Source of the DNA: Leisingera sp. ANG-Vp
GTDB lineage: Bacteria; Pseudomonadota; Alphaproteobacteria; Rhodobacterales; Rhodobacteraceae
Assembly (NCBI RefSeq): GCF_000813725.1
Contig: NZ_JWLD01000068.1
Location: 1 to 40,956 of the forward strand
Reading direction: 5' to 3'
Length of the DNA stretch: 40,956 nt
The notes under the pieces were generated by a model that searched no databases, was not told the DNA's origin, and was given only the letters and a program-made list of their open reading frames with translations. This document shows positions 1 to 40,956 of this stretch, piece after piece; the first letter of the stretch is position 1, and each line of letters opens with the position of its first letter. A program made the position numbers and the translations under genes.

Positions 1-473
<473 letters not shown>

Positions 474-521
474 CGGGCCTGCCTGTTGGATCCACCTATC
501 GGATATGGAGTGTTTGCGGTG

Positions 522-1163
522 ATGCACAAGATACTGGCCCTGCTGAGTTTGACGCTTTTTGCGGGTACTGGCTGGGCAGAGCCGCTGCGGATCACTGCTT
601 TTGGCGACAGCCTGGTGCAGGGCTACGGGCTGCCGCAGGGCCAGGGGCTGGTGCCGCAGCTCGAGCGCTGGCTGAACGAAAACGGCGCCGAAGTGACGCT
701 GCAGAATGCCGGTGTCTCGGGCGATACCACTGCAGGCGGGGCAGAGCGTGCCGCATGGACCCTGTCTGACAACCCCGACGGATTGATTGTGCTGCTGGGC
801 GGAAACGACCTGCTGCGCGGGCTCTCCCCGGAAGAGGCGCGCGCCAATTTGACCCGCATCCTGCAGGCGGCTGAGGCCCAGGGGATCGAGGTCATGCTCA
901 TCGGTATGAAGGCGCCGCCGAACTACGGGCCCGAGTACAAGGAAAGTTTTGATGCCATCTACCCGGAGCTGGCCCGGGCCTTCGGCGCGGTGCTGCACCC
1001 GGATGCCTTTGCCGGCATCGCGGCAGAAGCGGGCGGGGATCCTGCAGCGGCGCAGGCCTACATGCAGGACGACGGCATCCACCCCAACGCCCAAGGAGTG
1101 GCGCTGAACGTGGCGGCGCTGGGGCCGGCCGCGCTGCAGCTGGTTGAGAGCATCCGCAACTGA
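522..1163 (+). CDS. tesA: Arylesterase / acyl-CoA thioesterase I, SGNH hydrolase (TesA-like)
   Basis: This is a periplasmic SGNH-family lipolytic enzyme that hydrolyses short acyl esters or thioesters. The 213-residue product has an N-terminal signal peptide (MHKILALLSLTLFAG, cleavage near GWA), block I FGDSL with the nucleophile Ser30, the oxyanion Asn95 in LGGND, and block V DGIHPN with Asp184 and His187. The reading frame stays open 26 codons further upstream, but that extension would put residues ahead of the signal peptide and overlap the divergent gene, so the ATG at 522 is chosen. Length is normal for TesA. The divergent ATPase gene fits the conserved ybbA-tesA arrangement. Family confidence is high; the physiological substrate cannot be read from the sequence. 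Confidence 0.93.
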   Translation: MHKILALLSLTLFAGTGWAEPLRITAFGDSLVQGYGLPQGQGLVPQLERWLNENGAEVTLQNAGVSGDTTAGGAERAAWTLSDNPDGLIVLLGGNDLLRGLSPEEARANLTRILQAAEAQGIEVMLIGMKAPPNYGPEYKESFDAIYPELARAFGAVLHPDAFAGIAAEAGGDPAAAQAYMQDDGIHPNAQGVALNVAALGPAALQLVESIRN

Positions 1164-1165
1164 AA

Positions 1166-1189
1166 ACAGCCCCGGAATGGCAGGGCTGT
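1166..1189 (-). terminator. Hairpin between tesA and the cold-shock gene, terminator for the latter
   Basis: ACAGCCC (1166-1172) pairs with GGGCTGT (1183-1189) around a 10-nt loop. Read on the minus strand the stem is followed directly by TTTTC, so it fits a rho-independent terminator for the cold-shock gene. It may also serve the convergent esterase gene, where the following sequence is less U-rich. Confidence 0.6.
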
Positions 1190-1222
1190 CTGAATTCTCT
1201 TACTCTGGATTGGAAATCCGGA

Positions 1223-1432
1223 TCAGGAGACCAGCGCAATATCCACTGCGGACTCGCGGCCGTCACGGCCGGCGCGCAGTTCATAGGTCACTTTCTGATT
1301 GTCCGCCAGGCCGGTCAGCCCCGAGCGTTCCACTGCGGAAATGTGGACAAAAACGTCCTTGCCGCCTTCGTCGGGCGCAATAAAGCCGTAGCCTTTGGTG
1401 GTGTTGAACCATTTGACGGTGCCAGTGGCCAT
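1223..1432 (-). CDS. Cold-shock protein (CspA family)
   Basis: This is a 69-residue single cold-shock domain protein, a small cytoplasmic RNA/ssDNA chaperone. RNP1 is visible as KGYGFIAP (about residues 13-20) and RNP2 as DVFVHIS (about 26-32), and the N-terminus MATGTVKWFN is typical. The length matches the family exactly. A purine-rich TAGGAG lies upstream of the ATG at 1432, though at a rather long spacing. The gene is a single unit with about 200 bp of non-coding sequence upstream, room for the long leader that cold-shock mRNAs often have; I could not identify a defined cold-box. Whether it is really cold-induced is not shown. Confidence 0.97.
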   Translation of the reverse strand: MATGTVKWFNTTKGYGFIAPDEGGKDVFVHISAVERSGLTGLADNQKVTYELRAGRDGRESAVDIALVS

Positions 1433-1641
1433 CGTCTCATACTCCTAAGTCGTCTCAAATTATCTGCCCGCGGATTGCGGCAGGCCGGCAAAGTCTGCAG
1501 ATGATCATGACCGCGCCGCGCAGGGTACAGTGATGGCATTCGCGTAACGTCGCGATGACACAATTGGGTATGAAACCCTGTTAGCGCAAGAAAAATGCGG
1601 AATGACGCGGGGTTTCGACGCAGATTCCGGCAATACTGTGC

Positions 1642-2211
1642 CTAAAGAACCGTCACCACGGTGCCCAGCGGCACCCGCTCGTACAGATCCGTCACATGCT
1701 CGTTCAGCATCCGGATGCAGCCATTGGACACAGAGTGGCCGATGGTTTGCGGCTGGTTGGTGCCGTGGATGCGGAAATAGGTGTCGACACCGTTCTGATA
1801 CAGATAGAGCGCGCGCGCACCCAGCGGGTTCTTCGGGCCGCCCGGCTGAATATATTCATTGTCGACGAACTTGGCATAGGCGCGGGGGTCGCGTTCGATC
1901 ATTTCCGGCGTTGGGCGCCAGCTGGGCCATTCCCGCTTGCGCTGGATCACTGCAGAGCCGGTGAACTCAAGCCCGGCCTTGCCGACACCAACGCCATAGC
2001 GCATCGCCTTGCGGGGTTCGGTCACGTAGTAGAGATAAAAAGACCGCGGCAGCACCAGGATCTGGCCAGGGGCGAATTCTTTCTTGATGCGCACCTCCTG
2101 CGGTGTGGGATCAAAGACCTCAGGATCTTTCTTCCGTGCCAGCGCTGGCAGCGGCAGCACCGCCGCCGCGGCCGCCATGCCCGTGCTCAGAATCTTCCGG
2201 CGTGTTATCAT
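1642..2211 (-). CDS. L,D-transpeptidase (YkuD domain), exported
   Basis: This is a periplasmic peptidoglycan (or lipoprotein-attaching) L,D-transpeptidase. The 189-residue product begins with MITRRKILSTGMAAAAAVLP, a twin-arginine-like leader ending near ALA, followed by a YkuD domain with HGTNQP (His149) and the catalytic motif SVSNGCIRM (Cys165). A TTG two codons upstream (2217) is possible, but the GGGAG box is spaced correctly for the ATG at 2211, so I use that start. The domain reaches the very C-terminus, as in small single-domain members of alphaproteobacteria. It lies downstream of a small membrane protein on the same strand and may be co-transcribed with it. The choice between 3-3 cross-linking and lipoprotein anchoring cannot be made here. 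Confidence 0.94.
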   Translation of the reverse strand: MITRRKILSTGMAAAAAVLPLPALARKKDPEVFDPTPQEVRIKKEFAPGQILVLPRSFYLYYVTEPRKAMRYGVGVGKAGLEFTGSAVIQRKREWPSWRPTPEMIERDPRAYAKFVDNEYIQPGGPKNPLGARALYLYQNGVDTYFRIHGTNQPQTIGHSVSNGCIRMLNEHVTDLYERVPLGTVVTVL

Positions 2212-2271
2212 GGCCAATCTCCCGAACTTTTGTTGCCTCTCCTGTCATCTTCCGGCGGCTGGCGGACCCGG

Positions 2272-2655
2272 TCAACGGGTTTGCGCAGAAGGGCGGGCAA
2301 CTGTTGCAAGCGCCGCTGCTGCCAGGGCGCAGACGGCAATCCAGCCAAAGTACCAGAACTGCCCGGCCAGCAGGTCTTCGGCATAAGACGCGGCGAACCG
2401 GGTTTTGCCGGCACTGGCGACCGTGTAGGCGCCAGCCGCAAAACCGGCAAAGCCTGCCGCTGCCAGCCAGCGCGGCAGCTGCAGCCGCCAGGCGGCAAGC
2501 GCCAGCGCCAGGCCGGGCAGGGCGCCCAGCCAGATCACCTTTGCGGCCCACCAGGGGTGCGCCCCCAGACCGGCTGTAAGGTTCAGGACATGTGCCAATT
2601 CTGCAGCGATCAGAACGGCGGCCAAGGGCGGAAGGAGGCGGAGCATCTGTTTCAT
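2272..2655 (-). CDS. Small integral membrane protein, unknown function
   Basis: I do not recognise a named family. The 127-residue product is strongly hydrophobic with about four predicted membrane segments (roughly residues 5-22, 38-58, 63-83 and 100-118), joined by short loops containing tryptophans. There are no conserved catalytic motifs. It ends about 60 bp before the L,D-transpeptidase gene on the same strand, so the two may form a small envelope-related transcription unit. Two in-frame ATGs (2655 and 2646) are possible starts and neither has a strong ribosome binding site; the longer is given. Amino-acid composition (Ala and Leu rich, helical) is that of a genuine inner-membrane protein. 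Confidence 0.7.
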   Translation of the reverse strand: MKQMLRLLPPLAAVLIAAELAHVLNLTAGLGAHPWWAAKVIWLGALPGLALALAAWRLQLPRWLAAAGFAGFAAGAYTVASAGKTRFAASYAEDLLAGQFWYFGWIAVCALAAAALATVARPSAQTR

Positions 2656-2785
2656 AGAATTGATATTGAAGCAGTGTTCCGCTGCTGCCAGCCCCGGTGA
2701 CAGCTTTGTGAAGCCGCGCAGGCCTCTCTTGCGGAGCCGCTGCTGCTGCCGCTATCAGGGCGGAACTGCAACCGGAGGAGCCGCC

Positions 2786-3211
2786 ATGGGCGCCAAGACC
2801 CTGACCTGCCTGTCCTGCGCCCAGCTGAACCGGGTGCCGGAAGAAAAGCTTTCCAAGGGGCCGAAGTGCGGCTCTTGCGGCGCGGCGCTGATGCCGGGCA
2901 AACCGGTGGATGTGGATCCGGCCACATTGCAGAAAGCGGTGCAGAACGATGATCTGCCGCTGGTGGCGGATTTCTGGGCCCCCTGGTGCGGCCCCTGCCG
3001 TGCAATGGCGCCGGAGTTTTCCAAGGCGGCCAAGGCGCTTGGCGGCAAGGCGCGGCTGGTCAAGCTCAACACCCAGGACCACCAGTCCACCGGCGCCCGC
3101 TACCGCATCCGCGGCATTCCCACGCTGGTGGCCTTTGAACGCGGCAAGGAAAAGAAGCGCCAGGCCGGCGCGCTGAGCCAGGGGCAGATCGTCAGCTGGC
3201 TGCGGGGCTGA
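2786..3211 (+). CDS. trxC: Thioredoxin 2 (zinc-binding thioredoxin, TrxC)
   Basis: This is a cytoplasmic disulfide reductase of the thioredoxin 2 type. The 141-residue product has an N-terminal zinc ribbon with two CxxC pairs (Cys8/Cys11 and Cys28/Cys31), followed by a thioredoxin fold with the active site WCGPC at residues 67-71 and the cis-proline segment GIPT. The start at 2786 is preceded by GGAGGAG at good spacing; the frame upstream is open but lacks family similarity. In E. coli trxC responds to OxyR; no clear OxyR site is seen here. The gene stands alone, divergent from the membrane-protein gene that ends at 2272. Confidence 0.96.
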   Translation: MGAKTLTCLSCAQLNRVPEEKLSKGPKCGSCGAALMPGKPVDVDPATLQKAVQNDDLPLVADFWAPWCGPCRAMAPEFSKAAKALGGKARLVKLNTQDHQSTGARYRIRGIPTLVAFERGKEKKRQAGALSQGQIVSWLRG

Positions 3212-3253
3212 ACACCCGGCTTTAGACGCTGCAAAGGAATGGCCCGCCGCGGA

Positions 3254-3499
3254 TCAGTAGAGATCAGCCCCCAGGTTCCGCGGCATTGCGGAGGCTGCGG
3301 TGCTCTGGCCGCCGGAGCGTTTGCTGTCCAGGCGGCTTTGGCGCCAGTACAGGAAGGCCAGCACAATCAGCATCAGAGCGGCGGCAGTGAAGGGGTAAAG
3401 CAGCAGGATCAGCCAGACCGGCCAGCCGCCAAAAATTCCGGCGGCAACAGCCAGAACCAGGCCGCCCAATGCACCGGATACTGCGCTCACCCAAGCCAT
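3254..3499 (-). CDS. Mini membrane protein A (two transmembrane segments), paralogue of the next gene
   Basis: I do not recognise this family. The 81-residue product starts MAWVSAVSG, has two hydrophobic segments (about residues 5-25 and 28-50) separated by a WPVW turn, and ends in a polar, probably cytoplasmic tail. The ATG at 3499 is preceded by an AGGGGGAAA ribosome binding site. It shares length, topology and several positions with the gene at 3661-3882: both start MAW, both have G(I/Y) plus a small-residue turn followed by (P)xW, and both carry LLYP in the second segment. The two are probably a tandem duplication. The role is unknown. Confidence 0.7.
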   Translation of the reverse strand: MAWVSAVSGALGGLVLAVAAGIFGGWPVWLILLLYPFTAAALMLIVLAFLYWRQSRLDSKRSGGQSTAASAMPRNLGADLY

Positions 3500-3660
3500 G
3501 CTGGTTTCCCCCTGCTATTGCATCCCAATAACAAGGTAAGCAGCCGGATCTGTAAGGCAACTATGCAAAAGGCGAGGGTTTTCACTCTTTCGCGAGAGTC
3601 ACGGCCAATTGATTATGTCAAAAGTGGTAAACTCTGGTGCCGTGCCGCTGCTTGGCCGGT

Positions 3661-3882
3661 TCAGGCCGTGGCCGGACTGCGTTCGGCCGGATGCTGCGGC
3701 GCGTTGCGCTCCTGAGCCAGGCTGCGCCAGGCCAGGGCGGCGGTCGCCAGAACGGTCACGGCAGAACCGGCGGCAGGGTAGAGCAGCACGCTGGCCCACA
3801 GCGGCAGTCCCGCTGCCGTATATCCCAGCACCGCCGCGGAAAAACCCGCGATCATTCCCAGAAAAAGTCCTGCCCAAGCCAT
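3661..3882 (-). CDS. Mini membrane protein B (two transmembrane segments), paralogue of the previous gene
   Basis: This is a 73-residue product starting MAWAGLFLGM, with two hydrophobic segments (about 3-24 and 28-49), a GLPLWASVLLYP junction and a short polar C-terminal tail. The start at 3882 is chosen because a GGAGG box sits five bases upstream; an in-frame ATG 20 codons earlier would put a charged, Cys-containing stretch ahead of the first membrane segment. The resemblance to the 3254-3499 product suggests paralogy. About 160 bp separate the two genes. The function is unknown; such two-span proteins often act as small regulators or assembly factors, which is only a guess. Confidence 0.65.
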   Translation of the reverse strand: MAWAGLFLGMIAGFSAAVLGYTAAGLPLWASVLLYPAAGSAVTVLATAALAWRSLAQERNAPQHPAERSPATA

Positions 3883-4016
3883 GACGCCTCCGATCTGCTG
3901 CCTGCAGCTTAACCCGCCTGCGGTTGTGTTTATCAACCTCATCTTCCGGCTAAGTTTGTTTTAATAAGGTTAAGATTGTGGCGATTGCGGGCGATTGCTG
4001 CAGAAAAATGCCTGCG

Positions 4017-4388
4017 CTACTTGGAAACCAGTGCGACGCCGTCCTTGGCCTTGGGCATCTTGCCTTTGCCTTGCTGCAGTACATGCGCCATCTCATGGGC
4101 CAGAAGGTAGGAGTCCTTGGCAAAGGCAGGTTTGGCCACATAGACATGGTTGCCCACGGTAAAGGCCTTGGCCTTCAGCTCCTTGCAGACCTCCTTGGCA
4201 TTGCCGCCCATATGCACCCGCACCTTGCCCAGGCTGCCGCCGAAATGCGCCTCCAGCCCTTTGCGCAGATCGCCGGGCAGTTTCTTCTCGGTGGTGCCTT
4301 CCGGCGCGGTCTTCAGCTTCTTGCGCTTGGCTTTCCGGCCTTTGGTCGCCTCGACCTCAGCCTTCACCTCTTCCGGTTTCAGAGCCAT
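4017..4388 (-). CDS. Compact DUF4157 protein with HExxH motif
   Basis: The product is 123 residues. The first ~40 are highly charged (KGRKAKRKKLK and surroundings) and without obvious fold. The rest matches my recollection of the DUF4157 domain: a region with VRVHMG, AFTVGNHVYV and then LLAHEMAHVLQQG, in which His98, Glu99 and His102 form a zincin-like HExxH. DUF4157 is usually part of larger proteins, often linked to extracellular contractile injection systems or toxin-like polymorphic proteins; here it is almost alone and has no signal peptide. The start at 4388 follows an AAAGGAT box. A longer open frame upstream (to 4523) is low-complexity and overlaps the terminator of the neighbouring ATPase. 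A protease function is possible but unproven. Confidence 0.75.
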   Translation of the reverse strand: MALKPEEVKAEVEATKGRKAKRKKLKTAPEGTTEKKLPGDLRKGLEAHFGGSLGKVRVHMGGNAKEVCKELKAKAFTVGNHVYVAKPAFAKDSYLLAHEMAHVLQQGKGKMPKAKDGVALVSK

Positions 4389-4490
4389 GGGGGATCCTTT
4401 CCAACGCTTTAACCAACACAAGGCGCGGGGCGCCTGTGGTGAGGGTAGCGCAGGTTGGGAGAAGGACAAAATGGTCGTGTTTAGTTGATT

Positions 4491-4532
4491 AGAAAAATGG
4501 CGATCTGGGGTGAGGAAAATCACCTCAGATCG
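4491..4532 (-). terminator. Rho-independent terminator of the AT-rich ATPase gene
   Basis: A 13-bp stem (4501-4513 with 4520-4532, one G-U-type mismatch) encloses the loop GGAAAA. On the minus strand the stem is followed within three bases by TTTTT (4493-4497). It lies just downstream of the ATPase stop codon and upstream of the DUF4157 gene, so the ATPase appears to be a separate transcription unit. Confidence 0.75.
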
Positions 4533-4558
4533 GCCACTTGGGAGTTAACTTTCTAGCT

Positions 4559-6022
4559 TTATCTTAGTCCTAGTGTTTTAACTAAACCGCGATGAACGAC
4601 CAAGGGTTCATTTGTGTTTATTGCGAGGTGATTTCTTTGATACTTAAATATTGGGCGATTGTGTGGCTTCTGTGCATTCCCAATAATGCTGAAGTGAAAG
4701 AGGATTTTAGCAATTGCTTGCGGTGTCAGTTGTCGAGTTTGGGGATCGCAATCCTCGCTTTCTTGATACTCTTCGAGATAGCCTATAAAATCCTCGTACT
4801 TGTATCTTTGTTTGTGGGATGCTCCTAAGTGTGACAAGAGGTTGTTAATATCTGGTATGAGTCCGCCGATCTCGTTGCAAAGTTCCTCTCGGAAGTGGGT
4901 GGAGAAATCCCCGTCGACGCCTCTAATCGTGTCTCCAGAAATTAGTTTGTGGCCTTGTCCAACTGAAGAGCGAGCTGCATCTCGTAGAAAGCGCACAAGA
5001 TCACGAGGGCGAGAATGCGTGAGGCTGAGAATGTAGTCGAATGAATGAACGTTTTTTCCTCTATTTTTCCCAATCCCCACTGTGGAGGTGCCAACTACTT
5101 TTCCCCACTCTTCGTCAAAAATGAAGTTGTTGGAATCTCTATCAAGTGATCTTGCGATCCTGAAAGCAATCATTCTTCTAAGGTTGTCTTTCTTCCAAGC
5201 GAGATTGATTTTGTGATCTTCCCATTTGTTCTTGTCCGGGTCCGAGAGAAGTTCGTAAATATCATCGCGCAAGAAGATTATTGGCTTAATGTTGCATCCG
5301 TTATCTGAGAATACACGGCGCACGTTGGAGACTGCTTTGAAAAGGCTGGTTATCAGAGAGATGTACCGATCTCGACTTTTGTCATCCCAATAATTTCGAT
5401 AATCCTCATCCAGTTCATCGAAAACGATGAAATACTGTGAGTGATCAATATTATTTACAATGAGTCGCTCCATGGCGGGGATGAGATCAGGCCAGATCTC
5501 TTCAATTTTCACATCTTCTTTTTCCGCAGATGCGCGCCCGGAGACGCCAAAAACCCCAAGGCCGAACGATCCCTTTGTCCATTTTTGCATTAATGTTCCG
5601 ATGTACTGAAAGTCATCTTCGGGATAGAGTTTGTCTATTTTCATGCGAAATTCTGAGTTGATGCCGTGATTTGTTGACATCATTTTCAGAACGGAATTGT
5701 AAATGAAGTACTTCCAGAGTGAAATGTACTGACTTGGATTGGTGAAATTTTTGTCTTCTAAAGAGTAAAGTAGGTTGAAGGGGAATTCTTTAAAAGATAA
5801 CTTCAGGCTGAACCTGTTGTGTTGCGAACTGGTTTCGAAGTACCTGCAAATGGCAGTTTTTCCGGTTCCTTTTCTTCCAATGACAATTGAATATTCGCCA
5901 TTCTCCAGATTTTGCACGTCATCCAAGTGGTAAAAGAAGCGTTGAGAGTCTTCATCCGCCGCTTCCAGCTTCCATTTTGAAATTTCCTTCAGAAGGGCTT
6001 GATCGTTTGTCGTTGGGTTCAT
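4559..6022 (-). CDS. P-loop ATPase, possibly Sll1717-like / STAND-AAA type; AT-rich accessory gene
   Basis: The 487-residue product has Walker A GRKGTGKTA (residues 49-57) and Walker B YFIVFDELD (about 197-205), then an IIFLRDDIYELL segment (about 249-260) resembling a sensor strand, a basic LRRMIAFRI helix, and HSRPRDLVRFLRDAA, typical of the arginine-rich region of KAP/ORC-like NTPases. The C-terminal ~120 residues are probably a helical or winged-helix domain. No nuclease, protease or membrane segment is recognisable. I think it resembles the uncharacterised P-loop ATPase family named after Sll1717, from memory only. Base composition is far more AT-rich than both neighbours and codon use differs, suggesting horizontal transfer. 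It is flanked by its own terminator. Defence or DNA-associated roles are plausible but unproven. Confidence 0.85.
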   Translation of the reverse strand: MNPTTNDQALLKEISKWKLEAADEDSQRFFYHLDDVQNLENGEYSIVIGRKGTGKTAICRYFETSSQHNRFSLKLSFKEFPFNLLYSLEDKNFTNPSQYISLWKYFIYNSVLKMMSTNHGINSEFRMKIDKLYPEDDFQYIGTLMQKWTKGSFGLGVFGVSGRASAEKEDVKIEEIWPDLIPAMERLIVNNIDHSQYFIVFDELDEDYRNYWDDKSRDRYISLITSLFKAVSNVRRVFSDNGCNIKPIIFLRDDIYELLSDPDKNKWEDHKINLAWKKDNLRRMIAFRIARSLDRDSNNFIFDEEWGKVVGTSTVGIGKNRGKNVHSFDYILSLTHSRPRDLVRFLRDAARSSVGQGHKLISGDTIRGVDGDFSTHFREELCNEIGGLIPDINNLLSHLGASHKQRYKYEDFIGYLEEYQESEDCDPQTRQLTPQAIAKILFHFSIIGNAQKPHNRPIFKYQRNHLAINTNEPLVVHRGLVKTLGLR

Positions 6023-6081
6023 CTTAGCACCGCCTCTAACTTTAGTTGAAACTTGAAATTATGTTTTGTGAATGAACTTCA

Positions 6082-6109
6082 GGGAGAGCGATAAGCAGTT
6101 CGCTCTCCC
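6082..6109 (-). terminator. Perfect hairpin downstream of ettA
   Basis: GGGAGAGCG (6082-6090) pairs perfectly with CGCTCTCCC (6101-6109) around a 10-nt loop, 11 bp after the ettA stop codon. No strong U-run follows on the minus strand, so it may be a factor-assisted terminator or a 3'-end stabilising hairpin. It also marks the edge of the AT-rich segment. Confidence 0.5.
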
Positions 6110-6120
6110 AATGCCCTTGT

Positions 6121-7788
6121 CTACCGCACAAACTTCTTGTGCTTCAGCCGCTTGGGCTCCAGTGCGTCCGGTCCCAGGCGGCGCTTCTTGTCCTCTTCGT
6201 AGTCCTCGAAGTTGCCCTCGAACCACTCCACATGCGCGTCGCCCTCAAAGGCCAGGATGTGGGTGCAGATCCGGTCGAGGAAGAAACGGTCGTGCGAGAT
6301 CACCACGGCGCAGCCGGCGAAATCGACCAGCGCGTCTTCCAGCGCCCGCAGGGTTTCCACGTCCAGGTCGTTGGTCGGTTCGTCGAGCAGCAGCACGTTG
6401 CCGCCCTCTTTCAGCAGCCGCGCCATGTGGACGCGGTTGCGCTCACCGCCGGACAGCAGGCTCAGCGGCTTCTGCTGGTCGCCGCCCTTGAAGTTGAAGG
6501 AGGAGCAATAGGCGCGGGAGTTCACCTGCGCGTCGCCGAGTTCAATGATCTCGGCGCCGCCGGAGATCGCCTCCCAGACGGTTTCATTGTCCTTCAGATC
6601 GTCGCGCGACTGATCGACATAAGACAGCTTTACGGTGTCGCCGTATTCCACGGTGCCCTCGTCAGGCTGCTCCTGGCCGGTCAGCATCTTGAACAGGGTC
6701 GATTTACCGGCGCCGTTGGGGCCGATCACGCCGACAATGCCGCCCGGCGGCAGCGAGAATTCCAGGTTTTCGATCAGCTGCTTGTCGCCAAAGTGTTTGG
6801 CGAGGCCGTTGACTTCGATCACTTTGGAGCCAAGGCGCGGGCCGTTCGGAATGACGATCTGGGCGCGGCCGACCTTTTCACGCTCGGACTGGCTGGCCAT
6901 CTCGTTATAGGCAGCAATACGCGCCTTGGATTTGGCCTGGCGGGCTTTCTGGCCCTGCTGCATCCATTCCAGTTCGCGCTCCAGCGTCTTCTGCTTGGCC
7001 TTGTCTTCGCGCGCTTCCTGCGCCAGGCGCTTGGCCTTCTGCTCCAGCCAGGCCGAGTAGTTGCCCTCGTAAGGAATGCCGCGGCCGCGGTCCAGCTCAA
7101 GGATCCAGCCGGTGATGTCATCCAGGAAATAGCGGTCGTGGGTGACGCAGAGGATGGTGCCCTTGTAGTCGATCAAATGCTGCTGCAGCCAGGCGATGGT
7201 CTCGGCGTCCAGGTGGTTGGTCGGTTCGTCGAGCAGCAGCATGTCGGGCGCTTCCAGCAAGAGCTTGCACAGGGCCACGCGGCGGCGCTCACCGCCCGAC
7301 AGGTCGGCGATGTTGGCGTCATCCGGCGGGCAGCGCAGCGCCTCCATCGAGACGTCGACCTGGCTGTCCAGATCCCACAGGTTTTCCGCATCGATGGCGT
7401 CCTGCAGCTCGGTCATCTCGGCCATCAGCTCATCGGTGTAGTTCTCGGCCATCTCAACCGCGATTTGGTTGAAGCGGTCGACCTTGTCCTTCTTCTCCTT
7501 GACGCCGAGCATGACATTTTCGCGCACGCTCAGGCTCTCGTCCAGCTGCGGCTCCTGCGGCAGGTAGCCGACCTTGGCGCCTTCCGCGGCCCAGGCCTCG
7601 CCGGTGAAATCCTTGTCGAGGCCGGCCATGATTTTCATCAGCGTAGATTTACCGGCGCCGTTGACACCGACCACACCGATCTTCACACCGGGCAGGAAGG
7701 AGAGGTGGATGTTTTCAAAGCATTTCTTGCCACCCGGGTAGGTCTTGGAGACACCCTGCATGTGGTAGACGTACTGGTAGGAGGCCAT
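6121..7788 (-). CDS. ettA: Energy-dependent translational throttle protein EttA (ABC-F ATPase)
   Basis: This is an ABC-F protein that binds the ribosomal E site and gates the first elongation step according to ATP/ADP ratio. The 555-residue product has two ABC domains: Walker A GVNGAGKST (residues 41-49) with signature LSGGERRRVALC, and a second GPNGAGKST with signature LSGGERNRVHMA. Between them lies the charged linker (KAKRLAQEAREDKAKQ and following) that is the P-site interaction motif of the family. Both Walker B motifs are LLLDEPTN. Length and the N-terminus (MASYQYVYHMQGVSKTYPG) are diagnostic of EttA. The start at 7788 is preceded by GGAG at eight bases. It is a stand-alone gene. The large open frame on the opposite strand is a coding shadow. 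Confidence 0.98.
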   Translation of the reverse strand: MASYQYVYHMQGVSKTYPGGKKCFENIHLSFLPGVKIGVVGVNGAGKSTLMKIMAGLDKDFTGEAWAAEGAKVGYLPQEPQLDESLSVRENVMLGVKEKKDKVDRFNQIAVEMAENYTDELMAEMTELQDAIDAENLWDLDSQVDVSMEALRCPPDDANIADLSGGERRRVALCKLLLEAPDMLLLDEPTNHLDAETIAWLQQHLIDYKGTILCVTHDRYFLDDITGWILELDRGRGIPYEGNYSAWLEQKAKRLAQEAREDKAKQKTLERELEWMQQGQKARQAKSKARIAAYNEMASQSEREKVGRAQIVIPNGPRLGSKVIEVNGLAKHFGDKQLIENLEFSLPPGGIVGVIGPNGAGKSTLFKMLTGQEQPDEGTVEYGDTVKLSYVDQSRDDLKDNETVWEAISGGAEIIELGDAQVNSRAYCSSFNFKGGDQQKPLSLLSGGERNRVHMARLLKEGGNVLLLDEPTNDLDVETLRALEDALVDFAGCAVVISHDRFFLDRICTHILAFEGDAHVEWFEGNFEDYEEDKKRRLGPDALEPKRLKHKKFVR

Positions 7789-7958
7789 GTGCTCGCTCCG
7801 TTAAGGGGGGAAATCGCTGGCGGGAGTGATAGCGGATGGGCGGCGGCGGGGCAATTCAAAGGTTACCTTGCTGAGCGCCGCTGTGTGCTTGGCTTGGCAG
7901 GCCTTTCAGCGGGCGCAACGGTTCGCAAACGAGCCGACTGGAATTGAAAGGAATAGAT

Positions 7959-8480
7959 TTGAGATCTTCGGCCGTTATGTGCGCATTGCTCGCTTCCTTG
8001 TCGCTGTCTTCCTTCGCCAGTGCGCTGGAGATTAAGAACCAAACGGTCATCAAGGGGTGGTCCGTTATTGAGGCAAAGACAGACCGGGATGGCCATTCCT
8101 ACCAGGCACTCCGCTGCGATCAGCCGGGTTGCAATTCCCGGGAAGCGTCGATGTCCCTGTTGCTTTGGGGGTCGAAGTACCGCAATGCCATAACGCCGAT
8201 GGTTGGTCTTGGGTCAGATCTTCCCAGAAGGTTCCCTGCCCAGCTGAGTGTTGGGCGCAAATTATTCGCATACATTCAAAACAAGAAACCTGGTCCGCAT
8301 CGTCTATTGCCCAAACGGAAATCTGATGATGCAAAAATTGTCAGGGCGATGTTGTCAGCCTTGTCCCGCGATCCACAGGCAGTTGTTCATGTAACGTCCT
8401 CGCTTGGGGAACGAAAAATCAGCTTGAACGGGCTTCCGGAAGTACTGGCGTACTTTGATGAACATTGTTGGATAAACTAG
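7959..8480 (+). CDS. Orphan secreted protein, unknown function
   Basis: I do not recognise this protein. It has a good signal peptide (about SSAVMCALLASLSLSSFASA) and a mature part of about 145 residues with Cys residues in LRCDQPGCN and a C-terminal Cys in DEHCWIN. The best-supported start is TTG at 7959, with AAAGGA correctly spaced; a TTG at 7944 and an ATG at 7977 are alternatives. The mature segment SVGRKLFAYIQ... followed by a KIVRAMLSALSRD helix and KISLNGLPEVLAYFDEHC reads like an invasion-associated-locus-B-type or similar periplasmic fold, but I cannot confirm this. Base composition is slightly lower in GC than its neighbours. It is divergent from ettA. Confidence 0.65.
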   Translation: MRSSAVMCALLASLSLSSFASALEIKNQTVIKGWSVIEAKTDRDGHSYQALRCDQPGCNSREASMSLLLWGSKYRNAITPMVGLGSDLPRRFPAQLSVGRKLFAYIQNKKPGPHRLLPKRKSDDAKIVRAMLSALSRDPQAVVHVTSSLGERKISLNGLPEVLAYFDEHCWIN

Positions 8481-8617
8481 CTAGCTCTGCCAAGGTTCCC
8501 TTGAACGAAGCTAATGAGCTTGCAGTTTGCAAAGCAACGCAACTCCAACTGTTCCGTGCGCTGCCCTCTGTTGCGTGAAGGCACCGCTCAACATGTGATT
8601 GATCTCCCCCGCAGATT

Positions 8618-9241
8618 ATGCGCATCAAGGCCTTCATGGTTTGCAAGCTGCCGCATATCCGTCCGGGGCAGAGCGTCGGGCTGCTCGGCGGATCCTTCGA
8701 TCCGCCGCACCGGGGCCATGCGGCGATTGCGCGGGCCGCGCTGACGGCCTTTGGCCTCGATCACCTGGTGCTGCTGGTGTCGCCGGGCAATCCGTTGAAA
8801 TCCCGCCAGCCGGCGCCGCTGGGGCGGCGGATTGATGCCTGCGAAAAACTGATCCGGCATCCGCGCATCCATATCAGCGGCATCGAAGCCGACCTTGGCA
8901 CCCGCTACACCGCGCAGACCCTGCGCCACCTGCGCCGCCGCCATCCCGGCGTGCGTTTTGTCTGGCTGATGGGGGCCGACAATCTCACTCATTTCCACCG
9001 CTGGAAGGACTGGCGGCAGATCTTGGACACTGTGCCGGTGGGCGTCCTGGCCCGCCCGAACGACCGGATCTCGGCGCGGTTTTCGCCTGCGGCGACGATC
9101 TACCGGCACGCCATGCGGAAAGGCTGCGTAAGCCATCTTCTGGCACAGGCCGAAAGCCCGGCCTGGTGCTTTGTCAACGTGCCGATGGTGGACGTGAGTT
9201 CAACCGAGATCCGCGCCCGCGGCGAGTGGTCAGCGGCGTAA
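8618..9241 (+). CDS. nadD: Nicotinate-mononucleotide adenylyltransferase
   Basis: This enzyme converts nicotinate mononucleotide and ATP to deamido-NAD in NAD biosynthesis. The 207-residue product shows the nucleotidyltransferase motif [11 protein letters not shown] (about residues 24-34), the [16 protein letters not shown] segment specific for NadD, and the C-terminal SSTEIR motif. Length is normal. An alternative ATG at 8636, preceded by AAGG, would shorten the product by six residues. In many alphaproteobacteria nadD sits near obg/proA and rsfS; here it is instead flanked by an orphan secreted protein and an EamA transporter, whose gene overlaps its 3' end by 12 bp on the other strand. Confidence 0.96.
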
Positions 9242-10057
9242 GGCAGCCGAGGCCAGCCCCGCCGACAGCACCACCGCCAGCCCGGCCCAGGTCCACAGAT
9301 CGGGCAGGTCGCTGAACACCGCCCAGCCCAGCCCCACCGCGGCCACCAGCTGGAAATAGACCATCGGCGCCAGCTTCACCGCCTGCACCTTGCTGTAGGC
9401 AAACAGCAGCAACAGGTTGCCCATCATCGAAAATGCCGCGCTTCCCACCGTCAGCGCGGCAGTAGAGGGAGTGAGCTCGGGCAGGTTGCTGAGGCCCAGC
9501 GGCAGCATCAGCACCGCGCTCAGCAGCAGTTGCGTCAGGCTCAGCTCCAGCGGCGAGCCCACATGCGCCAGCCAGCGTGAGCTGGTCAGGAAAGCGCCGT
9601 AGAAGCAGCCCGCCAGCACCGCCCACAGGAGATTGATGGAGCCGCCCAGACCGGGACGCACCACGATCAGCACGCCGAGGAATCCCAGCGCCATCAGCAG
9701 GCTGCGCAAAAGCGTGGCCTGCTCGCGCAAAAGCAGCACTGACAGCACGTAGCTCACAATCGGGCCGATGAAGAAGGCGGCAAAGACATTGGCCAGCGGC
9801 TCGGTTACCAGCGCAAACTGGATTGAGAAGATACCGCCTGTCAGCAGCCCGGCCCGCAGCCACAGCCGCCAGTCGCCCAAGAGCGAATAGGCCCGGCGCG
9901 GCACAAAGGGCAGGATCAGCGCGGTGCCGATGGCGAACCGCGACCAGGCGACAAAGGCCGGGGCGGCCAATCCGCTGCCGGTCAGCAGCTTGCCGCACAG
10001 ATCGCCCGCGGGGATCATTGACATGGCCGCGAACATGAGGATGACTGCCTGCAACAT
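9230..10057 (-). CDS. EamA-family (DMT) transporter
   Basis: This is a 275-residue inner-membrane protein of the drug/metabolite transporter superfamily. About ten hydrophobic segments are visible, arranged as two five-helix EamA repeats; the first ends around the segment [11 protein letters not shown] and the second around [21 protein letters not shown], the usual end-of-repeat pattern. The start [19 protein letters not shown] has no strong ribosome binding site, so a downstream start cannot be excluded. The gene is convergent with nadD and overlaps its last 12 bp. The substrate is unknown; DMT members export amino acids, nucleosides or other metabolites. Confidence 0.92.
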
Positions 10058-10165
10058 GGCGCCAGCGGTAGCAGGGTTTCCCGGGGCGCAAAAGCCCGGA
10101 TTTCACGGCGGAATGCCGGATGCCGGGGATTGAAGAAGAGCAGCTCCTGGGCCTAAAAAGATAAC

Positions 10166-11650
10166 ATGATCTCACGCCGGTTTTTCCTGACATCCGGGCT
10201 TGCCGCATTGGCGGGCTCTTCTGCATTGGCCAATGCCCCGGCCGTTTCCCTGCGCCCCGTGTCCCGCCGGACCAGTTCCCTGGCAGCAGGCGGCGACGGT
10301 CTCAAGGCGCTGCTGGCACGCGCCAAGCTGCCTGGCCATGCGGTCTGTGCGGTTGCGGATGTGAAGACAGGACGGGTGCTGGAATCCTCCGGCGGTGCCG
10401 AAGCTTTGCCGCCCGCCAGTGTCGCCAAGGCGCTGACCGCGCTCTATGCGCTGGATGTGCTGGGGGCGGGGCATCGTTTTGAGACCCGCATCCTTGCCAC
10501 CGGCAGCGTGTCCGGCGGCGTCGTCCAGGGCGATCTGATCCTGGCCGGCGGCGGCGACCCTATGCTCAATACCGATCATCTTGCCCTGCTTGCCAAATCC
10601 CTGAAGAGCGCGGGAGTGCGCGAAGTACGGGGAAAATTCCTGGTTTGGGACGGGGCACTTCCCAGGATCCAGTCGATTGATCCGGGCCAGCCCGACCACG
10701 TTGGCTATTCCCCGGCGGTTGCCGGTATCGCCCTGAACTTCAACCGCGTTCATTTCGAGTGGAAACGCGCTTCCAGCGGCTGGGCGATCACCATGGACGC
10801 GCGGACCGAAAAATACCGGCCCGAGGTTGCCACCGCCCGGATGCAGATCCAATCCCGTGCGGTGCCGGTCTATACCTATGCCGAAAAGGGCGGGGTGGAC
10901 CAGTGGACCGTGGCCAGCAAGGCGCTGGGCAAAGGCGGCGCGCGCTGGCTGCCGGTGCGCAACCCGGGCGCTTACGCGGGGGATGTGTTCCGCACCCTGG
11001 CGCGCTCCAATGGCATTGCCCTGCCAAAGGCCAGGACCGTCAAATCGCTGCCGTCCGCGCAGCTGCTGGCGCAGCACCACAGCCCGCCGATGGATGTGAT
11101 GCTGAAGGCGATGCTGAAGTATTCCAACAACCTGATGGCCGAGATGATCGGCATGGCCGCCACCGCCAAACGCGCCGGGCGGCCTGCCTCACTGAAAGCC
11201 TCGGCGGCGGAAATGAGCCGCTGGGCGGCCGGCAAGTACGGCATGTCCGGCACCAGGCTGGTGGATCACTCGGGCCTGGGCGATGCCTCGCGGATGACGC
11301 CCGGCGACCTCACCGGGGCTTTGGTCGCCGCCTACAGGGCGGGGCATCTGAAACCGCTGCTGAAACGGTTCCCGATGCGCGATGCCAAGGGCCGGATCCT
11401 CAAGGGCCACCCGATTACAGTCGCCGCAAAGACCGGCACGCTGAACTTTGTCTCCGGTCTCGGCGGCTTCATGACTGCGGCCGACGGTACCGAACTGGCC
11501 TTTGCCATCTTCACCGCCGACCAGAAGGCCCGTGCCCGCATCCCGCGCGCGCAGCGGGAGCGGCCCAAGGGCGCCCGAAGCTGGAACCGCCGTGCCAAGC
11601 AGCTGCAGCAGCAGCTGATCGAACGCTGGGGTGCTGTTTACGGCAGCTGA
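10166..11650 (+). CDS. dacB: D-alanyl-D-alanine carboxypeptidase/endopeptidase, PBP4 type
   Basis: This is a periplasmic peptidoglycan hydrolase of peptidase family S13. The 494-residue product has a twin-arginine-like leader (MISRRFFLTSGLAALAGSSA), the acyl-enzyme motif SVAK (Ser85 to Lys88), a long insert domain between motif 1 and motif 2 as in PBP4, the second motif SNN (about residues 320-322) and the KTG motif (about 422-424). It therefore has all catalytic residues. The last codons overlap the convergent HxlR gene by 13 bp. The ATG at 10166 is the first in frame and fits the leader. The gene is not in an evident operon. Confidence 0.96.
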   Translation: MISRRFFLTSGLAALAGSSALANAPAVSLRPVSRRTSSLAAGGDGLKALLARAKLPGHAVCAVADVKTGRVLESSGGAEALPPASVAKALTALYALDVLGAGHRFETRILATGSVSGGVVQGDLILAGGGDPMLNTDHLALLAKSLKSAGVREVRGKFLVWDGALPRIQSIDPGQPDHVGYSPAVAGIALNFNRVHFEWKRASSGWAITMDARTEKYRPEVATARMQIQSRAVPVYTYAEKGGVDQWTVASKALGKGGARWLPVRNPGAYAGDVFRTLARSNGIALPKARTVKSLPSAQLLAQHHSPPMDVMLKAMLKYSNNLMAEMIGMAATAKRAGRPASLKASAAEMSRWAAGKYGMSGTRLVDHSGLGDASRMTPGDLTGALVAAYRAGHLKPLLKRFPMRDAKGRILKGHPITVAAKTGTLNFVSGLGGFMTAADGTELAFAIFTADQKARARIPRAQRERPKGARSWNRRAKQLQQQLIERWGAVYGS

Positions 11651-12021
11651 CGGGCCTCTGCGACCGTCTCGCCGGTTTGCGGATCATAGAGCCCGCCGCC
11701 CAGATGCGTGTGCCCCCAGCCCATGATCTGCAGCAAGACCGGCTCCAGGCTGCGGCCCTGTTCCGTCATCCTGTAGCGGTAGCGGACCGGGCGGTCCTGG
11801 TAGGCCTCGCGCTCAATCAGCTCCAATGTCATCAACCGCTTCAGGCGGTCTGACAGCAGGTTGGCGGCGATGTGCTCCTCGCTGGCCTGCAGCTCCTGAA
11901 AGGTATGCTTGCCGTGCCACATCAGGTCGCGCACGACCAGAAGCGTCCATTTGTCCCCCAGGATGTCCAGCGTGCGGGCAATCGAGCAGCGTGAGCGGAA
12001 GGGCGTTTTCGGTTGGGTCAT
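11638..12021 (-). CDS. HxlR-family transcriptional regulator
   Basis: This is a 127-residue winged-helix DNA-binding protein of the HxlR (DUF24) family. It has the typical Cys near the N-terminus (FRSRCSIARTLDILGDKWTLLVVRDL) and the RFxEL-like recognition region (TFQELQASEEHIAANLLSDRLKRL), followed by a YRMTEQGRSLEPVLLQIMGWG wing. Many HxlR proteins respond to electrophiles or thiol stress through this Cys, which would be consistent with the divergent cysteine-synthase-like gene. Two operator-like palindromes occupy the shared intergenic region (12059-12113). The start at 12021 has GGAG upstream. The effector is unknown. Confidence 0.93.
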   Translation of the reverse strand: MTQPKTPFRSRCSIARTLDILGDKWTLLVVRDLMWHGKHTFQELQASEEHIAANLLSDRLKRLMTLELIEREAYQDRPVRYRYRMTEQGRSLEPVLLQIMGWGHTHLGGGLYDPQTGETVAEARQLP

Positions 12022-12058
12022 GAGAGGACTCCGGGAAAATCATGCAGGGCTACTGTAA

Positions 12059-12081
12059 GTGGCTTTCAAAATGAAAGCCAC
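12059..12081. promoter_or_regulatory. Candidate HxlR operator 1 (perfect palindrome)
   Basis: GTGGCTTTCA, then AAA, then TGAAAGCCAC: a perfect 10-bp inverted repeat in the gap between the divergent hxlR-like and cysteine-synthase-like genes. Its position and symmetry fit binding by a dimeric HxlR protein. It matches a second site starting 32 bp further right. Confidence 0.65.
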
Positions 12082-12090
12082 TGCTGCAGA

Positions 12091-12113
12091 GTGACTTTTA
12101 AATTGCAAGTGAG
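12091..12113. promoter_or_regulatory. Candidate HxlR operator 2 (degenerate copy)
   Basis: This 23-bp segment matches operator 1 at 16 of 23 positions in the same register (GTGxCTTTxAAAxTGxAAG core). The offset of 32 bp is close to three helical turns, so dimers bound to both would lie on one face of the DNA. It lies about 25 bp before the ATG of the downstream enzyme gene. Confidence 0.5.
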
Positions 12114-12137
12114 TCGTGCAGAAGAGGAGGCACCAGG

Positions 12138-13049
12138 ATGCAAGCGATAGGAAACACGCCGCTGGTGCGGCTTACCCGCATGACGGGGCCGGACAGTGCG
12201 GAGGTCTATGTGAAGTGGGAAGGCGCCAATCCGACCGGCAGCATGAAGGACCGGATGGCGCTGTCGATGATCGAAGGGGCCGAACGCCGGGGCGAACTGC
12301 AGCCGGGCGGGCGGGTCGTGGAATACACCGGGGGCAGCACCGGCAGCTCTTTGGCGATGGTCTGCGCAGCCCGCGGCTACAAGGCGCATTTCGTTTCCTC
12401 AAACGCGTTTTCCGAGGAAAAGCTGCAGACCATGCGGGCCTATGGGGCCGAGGTTGAGATCATCCACGCCGAAGGCGGTGTCCTGACCGCCAGCGTAATC
12501 GACCGCACCATTGCCCGCGCCAAACAGCTGGCGGCGGAACCCGGGGTGTTCTGGACCGACCAGGTCAACAACATGGACAACAAGCGCGGCTATCACGGCA
12601 TGGCGCGGGAAATCCTGTCACAGCTGGACGGCCCGGTGGATGAATTTGTCATGGCGGCGGGCGGCGGCGGCTGCATTTCCGGCAATGCCGAGATCCTGAA
12701 ACAGCACAACCCGGACACCCGCATCACCGCCATCGAGCCTTATCACGTGCGCAACCTCTCGGGCGGCGACACTGGCGGCACTCATCAGCTGGAGGGCATC
12801 GGCCTGTCCTTTGTGCCGGAAATCCTGCGCCGCGATCTGATAGACGAGGTGGTGCCGGTCAAGGATGAAGACGCCTTTGCCGCGGCACGCCGGCTGGCAC
12901 AGCAGGAGGGGCTTCTGGGCGGCATCACCTCGGGTGCCAATATCTGGGCGGCGCTGCAGCGAGCCAGGGAGCTGGGCCCGGGCAAACGGGTTGTCACCGT
13001 AGTGATCGACACCGGTCTGCGCTACTTGAACTCCGGTCTCCACCGGTGA
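12138..13049 (+). CDS. PLP-dependent cysteine synthase family protein
   Basis: This is a fold-type II PLP enzyme related to O-acetylserine sulfhydrylase and cystathionine beta-synthase. The 303-residue product starts almost directly at the family motif AIGNTPLVRL. The PLP lysine is Lys37 in NPTGSMKDRM, the substrate loop is TGGSTGSS (TSGNTG in CysK) and the phosphate loop is GGGGCISG. These deviations from canonical CysK suggest a relative with a different nucleophile or acceptor. AGGAGG upstream supports the ATG at 12138. It is divergent from the HxlR regulator and probably controlled by it. The exact reaction is not determinable; CysK annotation would be an over-call. Confidence 0.9.
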   Translation: MQAIGNTPLVRLTRMTGPDSAEVYVKWEGANPTGSMKDRMALSMIEGAERRGELQPGGRVVEYTGGSTGSSLAMVCAARGYKAHFVSSNAFSEEKLQTMRAYGAEVEIIHAEGGVLTASVIDRTIARAKQLAAEPGVFWTDQVNNMDNKRGYHGMAREILSQLDGPVDEFVMAAGGGGCISGNAEILKQHNPDTRITAIEPYHVRNLSGGDTGGTHQLEGIGLSFVPEILRRDLIDEVVPVKDEDAFAAARRLAQQEGLLGGITSGANIWAALQRARELGPGKRVVTVVIDTGLRYLNSGLHR

Positions 13050-13091
13050 CCGGAATGGCGCAGACGTGAAGGATGGGGAGGGCGCATCGGT

Positions 13092-13112
13092 TTGACATTG
13101 TTCAACTCAGGC
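13092..13112 (+). promoter_or_regulatory. Possible sigma70-type -35 element (TTGACA) of the cyclase-family gene
   Basis: TTGACA occurs at 13092-13097, about 70 bp before the ATG at 13168. A TAGTTT near 13113 would give a 15-bp spacer, shorter than ideal, so the promoter is only tentative. Confidence 0.3.
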
Positions 13113-13167
13113 TAGTTTCCTGTCGATGCAGCCGCCAGCAAGGCGGCGCCAATCCAGGGAGAAGCTA

Positions 13168-13983
13168 ATGTGTGACGTTTGCGTAATGAATGCCGTCAAG
13201 GATCAGATGCTGTCGCGCCGGTCGCTGTTCAAGGCTGGAGCCGCCGTTGCTGCGGGTGCCGCCCTGAGTGCGGCGGCCGCGGCTCCCGCCACTGCCATGG
13301 CACATGGCGGGGTGGTCGACATGACTCATACCTATGATGCGGATTTTCCGACCTATTTTGGTCAGCCGGGTGTGGAGATCAATCAGGCGTTCAATTTTAA
13401 GGATAACGGTTTCAACCTGTTTAATCTGACACTGAATGAGCATACCGGCACCCATATCGACGCGCCGCTGCATTTCTCGGCCGACGGTCAGGCGGTGAAC
13501 GAAATCCCGGTGCAGAACCTGATTTGCCCGCTTTGCGTGATCGACATCGCCGCCCGCGCCGCCGAAAACGCAGATGCCCAGGTCACACCGGATGATATCG
13601 CGGCCTGGACAGCTGAGCATGGCGGCATTCCGGATGGTGCCTGCGTGGCGATGCATTCCGGATGGGGCGGCAAGACTGGCGGCGGTGGCTTCCGCAATGC
13701 GGACGGCGAAGGCGTCATGCACTTTCCAGGCTTCCACGTCGAGGCAGCACAGATGCTGCTGGAAACCGGTGCTGTGGCGCTGGCGGTGGACACGCTGTCA
13801 CTGGATCACGGGCCGTCTGCGGACTTCGCAACCCATTACGCATGGCTGCCGCAGAACCGCTACGGGATTGAAAACCTGGCCAATCTCGATCAGGTCCCGG
13901 CCAGCGGCGCGCAATTGTTTGTCGGTGCGCCCGCGCACCGGGGCGGCTCCGGCGGGCCTGCCCGCATTCTAGCTATCGCGTGA
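13168..13983 (+). CDS. Cyclase-family metal-dependent hydrolase, Tat-exported
   Basis: This 271-residue protein belongs to the cyclase family (Pfam Cyclase; kynurenine-formamidase-like metal hydrolases). The signature HTGTHIDAPLHF is at about residues 92-103, giving metal ligands His92, His96, Asp98 and possibly His102. The N-terminus carries a twin-arginine motif SRRSLFKAG (Arg17-Arg18) followed by a long Ala-rich hydrophobic stretch ending at ATAMA, so the enzyme is probably exported folded. The leader is preceded by an unusual MCDVCVMNAV with a CxxC. The start at 13168 has AGGGAGAAG upstream. The substrate is unknown. It is convergent with the DUF2513 gene. Confidence 0.9.
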   Translation: MCDVCVMNAVKDQMLSRRSLFKAGAAVAAGAALSAAAAAPATAMAHGGVVDMTHTYDADFPTYFGQPGVEINQAFNFKDNGFNLFNLTLNEHTGTHIDAPLHFSADGQAVNEIPVQNLICPLCVIDIAARAAENADAQVTPDDIAAWTAEHGGIPDGACVAMHSGWGGKTGGGGFRNADGEGVMHFPGFHVEAAQMLLETGAVALAVDTLSLDHGPSADFATHYAWLPQNRYGIENLANLDQVPASGAQLFVGAPAHRGGSGGPARILAIA

Positions 13984-13987
13984 AAAC

Positions 13988-14021
13988 TTCCGGCCGGTGC
14001 TTTCAGCGTTCCGGCCGGTGC
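13988..14021. repeat. Two 13-bp direct repeats between convergent genes
   Basis: TTCCGGCCGGTGC occurs at 13988-14000 and again at 14009-14021. Because CCGGCCGG is self-complementary, the two copies can also pair as an 8-bp hairpin, which could end transcription from either side between the cyclase-family and DUF2513 genes. Confidence 0.5.
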
Positions 14022-14027
14022 CAGCCG

Positions 14028-14435
14028 TCAGGCGTGGGTGTCTTCCATCCTGCCCAGCTTGCCGCGTGTTATTTCCTTGGCCAGGTCGCTGAGAACTTCC
14101 ATGCTGAACCCGCCCAGCAGGCGGTGCCGTTCCCGCACCGCTTGCCAAACATCATCGGCGCGGATGTTGTCCAGAAGCTCATGACCGTTCCAGGTCAGCC
14201 CCCGTACCACCCAGTTTGCATTTTCCAGACGGCTGAATTTGGCAAAGCCTGCGCTTTCCAGAAGGCTGAGGTGGTAGGCAAGTTTGCGGGCTTCAGCGTC
14301 GGGCAGGCAATCGCCCGACGGCAGCATCATGGCCTCAGCAGTTGACTGCGGAAGCGCACAAAACATGTCCCGGCCCCCCTCTATCTCGAGGAGAAGCCTG
14401 CGGATTTCATCGATGTCTCTCTGCCATGCAGCCAT
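14028..14435 (-). CDS. DUF2513-like protein
   Basis: This is a 135-residue cytoplasmic protein with the features I associate with DUF2513: an N-terminal MAAWQRDIDEIRRLLLEIE helix, a mid-segment LAYHLSLLESAGFA, and the core LTWNGHELLDNIRADDVWQ. The pattern suggests a winged-helix-like fold found in phage and accessory genes; the biochemical role is unknown. The start at 14435 is preceded by a GGGAG/CAGG region. A longer frame to 14531 adds residues with no family likeness. It is a single gene between convergent and tandem neighbours. Confidence 0.75.
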   Translation of the reverse strand: MAAWQRDIDEIRRLLLEIEGGRDMFCALPQSTAEAMMLPSGDCLPDAEARKLAYHLSLLESAGFAKFSRLENANWVVRGLTWNGHELLDNIRADDVWQAVRERHRLLGGFSMEVLSDLAKEITRGKLGRMEDTHA

Positions 14436-14554
14436 GACCTGACTCCCGATACGGTGCGAACTAGCGCCAAATGGGAGTAGGTCAAGAGCGTTGCAAGCTT
14501 GCGTTGTGCAAGGCCGCCATGCACCAGGCACATATGATGAGAGGCTGCGGCGCC

Positions 14555-15766
14555 TTATGCCAGAAAGTCCTGATAGTAGTTCAGATACGGTTCGGGCAGG
14601 TCACCAGCTGTGCCGTAGACCTCTGTTTGATGCCCGCCAGCCCCGAATTCAGTGACTGCAACGGCCCATGGGTCGCTGCCGTCAGCGTCAATTTCCAGCC
14701 GCAGCGTGCGCTGCTGGTTTTCATAGATATCAAGCAGCGTATCACCGTTGTCCCGCGTGGTCTCTTTGTAGGCCAGTTCGCCGTTTTCATAGTGCGAGGT
14801 GATTGTGTTCCACTCAAACACATCATCCTTGTCTTCGCGCAGTGTTTCCGAGCGGATTCCATTGTCGAAATGAGACGTTGTGATGGAACCATCGTCATTG
14901 TGCTTTTCGTGCAGGGTGATCGTGCCGTCGGCATCATACACAATTCTGATGAAGCGCCAGCCCAGGGCATCTTTGGTGTCATACTTGTACAGGGCGCTGC
15001 GGATGCCGTTGTGAAATTCCTCTATTTTCCCAATGCCGTTGTCGAAGACGATGTGGCGACCCGCCAGTCCTCCGTCCGTGTCATATGAGGTCGATTTAAA
15101 CCGCCAATCCCTGATATCCTCCTCATCCCGCCAGACGACCGAAGTGGTTGCGCCGTTTTCAAGCACTTCCTCTTTAACGATGCCGTTGTCGAACCAGGTG
15201 GTGCGGGAAAACGGTGCGACGTTTGCAAAATCGTCATTGTAAAAACCGCTGTAGAGGATCTCGGTATCGATCCGCTCCCAGTCCTGGGTGTTTGCGACGT
15301 CATCCTGGCGGTGCAATGTGCGTATGCCGTCGTTAAACCTTTCGAAAGTCACGACACCGCTGTCCTGGGTTGTGGTGCGGGTGTTCAGCTCGCCATCGGG
15401 GGTGTAAGTGATGCTGCGCCAGCCCCAGTCCATGACATCGCCGCGATCGTCCCGGAAGAGAGACACGCGTATGCCGTTTTCATACTCCGCCACTGTCTCG
15501 ACGCCGTTGTCAAAGGTGACCGACCGCTGGGCGACAAGCCCGTTTTCATCATATGTAACCTGAATCCATTGGAAATCGTGGTTGTCGCCAAGATCATGCT
15601 TGTGGAAAACAACGGGCATATCGTTCAGGAACGATTTGTACTCATACAAGCCATCGTCATAGTGCGTCCGTACGCTTCTGAAGGAGCCTTCGTCAATTTC
15701 CGTCTCAACGATTTCCTTCTCGGCCCAGATGAAGGCGTTGTCGTAGTCCCGAATGACAGTCTGCAT
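14555..15766 (-). CDS. Repeat protein built from ~49-residue units, unknown function
   Basis: The 403-residue product consists almost entirely of about seven imperfect repeats of ~49 residues. Each has a YD-x-x-G turn, a strand pair ending in DNG, a second strand ending in NGIR, then an acidic segment with D-x-x-D-W and an (I/V)T end. Clear copies include FDNGVETV with YENGIRV, FDNGIGKIEEFHNGIR and HFDNGIRSE. There is no signal peptide, membrane segment or enzymatic motif. The unit resembles repeats I recall from RTX-type secreted proteins of Rhodobacterales, but here it stands alone without an RTX nonapeptide array. It is very acidic, so calcium or surface binding is possible. The function is unknown. 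Confidence 0.8.
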   Translation of the reverse strand: MQTVIRDYDNAFIWAEKEIVETEIDEGSFRSVRTHYDDGLYEYKSFLNDMPVVFHKHDLGDNHDFQWIQVTYDENGLVAQRSVTFDNGVETVAEYENGIRVSLFRDDRGDVMDWGWRSITYTPDGELNTRTTTQDSGVVTFERFNDGIRTLHRQDDVANTQDWERIDTEILYSGFYNDDFANVAPFSRTTWFDNGIVKEEVLENGATTSVVWRDEEDIRDWRFKSTSYDTDGGLAGRHIVFDNGIGKIEEFHNGIRSALYKYDTKDALGWRFIRIVYDADGTITLHEKHNDDGSITTSHFDNGIRSETLREDKDDVFEWNTITSHYENGELAYKETTRDNGDTLLDIYENQQRTLRLEIDADGSDPWAVAVTEFGAGGHQTEVYGTAGDLPEPYLNYYQDFLA

Positions 15767-16159
15767 GAGGTTGCTCCGGCTATTTGTGATGAAAATCTGT
15801 TATGGTGTATTTATCAGGTATTTGAACGGCTTTGAGTTGAGTAAGTGTTTGAAGAAAATTTGTTGCTAAACGTTTAAGTGCAGGGAGCTTCTTCTGCGCG
15901 GCGGGCAATGGCTGGCCATGCTGTGAACGTCCTCAGGGTCGCGCACGCTGCTTGGCGGCAAGGGCCGAAGCAGCCGCCGGCAATCCTGTCAGCTGGACCT
16001 GATGCTGGGGGAGTTCGCCCTGCTGGCGGTCAGGCCATGGTGCAAGCGCATCTGTCAGCGGCGGGCGCAAACACTCTCCGCCCGTGCCGCTTTAGTCCCG
16101 AACCGCCAATCCGGCGCCGGGTTGCCTTCGGGGCAGAGATTTTTCTGAAAAGTCTGCAA
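15767..16159. other. Intergenic region without a supported gene
   Basis: About 390 bp between the start of the repeat-protein gene and the terB terminator. The first ~100 bp next to the repeat-protein gene are AT-rich and probably carry its promoter. The remainder is GC-rich with open frames lacking protein-like composition. I see no RNA gene. Confidence 0.5.
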
Positions 16160-16181
16160 GGCCGGGGCCAATGCCCCGGCC
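16160..16181 (-). terminator. Hairpin terminator downstream of terB-like gene
   Basis: GGCCGGGGC (16160-16168) pairs perfectly with GCCCCGGCC (16173-16181) around a CAAT loop, 13 bp after the terB-like stop codon. On the minus strand it is followed by TTGCAGACTTTT, a moderately U-rich tail. Confidence 0.65.
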
Positions 16182-16194
16182 CCTTTAGGCCTGT

Positions 16195-16617
16195 TCAGAC
16201 CATATGCCGTGCCCGCGCGCCGCGTTCGATTGCAGCGGCGTGCAGCCGGTCGATGTTCAGCTCGTAACGGACCTCGGCCAGGAACTCGAGCTCGGTCTCG
16301 CCAAGGATGCCGTCGGCGGCCGCCACGTCGCAGGACAGCGCATAGGCGGTCTCGAACAGCCGTTCCGGCAGGTCGCCGCGAATAAGGCCGAACAGGGCGG
16401 CCAGCCCGTCTTCCTGTTCAAACAGATCCAGCACGGTCTGCGAAATGCGGCTGACCCGGTCGATATCGTAATCGGCAAAGACCGGCAGCATGTTCACCGC
16501 CGACTGGATCTTGACCAGCTCCGAGGTGCGGATGTTCTCGTCCGAGGCCGAGACCGCCACCATCAGGGCCACCAGGCAGTCCTGCGGGGTCATCGGGTGC
16601 GGGGTCTGCTCACTCAT
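16195..16617 (-). CDS. TerB-like (tellurite-resistance family) protein
   Basis: This is a 140-residue all-helical cytoplasmic protein of the TerB/DjlA-like fold. Two acidic loops characteristic of the family are visible: VSASDENIRTSEL near residue 25 and VAAADGILGETELEFL near residue 100. These are related halves that bind divalent metal in TerB. No other ter gene is nearby, so tellurite resistance should not be assumed; stand-alone TerB proteins are common in Rhodobacterales. The start at 16617 has AAGGAT upstream. The same frame continues open far to the right, antisense to lysS, which is a shadow. It is divergent from lysS. Confidence 0.88.
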   Translation of the reverse strand: MSEQTPHPMTPQDCLVALMVAVSASDENIRTSELVKIQSAVNMLPVFADYDIDRVSRISQTVLDLFEQEDGLAALFGLIRGDLPERLFETAYALSCDVAAADGILGETELEFLAEVRYELNIDRLHAAAIERGARARHMV

Positions 16618-16854
16618 GGACGAAATCCTTATCTGCAATATTGTGACCCAATCAGGATAGGTACGCCTGCGCAGCACTTCAACAACAGCCTGCGGCACCG
16701 CGGCAATTTTTGCGCAGTTCCAGCGCTCGAAACCCTGTCCCGCAAGGGCTGGCATTATTGACTCATGCTGCACTGGCACAATAGAGAGGCGTGCCGGAGC
16801 GCGCCCGCGCGCCGCTGGCACTCCCTGAACCCACAGACGCCGTTGGAGAACATC

Positions 16855-18498
16855 ATGTCTGATCTGCGCGAAGAAGCTCTCAAGAGCAAAGCCTGGCCGT
16901 TTGAAGAAGCCCGCCGGGTGCTCAAACGCTATGCCAAGGGCGCGCCGGAGAAGGGCTATGTGCTGTTCGAGACCGGCTATGGCCCCTCGGGGCTGCCGCA
17001 TATCGGCACCTTTGGCGAGGTGGCCCGGACCACCATGATCAAGAAAGCCTTCGAGGTGATCAGCGACATCCCGACCAAGCTTATCTGCTTCTCGGATGAC
17101 CTGGACGGCATGCGCAAGGTGCCGGGCAATGTGCCGAACCCGGAAAGCCTGCATGACCATCTGCAAAAGCCGCTGACTTCGGTGCCGGATCCGTTTGGCA
17201 CCCACGAAAGCTTTGGCCACCACAACAACGCCATGCTGCGCCGGTTCCTGGATACCTTCGGGTTCGAGTATGACTTCTACTCGGCCAAGGATTTCTATGA
17301 ATCCGGTCAGTTCGACGAAGTGCTGAAGCGCGCCGTCGAAAAGTATGACGACGTCATGGCGATCATGCTGAAGTCCTTGCGCGAAGAGCGCCGCCAGACC
17401 TATTCGATCTTCCTGCCGATCCACCCGGAAACCGGCCGCGTTCTGTACGTGCCGATGAAGAAAGTCTGCGCCGAGACCTACACCGTCACCTTTGACGACG
17501 AAGACGGCAAGGAATGGACCCTGCCGGTTACCGGCGGCAACGTGAAACTACAGTGGAAGCCGGACTTCGGCGCCCGCTGGGCGGCGCTGGGCGTCGACTT
17601 TGAGATGTACGGCAAGGACCACTCCACCAATACGCCGATCTATGACGGCATCTGCCGGGTGCTGGGCCACCGCGCGCCTGAGCATTTCACCTATGAGCTG
17701 TTCCTGGATGCCAACGGCCAGAAGATCTCCAAAACCTCCGGCAACGGCATTTCGATCGACGAATGGCTGACCTATGCCTCGACCGAAAGCCTTGCGTACT
17801 TCATGTACCAAAAGCCCAAAACCGCCAAGCGGATGCATTTCGACGTGATCCCCAAGGCTGTGGATGAGTATCACCAGCAGCTGCGCGCCTATCACGGGCA
17901 AGACCTTAAAGCACAGCTGAACAACCCGGTCTGGCATATCCACGCAGGCGACGTGCCGCAGTCGGATATGGTGGTGCCGTTCTCGATGCTGCTGAACCTC
18001 GCCTCCGCCTCCAGCGCCGAGGACAAGGCGACCATGTGGGGCTTCATCAACAAATACGCCCCTGACGCGACCCCGGAGACCCATCCCGGCATGGATCAGG
18101 CCGCGGGCTTTGCCGTTGCCTATTTCAACGACTTCGTGAAGCCGGCGAAGACCTTCCGCCTGCCCACCGATCAGGAGCGCGCCGCGCTGCAGGATCTGGC
18201 AGACGCGCTGAAGTCATCGGAGGCAGCGCTGTCGGCGATTGCCAAGAAAAACGAGATCGCAGGAAACGACGATCCGCTGCCCGAGCCCGATTTCGCAGAT
18301 GAGGAATTTCTGCAGTCGGTGGTCTTTGCCATCGGCAAGATCCACGGGTTCGAGCCGCTGCGCGCCTGGTTCTCGGCGATCTACGAAGTGCTGCTGGGTG
18401 CCAGCCAAGGCCCGCGCTTTGGCGGCTTCATCGCGCTTTACGGCGTTGAGGACACCATCGCGCTGATTGAAAAGGCGCTGGCAGGCGAATTGGCCTAA
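16855..18498 (+). CDS. lysS: Lysyl-tRNA synthetase, class I
   Basis: This is a 547-residue class I LysRS (archaeal/alphaproteobacterial type), unrelated in fold to the usual bacterial class II enzyme. It charges tRNA-Lys in the cytoplasm. The HIGH-like motif is PHIGT (His49 to Thr52) within [15 protein letters not shown], and the KMSKS-like motif is KISKT at residues 290-294. Length fits the family. The ATG at 16855 is preceded by GGAGA; an earlier in-frame ATG (16765) would add a low-likelihood extension. A strong terminator follows at 18528, so the gene is probably monocistronic. Class I LysRS is typical of Rhodobacterales and supports the assignment of the host lineage. Confidence 0.97.
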
Positions 18499-18527
18499 CC
18501 TTACGGATTTGTTCCGGATGTCCGGTT

Positions 18528-18564
18528 GCGCCCTGCGGTCCTCCAGCCGCAGGGCGCTTTTTTT
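18528..18564 (+). terminator. Rho-independent terminator of lysS
   Basis: An 11-bp perfect stem (GCGCCCTGCGG at 18528-18538 with its complement at 18547-18557), an 8-nt loop and seven T residues. This is the clearest intrinsic terminator in the window. Confidence 0.92.
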
Positions 18565-18661
18565 GACAGCTATGACCTATCCCTCAGTATATATGTAAAA
18601 TTTGGAATGAATTGCTAAGATGCCTTTGAGCCGCCGGTTTGCGGATCAGTGTTAACGCTTG

Positions 18662-19509
18662 ATGGGTTCTAGAGGCATTGCATTGAGGGACGGTATTGAC
18701 AGGGGTGCTTCAGGCCGCCCGCGGAAGCACATTGTTTTAACACTTGGCAGAAGCGGTTCGAACACATTGGTCGATCTGCTCAATCAGCATCCCGGCATTC
18801 TGAACTACGGAGAGGCGCTGGGAGAATGGAGCAGGCTGCGCAAGCTGCAACGGGCTTCAGGCCTCTTCAAAAACGAAGATGCGGCCTATCTGGATGCGCT
18901 GCTGGGCAACCGGAGCCTTCAACGCTGTGCAAATACCTTTAGAAACCTGGGTAAGGCAGCCCGGGGGGACTACAGCGCAATCAAACGGATTGCCGGAATT
19001 CAAACCATTGGGGTTAAGGAGTTCTCGCTCAATTTCGACCATGCCGGTCTGGGGTCCTACCTGGCCAAGCGCCCGGATATTCAGGTCATCGGTCTGGTTC
19101 GCAGCAATGTTCTGGCGCGTGCCGTTTCCAGCGGGGTTCTGGAGCAAACAGGAGTGGTCCGAACCGGCTGCCCCAAATCGAAGAAACTGGCGGGAGTGAA
19201 ACTTGAAGCTGGTCAATTGCTCAGGGCGCTGGAAGCCGTTGAAAACGAGAATGCCAGGCTTTTGGAAGTCTTAGACTCGCTGGATCCGGCCCGGGTGCAC
19301 ATGATTTTTATGAGGAAGCCTTTGCCAGTCACACAACCCTGCTCAAGGCGGTGCGCAAGGTCTATGCCTTTCTCGGGGTGCCCGATGTTCTGCCCGAAAT
19401 CCGCCAGTTCAAGCTGCGGGGGCGCGATCCCCTGGCAATGCTAAGCAACCGGAATGATTTGCAGAAAGTTCTGTCAGGAACGAAGTACGCGCATTTTCTG
19501 CAAGCCTGA
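18662..19509 (+). pseudogene. Sulfotransferase-family gene with a -1 frameshift
   Basis: The first 216 codons encode a sulfotransferase-like protein with a 5'-PSB-type PAPS loop in LTLGRSGSNTLVDLL (about residues 27-41) and a 3'-phosphate-binding-like strand VIGLVRSNVLARAVS. At a run of five T residues (19305-19309) the frame changes. Downstream of it the original frame reads an implausible Cys/Ser/Arg-rich tail to a stop at 19444. The shifted frame from TAT at 19309 reads YEEAFASHTTLLKAVRKVYA and continues as normal sulfotransferase C-terminus (LGVPDVLP, then LSNRNDLQKVL) to TGA at 19509. Adding one T would restore a product of about 282 residues. This is a real mutation, phase variation, or a sequencing error in a homopolymer. 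ATG at 18662 is chosen as start. Confidence 0.8.
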
Positions 19510-19547
19510 AGCAACTGCGGTGTTGCTTAAGCGGCGTACGCCTTGCT

Positions 19548-19568
19548 GAGCGGGTTTTAAGCCCGCTC
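19548..19568 (+). terminator. Hairpin between sulfotransferase and beta-helix genes
   Basis: GAGCGGG (19548-19554) pairs with CCCGCTC (19562-19568) around TTTTAAG. A second stem, AAGCAAC with GTTGCTT, lies just upstream (19509-19528). Neither has a strong U-tail, so attenuation or RNA protection is as likely as termination. Confidence 0.4.
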
Positions 19569-19619
19569 CTGTAACACTTTTCCAGAACGCGACAGATGCG
19601 TAGCAGGAAAGGGTTTTCC

Positions 19620-21905
19620 ATGAACAAGGCAATCACCGAGGGGCTGGCGCTGATGCCACCCGCATTTGCGGATGGTCTGGATGTCTGGTCCAGCGGCGAC
19701 GGCACCCCAGGCTCCGACACCTATGACGGCGCGGCCAATGCGGTTTTTGCCGCAGCGGTCTCCGATTTTGGCGGCTGCCTGGAGTTGCAGAAGACCGAGG
19801 GCATCCAGAAACTGCGTTTCATGGGGCAGACACCGCTGGAACCGGGCTGCTATCTGCAGGTCAAGGCGCGGGTGAAGGCAATCAGCGGTGCGCTGCCCTC
19901 GGTGCGCATTGCCGGCTGGGCCGCCGATAGCAGCGGAGGCCACATCAGCGGGGTCGACGAGACCGCACCGGTGGTGCCGCTGACCGCCTATGGCGAGGTG
20001 GTGGAAGTGACCGGCATCGTCGGCAGCGGCAAGCGCGGCGGTGTTGACATGCCCTGGGGGCGCACTGCCGCTTACGGCCACCTCGGTCTCGACCTGACCG
20101 GTGCCAACGGCGGTGTGGTGCGGATCGATGATATCGAAATCACCGATATCACCAGCGCTTTCCTGCGCGATATGCTGAGCCTGGTGGATGTCACCGACTA
20201 TGGCGCTGTGGGCAATGGCAGCTTTGACTGCTCGGACGCGTTTGAGGCTGCCGACGCTGCTGCGGACGGGCGCCGCATCCTGGTGCCCGCCGGTGAGTTC
20301 TACCTTGGCAGCACAGTATCGCTGGGCAGCGAGGCGGTGTTTGAGGGAACTGTCTCGATGCCGGATGACCAAATGCTGCTGCTGACAAAGAATTTCGATT
20401 TTCCCGCCTATGCGGCTGCCTTCGGCAATGAGGAGCTGGGCTTCAAGAAAGCGTTTCAGGCTCTGCTGAACGGCGCCGACCATGAATCTCTGGACCTGAT
20501 GGGCCGCAAGGTCACGGTGACCGGGCCGATCGACATGCAGGCAGCGGTTCCCAACAAGAGCTCCTATGCCACCCGCCGCATCATCCGCAACGGCCAGATC
20601 GAGGCCGCCAGCAGCTCGGACTGGGACACCAGCGTGTCAGGGTCGCAGGCCACCTACAGCGCGTCGGATTCCAAGAAACTGACCAATGTCACCAACATCG
20701 CCAACGTCCCGGTCGGTGCGCTGGTGGAAGGGGCCGGAGTCGGCCGCGAGGTCTATGTGCGCTCACGGGATATCGGCGCCAAGGAACTGACCCTCAGTGC
20801 CGCGCTGTACGACGCTGAAGGCACCCAAAGCTACACCTTCCGGAATTTCAAATACATGCTGGATTTCAAGGGTTTCAGCTCGCTCAGCAAATTCGGCCTG
20901 CAAGACATCGAGTTCCAGTGCAACGGGCGCTGCAGCGCCGTGCGCCTGGCTCCTTCAGGATCGGTCAATTCCTTCGACAGCTGCTTCATCTCGCGGCCGC
21001 TGAACCGGGGCATCACCTCGATCGGCACCGGCTGCCAGGGGATCCTCGTCGACAATTGCCAGTTCTTGTCAAACGAGGATCCGCTGGATGTGCCGGACCG
21101 GGTCAGCATTGCCCTGAATGTGAACAACAATGATGCCAAGCTGCGCAGCAACCGGGCCACCCGGTTCCGGCACTTCGCGATCCTGGGCGGGGGCAATAAC
21201 ACGGTGACCGGCAACCACTTTTTCCAGGGCGACAGCACCGCCAACGGGGTGCGCACCGCCGGGCTTGTGCTGACCAGCAACAATTGCACCTCAACCGTGT
21301 CGGACAACTACATCGACAACTGCTTTATCCAATGGACCAACGAGCGCGACCCGACCCCGGACTTCACCGGCGGTTTCTCCTTCAGCGCGCTGTCGGTGAC
21401 TGCCAACGTGTTTCTGTCCGGGGATGTCGCTGACTGGTTCAGCTACATTGTTGTACGGCCCTACGGCAGCGGCCACTTTCTGAACGGGGTCTCCATCACC
21501 GGCAACAAGTTCCGGTCGCTCAACGGAAGCATCGACCGGGCGGAGCGGGTGGATACCACTTTTTCCAACTTGGACTTCAGCCGATCCAAGAATGTGGATT
21601 TCACGGGAAACATGTTCCACAACGTGACCGCGCAAACCTCCAATCCGCTGCGGGTGCAGCACAGTCAGTCCTCGGCCTCCTCTTCCTGGACCGTGCAGGC
21701 GGAGGGGCTGCTGCCGTTCCAGGGCCGGGCCCGTTATGTCGACAGCGTTGTCGCCCAAGGGCCGCTTCAGACCAGCGGCAACAGTACGCGCTACATCACC
21801 CCCTATACCGAGGCCCAGCAGGGGAGCAATCAGGACGAGGTCCGGCTGCGCTGGGGAGAGGCGGTCAAAGGCAATGTCCAGGTGATCATGCGGATGGACA
21901 GCTGA
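19620..21905 (+). CDS. Large right-handed parallel beta-helix protein (pectate-lyase-superfamily / GH28-related)
   Basis: The 761-residue product has an N-terminal ~170-residue beta-rich region resembling a carbohydrate-binding jelly roll. It is followed by VDVTDYGAVGNGSFDCSDAFEAA, the classic start of the pectate-lyase-superfamily 3 / tailspike fold (about residues 190-212), and then many N-rich turns such as NNTVTGNHFF, NNCTSTVSDNYID and SITGNKFRSL that mark beta-helix coils. No signal peptide is seen. Similar proteins are phage tailspikes or polysaccharide-modifying enzymes. In Rhodobacterales they are often encoded near exopolysaccharide or sulfotransferase genes, which fits the neighbouring gene. 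Catalytic residues cannot be assigned. The start at 19620 follows an AGGAAAGGG box. The gene ends exactly where the convergent HugZ-like gene ends. Confidence 0.85.
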   Translation: MNKAITEGLALMPPAFADGLDVWSSGDGTPGSDTYDGAANAVFAAAVSDFGGCLELQKTEGIQKLRFMGQTPLEPGCYLQVKARVKAISGALPSVRIAGWAADSSGGHISGVDETAPVVPLTAYGEVVEVTGIVGSGKRGGVDMPWGRTAAYGHLGLDLTGANGGVVRIDDIEITDITSAFLRDMLSLVDVTDYGAVGNGSFDCSDAFEAADAAADGRRILVPAGEFYLGSTVSLGSEAVFEGTVSMPDDQMLLLTKNFDFPAYAAAFGNEELGFKKAFQALLNGADHESLDLMGRKVTVTGPIDMQAAVPNKSSYATRRIIRNGQIEAASSSDWDTSVSGSQATYSASDSKKLTNVTNIANVPVGALVEGAGVGREVYVRSRDIGAKELTLSAALYDAEGTQSYTFRNFKYMLDFKGFSSLSKFGLQDIEFQCNGRCSAVRLAPSGSVNSFDSCFISRPLNRGITSIGTGCQGILVDNCQFLSNEDPLDVPDRVSIALNVNNNDAKLRSNRATRFRHFAILGGGNNTVTGNHFFQGDSTANGVRTAGLVLTSNNCTSTVSDNYIDNCFIQWTNERDPTPDFTGGFSFSALSVTANVFLSGDVADWFSYIVVRPYGSGHFLNGVSITGNKFRSLNGSIDRAERVDTTFSNLDFSRSKNVDFTGNMFHNVTAQTSNPLRVQHSQSSASSSWTVQAEGLLPFQGRARYVDSVVAQGPLQTSGNSTRYITPYTEAQQGSNQDEVRLRWGEAVKGNVQVIMRMDS

Positions 21906-22391
21906 TCAGCCTGTTTCCTGAAGATCAGCAGAAGTCAGGCGGAAGGCCTTGCCAAAGCCGCCGTTCAGATGTGCTGCAGTGACGCGGAAGCGGACAAAAC
22001 TGAAATCGGCGAGCTGGAGGTACAGTTTTGCCTTAGGCTGGCTGCGCAGGTAATGCGCGGCCAGCACTTCGTGCTCCGGATCCTGCCGGGGCACGAATTC
22101 CGCCTGTGCCATCAGGCTCAGCCGCGGATGGCTGAGGGGGTCGCCCTTGGCGCCGGGTTCGCCGGCCAGCAGCGAACAGGCCGGGTGCTGCCGCAGGGCC
22201 TGGGTGTGCTGTGCAAGTTCCGAGACCAGGCTGAGCGGAAGCCCCTGCGGATCCAGCCCGAAGGCCACCCGGGTCACCAGCGGGCTGCCGTCCTCCAGCA
22301 GCACGCCAAGCGCGGCAAAGCGTGCCTCTGCCAGCAGGCTCCGGGCGAGAGTGCGGGCGCCGTCGTCTGTCGGCCGGATCGGGCTGGCCAT
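21906..22391 (-). CDS. HugZ / pyridoxamine-5'-phosphate-oxidase-like protein
   Basis: This is a 161-residue protein of the split-barrel FMN-binding superfamily, with features of the HugZ/PPOX group: ARSLLAEARFAALGVLLEDGSPLVTRVAF, LSLVSELAQHTQALRQHPACSLLAGEPG and a C-terminal YLQLADFSFVRFRVTAAHLNGGFGKA. The last element recalls the haem-handling or FMN-contacting region of HugZ proteins. The DUF2470-type C-terminal extension of full-length HugZ is missing. The GGAG box spaces best to the ATG at 22391; an ATG at 22397 is too close. A longer open frame to 22433 would overlap the upstream gene. Haem degradation is possible but not shown; flavin binding is the safer inference. Confidence 0.85.
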   Translation of the reverse strand: MASPIRPTDDGARTLARSLLAEARFAALGVLLEDGSPLVTRVAFGLDPQGLPLSLVSELAQHTQALRQHPACSLLAGEPGAKGDPLSHPRLSLMAQAEFVPRQDPEHEVLAAHYLRSQPKAKLYLQLADFSFVRFRVTAAHLNGGFGKAFRLTSADLQETG

Positions 22392-22417
22392 CGGCATCTC
22401 CGGTTTGATGAACGGTT

Positions 22418-23077
22418 TCAGAACCTCTGCCACAGGCCCGGCCGCAGGCCAAGGCTCTGCTGGCCTGCACTGCGGTATTCCAGCCCCAGGACCAGCTCTT
22501 GCTGCCGGCTCAGGGGGTACCGCACAGCAGAGCGCAGCGTGTAGGAAAACCGGCCGTTTTCCGGCTTGGACGTCTCAACCTGCAGCATCGGAGCAAGCTT
22601 GCCGGGGCGGTGAAGCCCAGCCGCGGCGTCCAGTTTCCAGACCGCATCCCGGCCGCTGTTGCGCAGTTCATAAGCTGCATCCAGAGCCAGCCATCCGGTG
22701 TGCCGGGCTGTGTTGATCCCGCGTCCGTAGGAAAGGGTTGTCTTTTGCATTATGTGCCACAGGCCCTGCACGTGATTGCCGCCAGCCGCGGTCTCCAGCG
22801 CCAGCCGGTAGCGCCGCCCTTGCCGCAGCGGCAGGCGGGCAAAGATCAGCGCATGGCCGGAGTCGTCCGCCGTCTGGTTCAGGTCCGCGCCCAGCGTCAG
22901 CTTCTGGGTTATCCCGTAGGCGCCATAGTAGCTCAGCTCATGCGCGCGCCGGCCGCCGGCTTGCCGGAAGGTGACGCTGGCTGCGGCAAACCCCTGTCCC
23001 GGCTTTTCCAGCCATGCACCTCCGGCCGCCGGCTGGGCCAGCGCCAGTGCAAGACAGACGGCAAAGGCAGATTTCAT
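22418..23077 (-). CDS. Probable outer-membrane beta-barrel protein, unknown function
   Basis: This is a 219-residue exported protein with a signal peptide (MKSAFAVCLALALAQPAAGG). The rest alternates amphipathic strands rich in aromatic and Gly residues, such as ELSYYGAYGITQKLTLGADLNQT, WLALDAAYELRNS and ELVLGLEYRSAGQQS. It ends in phenylalanine (GLWQRF), the C-terminal residue typical of outer-membrane barrels. About eight to ten strands are visible. There is no family name I trust. It lies 26 bp upstream of the HugZ-like gene on the same strand, so the two are probably co-transcribed. A CtrA-like motif lies about 44 bp upstream of its start codon. Confidence 0.75.
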   Translation of the reverse strand: MKSAFAVCLALALAQPAAGGAWLEKPGQGFAAASVTFRQAGGRRAHELSYYGAYGITQKLTLGADLNQTADDSGHALIFARLPLRQGRRYRLALETAAGGNHVQGLWHIMQKTTLSYGRGINTARHTGWLALDAAYELRNSGRDAVWKLDAAAGLHRPGKLAPMLQVETSKPENGRFSYTLRSAVRYPLSRQQELVLGLEYRSAGQQSLGLRPGLWQRF

Positions 23078-23120
23078 CCAAAAGCCTCTAGGTGAATGCG
23101 GCAAGGGTTCCGGCTTATGG

Positions 23121-23135
23121 TTAAGGTTGTGTTAA
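23121..23135. promoter_or_regulatory. CtrA-like box TTAA-N7-TTAA
   Basis: TTAA, GGTTGTG, TTAA, within a 6-bp inverted repeat GGTTAA...TTAACC. The spacing equals the CtrA consensus of alphaproteobacteria. It lies between the outer-membrane gene (start 23077, minus strand) and the ABM gene (start 23232, plus strand). Chance occurrence is possible. Confidence 0.4.
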
Positions 23136-23231
23136 CCGGCGCGAGCACTTCATATGGGTGTGATCGTGAAAAAAGGTGGTGCGCTTTGTGCGCGAACGGG
23201 CGTAGGCTGGGGGGAGTCAACGGAGGAGCCA

Positions 23232-23555
23232 ATGCCAAAAATAGCAAAAACCGCTGATATCCAGACCGTTATCACCACATTCGAGATGACGCCCGGGACC
23301 TGCCAGGATCTGCTGGAGGCGCTGCAGGACGCCTATTCCGAGTTCATCTCGAAACAGCCCGGCTTTGTTGCGGCCGGCCTGCATGTGAATGACGCCCAGA
23401 CCCGCATCGCCAATTACTCGCAATGGCGCCGCCGCGAGGACTTCATGGCGATGCTGCGCAGCCCCGAAATGCGCGAGCGCAACCGCAAGATCAACGAGCT
23501 GTGCCGCAGCTTTGAGCCGGTAATGTATGACGTGGCGGAGGTGTTTGGCTCCTAA
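23232..23555 (+). CDS. Antibiotic-biosynthesis-monooxygenase (ABM) domain protein
   Basis: This is a 107-residue small dimeric ferredoxin-like-fold protein of the ABM superfamily, whose members act as cofactor-free monooxygenases or haem-degrading enzymes. The features are a beta-strand TVITTFEMTPG, the helix QDLLEALQDAYSEFISKQPGFVAAGLHV, then ANYSQWRRREDFMAMLRSPEMRERN, where YSQW is the usual strand-3 motif. GGAGGA lies upstream of the ATG at 23232. It is followed about 105 bp later by uspA, with an FNR-type box in between. The substrate is unknown. Confidence 0.85.
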   Translation: MPKIAKTADIQTVITTFEMTPGTCQDLLEALQDAYSEFISKQPGFVAAGLHVNDAQTRIANYSQWRRREDFMAMLRSPEMRERNRKINELCRSFEPVMYDVAEVFGS

Positions 23556-23588
23556 CCTTCTGCACCGGCATTGAAAATCCCGCCTGCT

Positions 23589-23602
23589 TTGACGCCGGTC
23601 AA
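23589..23602. promoter_or_regulatory. FNR/FnrL-type box upstream of uspA
   Basis: TTGAC-GCCG-GTCAA is a perfect 14-bp palindrome matching the FNR/Dnr consensus TTGAY-N4-RTCAA. It sits about 59 bp before the uspA start codon, a position compatible with activation under low oxygen. Confidence 0.75.
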
Positions 23603-23660
23603 GGCAGGCGGCCCGCGGCACGGCTACCTTGAAACGGACAGCAACCGATGGAGGCCTGCC

Positions 23661-24068
23661 ATGTACCACAACATTCTGGTGCCGATTTCCTTTGATCCGG
23701 AACGCGATGTGACCGGTCCGCTCAAGGTGGCGCGGCTCTTGTCAGCGCCGGGGGCCAAAGTGACGCTTCTGCATGTGATCGAGCAGGTGCCGGCCTATGC
23801 GATCTCTTATATTCCGTCGGATTTCATGGCGGACACCCGCGCAGCGCTGCAGGCTGAGCTTGACGGGCTGGCACAGACCCTGCCCAACGCCGAAGGGGCG
23901 CTGGTCGAGGGCCATTCCGGCCGCACCATTCTGGACTGGGCGGAGCAGAACCGGCCGGATCTGATCATCCTCGCCTCGCACCGCCCCTCGATGCAGGATC
24001 TGCTGTGGGGCTCGACGTCAGGCCACGTGGTGCGCCACGCGGCCTGTGCGGTGCATGTGGTGCGCTGA
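23661..24068 (+). CDS. Universal stress protein (UspA family)
   Basis: This is a 135-residue single Usp domain. The N-terminal MYHNILVPISFDPE is the typical first strand, and the ATP-binding region is represented by SHRP with GSTSGHVVRHAACAVHVVR at the C-terminus, matching the G-x2-G-x9-G(S/T)-like loop only partially. GGAGG precedes the ATG at 23661. In alphaproteobacteria such genes are often induced by oxygen limitation through FnrL, and a perfect FNR-type box lies upstream. The molecular role is unclear, as for most Usp proteins. It is convergent with the hypothetical gene at 24079. Confidence 0.92.
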   Translation: MYHNILVPISFDPERDVTGPLKVARLLSAPGAKVTLLHVIEQVPAYAISYIPSDFMADTRAALQAELDGLAQTLPNAEGALVEGHSGRTILDWAEQNRPDLIILASHRPSMQDLLWGSTSGHVVRHAACAVHVVR

Positions 24069-24078
24069 GGGGCAGCGG

Positions 24079-24687
24079 TCAGGCCGGGACCGCCATTTTC
24101 AGGAAATGCCAGGCAAACCGGATTGCGGCCCCGGGCAGCATGGCGGAGCGCAGCAGCACCTTGTTGGAATTCACCGCTTCGGCGATGCGGGCGTAATGCA
24201 CCTGCTTGTTGGCGGGTGAACGCAGCAGAATGGTTTCCGCCTGCCGCATCGAGCGCTCTGCCTGCCGCTTTATCTGCGGCACCGCGGCGGGTTTCACTGC
24301 GCGGTAGAAGTTCAGCCCCTTGCGCCGGGGGGACTGGCTGGGATCAAGGTTTTGATTCACCGCTTTGGTCAGCGTGTCCTCGACCAGCGTCAGCGCCTTA
24401 TAGGCTTCTGCGTAGGCCTGGTTGCCATTCAGCTTTTGCGCCGCCAGCTTGTAGGTCTGGCGGAAACAGTCGAATTTATATTCTCTGGGCAGGGTGCCGC
24501 AGCGGTCGAAACCGCGGGTCAGGGTTGTCACCACGGCTTTGGTGGCTTTGGAGTTCAGGCCGCTGCTCTGGCCGGATCCTCCGATTGCCCCTTGACTGCC
24601 CTCACCGCCGCCACCGCCGCCGGCATATGCGGACGTGCAGGCCAGGATCAGGCTGAGAAATCCGGCGAGAAGTGTTCTGGTGCTCAT
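24079..24687 (-). CDS. Exported protein of unknown function with a Gly-rich N-terminus
   Basis: This is a 202-residue product with a signal peptide MSTRTLLAGFLSLILACTSAYA; the ILAC sequence could also be a lipobox, giving a lipoprotein. The mature part begins with a flexible Gly/Ser tract, then a helical domain with two Cys residues (FDRCGTL and KFDCFRQTYKLAAQ) that may form a disulfide. These are followed by long amphipathic helices (QAYAEAYKALTLVEDTL, then AERSMRQAETILLRS) to the end. I do not recognise the family. GGAGG lies upstream of the start at 24687. It is divergent from the zf-TFIIB gene. Confidence 0.75.
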   Translation of the reverse strand: MSTRTLLAGFLSLILACTSAYAGGGGGGEGSQGAIGGSGQSSGLNSKATKAVVTTLTRGFDRCGTLPREYKFDCFRQTYKLAAQKLNGNQAYAEAYKALTLVEDTLTKAVNQNLDPSQSPRRKGLNFYRAVKPAAVPQIKRQAERSMRQAETILLRSPANKQVHYARIAEAVNSNKVLLRSAMLPGAAIRFAWHFLKMAVPA

Positions 24688-24840
24688 TCATGCCTCCTTG
24701 GTTTGAGAGCAGTTTACCATGGGTCAGCGGCCTGGGAATGGGCGGAATCCTGCAAAAACTGTGTTTTTACGGCGCCGTTGCCTTGCGCCGGGCAGAGGTG
24801 CTGCCCACGTGTGGTGCAAGAGTTGTGCAAGGAGAACAGA

Positions 24841-25119
24841 ATGCAGTGCCCGATTGACGGAACCACATTGGTGATGGCCGACCGCGCCGGGGTCGAGATC
24901 GACTATTGCCCGCAATGCAGGGGCGTGTGGCTGGACCGGGGCGAGCTGGACAAGATCATCGAGCGATCGGCACAGCCTGCGCAAACGGCACCGCAGCAGC
25001 CGCAGCAGCGGTATGAGGAGCGCAGCAGCGGCTATGACCGGCGCGACGAGCGGAAGTACGACAAGAAATACTACAAGAAGAAAAAGAAGAACTTCCTGGA
25101 AGACCTGTTCGATTTCTGA
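24841..25119 (+). CDS. zf-TFIIB domain protein
   Basis: This is a 92-residue small protein with an N-terminal TFIIB-type zinc ribbon: CPIDG, then EIDYCPQCRGVWLDRGEL (Cys23 and Cys26). The first knuckle has Cys3 but Asp6 in place of the second Cys, a form I have seen in this family. The C-terminal half is low-complexity, Gln-rich then very Lys-rich (KKYYKKKKKN), ending FLEDLFDF, which suggests nucleic-acid or ribosome contact. AAGGAGAA lies just before the ATG at 24841. The role is unknown. It is convergent with the YbaK-type gene. Confidence 0.9.
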   Translation: MQCPIDGTTLVMADRAGVEIDYCPQCRGVWLDRGELDKIIERSAQPAQTAPQQPQQRYEERSSGYDRRDERKYDKKYYKKKKKNFLEDLFDF

Positions 25120-25131
25120 CCGGCAATAGGC

Positions 25132-25155
25132 GCCGCCCCAGTAAACGGGGGCGGC
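25132..25155. terminator. Hairpin between convergent zf-TFIIB and YbaK genes
   Basis: GCCGCCCC (25132-25139) pairs with GGGGCGGC (25148-25155) around an 8-nt loop. No U-run follows on either strand, so it is a structural stop or pause candidate rather than a textbook terminator. Confidence 0.4.
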
Positions 25156-25173
25156 TGGCCGGTGGCCGCTGCC

Positions 25174-25201
25174 AAAGTCAGTGCGCTAAAGTCAGTGCAC
25201 T
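25174..25201. repeat. 14-bp tandem repeat overlapping the YbaK-type stop codon
   Basis: AAAGTCAGTGCGCT (25174-25187) is followed directly by AAAGTCAGTGCACT (25188-25201), with one difference. The second copy includes the stop codon of the minus-strand gene, so this is a small local duplication. Confidence 0.7.
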
Positions 25202-25659
25202 GTGCAGAAGGAGCCGTGTTTGGCGTCCTGCATCAGCTGGTCGAAGTGGCGGCCCTTCATTTCAATGAGGGTCTTGTGGTCGCCGGCCTCGAACCAGACC
25301 TTGTCGAGCCCGGTCAGGCTGTCGTCGATCACGGTCGGCACATGATAGGCCTGGCCGACGCACGGCGCGGCGCCCGGGTCGCAATCGTCGAAGACCTGGT
25401 TCAGCTCATGTTCCGGCGCCAGGCCGAGGCGGCGGTCCATCATCGACTGCAGCGCGTGCAGGTCGACGTGATGGTTGGACGGGATCACCGCCAGCACCGG
25501 GCCTTCCTCCATGTGAATCAGCACCGACTTGGCCAGATGGTCGCCGGGCACATGGGCGCTTTCGGCGCATTCAGCCGCGGTGGCGGTATAGGGGTGGCGG
25601 ACGGTGCCAAAGGGCAGGCCCTGTGCCTCGAGATGATGTTTCAGGCGTGAGGCGATCAT
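25192..25659 (-). CDS. YbaK/ProX-type aminoacyl-tRNA deacylase domain protein
   Basis: This is a 155-residue protein of the YbaK/prolyl-tRNA editing family, which hydrolyses mischarged aminoacyl-tRNAs in trans. The features are MIASRLKHHLEAQGLPFGTVRHP, the conserved LAKSVLIHMEEGPVLAVIPSNHHVDL (catalytic-site Lys in AKS) and the C-terminal GRHFDQLMQDA. The start at 25659 is preceded by AGGAGG. Substrate specificity (Cys, Ala, Ser or Thr on tRNA) cannot be read from the sequence. It is convergent with the zf-TFIIB gene. Confidence 0.88.
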   Translation of the reverse strand: MIASRLKHHLEAQGLPFGTVRHPYTATAAECAESAHVPGDHLAKSVLIHMEEGPVLAVIPSNHHVDLHALQSMMDRRLGLAPEHELNQVFDDCDPGAAPCVGQAYHVPTVIDDSLTGLDKVWFEAGDHKTLIEMKGRHFDQLMQDAKHGSFCTVH

Positions 25660-25953
25660 CGTGGGGTCCTCCTATGCAGGGTGGGACCCCCCGACCGCTG
25701 AAGGCTCAGGTCTTGGGCGCCGCGGGCGTGTCTTGGGGCACGGGGGTTGGTGCGGCGTCAGAACTAGGCGCAGCAAGCGGTAAGCCGGGGCGCCCCGTAG
25801 TTTCTGGTGCCTGTCAGTCTGCGCCCGAAGGGGTGAGTCGGGCAAGAGGGGCGGGCGGCGGTGTTTGTGGGGTGTAAAGGAAAGGGAGTTTCACTGCGAA
25901 ACTTTGTTTGTTAGCAGGATGTTACTTTGTTTTCTTTTCTCAAGGGGAATGGC
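25660..25953. other. G-rich intergenic region without a supported gene
   Basis: Nearly 300 bp between two divergent genes. The plus strand is strikingly G-rich with many GGGG and GGG runs, then turns AT-rich just before the next gene. An open frame exists but its predicted peptide is low-complexity Gly/Ala. No RNA gene is recognised. Confidence 0.5.
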
Positions 25954-26853
25954 GTGATTTTTCTGCACTCTATTGTGTTCGTCATCTTGGCTCTAGCTGT
26001 GCTGAGTTTCGGAAGCGTGAAGGCGGAAATCGTGGAGGTTCCGCTCCAGGAGGGCAATCTGCAACTGCCTGAAAGGGTTGGCTGGGCTATTGTAGTTCCG
26101 CCTGTCACTGACGCGGAAATGGCTAGTGTGGTAACAAAAGCAGGATTTGACGCAAATCCGGCGGCAATGATTGGAGTGCTGCGGAGGCGGGTTGCAGGTA
26201 AGCCCACTGTTGTCTTTCTGGGGGACCAGCAACCATATGATCAAGCCAAGGTCAGTGGTCACTTTTTTGCGCCCTCTTTCCCTGGAGCAAGGGAAGCCAT
26301 TGAGAAGGCTTTGGACTACATGAGAGAACGGCGTAGTTCAGAAAGTTTCAATGTGTCAAATGTTGTATTTGTCTTCCCTGAGGCACGCGCGAATGTAGTT
26401 TACAAATCTTTGAGTGTTGACGGAAATCTCGGGGGGCAGGCATTTCAGGAAGGACGTGCTGACGCAAGTCTAGGTTCATCTACCCAAAAAACTGCAAATC
26501 CGTTTCTAGGTTCAGATGGGAAGGAACCTCAGCTTAGGTTGCCGAAATCGCAAGGCAACAATGACCCAAACTTGCCGGGGGCGAGATACTATCATAGCGA
26601 GGATCGGACATTTGGGTATCTAGATATTGTGGTTCCTTTTGCGGGAGCAGTCATTTCTGAGCATGAAGTTCTTTTTCAGTGTAATTACAAGCCAAGCCGG
26701 TTTGTTGGCTTTGATTGCTACGTCCAAGTGCAAAGAAACCCGTCTCGCGTATCGGCAGACTTCTTTACCAATTGCCCTTGCCGAGAAACTTTGTTGGAGA
26801 TGAGCAAGCTTGACGCACTGTTAAAGTCTACGTTTTCAGATTTTTTACAGTAA
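25954..26853 (+). CDS. Exported orphan protein, lower-GC accessory gene
   Basis: I do not recognise this protein. The 299-residue product has a hydrophobic leader (MIFLHSIVFVILALAVLSFG, cleavage near VKA). Its mature part has alternating strands such as VGWAIVVPPVTD, KPTVVFLGDQQP and VVFVFPEARANVVY, a Gly/Asp-rich linker around residue 190, and a C-terminal region with four Cys residues (FQCNYKP, GFDCYVQ, NCPCRE) that may form disulfides. The GTG at 25954 is chosen because AAGGGGAA precedes it; a TTG at 25927 would add nine residues. Base composition is clearly lower in GC than its neighbours, suggesting transfer. It is flanked by a G-rich gap upstream and uvrB downstream, convergent. Confidence 0.72.
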   Translation: MIFLHSIVFVILALAVLSFGSVKAEIVEVPLQEGNLQLPERVGWAIVVPPVTDAEMASVVTKAGFDANPAAMIGVLRRRVAGKPTVVFLGDQQPYDQAKVSGHFFAPSFPGAREAIEKALDYMRERRSSESFNVSNVVFVFPEARANVVYKSLSVDGNLGGQAFQEGRADASLGSSTQKTANPFLGSDGKEPQLRLPKSQGNNDPNLPGARYYHSEDRTFGYLDIVVPFAGAVISEHEVLFQCNYKPSRFVGFDCYVQVQRNPSRVSADFFTNCPCRETLLEMSKLDALLKSTFSDFLQ

Positions 26854-27010
26854 TTTTCGATGTCTGGCTGAGTGATTCAGTGCTTTTTTGGGGATCTGTG
26901 TTGACTGGGCTCGTTTACAGATACCGCTAGGGTGCACTCATAGAACATATCGTGCGAAAAGGTTCTCAGCTATCTAGGGATAATATTGCCATCTTTTGAA
27001 TTCCATACCC

Positions 27011-29209
<2,199 letters not shown>

Positions 29210-29239
29210 CGGGCGACTCCTTGGGACGGCGCTGATTTT

Positions 29240-29254
29240 GGTCTGTTTTTGTTC
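29240..29254. promoter_or_regulatory. Degenerate LexA-like box upstream of uvrB
   Basis: GGTC-N7-GTTC, one mismatch from the alphaproteobacterial SOS box GTTC-N7-GTTC, about 30 bp upstream of the uvrB start codon. uvrB is LexA-controlled in many bacteria. One mismatch makes this tentative. Confidence 0.35.
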
Positions 29255-29400
29255 TTGTTCAAGGGGCATTCGGCGCCGTGGCGGGCAAATGCCTGTGGCA
29301 ACAGCGCAAAACGCAAGAAATGCGCGGCATTTGCCACCTTGCCGCAGCGGCGCATCCAGCGCATAAATGCGCAAGTTCGAGACTCATCAGGAGACTGCCC

Positions 29401-29712
29401 ATGCAAGCGCGGATTTACCGGCCAGCCCGCAACGCCATGACCTCTGGCATGGCCAAGACGCGGAAGTGGGTTCTGGAATACGCGCCGGCCGCGGCCCGCG
29501 AGGTGGATCCGCTGATGGGCTGGACCTCCTCCGGCGACACCCAGAGCCAGGTCAAGCTGCGTTTTGACAGCAAGGAAGCGGCGCTGGAATACGCCAAGGA
29601 CCACGGCATCGATGCCCAGGTGGTGGAGCCGAAGGTGCGCAAGGCCAACATCCGCGCGGGCGGCTACGGTGAAAACTTTGCAACCAACCGCCGCGGTCCC
29701 TGGACGCATTGA
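29401..29712 (+). CDS. ETC complex I subunit, NDUFS4-like (18 kDa) domain protein
   Basis: This is a 103-residue protein matching the bacterial homologue of the mitochondrial NADH:ubiquinone oxidoreductase 18 kDa accessory subunit (NDUFS4). The features are [27 protein letters not shown], the core [30 protein letters not shown] and the C-terminal [15 protein letters not shown]. It is found in alphaproteobacteria, close to the mitochondrial ancestor, and probably binds complex I on the cytoplasmic side. A start at 29401 fits the family; the longer open frame upstream does not. It is divergent from uvrB and followed by a terminator-like hairpin. Confidence 0.93.
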
Positions 29713-30151
29713 TCTTTGTAAGTCTTCCACGGGTTCCCACCGTTTCGGCACGGGTTCTCACCAGGATCTGCAAATAGGGCGCCCGGCGGGCGCCTTTTCT
29801 TTAACTGGGTTAGAGCATTTTGGCAGAGGCCGGCTGCATTGCGGAAACAGAGAACAGCCTCCTTCGTTTTGCTGTGCATGCATATTCGGGGGCTGAGCAA
29901 ATTCATGCCCGGCCAGGGGCGGCAACCGCTTTCTGCAGCAGTGAAACGTTAGAGTGACGCGCAGAAAGCCGGCGCTGGACAAAATGACTCAAAGCCGTTT
30001 GCCGTAGACAGCCGCGGGTATTCTGGTCAATGCAGCATCAAGGCCTTTGAGTTGAAAGAGCTCTGCCCTCCTTGCTGATCCATGTGCCGCGGTCATTACT
30101 TCAGCTTTACAGTCCGAGGGGGGGCATTCGGCGAGGCACAAGAAACACTAT
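29713..30151. other. Intergenic region without a supported gene
   Basis: About 440 bp between the NDUFS4-like gene and the 3' end of the cyclase gene. It holds the hairpin at 29778 and two similar stretches around CACGGGTTCCCACCG and CACGGGTTCTCACC near 29730-29762. I found no tRNA fold or plausible gene. Confidence 0.5.
29778..29802 (+). terminator. Rho-independent terminator after the NDUFS4-like gene
   Basis: GGCGCCC (29778-29784) pairs with GGGCGCC (29788-29794) around a GGC loop and is followed by TTTTCTTT. It lies about 65 bp after the stop codon. Confidence 0.75.
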
Positions 30152-31906
30152 TCATGCCTGGGGAACACCTGCCCGCCGCAGGCCGTCCAGAAAGCCTTGA
30201 TGCCGAGCGTGGGTAGCTGGCGGCATGCTGTCGATCACGCGTTTGATGGTGAGCCCCGGGTAAGCAAGCATGAGCGCTTCCACGGCTTCGTCGGCCTCCG
30301 TTTGAAGGCCCGCATTAGCGCAAAAACTAGCAAGATCACGATAGGCCCAAGTGACACCGGGACCAGCTGTCAGACCGGACTTCACAAAGTGAATTGCTTT
30401 GCCAAACTCACCAGCGAGCCCCATTGCGTATCCCCTGCCAAACTGGATGTTGAACAGGAACGGGTCCCGGGGGCTGAGTTCTTCCGCCCGGTCGAATGCA
30501 GCGAGACCAGCTTCAACTTCCTCCCGGTAGATATGGTTCCACCCCAGCCGCATCCAGCCCCAGGCAGAGTTTGGGTCAAGATAAAGCGCCCTTTCCAGCA
30601 TCTGAGCGGCACGCTCATGCTCCAGCCCGGTCATACCCAACGCAGCTGCAATTGCGACAAGGGACGGGGCATGGTCATCAGCCGAGAGTGCTGCCGCTTC
30701 GGCGTCTCTCTGGGCGCTTTGGCGCGAAAGCAGAGGTGTCTCGCTCCACATATACGTGGCTTGCTGTGCATAGGCCCAGGCCCTCAAGGCTTGCGCCCGG
30801 ATGTTTTCTCCGCCTTGCTCCATTGCTGACGTCAGCAATTCAATTGCGCGCTCGTTTTCCTGCCGCCGGTGCTTCCAAAAATGCGGAAAGGCGCTCATGT
30901 AGAGCTCATAGGCATGCCGGTCCAAGGGGGCGACAGCGCGTGCGGCAGCAATTTCGGACGCCCGGATGGACGGGGAAATAGCCCCGGCAACATGTGAGGC
31001 AATCCGGTCCTGCAGGTCGAAGAGATCTTCGAGATTATCGTCATAGCGCTGCGCCCAAAGGTTCGCGCCAGTGAGCGCCGAGGCAAGCTGCACCGAAATT
31101 CTAACCCTGGAGCCCGCACGCCGGATAGCGCCTGTCACAACATAGCGGGCCCCAAGATCCCGGCCGACCTTGCGGATCTCCACGACCCGGCCTTTGTACG
31201 TGAAGGCTGACTGCCGCGCGATGACGGAAATGTCGCTGACGCTGGACAAAGCCGAAGTGATCTCGTCCACCACACCATCCGCAAAATACTCATCTGCAAC
31301 GCCGATATCATCGAAGGGCAGGACCACTACGGCTGGCAGTGCCTCGGGCTTTTGCGCTGCTACTGCTGTTCCCGCGCCAAACACCCAAGCATCCACCGGA
31401 TCTGGAAGGTTCTTGACCGGTACTTTGCCGATAGATTTGAGCGGGACATCAATCCGGCCCTTCACCTGTTCCCGTGCGGTTCGCGACAGGCAAATGCCGC
31501 CTGCAGGTGCAATTGACTCCAGGCGTGAGGCAACATTGACAGCATCGCCATAGATATCCTGGCCCAAAACAACCACATCCCCCAAATGCACGCCAATCCT
31601 AAAGCACAGCCGTTCCTGCTCTTCGCGTTCGGGTTCCCGGTTGCCCATGGCCTTCTGTATGGACAGCGCACAGCGCATTGCCTCGACAGGCGACTGGAAC
31701 TCGGCCAGGAAGCCATCGCCCATCGTTTTGACAACCCGCCCGCTGTTTTGACGGACCTGCGGTCTCACGACTTCACTCCAAACCGCTTGCAGCCGGGCTA
31801 TCACGCCCTCCTCATCGGCAGCTACCAGCCTTGAATAAGCCACCAGGTCCGCAGCGATTATGGTTGTCAGCTTTCTGATCGCAATGCCCCCGCTTTCCCG
31901 CTGCAC
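30152..31906 (-). CDS. Class III adenylate/guanylate cyclase with TolB-like and TPR domains
   Basis: This is a 584-residue signalling protein. An N-terminal class III cyclase catalytic domain (about residues 8-170) contains the metal-binding Asp20 (IIAADLVAYSRL) and Asp64 (MGDGF), and the transition-state residues Asn124 and Arg128 (DAVNVASRLE), so it is probably active. Next is a FlgO/TolB-N-like domain (AVVVLPFDDIG, then YFADGVVDEITSALS, about 190-310). The C-terminal half is TPR-like helices (for example AAQMLERALYLDPNSAWGWMRLGW). There are no membrane segments. This architecture is common in rhizobia and Rhodobacterales. The start is a GTG at 31906 next to an upstream stop; the ribosome binding site is poor. 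The input signal is unknown. Confidence 0.93.
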   Translation of the reverse strand: MQRESGGIAIRKLTTIIAADLVAYSRLVAADEEGVIARLQAVWSEVVRPQVRQNSGRVVKTMGDGFLAEFQSPVEAMRCALSIQKAMGNREPEREEQERLCFRIGVHLGDVVVLGQDIYGDAVNVASRLESIAPAGGICLSRTAREQVKGRIDVPLKSIGKVPVKNLPDPVDAWVFGAGTAVAAQKPEALPAVVVLPFDDIGVADEYFADGVVDEITSALSSVSDISVIARQSAFTYKGRVVEIRKVGRDLGARYVVTGAIRRAGSRVRISVQLASALTGANLWAQRYDDNLEDLFDLQDRIASHVAGAISPSIRASEIAAARAVAPLDRHAYELYMSAFPHFWKHRRQENERAIELLTSAMEQGGENIRAQALRAWAYAQQATYMWSETPLLSRQSAQRDAEAAALSADDHAPSLVAIAAALGMTGLEHERAAQMLERALYLDPNSAWGWMRLGWNHIYREEVEAGLAAFDRAEELSPRDPFLFNIQFGRGYAMGLAGEFGKAIHFVKSGLTAGPGVTWAYRDLASFCANAGLQTEADEAVEALMLAYPGLTIKRVIDSMPPATHARHQGFLDGLRRAGVPQA

Positions 31907-32074
31907 TTAGATTGCAGGGTCACCTTTTCAACCTAAAATGCCGCCCCCTGCGGAGGGTGCAACGGAGGGAGGATCAGGCTGCGCAGAAAACTGGCCCCGG
32001 CCTTCAATCCGGCAGTTCTGCGTCCGGCCCGTTTGCTCGGCAAACTGAAAACAACCGAGAGCTGGCACCCTAGG

Positions 32075-33022
32075 TCAAGAGTGAGAGCTGCCTGATATCC
32101 AGTCCATGACCGGGTTGCGCCTGCTGGCAAGCAGGCGGGACATCGAATAGTGGTTGATCCTTGGCAAAACCATCAGCCGGTTGCGGATACCGGCATTTGC
32201 AAGCCGGCGGCTGTAGTCTTTCGACTGAGAGATGAATTGACCCGTTTCACGGCTTCCAACTGCCACAAGGATATCCGGGCGCTCAGTTATTGCCTCTGCG
32301 CGTGGGTTCAGGTTTGCTGCGTCCGCGTCACTCAGATGCAAGTCGCGGTTCAAAAAGGACCGCTTCATCGGCTCAAGGTCAAAGAGCCCGCTCAGCAGCG
32401 CTGCCTTGCGGATGCCGCTGCTGCCGGGCCGCTCCTCTTCCAGTATCCGTGCGGCCAGGAAGGCACCCACAGAATGCCCGCACAGCATTATCCGTTCCGG
32501 ATCGCCATTCCACTCCGGGATGTTTTCCCGCACCCAGTGAAACGATGCCAGAACCTGGCGGATGATCTCCGCCACCCGCACCGTTGGCGCAAGGTCGTAG
32601 TTAACGAGCACAACAGTGTAACCCTGCCTGACCATCCGGCTTGCAACGTAGCGGTACTGGCTTTTGTCCAGCGCGCGGAAGTAGCCGCCATGGATGAACA
32701 GGAATACCGGTGCCTTGCTGGTTTGGGCCGGGAAAATATCAAGTTTCTGACCTGCAGTGCTGCCATAGCTGACGTCCAGGGAACATCTGAGGCGGCAGCG
32801 TGCAACCTGGCTTTGAACCGCGTTTGCCAGCAAGTGGAATCGGGCAAAGGGATGCCGCCTGCGGAGGTCAAATTGACTGTCGGTATCGGACACTTGCCAT
32901 TGCTCCTGGTTGCCGGTGGCTGCAGCCGCAGTTCCGGTTTGCCCCGCGGTGTTTCTGAACGGCATCCCGGCAGCGGCTGCAGGCGCCTTTTTTGCACGCG
33001 TGGCGTCTGCAATGAATGTCAT
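32075..33022 (-). CDS. Alpha/beta hydrolase (esterase/kynurenine-formamidase-like)
   Basis: This is a 315-residue hydrolase. The oxyanion motif is HGGYF (residues 111-115) and the nucleophile elbow is GHSVGA with Ser184. A catalytic His is likely in INHYSM near the C-terminus. HGGYF/W is found in kynurenine formamidases and hormone-sensitive-lipase-like esterases. The first ~60 residues are Ala/Gln-rich and not typical of the family. The start at 33022 overlaps the stop codon of the upstream gene as ATGA, so the two are translationally coupled. With the DUF4440-like protein it forms a two-gene operon divergent from a LysR regulator. The substrate is unknown. Confidence 0.88.
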   Translation of the reverse strand: MTFIADATRAKKAPAAAAGMPFRNTAGQTGTAAAATGNQEQWQVSDTDSQFDLRRRHPFARFHLLANAVQSQVARCRLRCSLDVSYGSTAGQKLDIFPAQTSKAPVFLFIHGGYFRALDKSQYRYVASRMVRQGYTVVLVNYDLAPTVRVAEIIRQVLASFHWVRENIPEWNGDPERIMLCGHSVGAFLAARILEEERPGSSGIRKAALLSGLFDLEPMKRSFLNRDLHLSDADAANLNPRAEAITERPDILVAVGSRETGQFISQSKDYSRRLANAGIRNRLMVLPRINHYSMSRLLASRRNPVMDWISGSSHS

Positions 33023-33483
33023 TCTTTAACTTCAAAATGGTCTTCACGAAGACGCGCCGTGCCATCAGCCTGCAACACCCACAGTTCGTTGGTGATGATA
33101 CCCCGGGCATTGTTCATCTCCCAGTCCGCTGAAACACGCGCCGCGGTCAAGGTTTTGTCCACAACAGTTGTTGTTGTGTTGAAATAGACCACGTCATCGA
33201 ACCCCTGTTCGATAATGTTTTCCCAGAACTCTTCGATGGCCTCACGGCCTTCAAATCTGCCGAAAGGTTTGGCAACCATGACGGCATCTTCTTCGTACAT
33301 AGCCGCTGCAGCAGCGGCGTCACCGGCATTGAAAGCCTCCCGCCACGCGCGGCTGGCGGAGGCGACGGCCAGGCTCAGCTCATACTCGTTCGCGGCGCGG
33401 GCCTCGGCCTCCTGAGCCGGTGCCTGGGCGGTCATGGCGGCAAATGCAATTGCTGCCGCGGCTACGGATCGGATGGGCGTCAT
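33019..33483 (-). CDS. Exported DUF4440 / SnoaL-like (NTF2-fold) protein
   Basis: This is a 154-residue product with a signal peptide (MTPIRSVAAAAIAFAAMTAQ, cleavage near APAQ) and an NTF2-like fold: ASRAWREAFNAGDAAAAAAMYEEDAVMV, then PFGRFEGREAIEEFWENII, and a C-terminal strand pair ELWVLQADGTARLREDHF. Such proteins bind small hydrophobic ligands or act as isomerases or hydrolases; no catalytic residues are assigned. The start at 33483 is preceded by AAGGAG. Its stop codon overlaps the ATG of the alpha/beta hydrolase. It lies opposite a LysR gene with palindromes in the shared promoter region. Confidence 0.88.
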   Translation of the reverse strand: MTPIRSVAAAAIAFAAMTAQAPAQEAEARAANEYELSLAVASASRAWREAFNAGDAAAAAAMYEEDAVMVAKPFGRFEGREAIEEFWENIIEQGFDDVVYFNTTTTVVDKTLTAARVSADWEMNNARGIITNELWVLQADGTARLREDHFEVKE

Positions 33484-33533
33484 GAGAGTTTCTCCTTGAT
33501 TTGCAGTTCTTGGAAGAGAATGCGCGCCTTACA

Positions 33534-33548
33534 CTGTTTGAAAAACAG
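33534..33548. promoter_or_regulatory. Palindrome CTGTTT-GAA-AAACAG in the LysR/DUF4440 intergenic region
   Basis: A perfect 6-bp inverted repeat with a 3-bp centre. Its centre is 23 bp from the next palindrome, in the region where a LysR regulator and the divergent operon would be controlled. Confidence 0.4.
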
Positions 33549-33554
33549 GCTTAA

Positions 33555-33573
33555 TGTGAAATCATTGTTCACA
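33555..33573. promoter_or_regulatory. Candidate LysR-type operator TGTGAA-N7-TTCACA
   Basis: A perfect 6-bp inverted repeat with a 7-bp centre, also fitting the T-N11-A core of LysR-type sites. It lies just upstream of the lysR start codon (33589), so auto-repression is plausible. Confidence 0.55.
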
Positions 33574-33588
33574 ATCAGAGAACTGAAG

Positions 33589-34509
33589 ATGCTGTCACCA
33601 CTCCCGCTTAGTTTTGTTGCTATCGTTGAAACCGGATCCATCTCGCGGGCAGCGGAGGATCTTGGAATTGCCAAGTCTGCAGTGAGCCAAAACCTCAAAA
33701 GGCTTGAAGAGCGGCTTGACGTGAAGCTGGCAAACCGGACGACGCGCCAGTTTGCTCTGACACCCGCGGGAAAGAAATACTATCAGTATTGCAAAGGGTT
33801 GCTTGCATTGTCCCAAAGGGCGGAAACAGAAATGGAAGTGTTTGGCGCTGAGCCGGCCGGCCCCCTGAAAATCACCGCTCCGCATGCGTTCATCGGCCCG
33901 GTTATCGCCCCTGCAATGCTCCGGCTGAAGCAACGGTTTCCCCGGCTTGAGCCAGTTGTCATAGCCGAGGACAAAAGGCTCGATCTCATTTCAGAAGGGA
34001 TCGATGTAGCGATAACCGTCGGACACCTGCCGGACAGCAGCTTGCGCGCACGGCGGATAGGCGAAATATGCGATGTTCTTTGTGTCTCGCCCGCCCTGAT
34101 GTCTGAAGCCCCTGCGGCCGCAGACCCGGCCTATTGCCAATGGGTTCAATCACTCCCCTACTTGGCACACATGCGCGAACCTTTAACAGTCGCGCACAGC
34201 ATTCCGGTCGCGGGCTGCGACAAATCCTCCGTAGTGCGTTTCACCCCAAATCTCCGCAGCAACACAATTGAAGCACTGGTTTCCTTTGCACGGGAAGGCC
34301 TGGGAGTCGCACTGCTGCCGAACATTTCTGTCTTCAAGTATCTTCAAGCAGGCGATCTCTTGCAGTTATGCCCGCCCACGGAAAACGAACCAGAGCCGAT
34401 CTTCGCAGTGCACGCTTACGACACCCTCGCTCCGAAATCGGTGCAAGAAGTCATTGATACTATCAGTACAGCTATCGGGACTGCTGCCCTTGAGTTCCAG
34501 CAGTCCTAG
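33589..34509 (+). CDS. LysR-family transcriptional regulator
   Basis: This is a 306-residue regulator. The N-terminal winged helix-turn-helix is LPLSFVAIVETGSISRAAEDLGIAKSAVSQNLKRLEERLDVKLANRTTRQFALTPAG; the rest is a substrate-binding domain of the CrgA-like type (GPLKITAPHAFIGPVIAPAML, then LISEGIDVAITVGHLPDSSL). The start at 33589 fits the family N-terminus; an earlier frame to 33496 adds unrelated residues. It is divergent from the DUF4440/hydrolase operon, which is its most likely target. The effector is unknown. Confidence 0.93.
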   Translation: MLSPLPLSFVAIVETGSISRAAEDLGIAKSAVSQNLKRLEERLDVKLANRTTRQFALTPAGKKYYQYCKGLLALSQRAETEMEVFGAEPAGPLKITAPHAFIGPVIAPAMLRLKQRFPRLEPVVIAEDKRLDLISEGIDVAITVGHLPDSSLRARRIGEICDVLCVSPALMSEAPAAADPAYCQWVQSLPYLAHMREPLTVAHSIPVAGCDKSSVVRFTPNLRSNTIEALVSFAREGLGVALLPNISVFKYLQAGDLLQLCPPTENEPEPIFAVHAYDTLAPKSVQEVIDTISTAIGTAALEFQQS

Positions 34510-34925
34510 AGTCGCAGCCGAGGATGAAGCTTCATCCCCTTCGTTTCTTCCAGCCGGACCTTTTGTCTTCGCCCCGGGCGGCGGCTGTATGAAGCCCCGG
34601 GGGTGTCGCAAATTCTGGTTTCCCTGTCAGACGCAGTCGGCGCCCAGAGTGCAAATGGCGAGTTCAGATCTTGCCGTTTCGAGGGGCGCTCTGAGAGCCT
34701 GTTTGTTTTGGCGGAAACAGTGGTTGCGGTGGCCAATCGTGCGGAATGGAGAGTTTAAGATATTGAAAGCGTTTAAATTTTAATGGGTGGATCTTAGCCC
34801 GGTGGAGGCTCGATCAAGACCTGCAACCTTGAAAAACCTTCTTCGGCCGCCCGCCGGGATCTGTAGCTGAGGCGCTTGACGGGCGCCTGTTCTGCTTCCG
34901 CAGCCGCCGCGGGGGCGGGGCAAAA
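34510..34925. other. Intergenic region without a supported gene
   Basis: About 415 bp between lysR and the 3' end of the catabolic operon. It contains a perfect 16-bp palindrome GGATGAAGCTTCATCC at 34522-34537, just after the lysR stop codon. The frames here have no protein-like composition. Confidence 0.5.
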
Positions 34926-34943
34926 GGGCGGGTTCAGCCGCCC
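34926..34943 (-). terminator. Terminator hairpin overlapping the last codons of the racemase-family gene
   Basis: GGGCGG (34926-34931) pairs with CCGCCC (34938-34943) around GTTCAG, and on the minus strand is followed by TTTT. The gene's stop codon lies within the structure, so the operon's transcript would end right at translation stop. Confidence 0.5.
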
Positions 34944-35950
34944 CAGGTGTCAGACAATGTAAAGCCCTGCGGAAACGGGTCGGAGGGATCAAGGCCGATC
35001 TGGCTGATGCCATAAACCCAGCACTGGCCTGAGACGCGGTTCCGCGTTGCGGTGAAGGGGCCGCTGCGGGTTTCGCCGAGGAATTCGGTTGCGAATTCGC
35101 CGCCGATGATGGAGCGGGTCAGCATCCGCGCGCCGGGTTGCACCAGCCCCCGGGCGTGGCGCGCGGCCATGTTGGCGTTGGAGCCGGTGCCGCAGGGAGA
35201 ACGGTCGGCGCGGCCCGGGCGCAGGGTGGTGCAGGTGCGGATGGCACCGTCCGGCTCGGCGCTGCGGAACATCACATAGGCTAGGCCGTTGAGTGCCGGG
35301 GTGGTTGGATGCAGCACTTCGGTGCGTTCGGCGATCAGGTTGCGCAGTGCAACGCCGGTCATCGCCAGCTTGCGGGCGTTTTCCGGCGTGATGGAGAGTC
35401 CCAGCTGGTCCGCATCCACCAGCGCATAGAACACGCCGCCGAAGCAGAGGTCGTAGGTGAGACGGCCCCACTCCGGGGTGTTGATCACCGCGTCCTTGGC
35501 CGCCACGAAGGCGGGCGGCATGTCGAGAGTGACGCGGGTGACTTTGCCGTCCTGGCAGGCGGCTGTGGCGCGGACCAGGCCTGCGGCGGTGTCGAGGACC
35601 ACTTCGGTTTCCGGTTCCTGCATGGGTTTCATGCCGGTCTCCAGGATCGCGGTCACTGCGCACATGGCGTTGGAGCCGGACATGGCGTGGGCCTGGTCCG
35701 GCTGCAGCACGATGAAGCCGGTGTCGGCCTCGGGCGGGGTGGCAGGGGGCAGCAGCACGACGGAGCCTGCGGGTCCCGAGCGCGGTTCGGAGCACAAGAG
35801 GCGGCGGAGGCTGTCGTCCTGTGTGTTCAGGTAGTCCAGCTTGTCCGCCATCGTGGTGCCGGGGATGCCGAGGAGGCCGCCGGTCACGACGCGGCCGATT
35901 TCACCGGCGCAATGCACGTCGACGGTTTGCAGGGTGCGGGTCCAGCGCAT
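34934..35950 (-). CDS. Proline-racemase-superfamily enzyme (hydroxyproline epimerase/dehydratase type, Ser/Cys active site)
   Basis: The 338-residue product has the superfamily fold and motifs: VDVHCAGEIGRVV near the N-terminus, then HAMSGSNAMCAV where proline racemases and 4-hydroxyproline epimerases have MCGHG, and SPCGTGSNAN. The acid/base pair is therefore Ser91 and Cys253 instead of Cys/Cys. In this superfamily Cys/Cys enzymes are racemases or epimerases and Cys/Thr enzymes are trans-3-hydroxyproline dehydratases; Ser/Cys members form a less-studied group. The gene is the last of a six-gene minus-strand operon with DapA, DadA and aldehyde-dehydrogenase genes, which points to hydroxyproline or a related imino acid. 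AGGAG precedes the start at 35950. Epimerase versus dehydratase activity is open. Confidence 0.93.
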   Translation of the reverse strand: MRWTRTLQTVDVHCAGEIGRVVTGGLLGIPGTTMADKLDYLNTQDDSLRRLLCSEPRSGPAGSVVLLPPATPPEADTGFIVLQPDQAHAMSGSNAMCAVTAILETGMKPMQEPETEVVLDTAAGLVRATAACQDGKVTRVTLDMPPAFVAAKDAVINTPEWGRLTYDLCFGGVFYALVDADQLGLSITPENARKLAMTGVALRNLIAERTEVLHPTTPALNGLAYVMFRSAEPDGAIRTCTTLRPGRADRSPCGTGSNANMAARHARGLVQPGARMLTRSIIGGEFATEFLGETRSGPFTATRNRVSGQCWVYGISQIGLDPSDPFPQGFTLSDTWGG

Positions 35951-35962
35951 GGGGATCTCCTG

Positions 35963-36718
35963 TCAGGCGACGGCTTGGGCGCCGGTGATTTCAACAGTGG
36001 CTCCGCAAAGATACCCTGCCTCGTCCGAGGCGAGGAAGGCGATCAGGGCGGCGATCTCCTCAGGCTCGCCGATGCGGCCATAGGGCACCAGCGCGTTGAG
36101 GTCTGCAAGGCTGCGGCCGGAGCGGGCGAGGTTGCTTTCCAGCATTGGGGTACGGACTTCTCCCGGCGCCACGGCGTTCACGCGGATCTTGTCCGGGGCA
36201 TAGTCGCGGGCGAGGTTTTCTGTGAAGGCCACGACAGCGGCCTTGGTGGTGTTATAGGCGATGTGGCCCGGCGCCGGGTGCCGCCCCCATTGCGAAGCGG
36301 TGTTGACGATGGCGCCGCCGCCCTGGGCCTGCATCACCGGGATCACCGCCTGGCACATGTGGAAAAGCGCGTCGATGTTGACCTGGAAGGAGAGGCTCCA
36401 GTCCTCGGCGCTGAGCTCCATCAGCGCCCCGCGGCGCATCAGGCCTGCGTTGTTGCACAAGACGTCGATGCCGTGGCCTTTGGAGGTGAGGCCGGAGACA
36501 AAGCTGCGGATGGCGTGCGGGTCGGTCAGGTCGACGGCGCTGCAGTCTGCCATGCCGCCCTCTGTGCGGATTGCGGCGGCCAGGTCCTCGGCGGCTCCGG
36601 CGTTGGTGTCTACGATCCAGACAAGGGCGCCCTCGGCGGCGAGGCGGCGGCAGATCGCGGCACCGATGCCGCCGGCGCCGCCAGTGACAATTGCTGTTTT
36701 GTTTTCGAACCGGTTCAT
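35963..36718 (-). CDS. Short-chain dehydrogenase/reductase, NAD-type (SDR 1)
   Basis: This is a 251-residue classical SDR: TGGAGGIG cofactor motif (residues 12-19), NNAG (about 89-92), and catalytic Ser142, Tyr155 and Lys159 (YNTTK). The residue ending the second strand is Asp37 (IVD), which favours NAD(H). It is 12 bp upstream of the racemase-family gene and 4 bp after the second SDR gene, so it is co-transcribed. Neither SDR belongs to the standard 4-hydroxyproline pathway; oxidation of a hydroxyl on a hydroxyproline derivative or on a sugar acid would fit the fold. The substrate is unknown. Confidence 0.93.
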   Translation of the reverse strand: MNRFENKTAIVTGGAGGIGAAICRRLAAEGALVWIVDTNAGAAEDLAAAIRTEGGMADCSAVDLTDPHAIRSFVSGLTSKGHGIDVLCNNAGLMRRGALMELSAEDWSLSFQVNIDALFHMCQAVIPVMQAQGGGAIVNTASQWGRHPAPGHIAYNTTKAAVVAFTENLARDYAPDKIRVNAVAPGEVRTPMLESNLARSGRSLADLNALVPYGRIGEPEEIAALIAFLASDEAGYLCGATVEITGAQAVA

Positions 36719-36722
36719 GCGG

Positions 36723-37493
36723 CTACCTCATCTGGCTGGCGCCGTTCACGTCAAGAACGGCTCCGGAAAGGGACGATTGCGACGGGCGCAGGACAAAGGC
36801 GGTGAGCTCGGCGATCTCGGAGGGTTCGGCCATGCGGCCGATGGGAATGCCCGACAGAGCCGCTGCTTCTCCATGTTCTGCGATGTAGGCCTCGGACATT
36901 TTGGTGCGGACCCAGCCCGGGGCCAGGGCGGTGGCGGTGATGTTGTCGGACCCGAAGCCGCCCGCGATGCTTTGTGTCAGGTTGATCAGCGCCGCCTTGG
37001 TGGCGCCATAGGACATCGCCTCGGGCCTATAGCCGCCCTGCGCGGCGCGGGAGGCCATGTTGACGATCCTGCCGCCGCCGTGGGCGCGGAAATGGGGGAT
37101 AGCGGCACGGCAGAGGTCGGCAGCGGCGAGCAGGTTCACCTGCACATCGCGGGCCCAAGTGTCCTGCCATTGCTCCAGCGGGTCATCCACCGAAGAGGGC
37201 GACAGGATGCCCGCGTTGTTGATCAGCGCGTGGATGCGGCCTGCTGCGGTTTCCGCCTCTGCCCAGAGCTGGGAAGGAGCGGCGGGGTCGCTTAGATCAG
37301 CCGCGAAGCAAAGCGCTCCGTTGCCGATCTCCTCTGCCAAAGCCTCAGCGGCTTTGCGGTTGCGGCCATAGTGCAGCAGTACCCGGCCCCCCTCGCGGGC
37401 GAGCTCCCGGGCGATGGCAGCGCCGATGGTGCCGGTGGCGCCGGTCAGCAGCACGGTTTGCCCTGTAAGCGTTTGACCTGTCAGATGCGCCAT
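36723..37493 (-). CDS. Short-chain dehydrogenase/reductase, probably NADP-type (SDR 2)
   Basis: This is a 256-residue classical SDR: TGATGTIG (about residues 17-24), NNAG (92-95), catalytic Ser148, Tyr162 and Lys166 (YGATK). After the second strand the sequence is HYGRNRKAA, with basic residues instead of Asp, which favours NADP(H). The N-terminus contains a direct duplication of LTGQT. The stop codon is 4 bp before SDR 1 and the start lies 3 bp after the aldehyde-dehydrogenase stop. Together with SDR 1 it could invert a hydroxyl stereocentre through a keto intermediate; this is inference. Confidence 0.92.
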   Translation of the reverse strand: MAHLTGQTLTGQTVLLTGATGTIGAAIARELAREGGRVLLHYGRNRKAAEALAEEIGNGALCFAADLSDPAAPSQLWAEAETAAGRIHALINNAGILSPSSVDDPLEQWQDTWARDVQVNLLAAADLCRAAIPHFRAHGGGRIVNMASRAAQGGYRPEAMSYGATKAALINLTQSIAGGFGSDNITATALAPGWVRTKMSEAYIAEHGEAAALSGIPIGRMAEPSEIAELTAFVLRPSQSSLSGAVLDVNGASQMR

Positions 37494-37496
37494 GGC

Positions 37497-38975
37497 TCAG
37501 CCTTTCAGATACCAGCCCCAGGGTTTGGAGCGGTCGTAGGTGGTGATCTGCTTGGTCTCCAGATAGTTGTTCAGCCCCCACTCGCCCAGCTCGCGGCCAA
37601 TGCCGGACTGTTTGTAGCCGCCCCAGGGCGCTTCGGTGAAGGTGGGCTGCGAGCAGTTGACCCAGACGATCCCGGCCCGGAAGGCGCGGGCAACGCGGTT
37701 GGCGCGCTCCAGGTCATTCGACATGACGGCTGCGCCGAGGCCAAAGCGGGAGTCATTGGCGAGCGCGACGGCTTCCTCTTCGGTCTTGAAGGGGCGGATG
37801 CAGACGACGGGGCCAAAGATCTCCTCATTCCAGATCCAAGCGTTGGTGGGGACGTCGGCAAAAATCGTGGGTTCGACATAGCAGCCGTGCTCCAAACCGG
37901 CAGGCACGCCGCCGCCGCAGACCAGGCGGGCGCCTTCGGACTTGCCGCGGGCGATGGCGGCGAGCACCTTGTCGTGCTGGCCTTGGCTGACAAGGGGCCC
38001 GAGCAGCACGCCGTCCTCCAGCCCGTGGCCGATTTTGATTTTTTGCGCCTCTTCCGCGAGGCGCGCCAGCAGCGGTTCATAGAGGCTCTCTTCGATCAGC
38101 ACGCGGGAGGTGGCGGAGCAGACCTCGCCCTGGTTCCAGAAGATGCCGAACATGATCCATTCGGCAGCTTCGTCGATATCCGCGTCGCCAAAAACCACCA
38201 TCGGGGATTTGCCGCCAAGCTCCAGGCTGACGGTTTTGATCTCCTGCGCGGCGGTGGCCATGATGCGGGCGCCGGTGGGGACCGAGCCGGTGAAGGCGAG
38301 CTTGTCGACGCCCGGATGCTCGGTGAGCGGCTGCCCGGCCTCTGGGCCGAAACCGGTGACGATGTTGAGGACACCCGCGGGCAGGCCTGCGGCGGTGGCG
38401 ATGCTGCCCAGCTCCAAAGCGGTGAGCGGGGTGAGCTCCGAGGGCTTCAGCACCATGGTACAGCCCGCAGCGAGGGCCGGGGCGACCTTCCAGGAGGCCA
38501 TCAGCATCGGGAAGTTCCAGGGGATGATGGCGCCCGCCACGCCGACCGGTTCCTTCACCGCCTTTGAGGTGAACTCCGCCATCGGCAGCTCGATGTCTTG
38601 TTCGCTGCGGTTGTCCAGCCGTTCGGCCAGATCGGCGTAGAAGTGGAAGCAGCCCGCGGTGTCCTCGATGTCCCAGACGGCCTCGGGCAGGGGTTTGCCG
38701 TTGTCGCGGACTTCCAGACGCGCCAGCTCGTCGGTGCGGCGGGTGATCTCATCCCCCATCCTGCGCAGGATGGCGGCGCGCTCGGCTCCGGTCATGCGGG
38801 GCCAGGGGCCGGTGTCAAAGGCGGCGCGGGCGGCCTGAACGGCGGCGCCGATGTCTGCGGCATTGCCGCGGGCCACCTGGTGGAATGTCTCACGGTTCGA
38901 AGGGTCCACCACATCGAACAGGGCGCCGGATGCGGAGGCGGTCCATTCGCCGTTGATGAAGAGCTTGTTTTGCAT
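37497..38975 (-). CDS. Aldehyde dehydrogenase with ALDH10-like (betaine/amino-aldehyde) C-terminus
   Basis: This is a 492-residue NAD(P)-dependent aldehyde dehydrogenase: IPWNFPM cofactor loop (about residues 161-167), FTGSVPTG, general base Glu252 (LELGGKSP) and catalytic Cys286 (NQGEVCSATSR). The neighbourhood suggests oxidation of 2-oxoglutarate semialdehyde to 2-oxoglutarate, the last step of hydroxyproline catabolism. However, CSATSR and the C-terminal SGIGRELGEWGLNNYLETKQ with the final PWGWY resemble betaine- and amino-aldehyde dehydrogenases (ALDH10 group), so the true substrate may carry a positive charge. The start at 38975 has GGAGAAAAGAC upstream; the longer frame to 39101 overlaps the upstream gene. 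Confidence 0.94.
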   Translation of the reverse strand: MQNKLFINGEWTASASGALFDVVDPSNRETFHQVARGNAADIGAAVQAARAAFDTGPWPRMTGAERAAILRRMGDEITRRTDELARLEVRDNGKPLPEAVWDIEDTAGCFHFYADLAERLDNRSEQDIELPMAEFTSKAVKEPVGVAGAIIPWNFPMLMASWKVAPALAAGCTMVLKPSELTPLTALELGSIATAAGLPAGVLNIVTGFGPEAGQPLTEHPGVDKLAFTGSVPTGARIMATAAQEIKTVSLELGGKSPMVVFGDADIDEAAEWIMFGIFWNQGEVCSATSRVLIEESLYEPLLARLAEEAQKIKIGHGLEDGVLLGPLVSQGQHDKVLAAIARGKSEGARLVCGGGVPAGLEHGCYVEPTIFADVPTNAWIWNEEIFGPVVCIRPFKTEEEAVALANDSRFGLGAAVMSNDLERANRVARAFRAGIVWVNCSQPTFTEAPWGGYKQSGIGRELGEWGLNNYLETKQITTYDRSKPWGWYLKG

Positions 38976-39012
38976 GTCTTTTCTCCGGTGCCGGGCGGTG
39001 CCCGGCAAATGA

Positions 39013-40251
39013 TTAGAAACGATCGGCCCTGTAGGCGTGCATGTCGATGTTGGGCTGCCGTCCGGCAGCGAGGCTGCGCACGAGCTTGCCGGTGGTGGCA
39101 CAGAGAGTGAGGCCGAGCTGGCCGTGGCCGGTGGCCAGGATCACGTTGGCAGCACCCGGGGCCGGGCCGATGATGGGTTTGGTGTCAGGCGTCAGAGGGC
39201 GGCGGCCGATGCGGCGCTGGGCGGGTTCGGTGCGCAGGCCGGGCAGAACGCGCTTGGCCTTCTCCACCAGGATTTCGGCGCGCTTCCAGTTCGGCTCGGC
39301 GTCAAGGCCGGCAAATTCGATGCTGCCTGCGACGGCCAGCCCGCTTTCATAAGGCGTGATGCCAAAGCCGCCCTTGGCGTAGACCATGGCGTGGGTGACA
39401 TCGACGCCCGGGGCCGTGAGGCTGGTCTGGTAGCCGATGACGCCTTCCATCTGGATCGAAACGCCCAGATCGCGGGCCAGATTTTTGGACCAGGCGCCGG
39501 CTGCCAGGACGTATTGGTCGCCAGTGATGGTCTCGCCGCTTTCGGTCCGCACACCTGCAGCGCCGCTGCCGTTTTGCAGGAAACCGGTGGCGCGCGCGTG
39601 TTTCACCGTGCCGCCGCGTTCGGTGAAAACACGGTGCAGCTCGGTCACGAACCGTTTGGTGTCCACCACTGAGCGCCAGTCGCGGAACACGGTGGCGCAG
39701 GAGAAATCACCGGCGATGGAGGGTTCCATTTCTTTGGCGTCCTGCCCGCTGATCTCGTCGATCTGGAAGCCGAGCGCGCGGCGCATGTCATGGAAGCCGC
39801 GCTCATGCGCCAGTTCTTCTGGGCTGTCGTAAAGCTCCATCACCGGCGTGCTGCGCAGCAGGCCGGACAGGCCGTAGCGTGCCAGCATGGCCTGCAGATC
39901 GGCCAGCGAGGGAAGGGTGAGGGCAGAGATGTCCTCGCTGATGGCTTTGATCCGGCTGGCCCGGGCGTTGGCGGCAAAGCGCAGGAACCAGGGCAGTACC
40001 CCCAGCGCGGATGAGGCGCGCAGGGTCAACGGCCCCAGCGGGTCCAGCAGCCAGCCCGGCGCCTTCATCATGATGCCGGGCTTGGAGAGCGGGATCACTT
40101 CGCTGACGGCGATGGATCCGCAGGAGGCCCAGCTGGCGCCCTCGCCGATGGGGCCGGGTTCCAGCACGGTGACCTGATGGCCGTCATCCTGCAGCTCCAG
40201 CGCGCAAGCGATACCGACAACGCCGCCGCCGATGACCACGATATGGCTCAT
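39013..40251 (-). CDS. FAD-dependent D-amino-acid dehydrogenase-type oxidoreductase (DadA-like)
   Basis: This is a 412-residue DAO-family flavoprotein. The N-terminal Rossmann dinucleotide-binding motif is VVIGGGVVGIACALELQDDG, followed by VTVLE, then GASWASCGSIAVSEVIPLSKPG typical of DadA-like enzymes, and near the C-terminus RRPLTPDTKPIIGPAPG and ATGHGQLGLTL, the second FAD-contact region. In the hydroxyproline pathway such an enzyme oxidises cis-4-hydroxy-D-proline to pyrroline-4-hydroxy-2-carboxylate, passing electrons to the membrane. It is cotranscribed with the aldehyde dehydrogenase (37 bp gap). AGGA lies upstream of the start at 40251. The exact substrate is inferred from context. 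Confidence 0.92.
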   Translation of the reverse strand: MSHIVVIGGGVVGIACALELQDDGHQVTVLEPGPIGEGASWASCGSIAVSEVIPLSKPGIMMKAPGWLLDPLGPLTLRASSALGVLPWFLRFAANARASRIKAISEDISALTLPSLADLQAMLARYGLSGLLRSTPVMELYDSPEELAHERGFHDMRRALGFQIDEISGQDAKEMEPSIAGDFSCATVFRDWRSVVDTKRFVTELHRVFTERGGTVKHARATGFLQNGSGAAGVRTESGETITGDQYVLAAGAWSKNLARDLGVSIQMEGVIGYQTSLTAPGVDVTHAMVYAKGGFGITPYESGLAVAGSIEFAGLDAEPNWKRAEILVEKAKRVLPGLRTEPAQRRIGRRPLTPDTKPIIGPAPGAANVILATGHGQLGLTLCATTGKLVRSLAAGRQPNIDMHAYRADRF

Positions 40252-40315
40252 GTCTGTCTTGTCCTAAAAAGCCCGGAAACGGCGCATCTGCGCCGCCTCC
40301 GGTCAGGGAGAGAGG

Positions 40316-40956
40316 TTACCAGTTCAGGATCGGTTCCATCGCGGTGCGGAACTCGGCCTTTTCCTGATCCGTGAGCGGGCCCAGCGGCGCGCGGCATTCA
40401 CCGACGGGCAGGCCCTGCAGCTCGCAGCCGTATTTGATCTTCTGCACGAACTTGCCGGATTCCAGGATGTTCATGGCGCGGTAGAGAGTCTTCATCATCT
40501 CTTTCGCCTTATCCAGATCGCCCGCCTTGTAGGTGCGGTCCAGGTCGCAGCAGGCCTTGGCCATGCAGTTGGACGGGCCGCAGATCCAGCTGTCCGCACC
40601 CCAGAACATGAAGTCCAGCGCAATGTCGTCAGAGCCGGAGACCAGCTGGATCTTGCCCTCGTAGCGCGAGGCGATGTCGATCGCGCGCTGCAGCACGCCG
40701 GAGCTTTCCTTGATGCCGATGACACGTGGGTTATCGGCGAAATGGTCCATCAGTTCGAAGCTGATGTCGTTGCCGTCCTTCAGCGGGTAGGAGTAGAGCA
40801 CCAGGTTCACGTCGACCTCGGCCAGCACGGTCTCATAGTGCTTGATCAGTTCTTCCTGGGTCGGGCGGGTGTAGAAGGGCGGCGCCAGCAGCACATTGTC
40901 ATAGCCGATGTCCTTGGCCATGGCGGTCTGCTCGATCACTTCGCGTGTGGCGGGGG
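40316..40956 (-). CDS. DapA-family lyase/deaminase (partial, N-terminus off the right edge)
   Basis: This is a dihydrodipicolinate-synthase-superfamily TIM-barrel enzyme; the last ~213 residues are visible and translation continues past the edge. The Schiff-base lysine is in VIGIKESSG, and the triad tyrosine region is LYSYPLKDG, where DHDPS has YNxP. LVSGSDD and GADSWICGPSNCMAK follow, as in the family. In the hydroxyproline pathway a DapA homologue deaminates and dehydrates pyrroline-4-hydroxy-2-carboxylate to 2-oxoglutarate semialdehyde; that role is likely here from context. Other family roles such as 5-dehydro-4-deoxyglucarate dehydratase are not excluded. It is the most upstream visible gene of the operon; regulator and transporter may lie to the right. 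Confidence 0.9.
   Translation of the reverse strand, partial: PATREVIEQTAMAKDIGYDNVLLAPPFYTRPTQEELIKHYETVLAEVDVNLVLYSYPLKDGNDISFELMDHFADNPRVIGIKESSGVLQRAIDIASRYEGKIQLVSGSDDIALDFMFWGADSWICGPSNCMAKACCDLDRTYKAGDLDKAKEMMKTLYRAMNILESGKFVQKIKYGCELQGLPVGECRAPLGPLTDQEKAEFRTAMEPILNW

What the first reader, a model, noticed from the sequence alone, without database searches (positions are those of the whole stretch)
34934..40956. Hydroxyproline-type catabolic operon with non-standard enzymes
Six minus-strand genes are packed with gaps of 3-65 bp: DapA-family, DadA-family, aldehyde dehydrogenase, SDR, SDR, proline-racemase superfamily. Four of these classes match the epimerase, D-hydroxyproline dehydrogenase, deaminase and semialdehyde dehydrogenase of 4-hydroxyproline degradation. 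The two SDRs and the altered active sites are not part of that scheme. The operon may degrade a relative such as a different hydroxyproline isomer, a hydroxyproline betaine or another imino acid.
Basis: partly seen in the sequence, partly recalled or inferred. Interest (0 to 1): 0.75.

Follow-up and report, generated by a model that had tools for sequence, protein, structure and literature searches.

The report
Hydroxyproline-type operon with unusual sulfatase
A Leisingera bacterium carries a second, divergent set of genes for breaking down a hydroxyproline-like amino acid, and the complete set in its relatives also holds an importer and an unusual sulfate-removing enzyme, which suggests that the real food molecule may be a sulfate-tagged form of such an amino acid.

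Summary
In detail: six minus-strand genes (PRS, SDRa, SDRb, ALDH, DadA, DapA) sit 3-64 bp apart; the DapA 5' end is lost in a run of N. The genus is Leisingera. The epimerase's altered active site is a known one: PRS is 55% identical to 4LB0, whose Ser93/Cys255 match a published 4-hydroxyproline epimerase. The genome also holds another hydroxyproline cluster, so this is a second, divergent set.

The operon is bigger than the window. In relatives it reads SBP-permease-permease-ATPase-sulfatase-DapA-DadA-ALDH-SDRb-SDRa-PRS; the genome's own sulfatase lies past the N run, its transporter at the edge of another contig. The sulfatase is of the choline-sulfatase family but in a separate clade (18 sequences, support 0.998): catalytic residues kept, Glu386 (essential for choline sulfate) replaced by Gly, choline clamp lost. 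In sulfatase-anchored searches 10 of 12 clade members lie within 7 kb of a PRS gene. SDRb occurs in 9 of 295 family genomes, each time beside SDRa and a PRS gene.

Best reading: import and desulfation of an O-sulfated hydroxy-imino acid (hydroxyproline or hydroxypipecolate type), then the epimerase-deaminase route; the SDRs may invert the ring hydroxyl. No substrate was tested, and most related loci lack the sulfatase.

The parts
34934..35950 (-). PRS: proline racemase superfamily protein, Ser/Cys hydroxyproline 2-epimerase type (motif SGSN ... DRSPCGTG)
   Evidence: Pfam PF05544 352 bits; 55% identity to 4LB0 over 339 columns; same SxxN and Cys positions in the alignment
35963..36718 (-). SDRa: short-chain dehydrogenase, canonical Ser-Tyr-Lys, Asp after the second strand (NAD-type, inferred)
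   Evidence: Pfam; Asp in 23 of 23 aligned orthologues
36723..37493 (-). SDRb: short-chain dehydrogenase, canonical Ser-Tyr-Lys, no acidic residue at the NAD-type position (NADP-type, inferred)
   Evidence: Pfam; Tyr, Phe or Cys there in 22 of 22 aligned orthologues; beside SDRa and a PRS gene in 9 of 9 family genomes that have it at E <= 1e-70
37497..38975 (-). ALDH: aldehyde dehydrogenase, closest solved relatives are aminoaldehyde/betaine-aldehyde dehydrogenases; proposed semialdehyde dehydrogenase
   Evidence: Pfam Aldedh; PDB search, 3iwj 635 bits; start codon
39013..40251 (-). DadA-family FAD oxidoreductase, proposed D-hydroxy-imino-acid dehydrogenase
   Evidence: Pfam DAO 184 bits; NCBIfam DadA subfamily 189 bits, below its cut-off of 383
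40316..40956 (-). DapA-family protein (DHDPS superfamily), 5' part lost in a run of N; proposed hydroxy-imino-acid deaminase
   Evidence: Pfam DHDPS 154 bits; 98% identical to the complete gene in L036 (L045 row); N run

Best explanation
The six genes are the enzymatic tail of an operon that takes up and degrades an O-sulfated cyclic hydroxy-imino acid (a 4-hydroxyproline or 4-hydroxypipecolate type compound). Proposed order: the amino-acid ABC transporter brings the sulfate ester in; a cytoplasmic formylglycine sulfatase removes the sulfate; PRS epimerises the alpha carbon (L to D); the DadA-type flavoenzyme oxidises the D form to the cyclic imine; the DapA-type Schiff-base enzyme dehydrates and deaminates it to an alpha-keto semialdehyde; ALDH oxidises this to alpha-ketoglutarate (or 2-oxoadipate). 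SDRa (NAD-type) and SDRb (NADP-type) are proposed to work as an oxidise-then-reduce pair that inverts the ring hydroxyl through a ring ketone, so that another stereoisomer can enter the route. Shown here: gene content, conservation, co-occurrence, active-site residues. Inferred: every substrate, the sulfate on it, the location of the sulfatase and the SDR reaction.
For: PRS is 55% identical to 4LB0, whose Ser93, Asn96 and Cys255 fit the published Ser/Cys 4HypE. PRS with DAAO, DHDPS and ALDH is the published neighbourhood of 4HypE. The sulfatase lies between the transporter ATPase and DapA in complete operons (with an aminotransferase between). In sulfatase-anchored searches 10 of 12 members of its clade are within 7 kb of a PRS gene: 3 of 3, 0 of 2 new ones, 7 of 7 (details). 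Members reach Rhizobiaceae (55-57%) and Rhodospirillales-type MAGs (L092, L093; 67-69%). 17 of 17 clade members checked keep the eight catalytic residues, but 18 of 18 have Gly at Glu386, where 36 of 36 other family members aligned (32 distinct) keep Glu; Glu386 is needed for choline-O-sulfate and hardly matters for aryl sulfate. One distant member sits by aconitase X genes of the cis-3-hydroxyproline dehydratase type. The own genome keeps a choline-sulfatase relative with Glu386 and the full hairpin elsewhere (L149) and another hydroxyproline cluster (L041).
Against: No biochemistry, growth or expression data. No paper with the names tried for sulfated hydroxyproline or hydroxypipecolate was found in the held library. 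The sulfatase is absent from 40 of 53 PRS+DapA loci, and this is mostly a real absence: 37 of the 40 show at least 2 kb upstream of DapA. Transporter orthologues occur without the sulfatase (L039, L077, L091, L111, L113), so the transporter may carry the free acid. ALDH is closer to aminoaldehyde dehydrogenases than to any alpha-ketoglutarate semialdehyde model. Two distant clade members have no PRS gene in 15-20 kb read, and the aconitase X genes beside one of them are on the opposite strand. Neither SDR keeps the Arg of the known cis-4-hydroxyproline dehydrogenases. The four Rhizobium records look like close kin and are not independent. An Arg near the pocket is seen in sequence only.
Confidence: 0.42

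Rival explanations
1. A plain trans-4-hydroxy-L-proline operon. The sulfatase and the SDRs are accessory genes for unrelated sulfate scavenging and redox balance, and the free imino acid is the only substrate.
For: The core enzymes match the published 4HypE neighbourhood; 40 of 53 PRS+DapA loci have no sulfatase, 37 of them with at least 2 kb read upstream of DapA; the transporter occurs without it.
Against: The genome already has a hydroxyproline cluster at C75 with a cis-3-hydroxyproline dehydratase over its curated cut-off. The sulfatase clade keeps to these neighbourhoods (10 of 12) and has changed its substrate pocket.
Confidence: 0.33
2. A choline-O-sulfate or betaine operon: the sulfatase frees choline and the betaine-aldehyde-type ALDH finishes its oxidation, with the hydroxyproline-like genes alongside by chance.
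For: The sulfatase passes the choline-sulfatase model (TIGR03417 581 bits, cut-off 433); the ALDH scores best with betaine-aldehyde dehydrogenase (543 bits, but cut-off 669); ANG-M1 has two Rieske ORFs distantly like glycine betaine monooxygenase some kb away.
Against: Glu386 and the WWYHN choline hairpin are gone in all 18 clade members; no choline dehydrogenase was recognised in the operon; the ALDH stays with PRS and DapA where the sulfatase is absent; the transporter resembles polar amino-acid transporters, below the curated cut-offs.
Confidence: 0.05
3. A hydroxypipecolate (six-ring) rather than hydroxyproline operon, with or without sulfate: the same enzymes act on the ring larger by one carbon and give 2-oxoadipate. 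Sulfated 4-hydroxypipecolic acid is a legume seed compound as I recall it.
For: The chemistry of each step carries over; three of the four Rhizobium records with the sulfatase come from Calliandra, Leucaena and Gliricidia; ALDH is of an aminoaldehyde/betaine-aldehyde type and not a known ketoglutarate semialdehyde type.
Against: The plant compound is recalled and no search confirmed it; the characterised PRS proteins act on prolines and hydroxyprolines; many carriers belong to the Roseobacter group, not to plant bacteria.
Confidence: 0.15

Closest known systems
Bacterial L-hydroxyproline (Lhp) gene cluster, trans-4-hydroxy-L-proline branch, with a Ser/Cys 4HypE of PRS cluster 9 (Avi_0518/B9JQV3; PDB 4LB0 by my assignment)
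   Same: PRS epimerase with SxxN and Cys, FAD D-amino-acid dehydrogenase, DHDPS-family deaminase, ALDH, amino-acid ABC transporter, GntR regulator
   Different: A conserved SDR pair (and in some relatives a third SDR), a dedicated sulfatase, an aminoaldehyde-type ALDH, and in some relatives class III or class IV aminotransferases
Choline-O-sulfatase BetC of Sinorhizobium meliloti (6FNY, 6G5Z, 7PTH)
   Same: Family and length, formylglycine motif CxPxR, metal and catalytic residues, Trp129
   Different: Glu386 is Gly in motif EHxDGGxxAPR with a new Arg; hairpin WWYHN replaced by xGVSx; sits in a hydroxyproline-type operon
Rhizobium etli CIAT 652 plasmid pC proline racemase cluster (RHECIAT_PC0000652-0639)
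   Same: DapA 88%, DadA2 63%, ALDH 66%, PRS 55%, SDRb 59%, SDRa 64% (against ANG-M1 or Salipiger references) in one run
   Different: Different ABC transporter, two further PRS genes and a malate dehydrogenase-type gene, no sulfatase in the 17 kb read
BDH2 / L-KDFDH short-chain dehydrogenases (cis-4-hydroxy-L-proline / 4-oxo-L-proline)
   Same: SDR superfamily; known case of an SDR working on the ring hydroxyl of hydroxyproline
   Different: SDRa and SDRb lack the Arg at the Arg148 position; BDH2 (2AG5) is not among the 60 best PDB matches of either

Membership tests
trans-4-hydroxyproline (Lhp) gene cluster | PRS protein of 4-hydroxyproline epimerase type with its catalytic pair | tested here: met
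   55% to 4LB0; Ser (SxxN) and Cys (DRSPCGTG) aligned. Met in sequence only: activity not tested, and all 6 NCBIfam PRS models that matched score below their cut-offs
trans-4-hydroxyproline (Lhp) gene cluster | D-hydroxyproline dehydrogenase (FAD, DAO superfamily) | tested here: inconclusive
   DAO family yes; DadA subfamily model below cut-off; nearest structures are glycine oxidases at 86 bits or less
trans-4-hydroxyproline (Lhp) gene cluster | Hydroxy-pyrroline-carboxylate deaminase of the DHDPS superfamily with Schiff-base Lys | tested here: inconclusive
   Tyr and Lys of the DHDPS active site conserved in the alignment of the complete ANG-M1 protein (which residues they are is recalled); the superfamily has many functions
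trans-4-hydroxyproline (Lhp) gene cluster | Alpha-ketoglutarate semialdehyde dehydrogenase | tested here: inconclusive
   ALDH superfamily yes; model NF042993 369 bits, cut-off 770; nearest structures aminoaldehyde dehydrogenases
trans-4-hydroxyproline (Lhp) gene cluster | Growth on and induction by trans-4-hydroxy-L-proline | not testable with these tools
   needs culture
choline-sulfatase (the operon's sulfatase) | Score over the TIGR03417 equivalog cut-off | tested here: met
   ANG-M1 protein, 581 bits against 433
choline-sulfatase (the operon's sulfatase) | Glu386, fully conserved in choline sulfatases and needed for choline-O-sulfate | tested here: not met
   Gly in 18 of 18 clade members; Glu in 36 of 36 others aligned, 32 distinct
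choline-sulfatase (the operon's sulfatase) | Trp129/His145 clamp on the quaternary ammonium | tested here: not met
   Trp129 kept in 17 of 17, His145 and the WWYHN hairpin lost in all of them. Several other family members with Glu386 also lack the hairpin, so this feature alone does not mark the clade
BDH2 / L-KDFDH type SDR | Arg three residues before the catalytic Tyr (Arg148) | tested here: not met
   His in 23 of 23 SDRa; Ala in 20 and Ser in 2 of 22 SDRb (numbering)
class I (formylglycine) sulfatase | CxPxR motif plus metal and catalytic residues | tested here: met
   Asp14, Cys54, Asn75, His104, His201, Asp296, His297, Lys309 kept in 17 of 17 clade members

The most novel reading that the evidence does not exclude
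The operon family is an undescribed catabolic route for O-sulfated cyclic hydroxy-imino acids, with a new sulfatase specificity (an imino-acid O-sulfatase split off from choline sulfatases by losing Glu386 and the choline hairpin and gaining an Arg that could hold the carboxylate) and a paired NAD/NADP short-chain dehydrogenase stereo-inversion step at the ring hydroxyl.
Probability: 0.33. Interest if true: 0.75.

Novelty: new variant of a known kind. Interest (0 to 1): 0.55.

Why it matters
If right, it points to a natural pool of sulfate-esterified hydroxy-imino acids large enough to have selected a dedicated importer, sulfatase and degradation route that occurs in Rhodobacterales, Rhodospirillales-type MAGs and Rhizobiaceae, partly on plasmids. 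It would also show that some genes named betC (choline-sulfatase) by annotation (Mameliella, Sulfitobacter and Shinella) do something else, and it gives a one-residue test (Glu386) to tell them apart.

Tried and rejected
Considered and set aside: (1) sugar-acid operon (KDG-type DapA): the truncated DapA protein scores poorly with KdgD (61 bits, cut-off 374) and a PRS gene does not fit. (2) Hydroxyproline betaine: no demethylase recognised among the operon genes; the Rieske ORFs near the ANG-M1 operon were found in no other locus of the set searched, so they are not part of the conserved set. (3) RSP3519 of Rhodobacter sphaeroides as the genetic proof for this PRS: its printed primer codes for MRVQDVYN, unlike the window's MRWTRTLQ, so I took it as not an orthologue (judged from the primer only). 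(4) SDRs as BDH2 orthologues. (5) ORF clustering was spoiled by shadow ORFs of high-GC DNA; replaced by a GC3-weighted caller and reference tblastn. In one search the cluster named DAPA also takes in the sulfatase, because an ORF runs through the N stretch of L045. (7) Structure prediction was not used: the tool gives no coordinates with which to measure the new Arg against the active site.

Corrected on checking: I first took many loci to be too short to show the sulfatase; one search shows that only 3 of the 40 are, so I lowered the best explanation from 0.45 to 0.42 and the novel case from 0.35 to 0.33, and raised the plain-hydroxyproline rival from 0.30 to 0.33.

Limits of counts: hits below per-family identity limits were dropped. 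Clade membership by residue 386 was read for 54 aligned sequences only. The weaker matches that were not fetched as loci (its list is itself capped) were not aligned. Of the 172 plasmid records, six (H1-H4, H7 and two others, H8 and H10, making seven) were aligned; H5 and H6 were placed by identity and position; the rest were not examined. The 36 with Glu include S. meliloti SmCS and four sequences present twice (L119/L158, L122/L159, L128/L160, L120/L161).
Full report
What is in the window. Six minus-strand genes fill 34934-40956: PRS, SDRa, SDRb, ALDH, a DadA-family flavoenzyme and a DapA-family gene, with gaps of 12, 4, 3, 37 and 64 bp. The window is part of contig C109 (108,350 bp) of a 5.15 Mb genome in 143 contigs. 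It stops where a run of 276 N begins, inside DapA. The nearest named relative is Leisingera sp. ANG-M1 (PRS 94%), held as a genome of the same genus, so the genus is Leisingera.

The operon is larger. In ANG-M1 (L036) the order is SBP, permease, permease, ATPase, sulfatase, DapA, DadA, ALDH, SDRb, SDRa, PRS on one strand, with a GntR gene on the other strand upstream. In the window's own genome a sulfatase piece lies right behind the N run (C109:41231-42526, 97% over residues 1-432 of 514), followed by a second run of 80 N and then other genes. The transporter and GntR genes (97-99%) lie at the very start of contig C64. So the operon is present but split between two contigs; the scaffold join behind the sulfatase is doubtful.

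The epimerase. PRS is 55% identical to 4LB0. The listing names 4LB0 only 'uncharacterized protein', but its Ser93, Asn96 and Cys255 are the numbers that PMC4113996 gives for its Ser/Cys 4-hydroxyproline epimerase (Ser 93 and Cys 255 in the text; the figure legend names Avi_0518 and writes Cys 236). The second structure, 4Q2H, scores slightly higher and is not assigned. I read the Results of that paper and passages found by search. In that paper members of this cluster also act on 3-hydroxyproline. Its main text does not contain the words sulfatase, SDR or short-chain.

A second set in one genome. The genome holds five PRS genes. [quoted passage not shown]). Its DapA is 36% and its ALDH 39% identical to the ANG-M1 copies. 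The window's operon is thus an additional, divergent set, which favours a related but different substrate.

The sulfatase. It belongs to the choline-sulfatase family (581 bits; nearest structure S. meliloti SmCS). Passages read in PMC5870055 and PMC9063841 say that Glu386 is fully conserved in choline sulfatases and matters for choline-O-sulfate but not for aryl sulfate, and that Trp129 and His145 clamp the ammonium group (PMC9063841 mostly writes Asp386 for this residue and doubts that it touches the ammonium). In one search all 17 operon-type sequences keep eight catalytic residues and Trp129 and have lost His145 and its hairpin; with an eighteenth (L164) all have Gly at 386, in the motif EHxDGGxxAPR. 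All 36 other sequences (32 distinct) keep Glu, though several of them also lack the hairpin. The 18 form one clade (FastTree support 0.998). The start MTKPNI shows no signal peptide by eye.

Association, counted from the sulfatase side. One search (385 genomes of the class, E <= 1e-160) gave two new members at 53%, neither with PRS nearby. One of them (L156) is divergent from a class IV aminotransferase and faces, on the opposite strand, an aconitase X pair (Pfam AcnX 439 bits; NCBIfam cis-3-hydroxyproline dehydratase 397 bits, below its cut-off of 700; the function of that family is from passages of PMC5144071). The other (L157) is by a class III aminotransferase-like gene. One search (plasmids; 172 records, 20 listed) gave seven at 55% or more (H1-H7): Mameliella alba, Sulfitobacter and Shinella carry the operon, Rhizobium NXC24 and CB3090 carry transporter-sulfatase-PRS, and CB3060 and CB3171 were judged only from coordinates 157 bp apart. 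Together 10 of 12 lie within 7 kb of a PRS gene (for the distances). The four Rhizobium records look like close kin. Eight other family members with about 8-9 kb or more read on each side (L148, L149, L158-L161, L162, L163) show no PRS.

Counted from the PRS side, in 79 loci: 53 have PRS and DapA; of these 13 have the sulfatase, 24 SDRa, 23 SDRb, 22 ALDH, 43 one type of DadA and 5 the type of the window, 35 GntR. Of the 40 without the sulfatase 37 show at least 2 kb upstream of DapA, so its absence there is real: the sulfatase is an addition to a more widespread core. A class IV aminotransferase occurs in 5 of the 79 loci, all with the sulfatase.

The SDR pair. In 295 family genomes an SDRb orthologue (E <= 1e-70) occurs in 9. 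In all 9 it lies beside SDRa and a PRS gene: six with a PRS of the window's type and three with a PRS 56% identical to the ANG-M1 one (G049 and G229 by L147 and L146). The pair also occurs in Rhizobium etli pC. Of 25 loci with either gene, 22 have both. SDRa has Asp after the second strand in 23 of 23, as NAD-type SDRs do; SDRb has Tyr, Phe or Cys there in 22 of 22. An NAD enzyme paired with an NADP enzyme fits oxidation followed by reduction of one hydroxyl. That SDRs can work on the 4-hydroxyl of hydroxyproline is known for BDH2 and L-KDFDH (passages of PMC8914325 and PMC11199699), but the window's SDRs lack the Arg that those enzymes use for the carboxylate, so this stays an idea.

Mechanism. 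Import, desulfation, epimerisation, oxidation, deamination and aldehyde oxidation, in the order given in Best explanation. The core steps follow from the published trans-4-hydroxyproline pathway; the desulfation step and the nature of the acid are inferred. The ALDH is nearest to aminoaldehyde dehydrogenases, plant ones by my recall of the entries, which leaves room for a larger ring such as hydroxypipecolate. Sulfated 4-hydroxypipecolic acid in legume seeds is recalled from memory, and no paper in the held library has the terms tried; the same holds for sulfated hydroxyproline. Searches found no paper that joins hydroxyproline with the sulfatase or SDR terms given there.

Verdict. The most informative feature, the sulfatase, lies outside the window.

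Noticed in passing
L156:8445-12707: A distant member of the sulfatase clade is divergent from a class IV aminotransferase and faces, on the opposite strand, separate aconitase X large and swivel subunits (cis-3-hydroxyproline dehydratase type).
   Followed up: partly
L077:5318-6019 and 17 orthologues: A third SDR (SDRc) between DadA and ALDH in many relatives has the Tyr but not the Lys of YxxxK (Val in 17, Ala in 1 of 18), so it may not be an ordinary dehydrogenase. It was not seen in the window or in ANG-M1.
   Followed up: partly
window 40956 / C109:40957-41232 and C109:42661-42740: Two N runs flank the sulfatase piece; behind the second one come, by eye, nitrile-hydratase-like genes, secG and pyrG, while the missing transporter sits at the start of contig C64. 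The scaffold join looks wrong or the operon is interrupted.
   Followed up: partly
L036:845-2756: Two Rieske-type ORFs, distantly like glycine betaine monooxygenase, lie beyond the ANG-M1 operon on the other strand; not found in the other loci searched.
   Followed up: partly
L165 (Rhizobium etli CIAT 652 plasmid pC): Three PRS genes in one cluster together with DapA, DadA, ALDH, the SDR pair and a malate dehydrogenase-type gene.
   Followed up: no
L052, L067, L092, L093, L152: In the 79-locus table a class IV aminotransferase is found only in loci that also carry the sulfatase; its role in the route is unexplained.
   Followed up: no
L155 and L164: Rhizobium records combine transporter, sulfatase and PRS with hydantoinase-like genes (by eye), an enolase-like gene and an ornithine cyclodeaminase family gene, without DapA or ALDH matches in the stretch read.
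   Followed up: no
window 30152-31906: Looks like a class III nucleotide cyclase with a C-terminal repeat region (by eye only).
   Followed up: no
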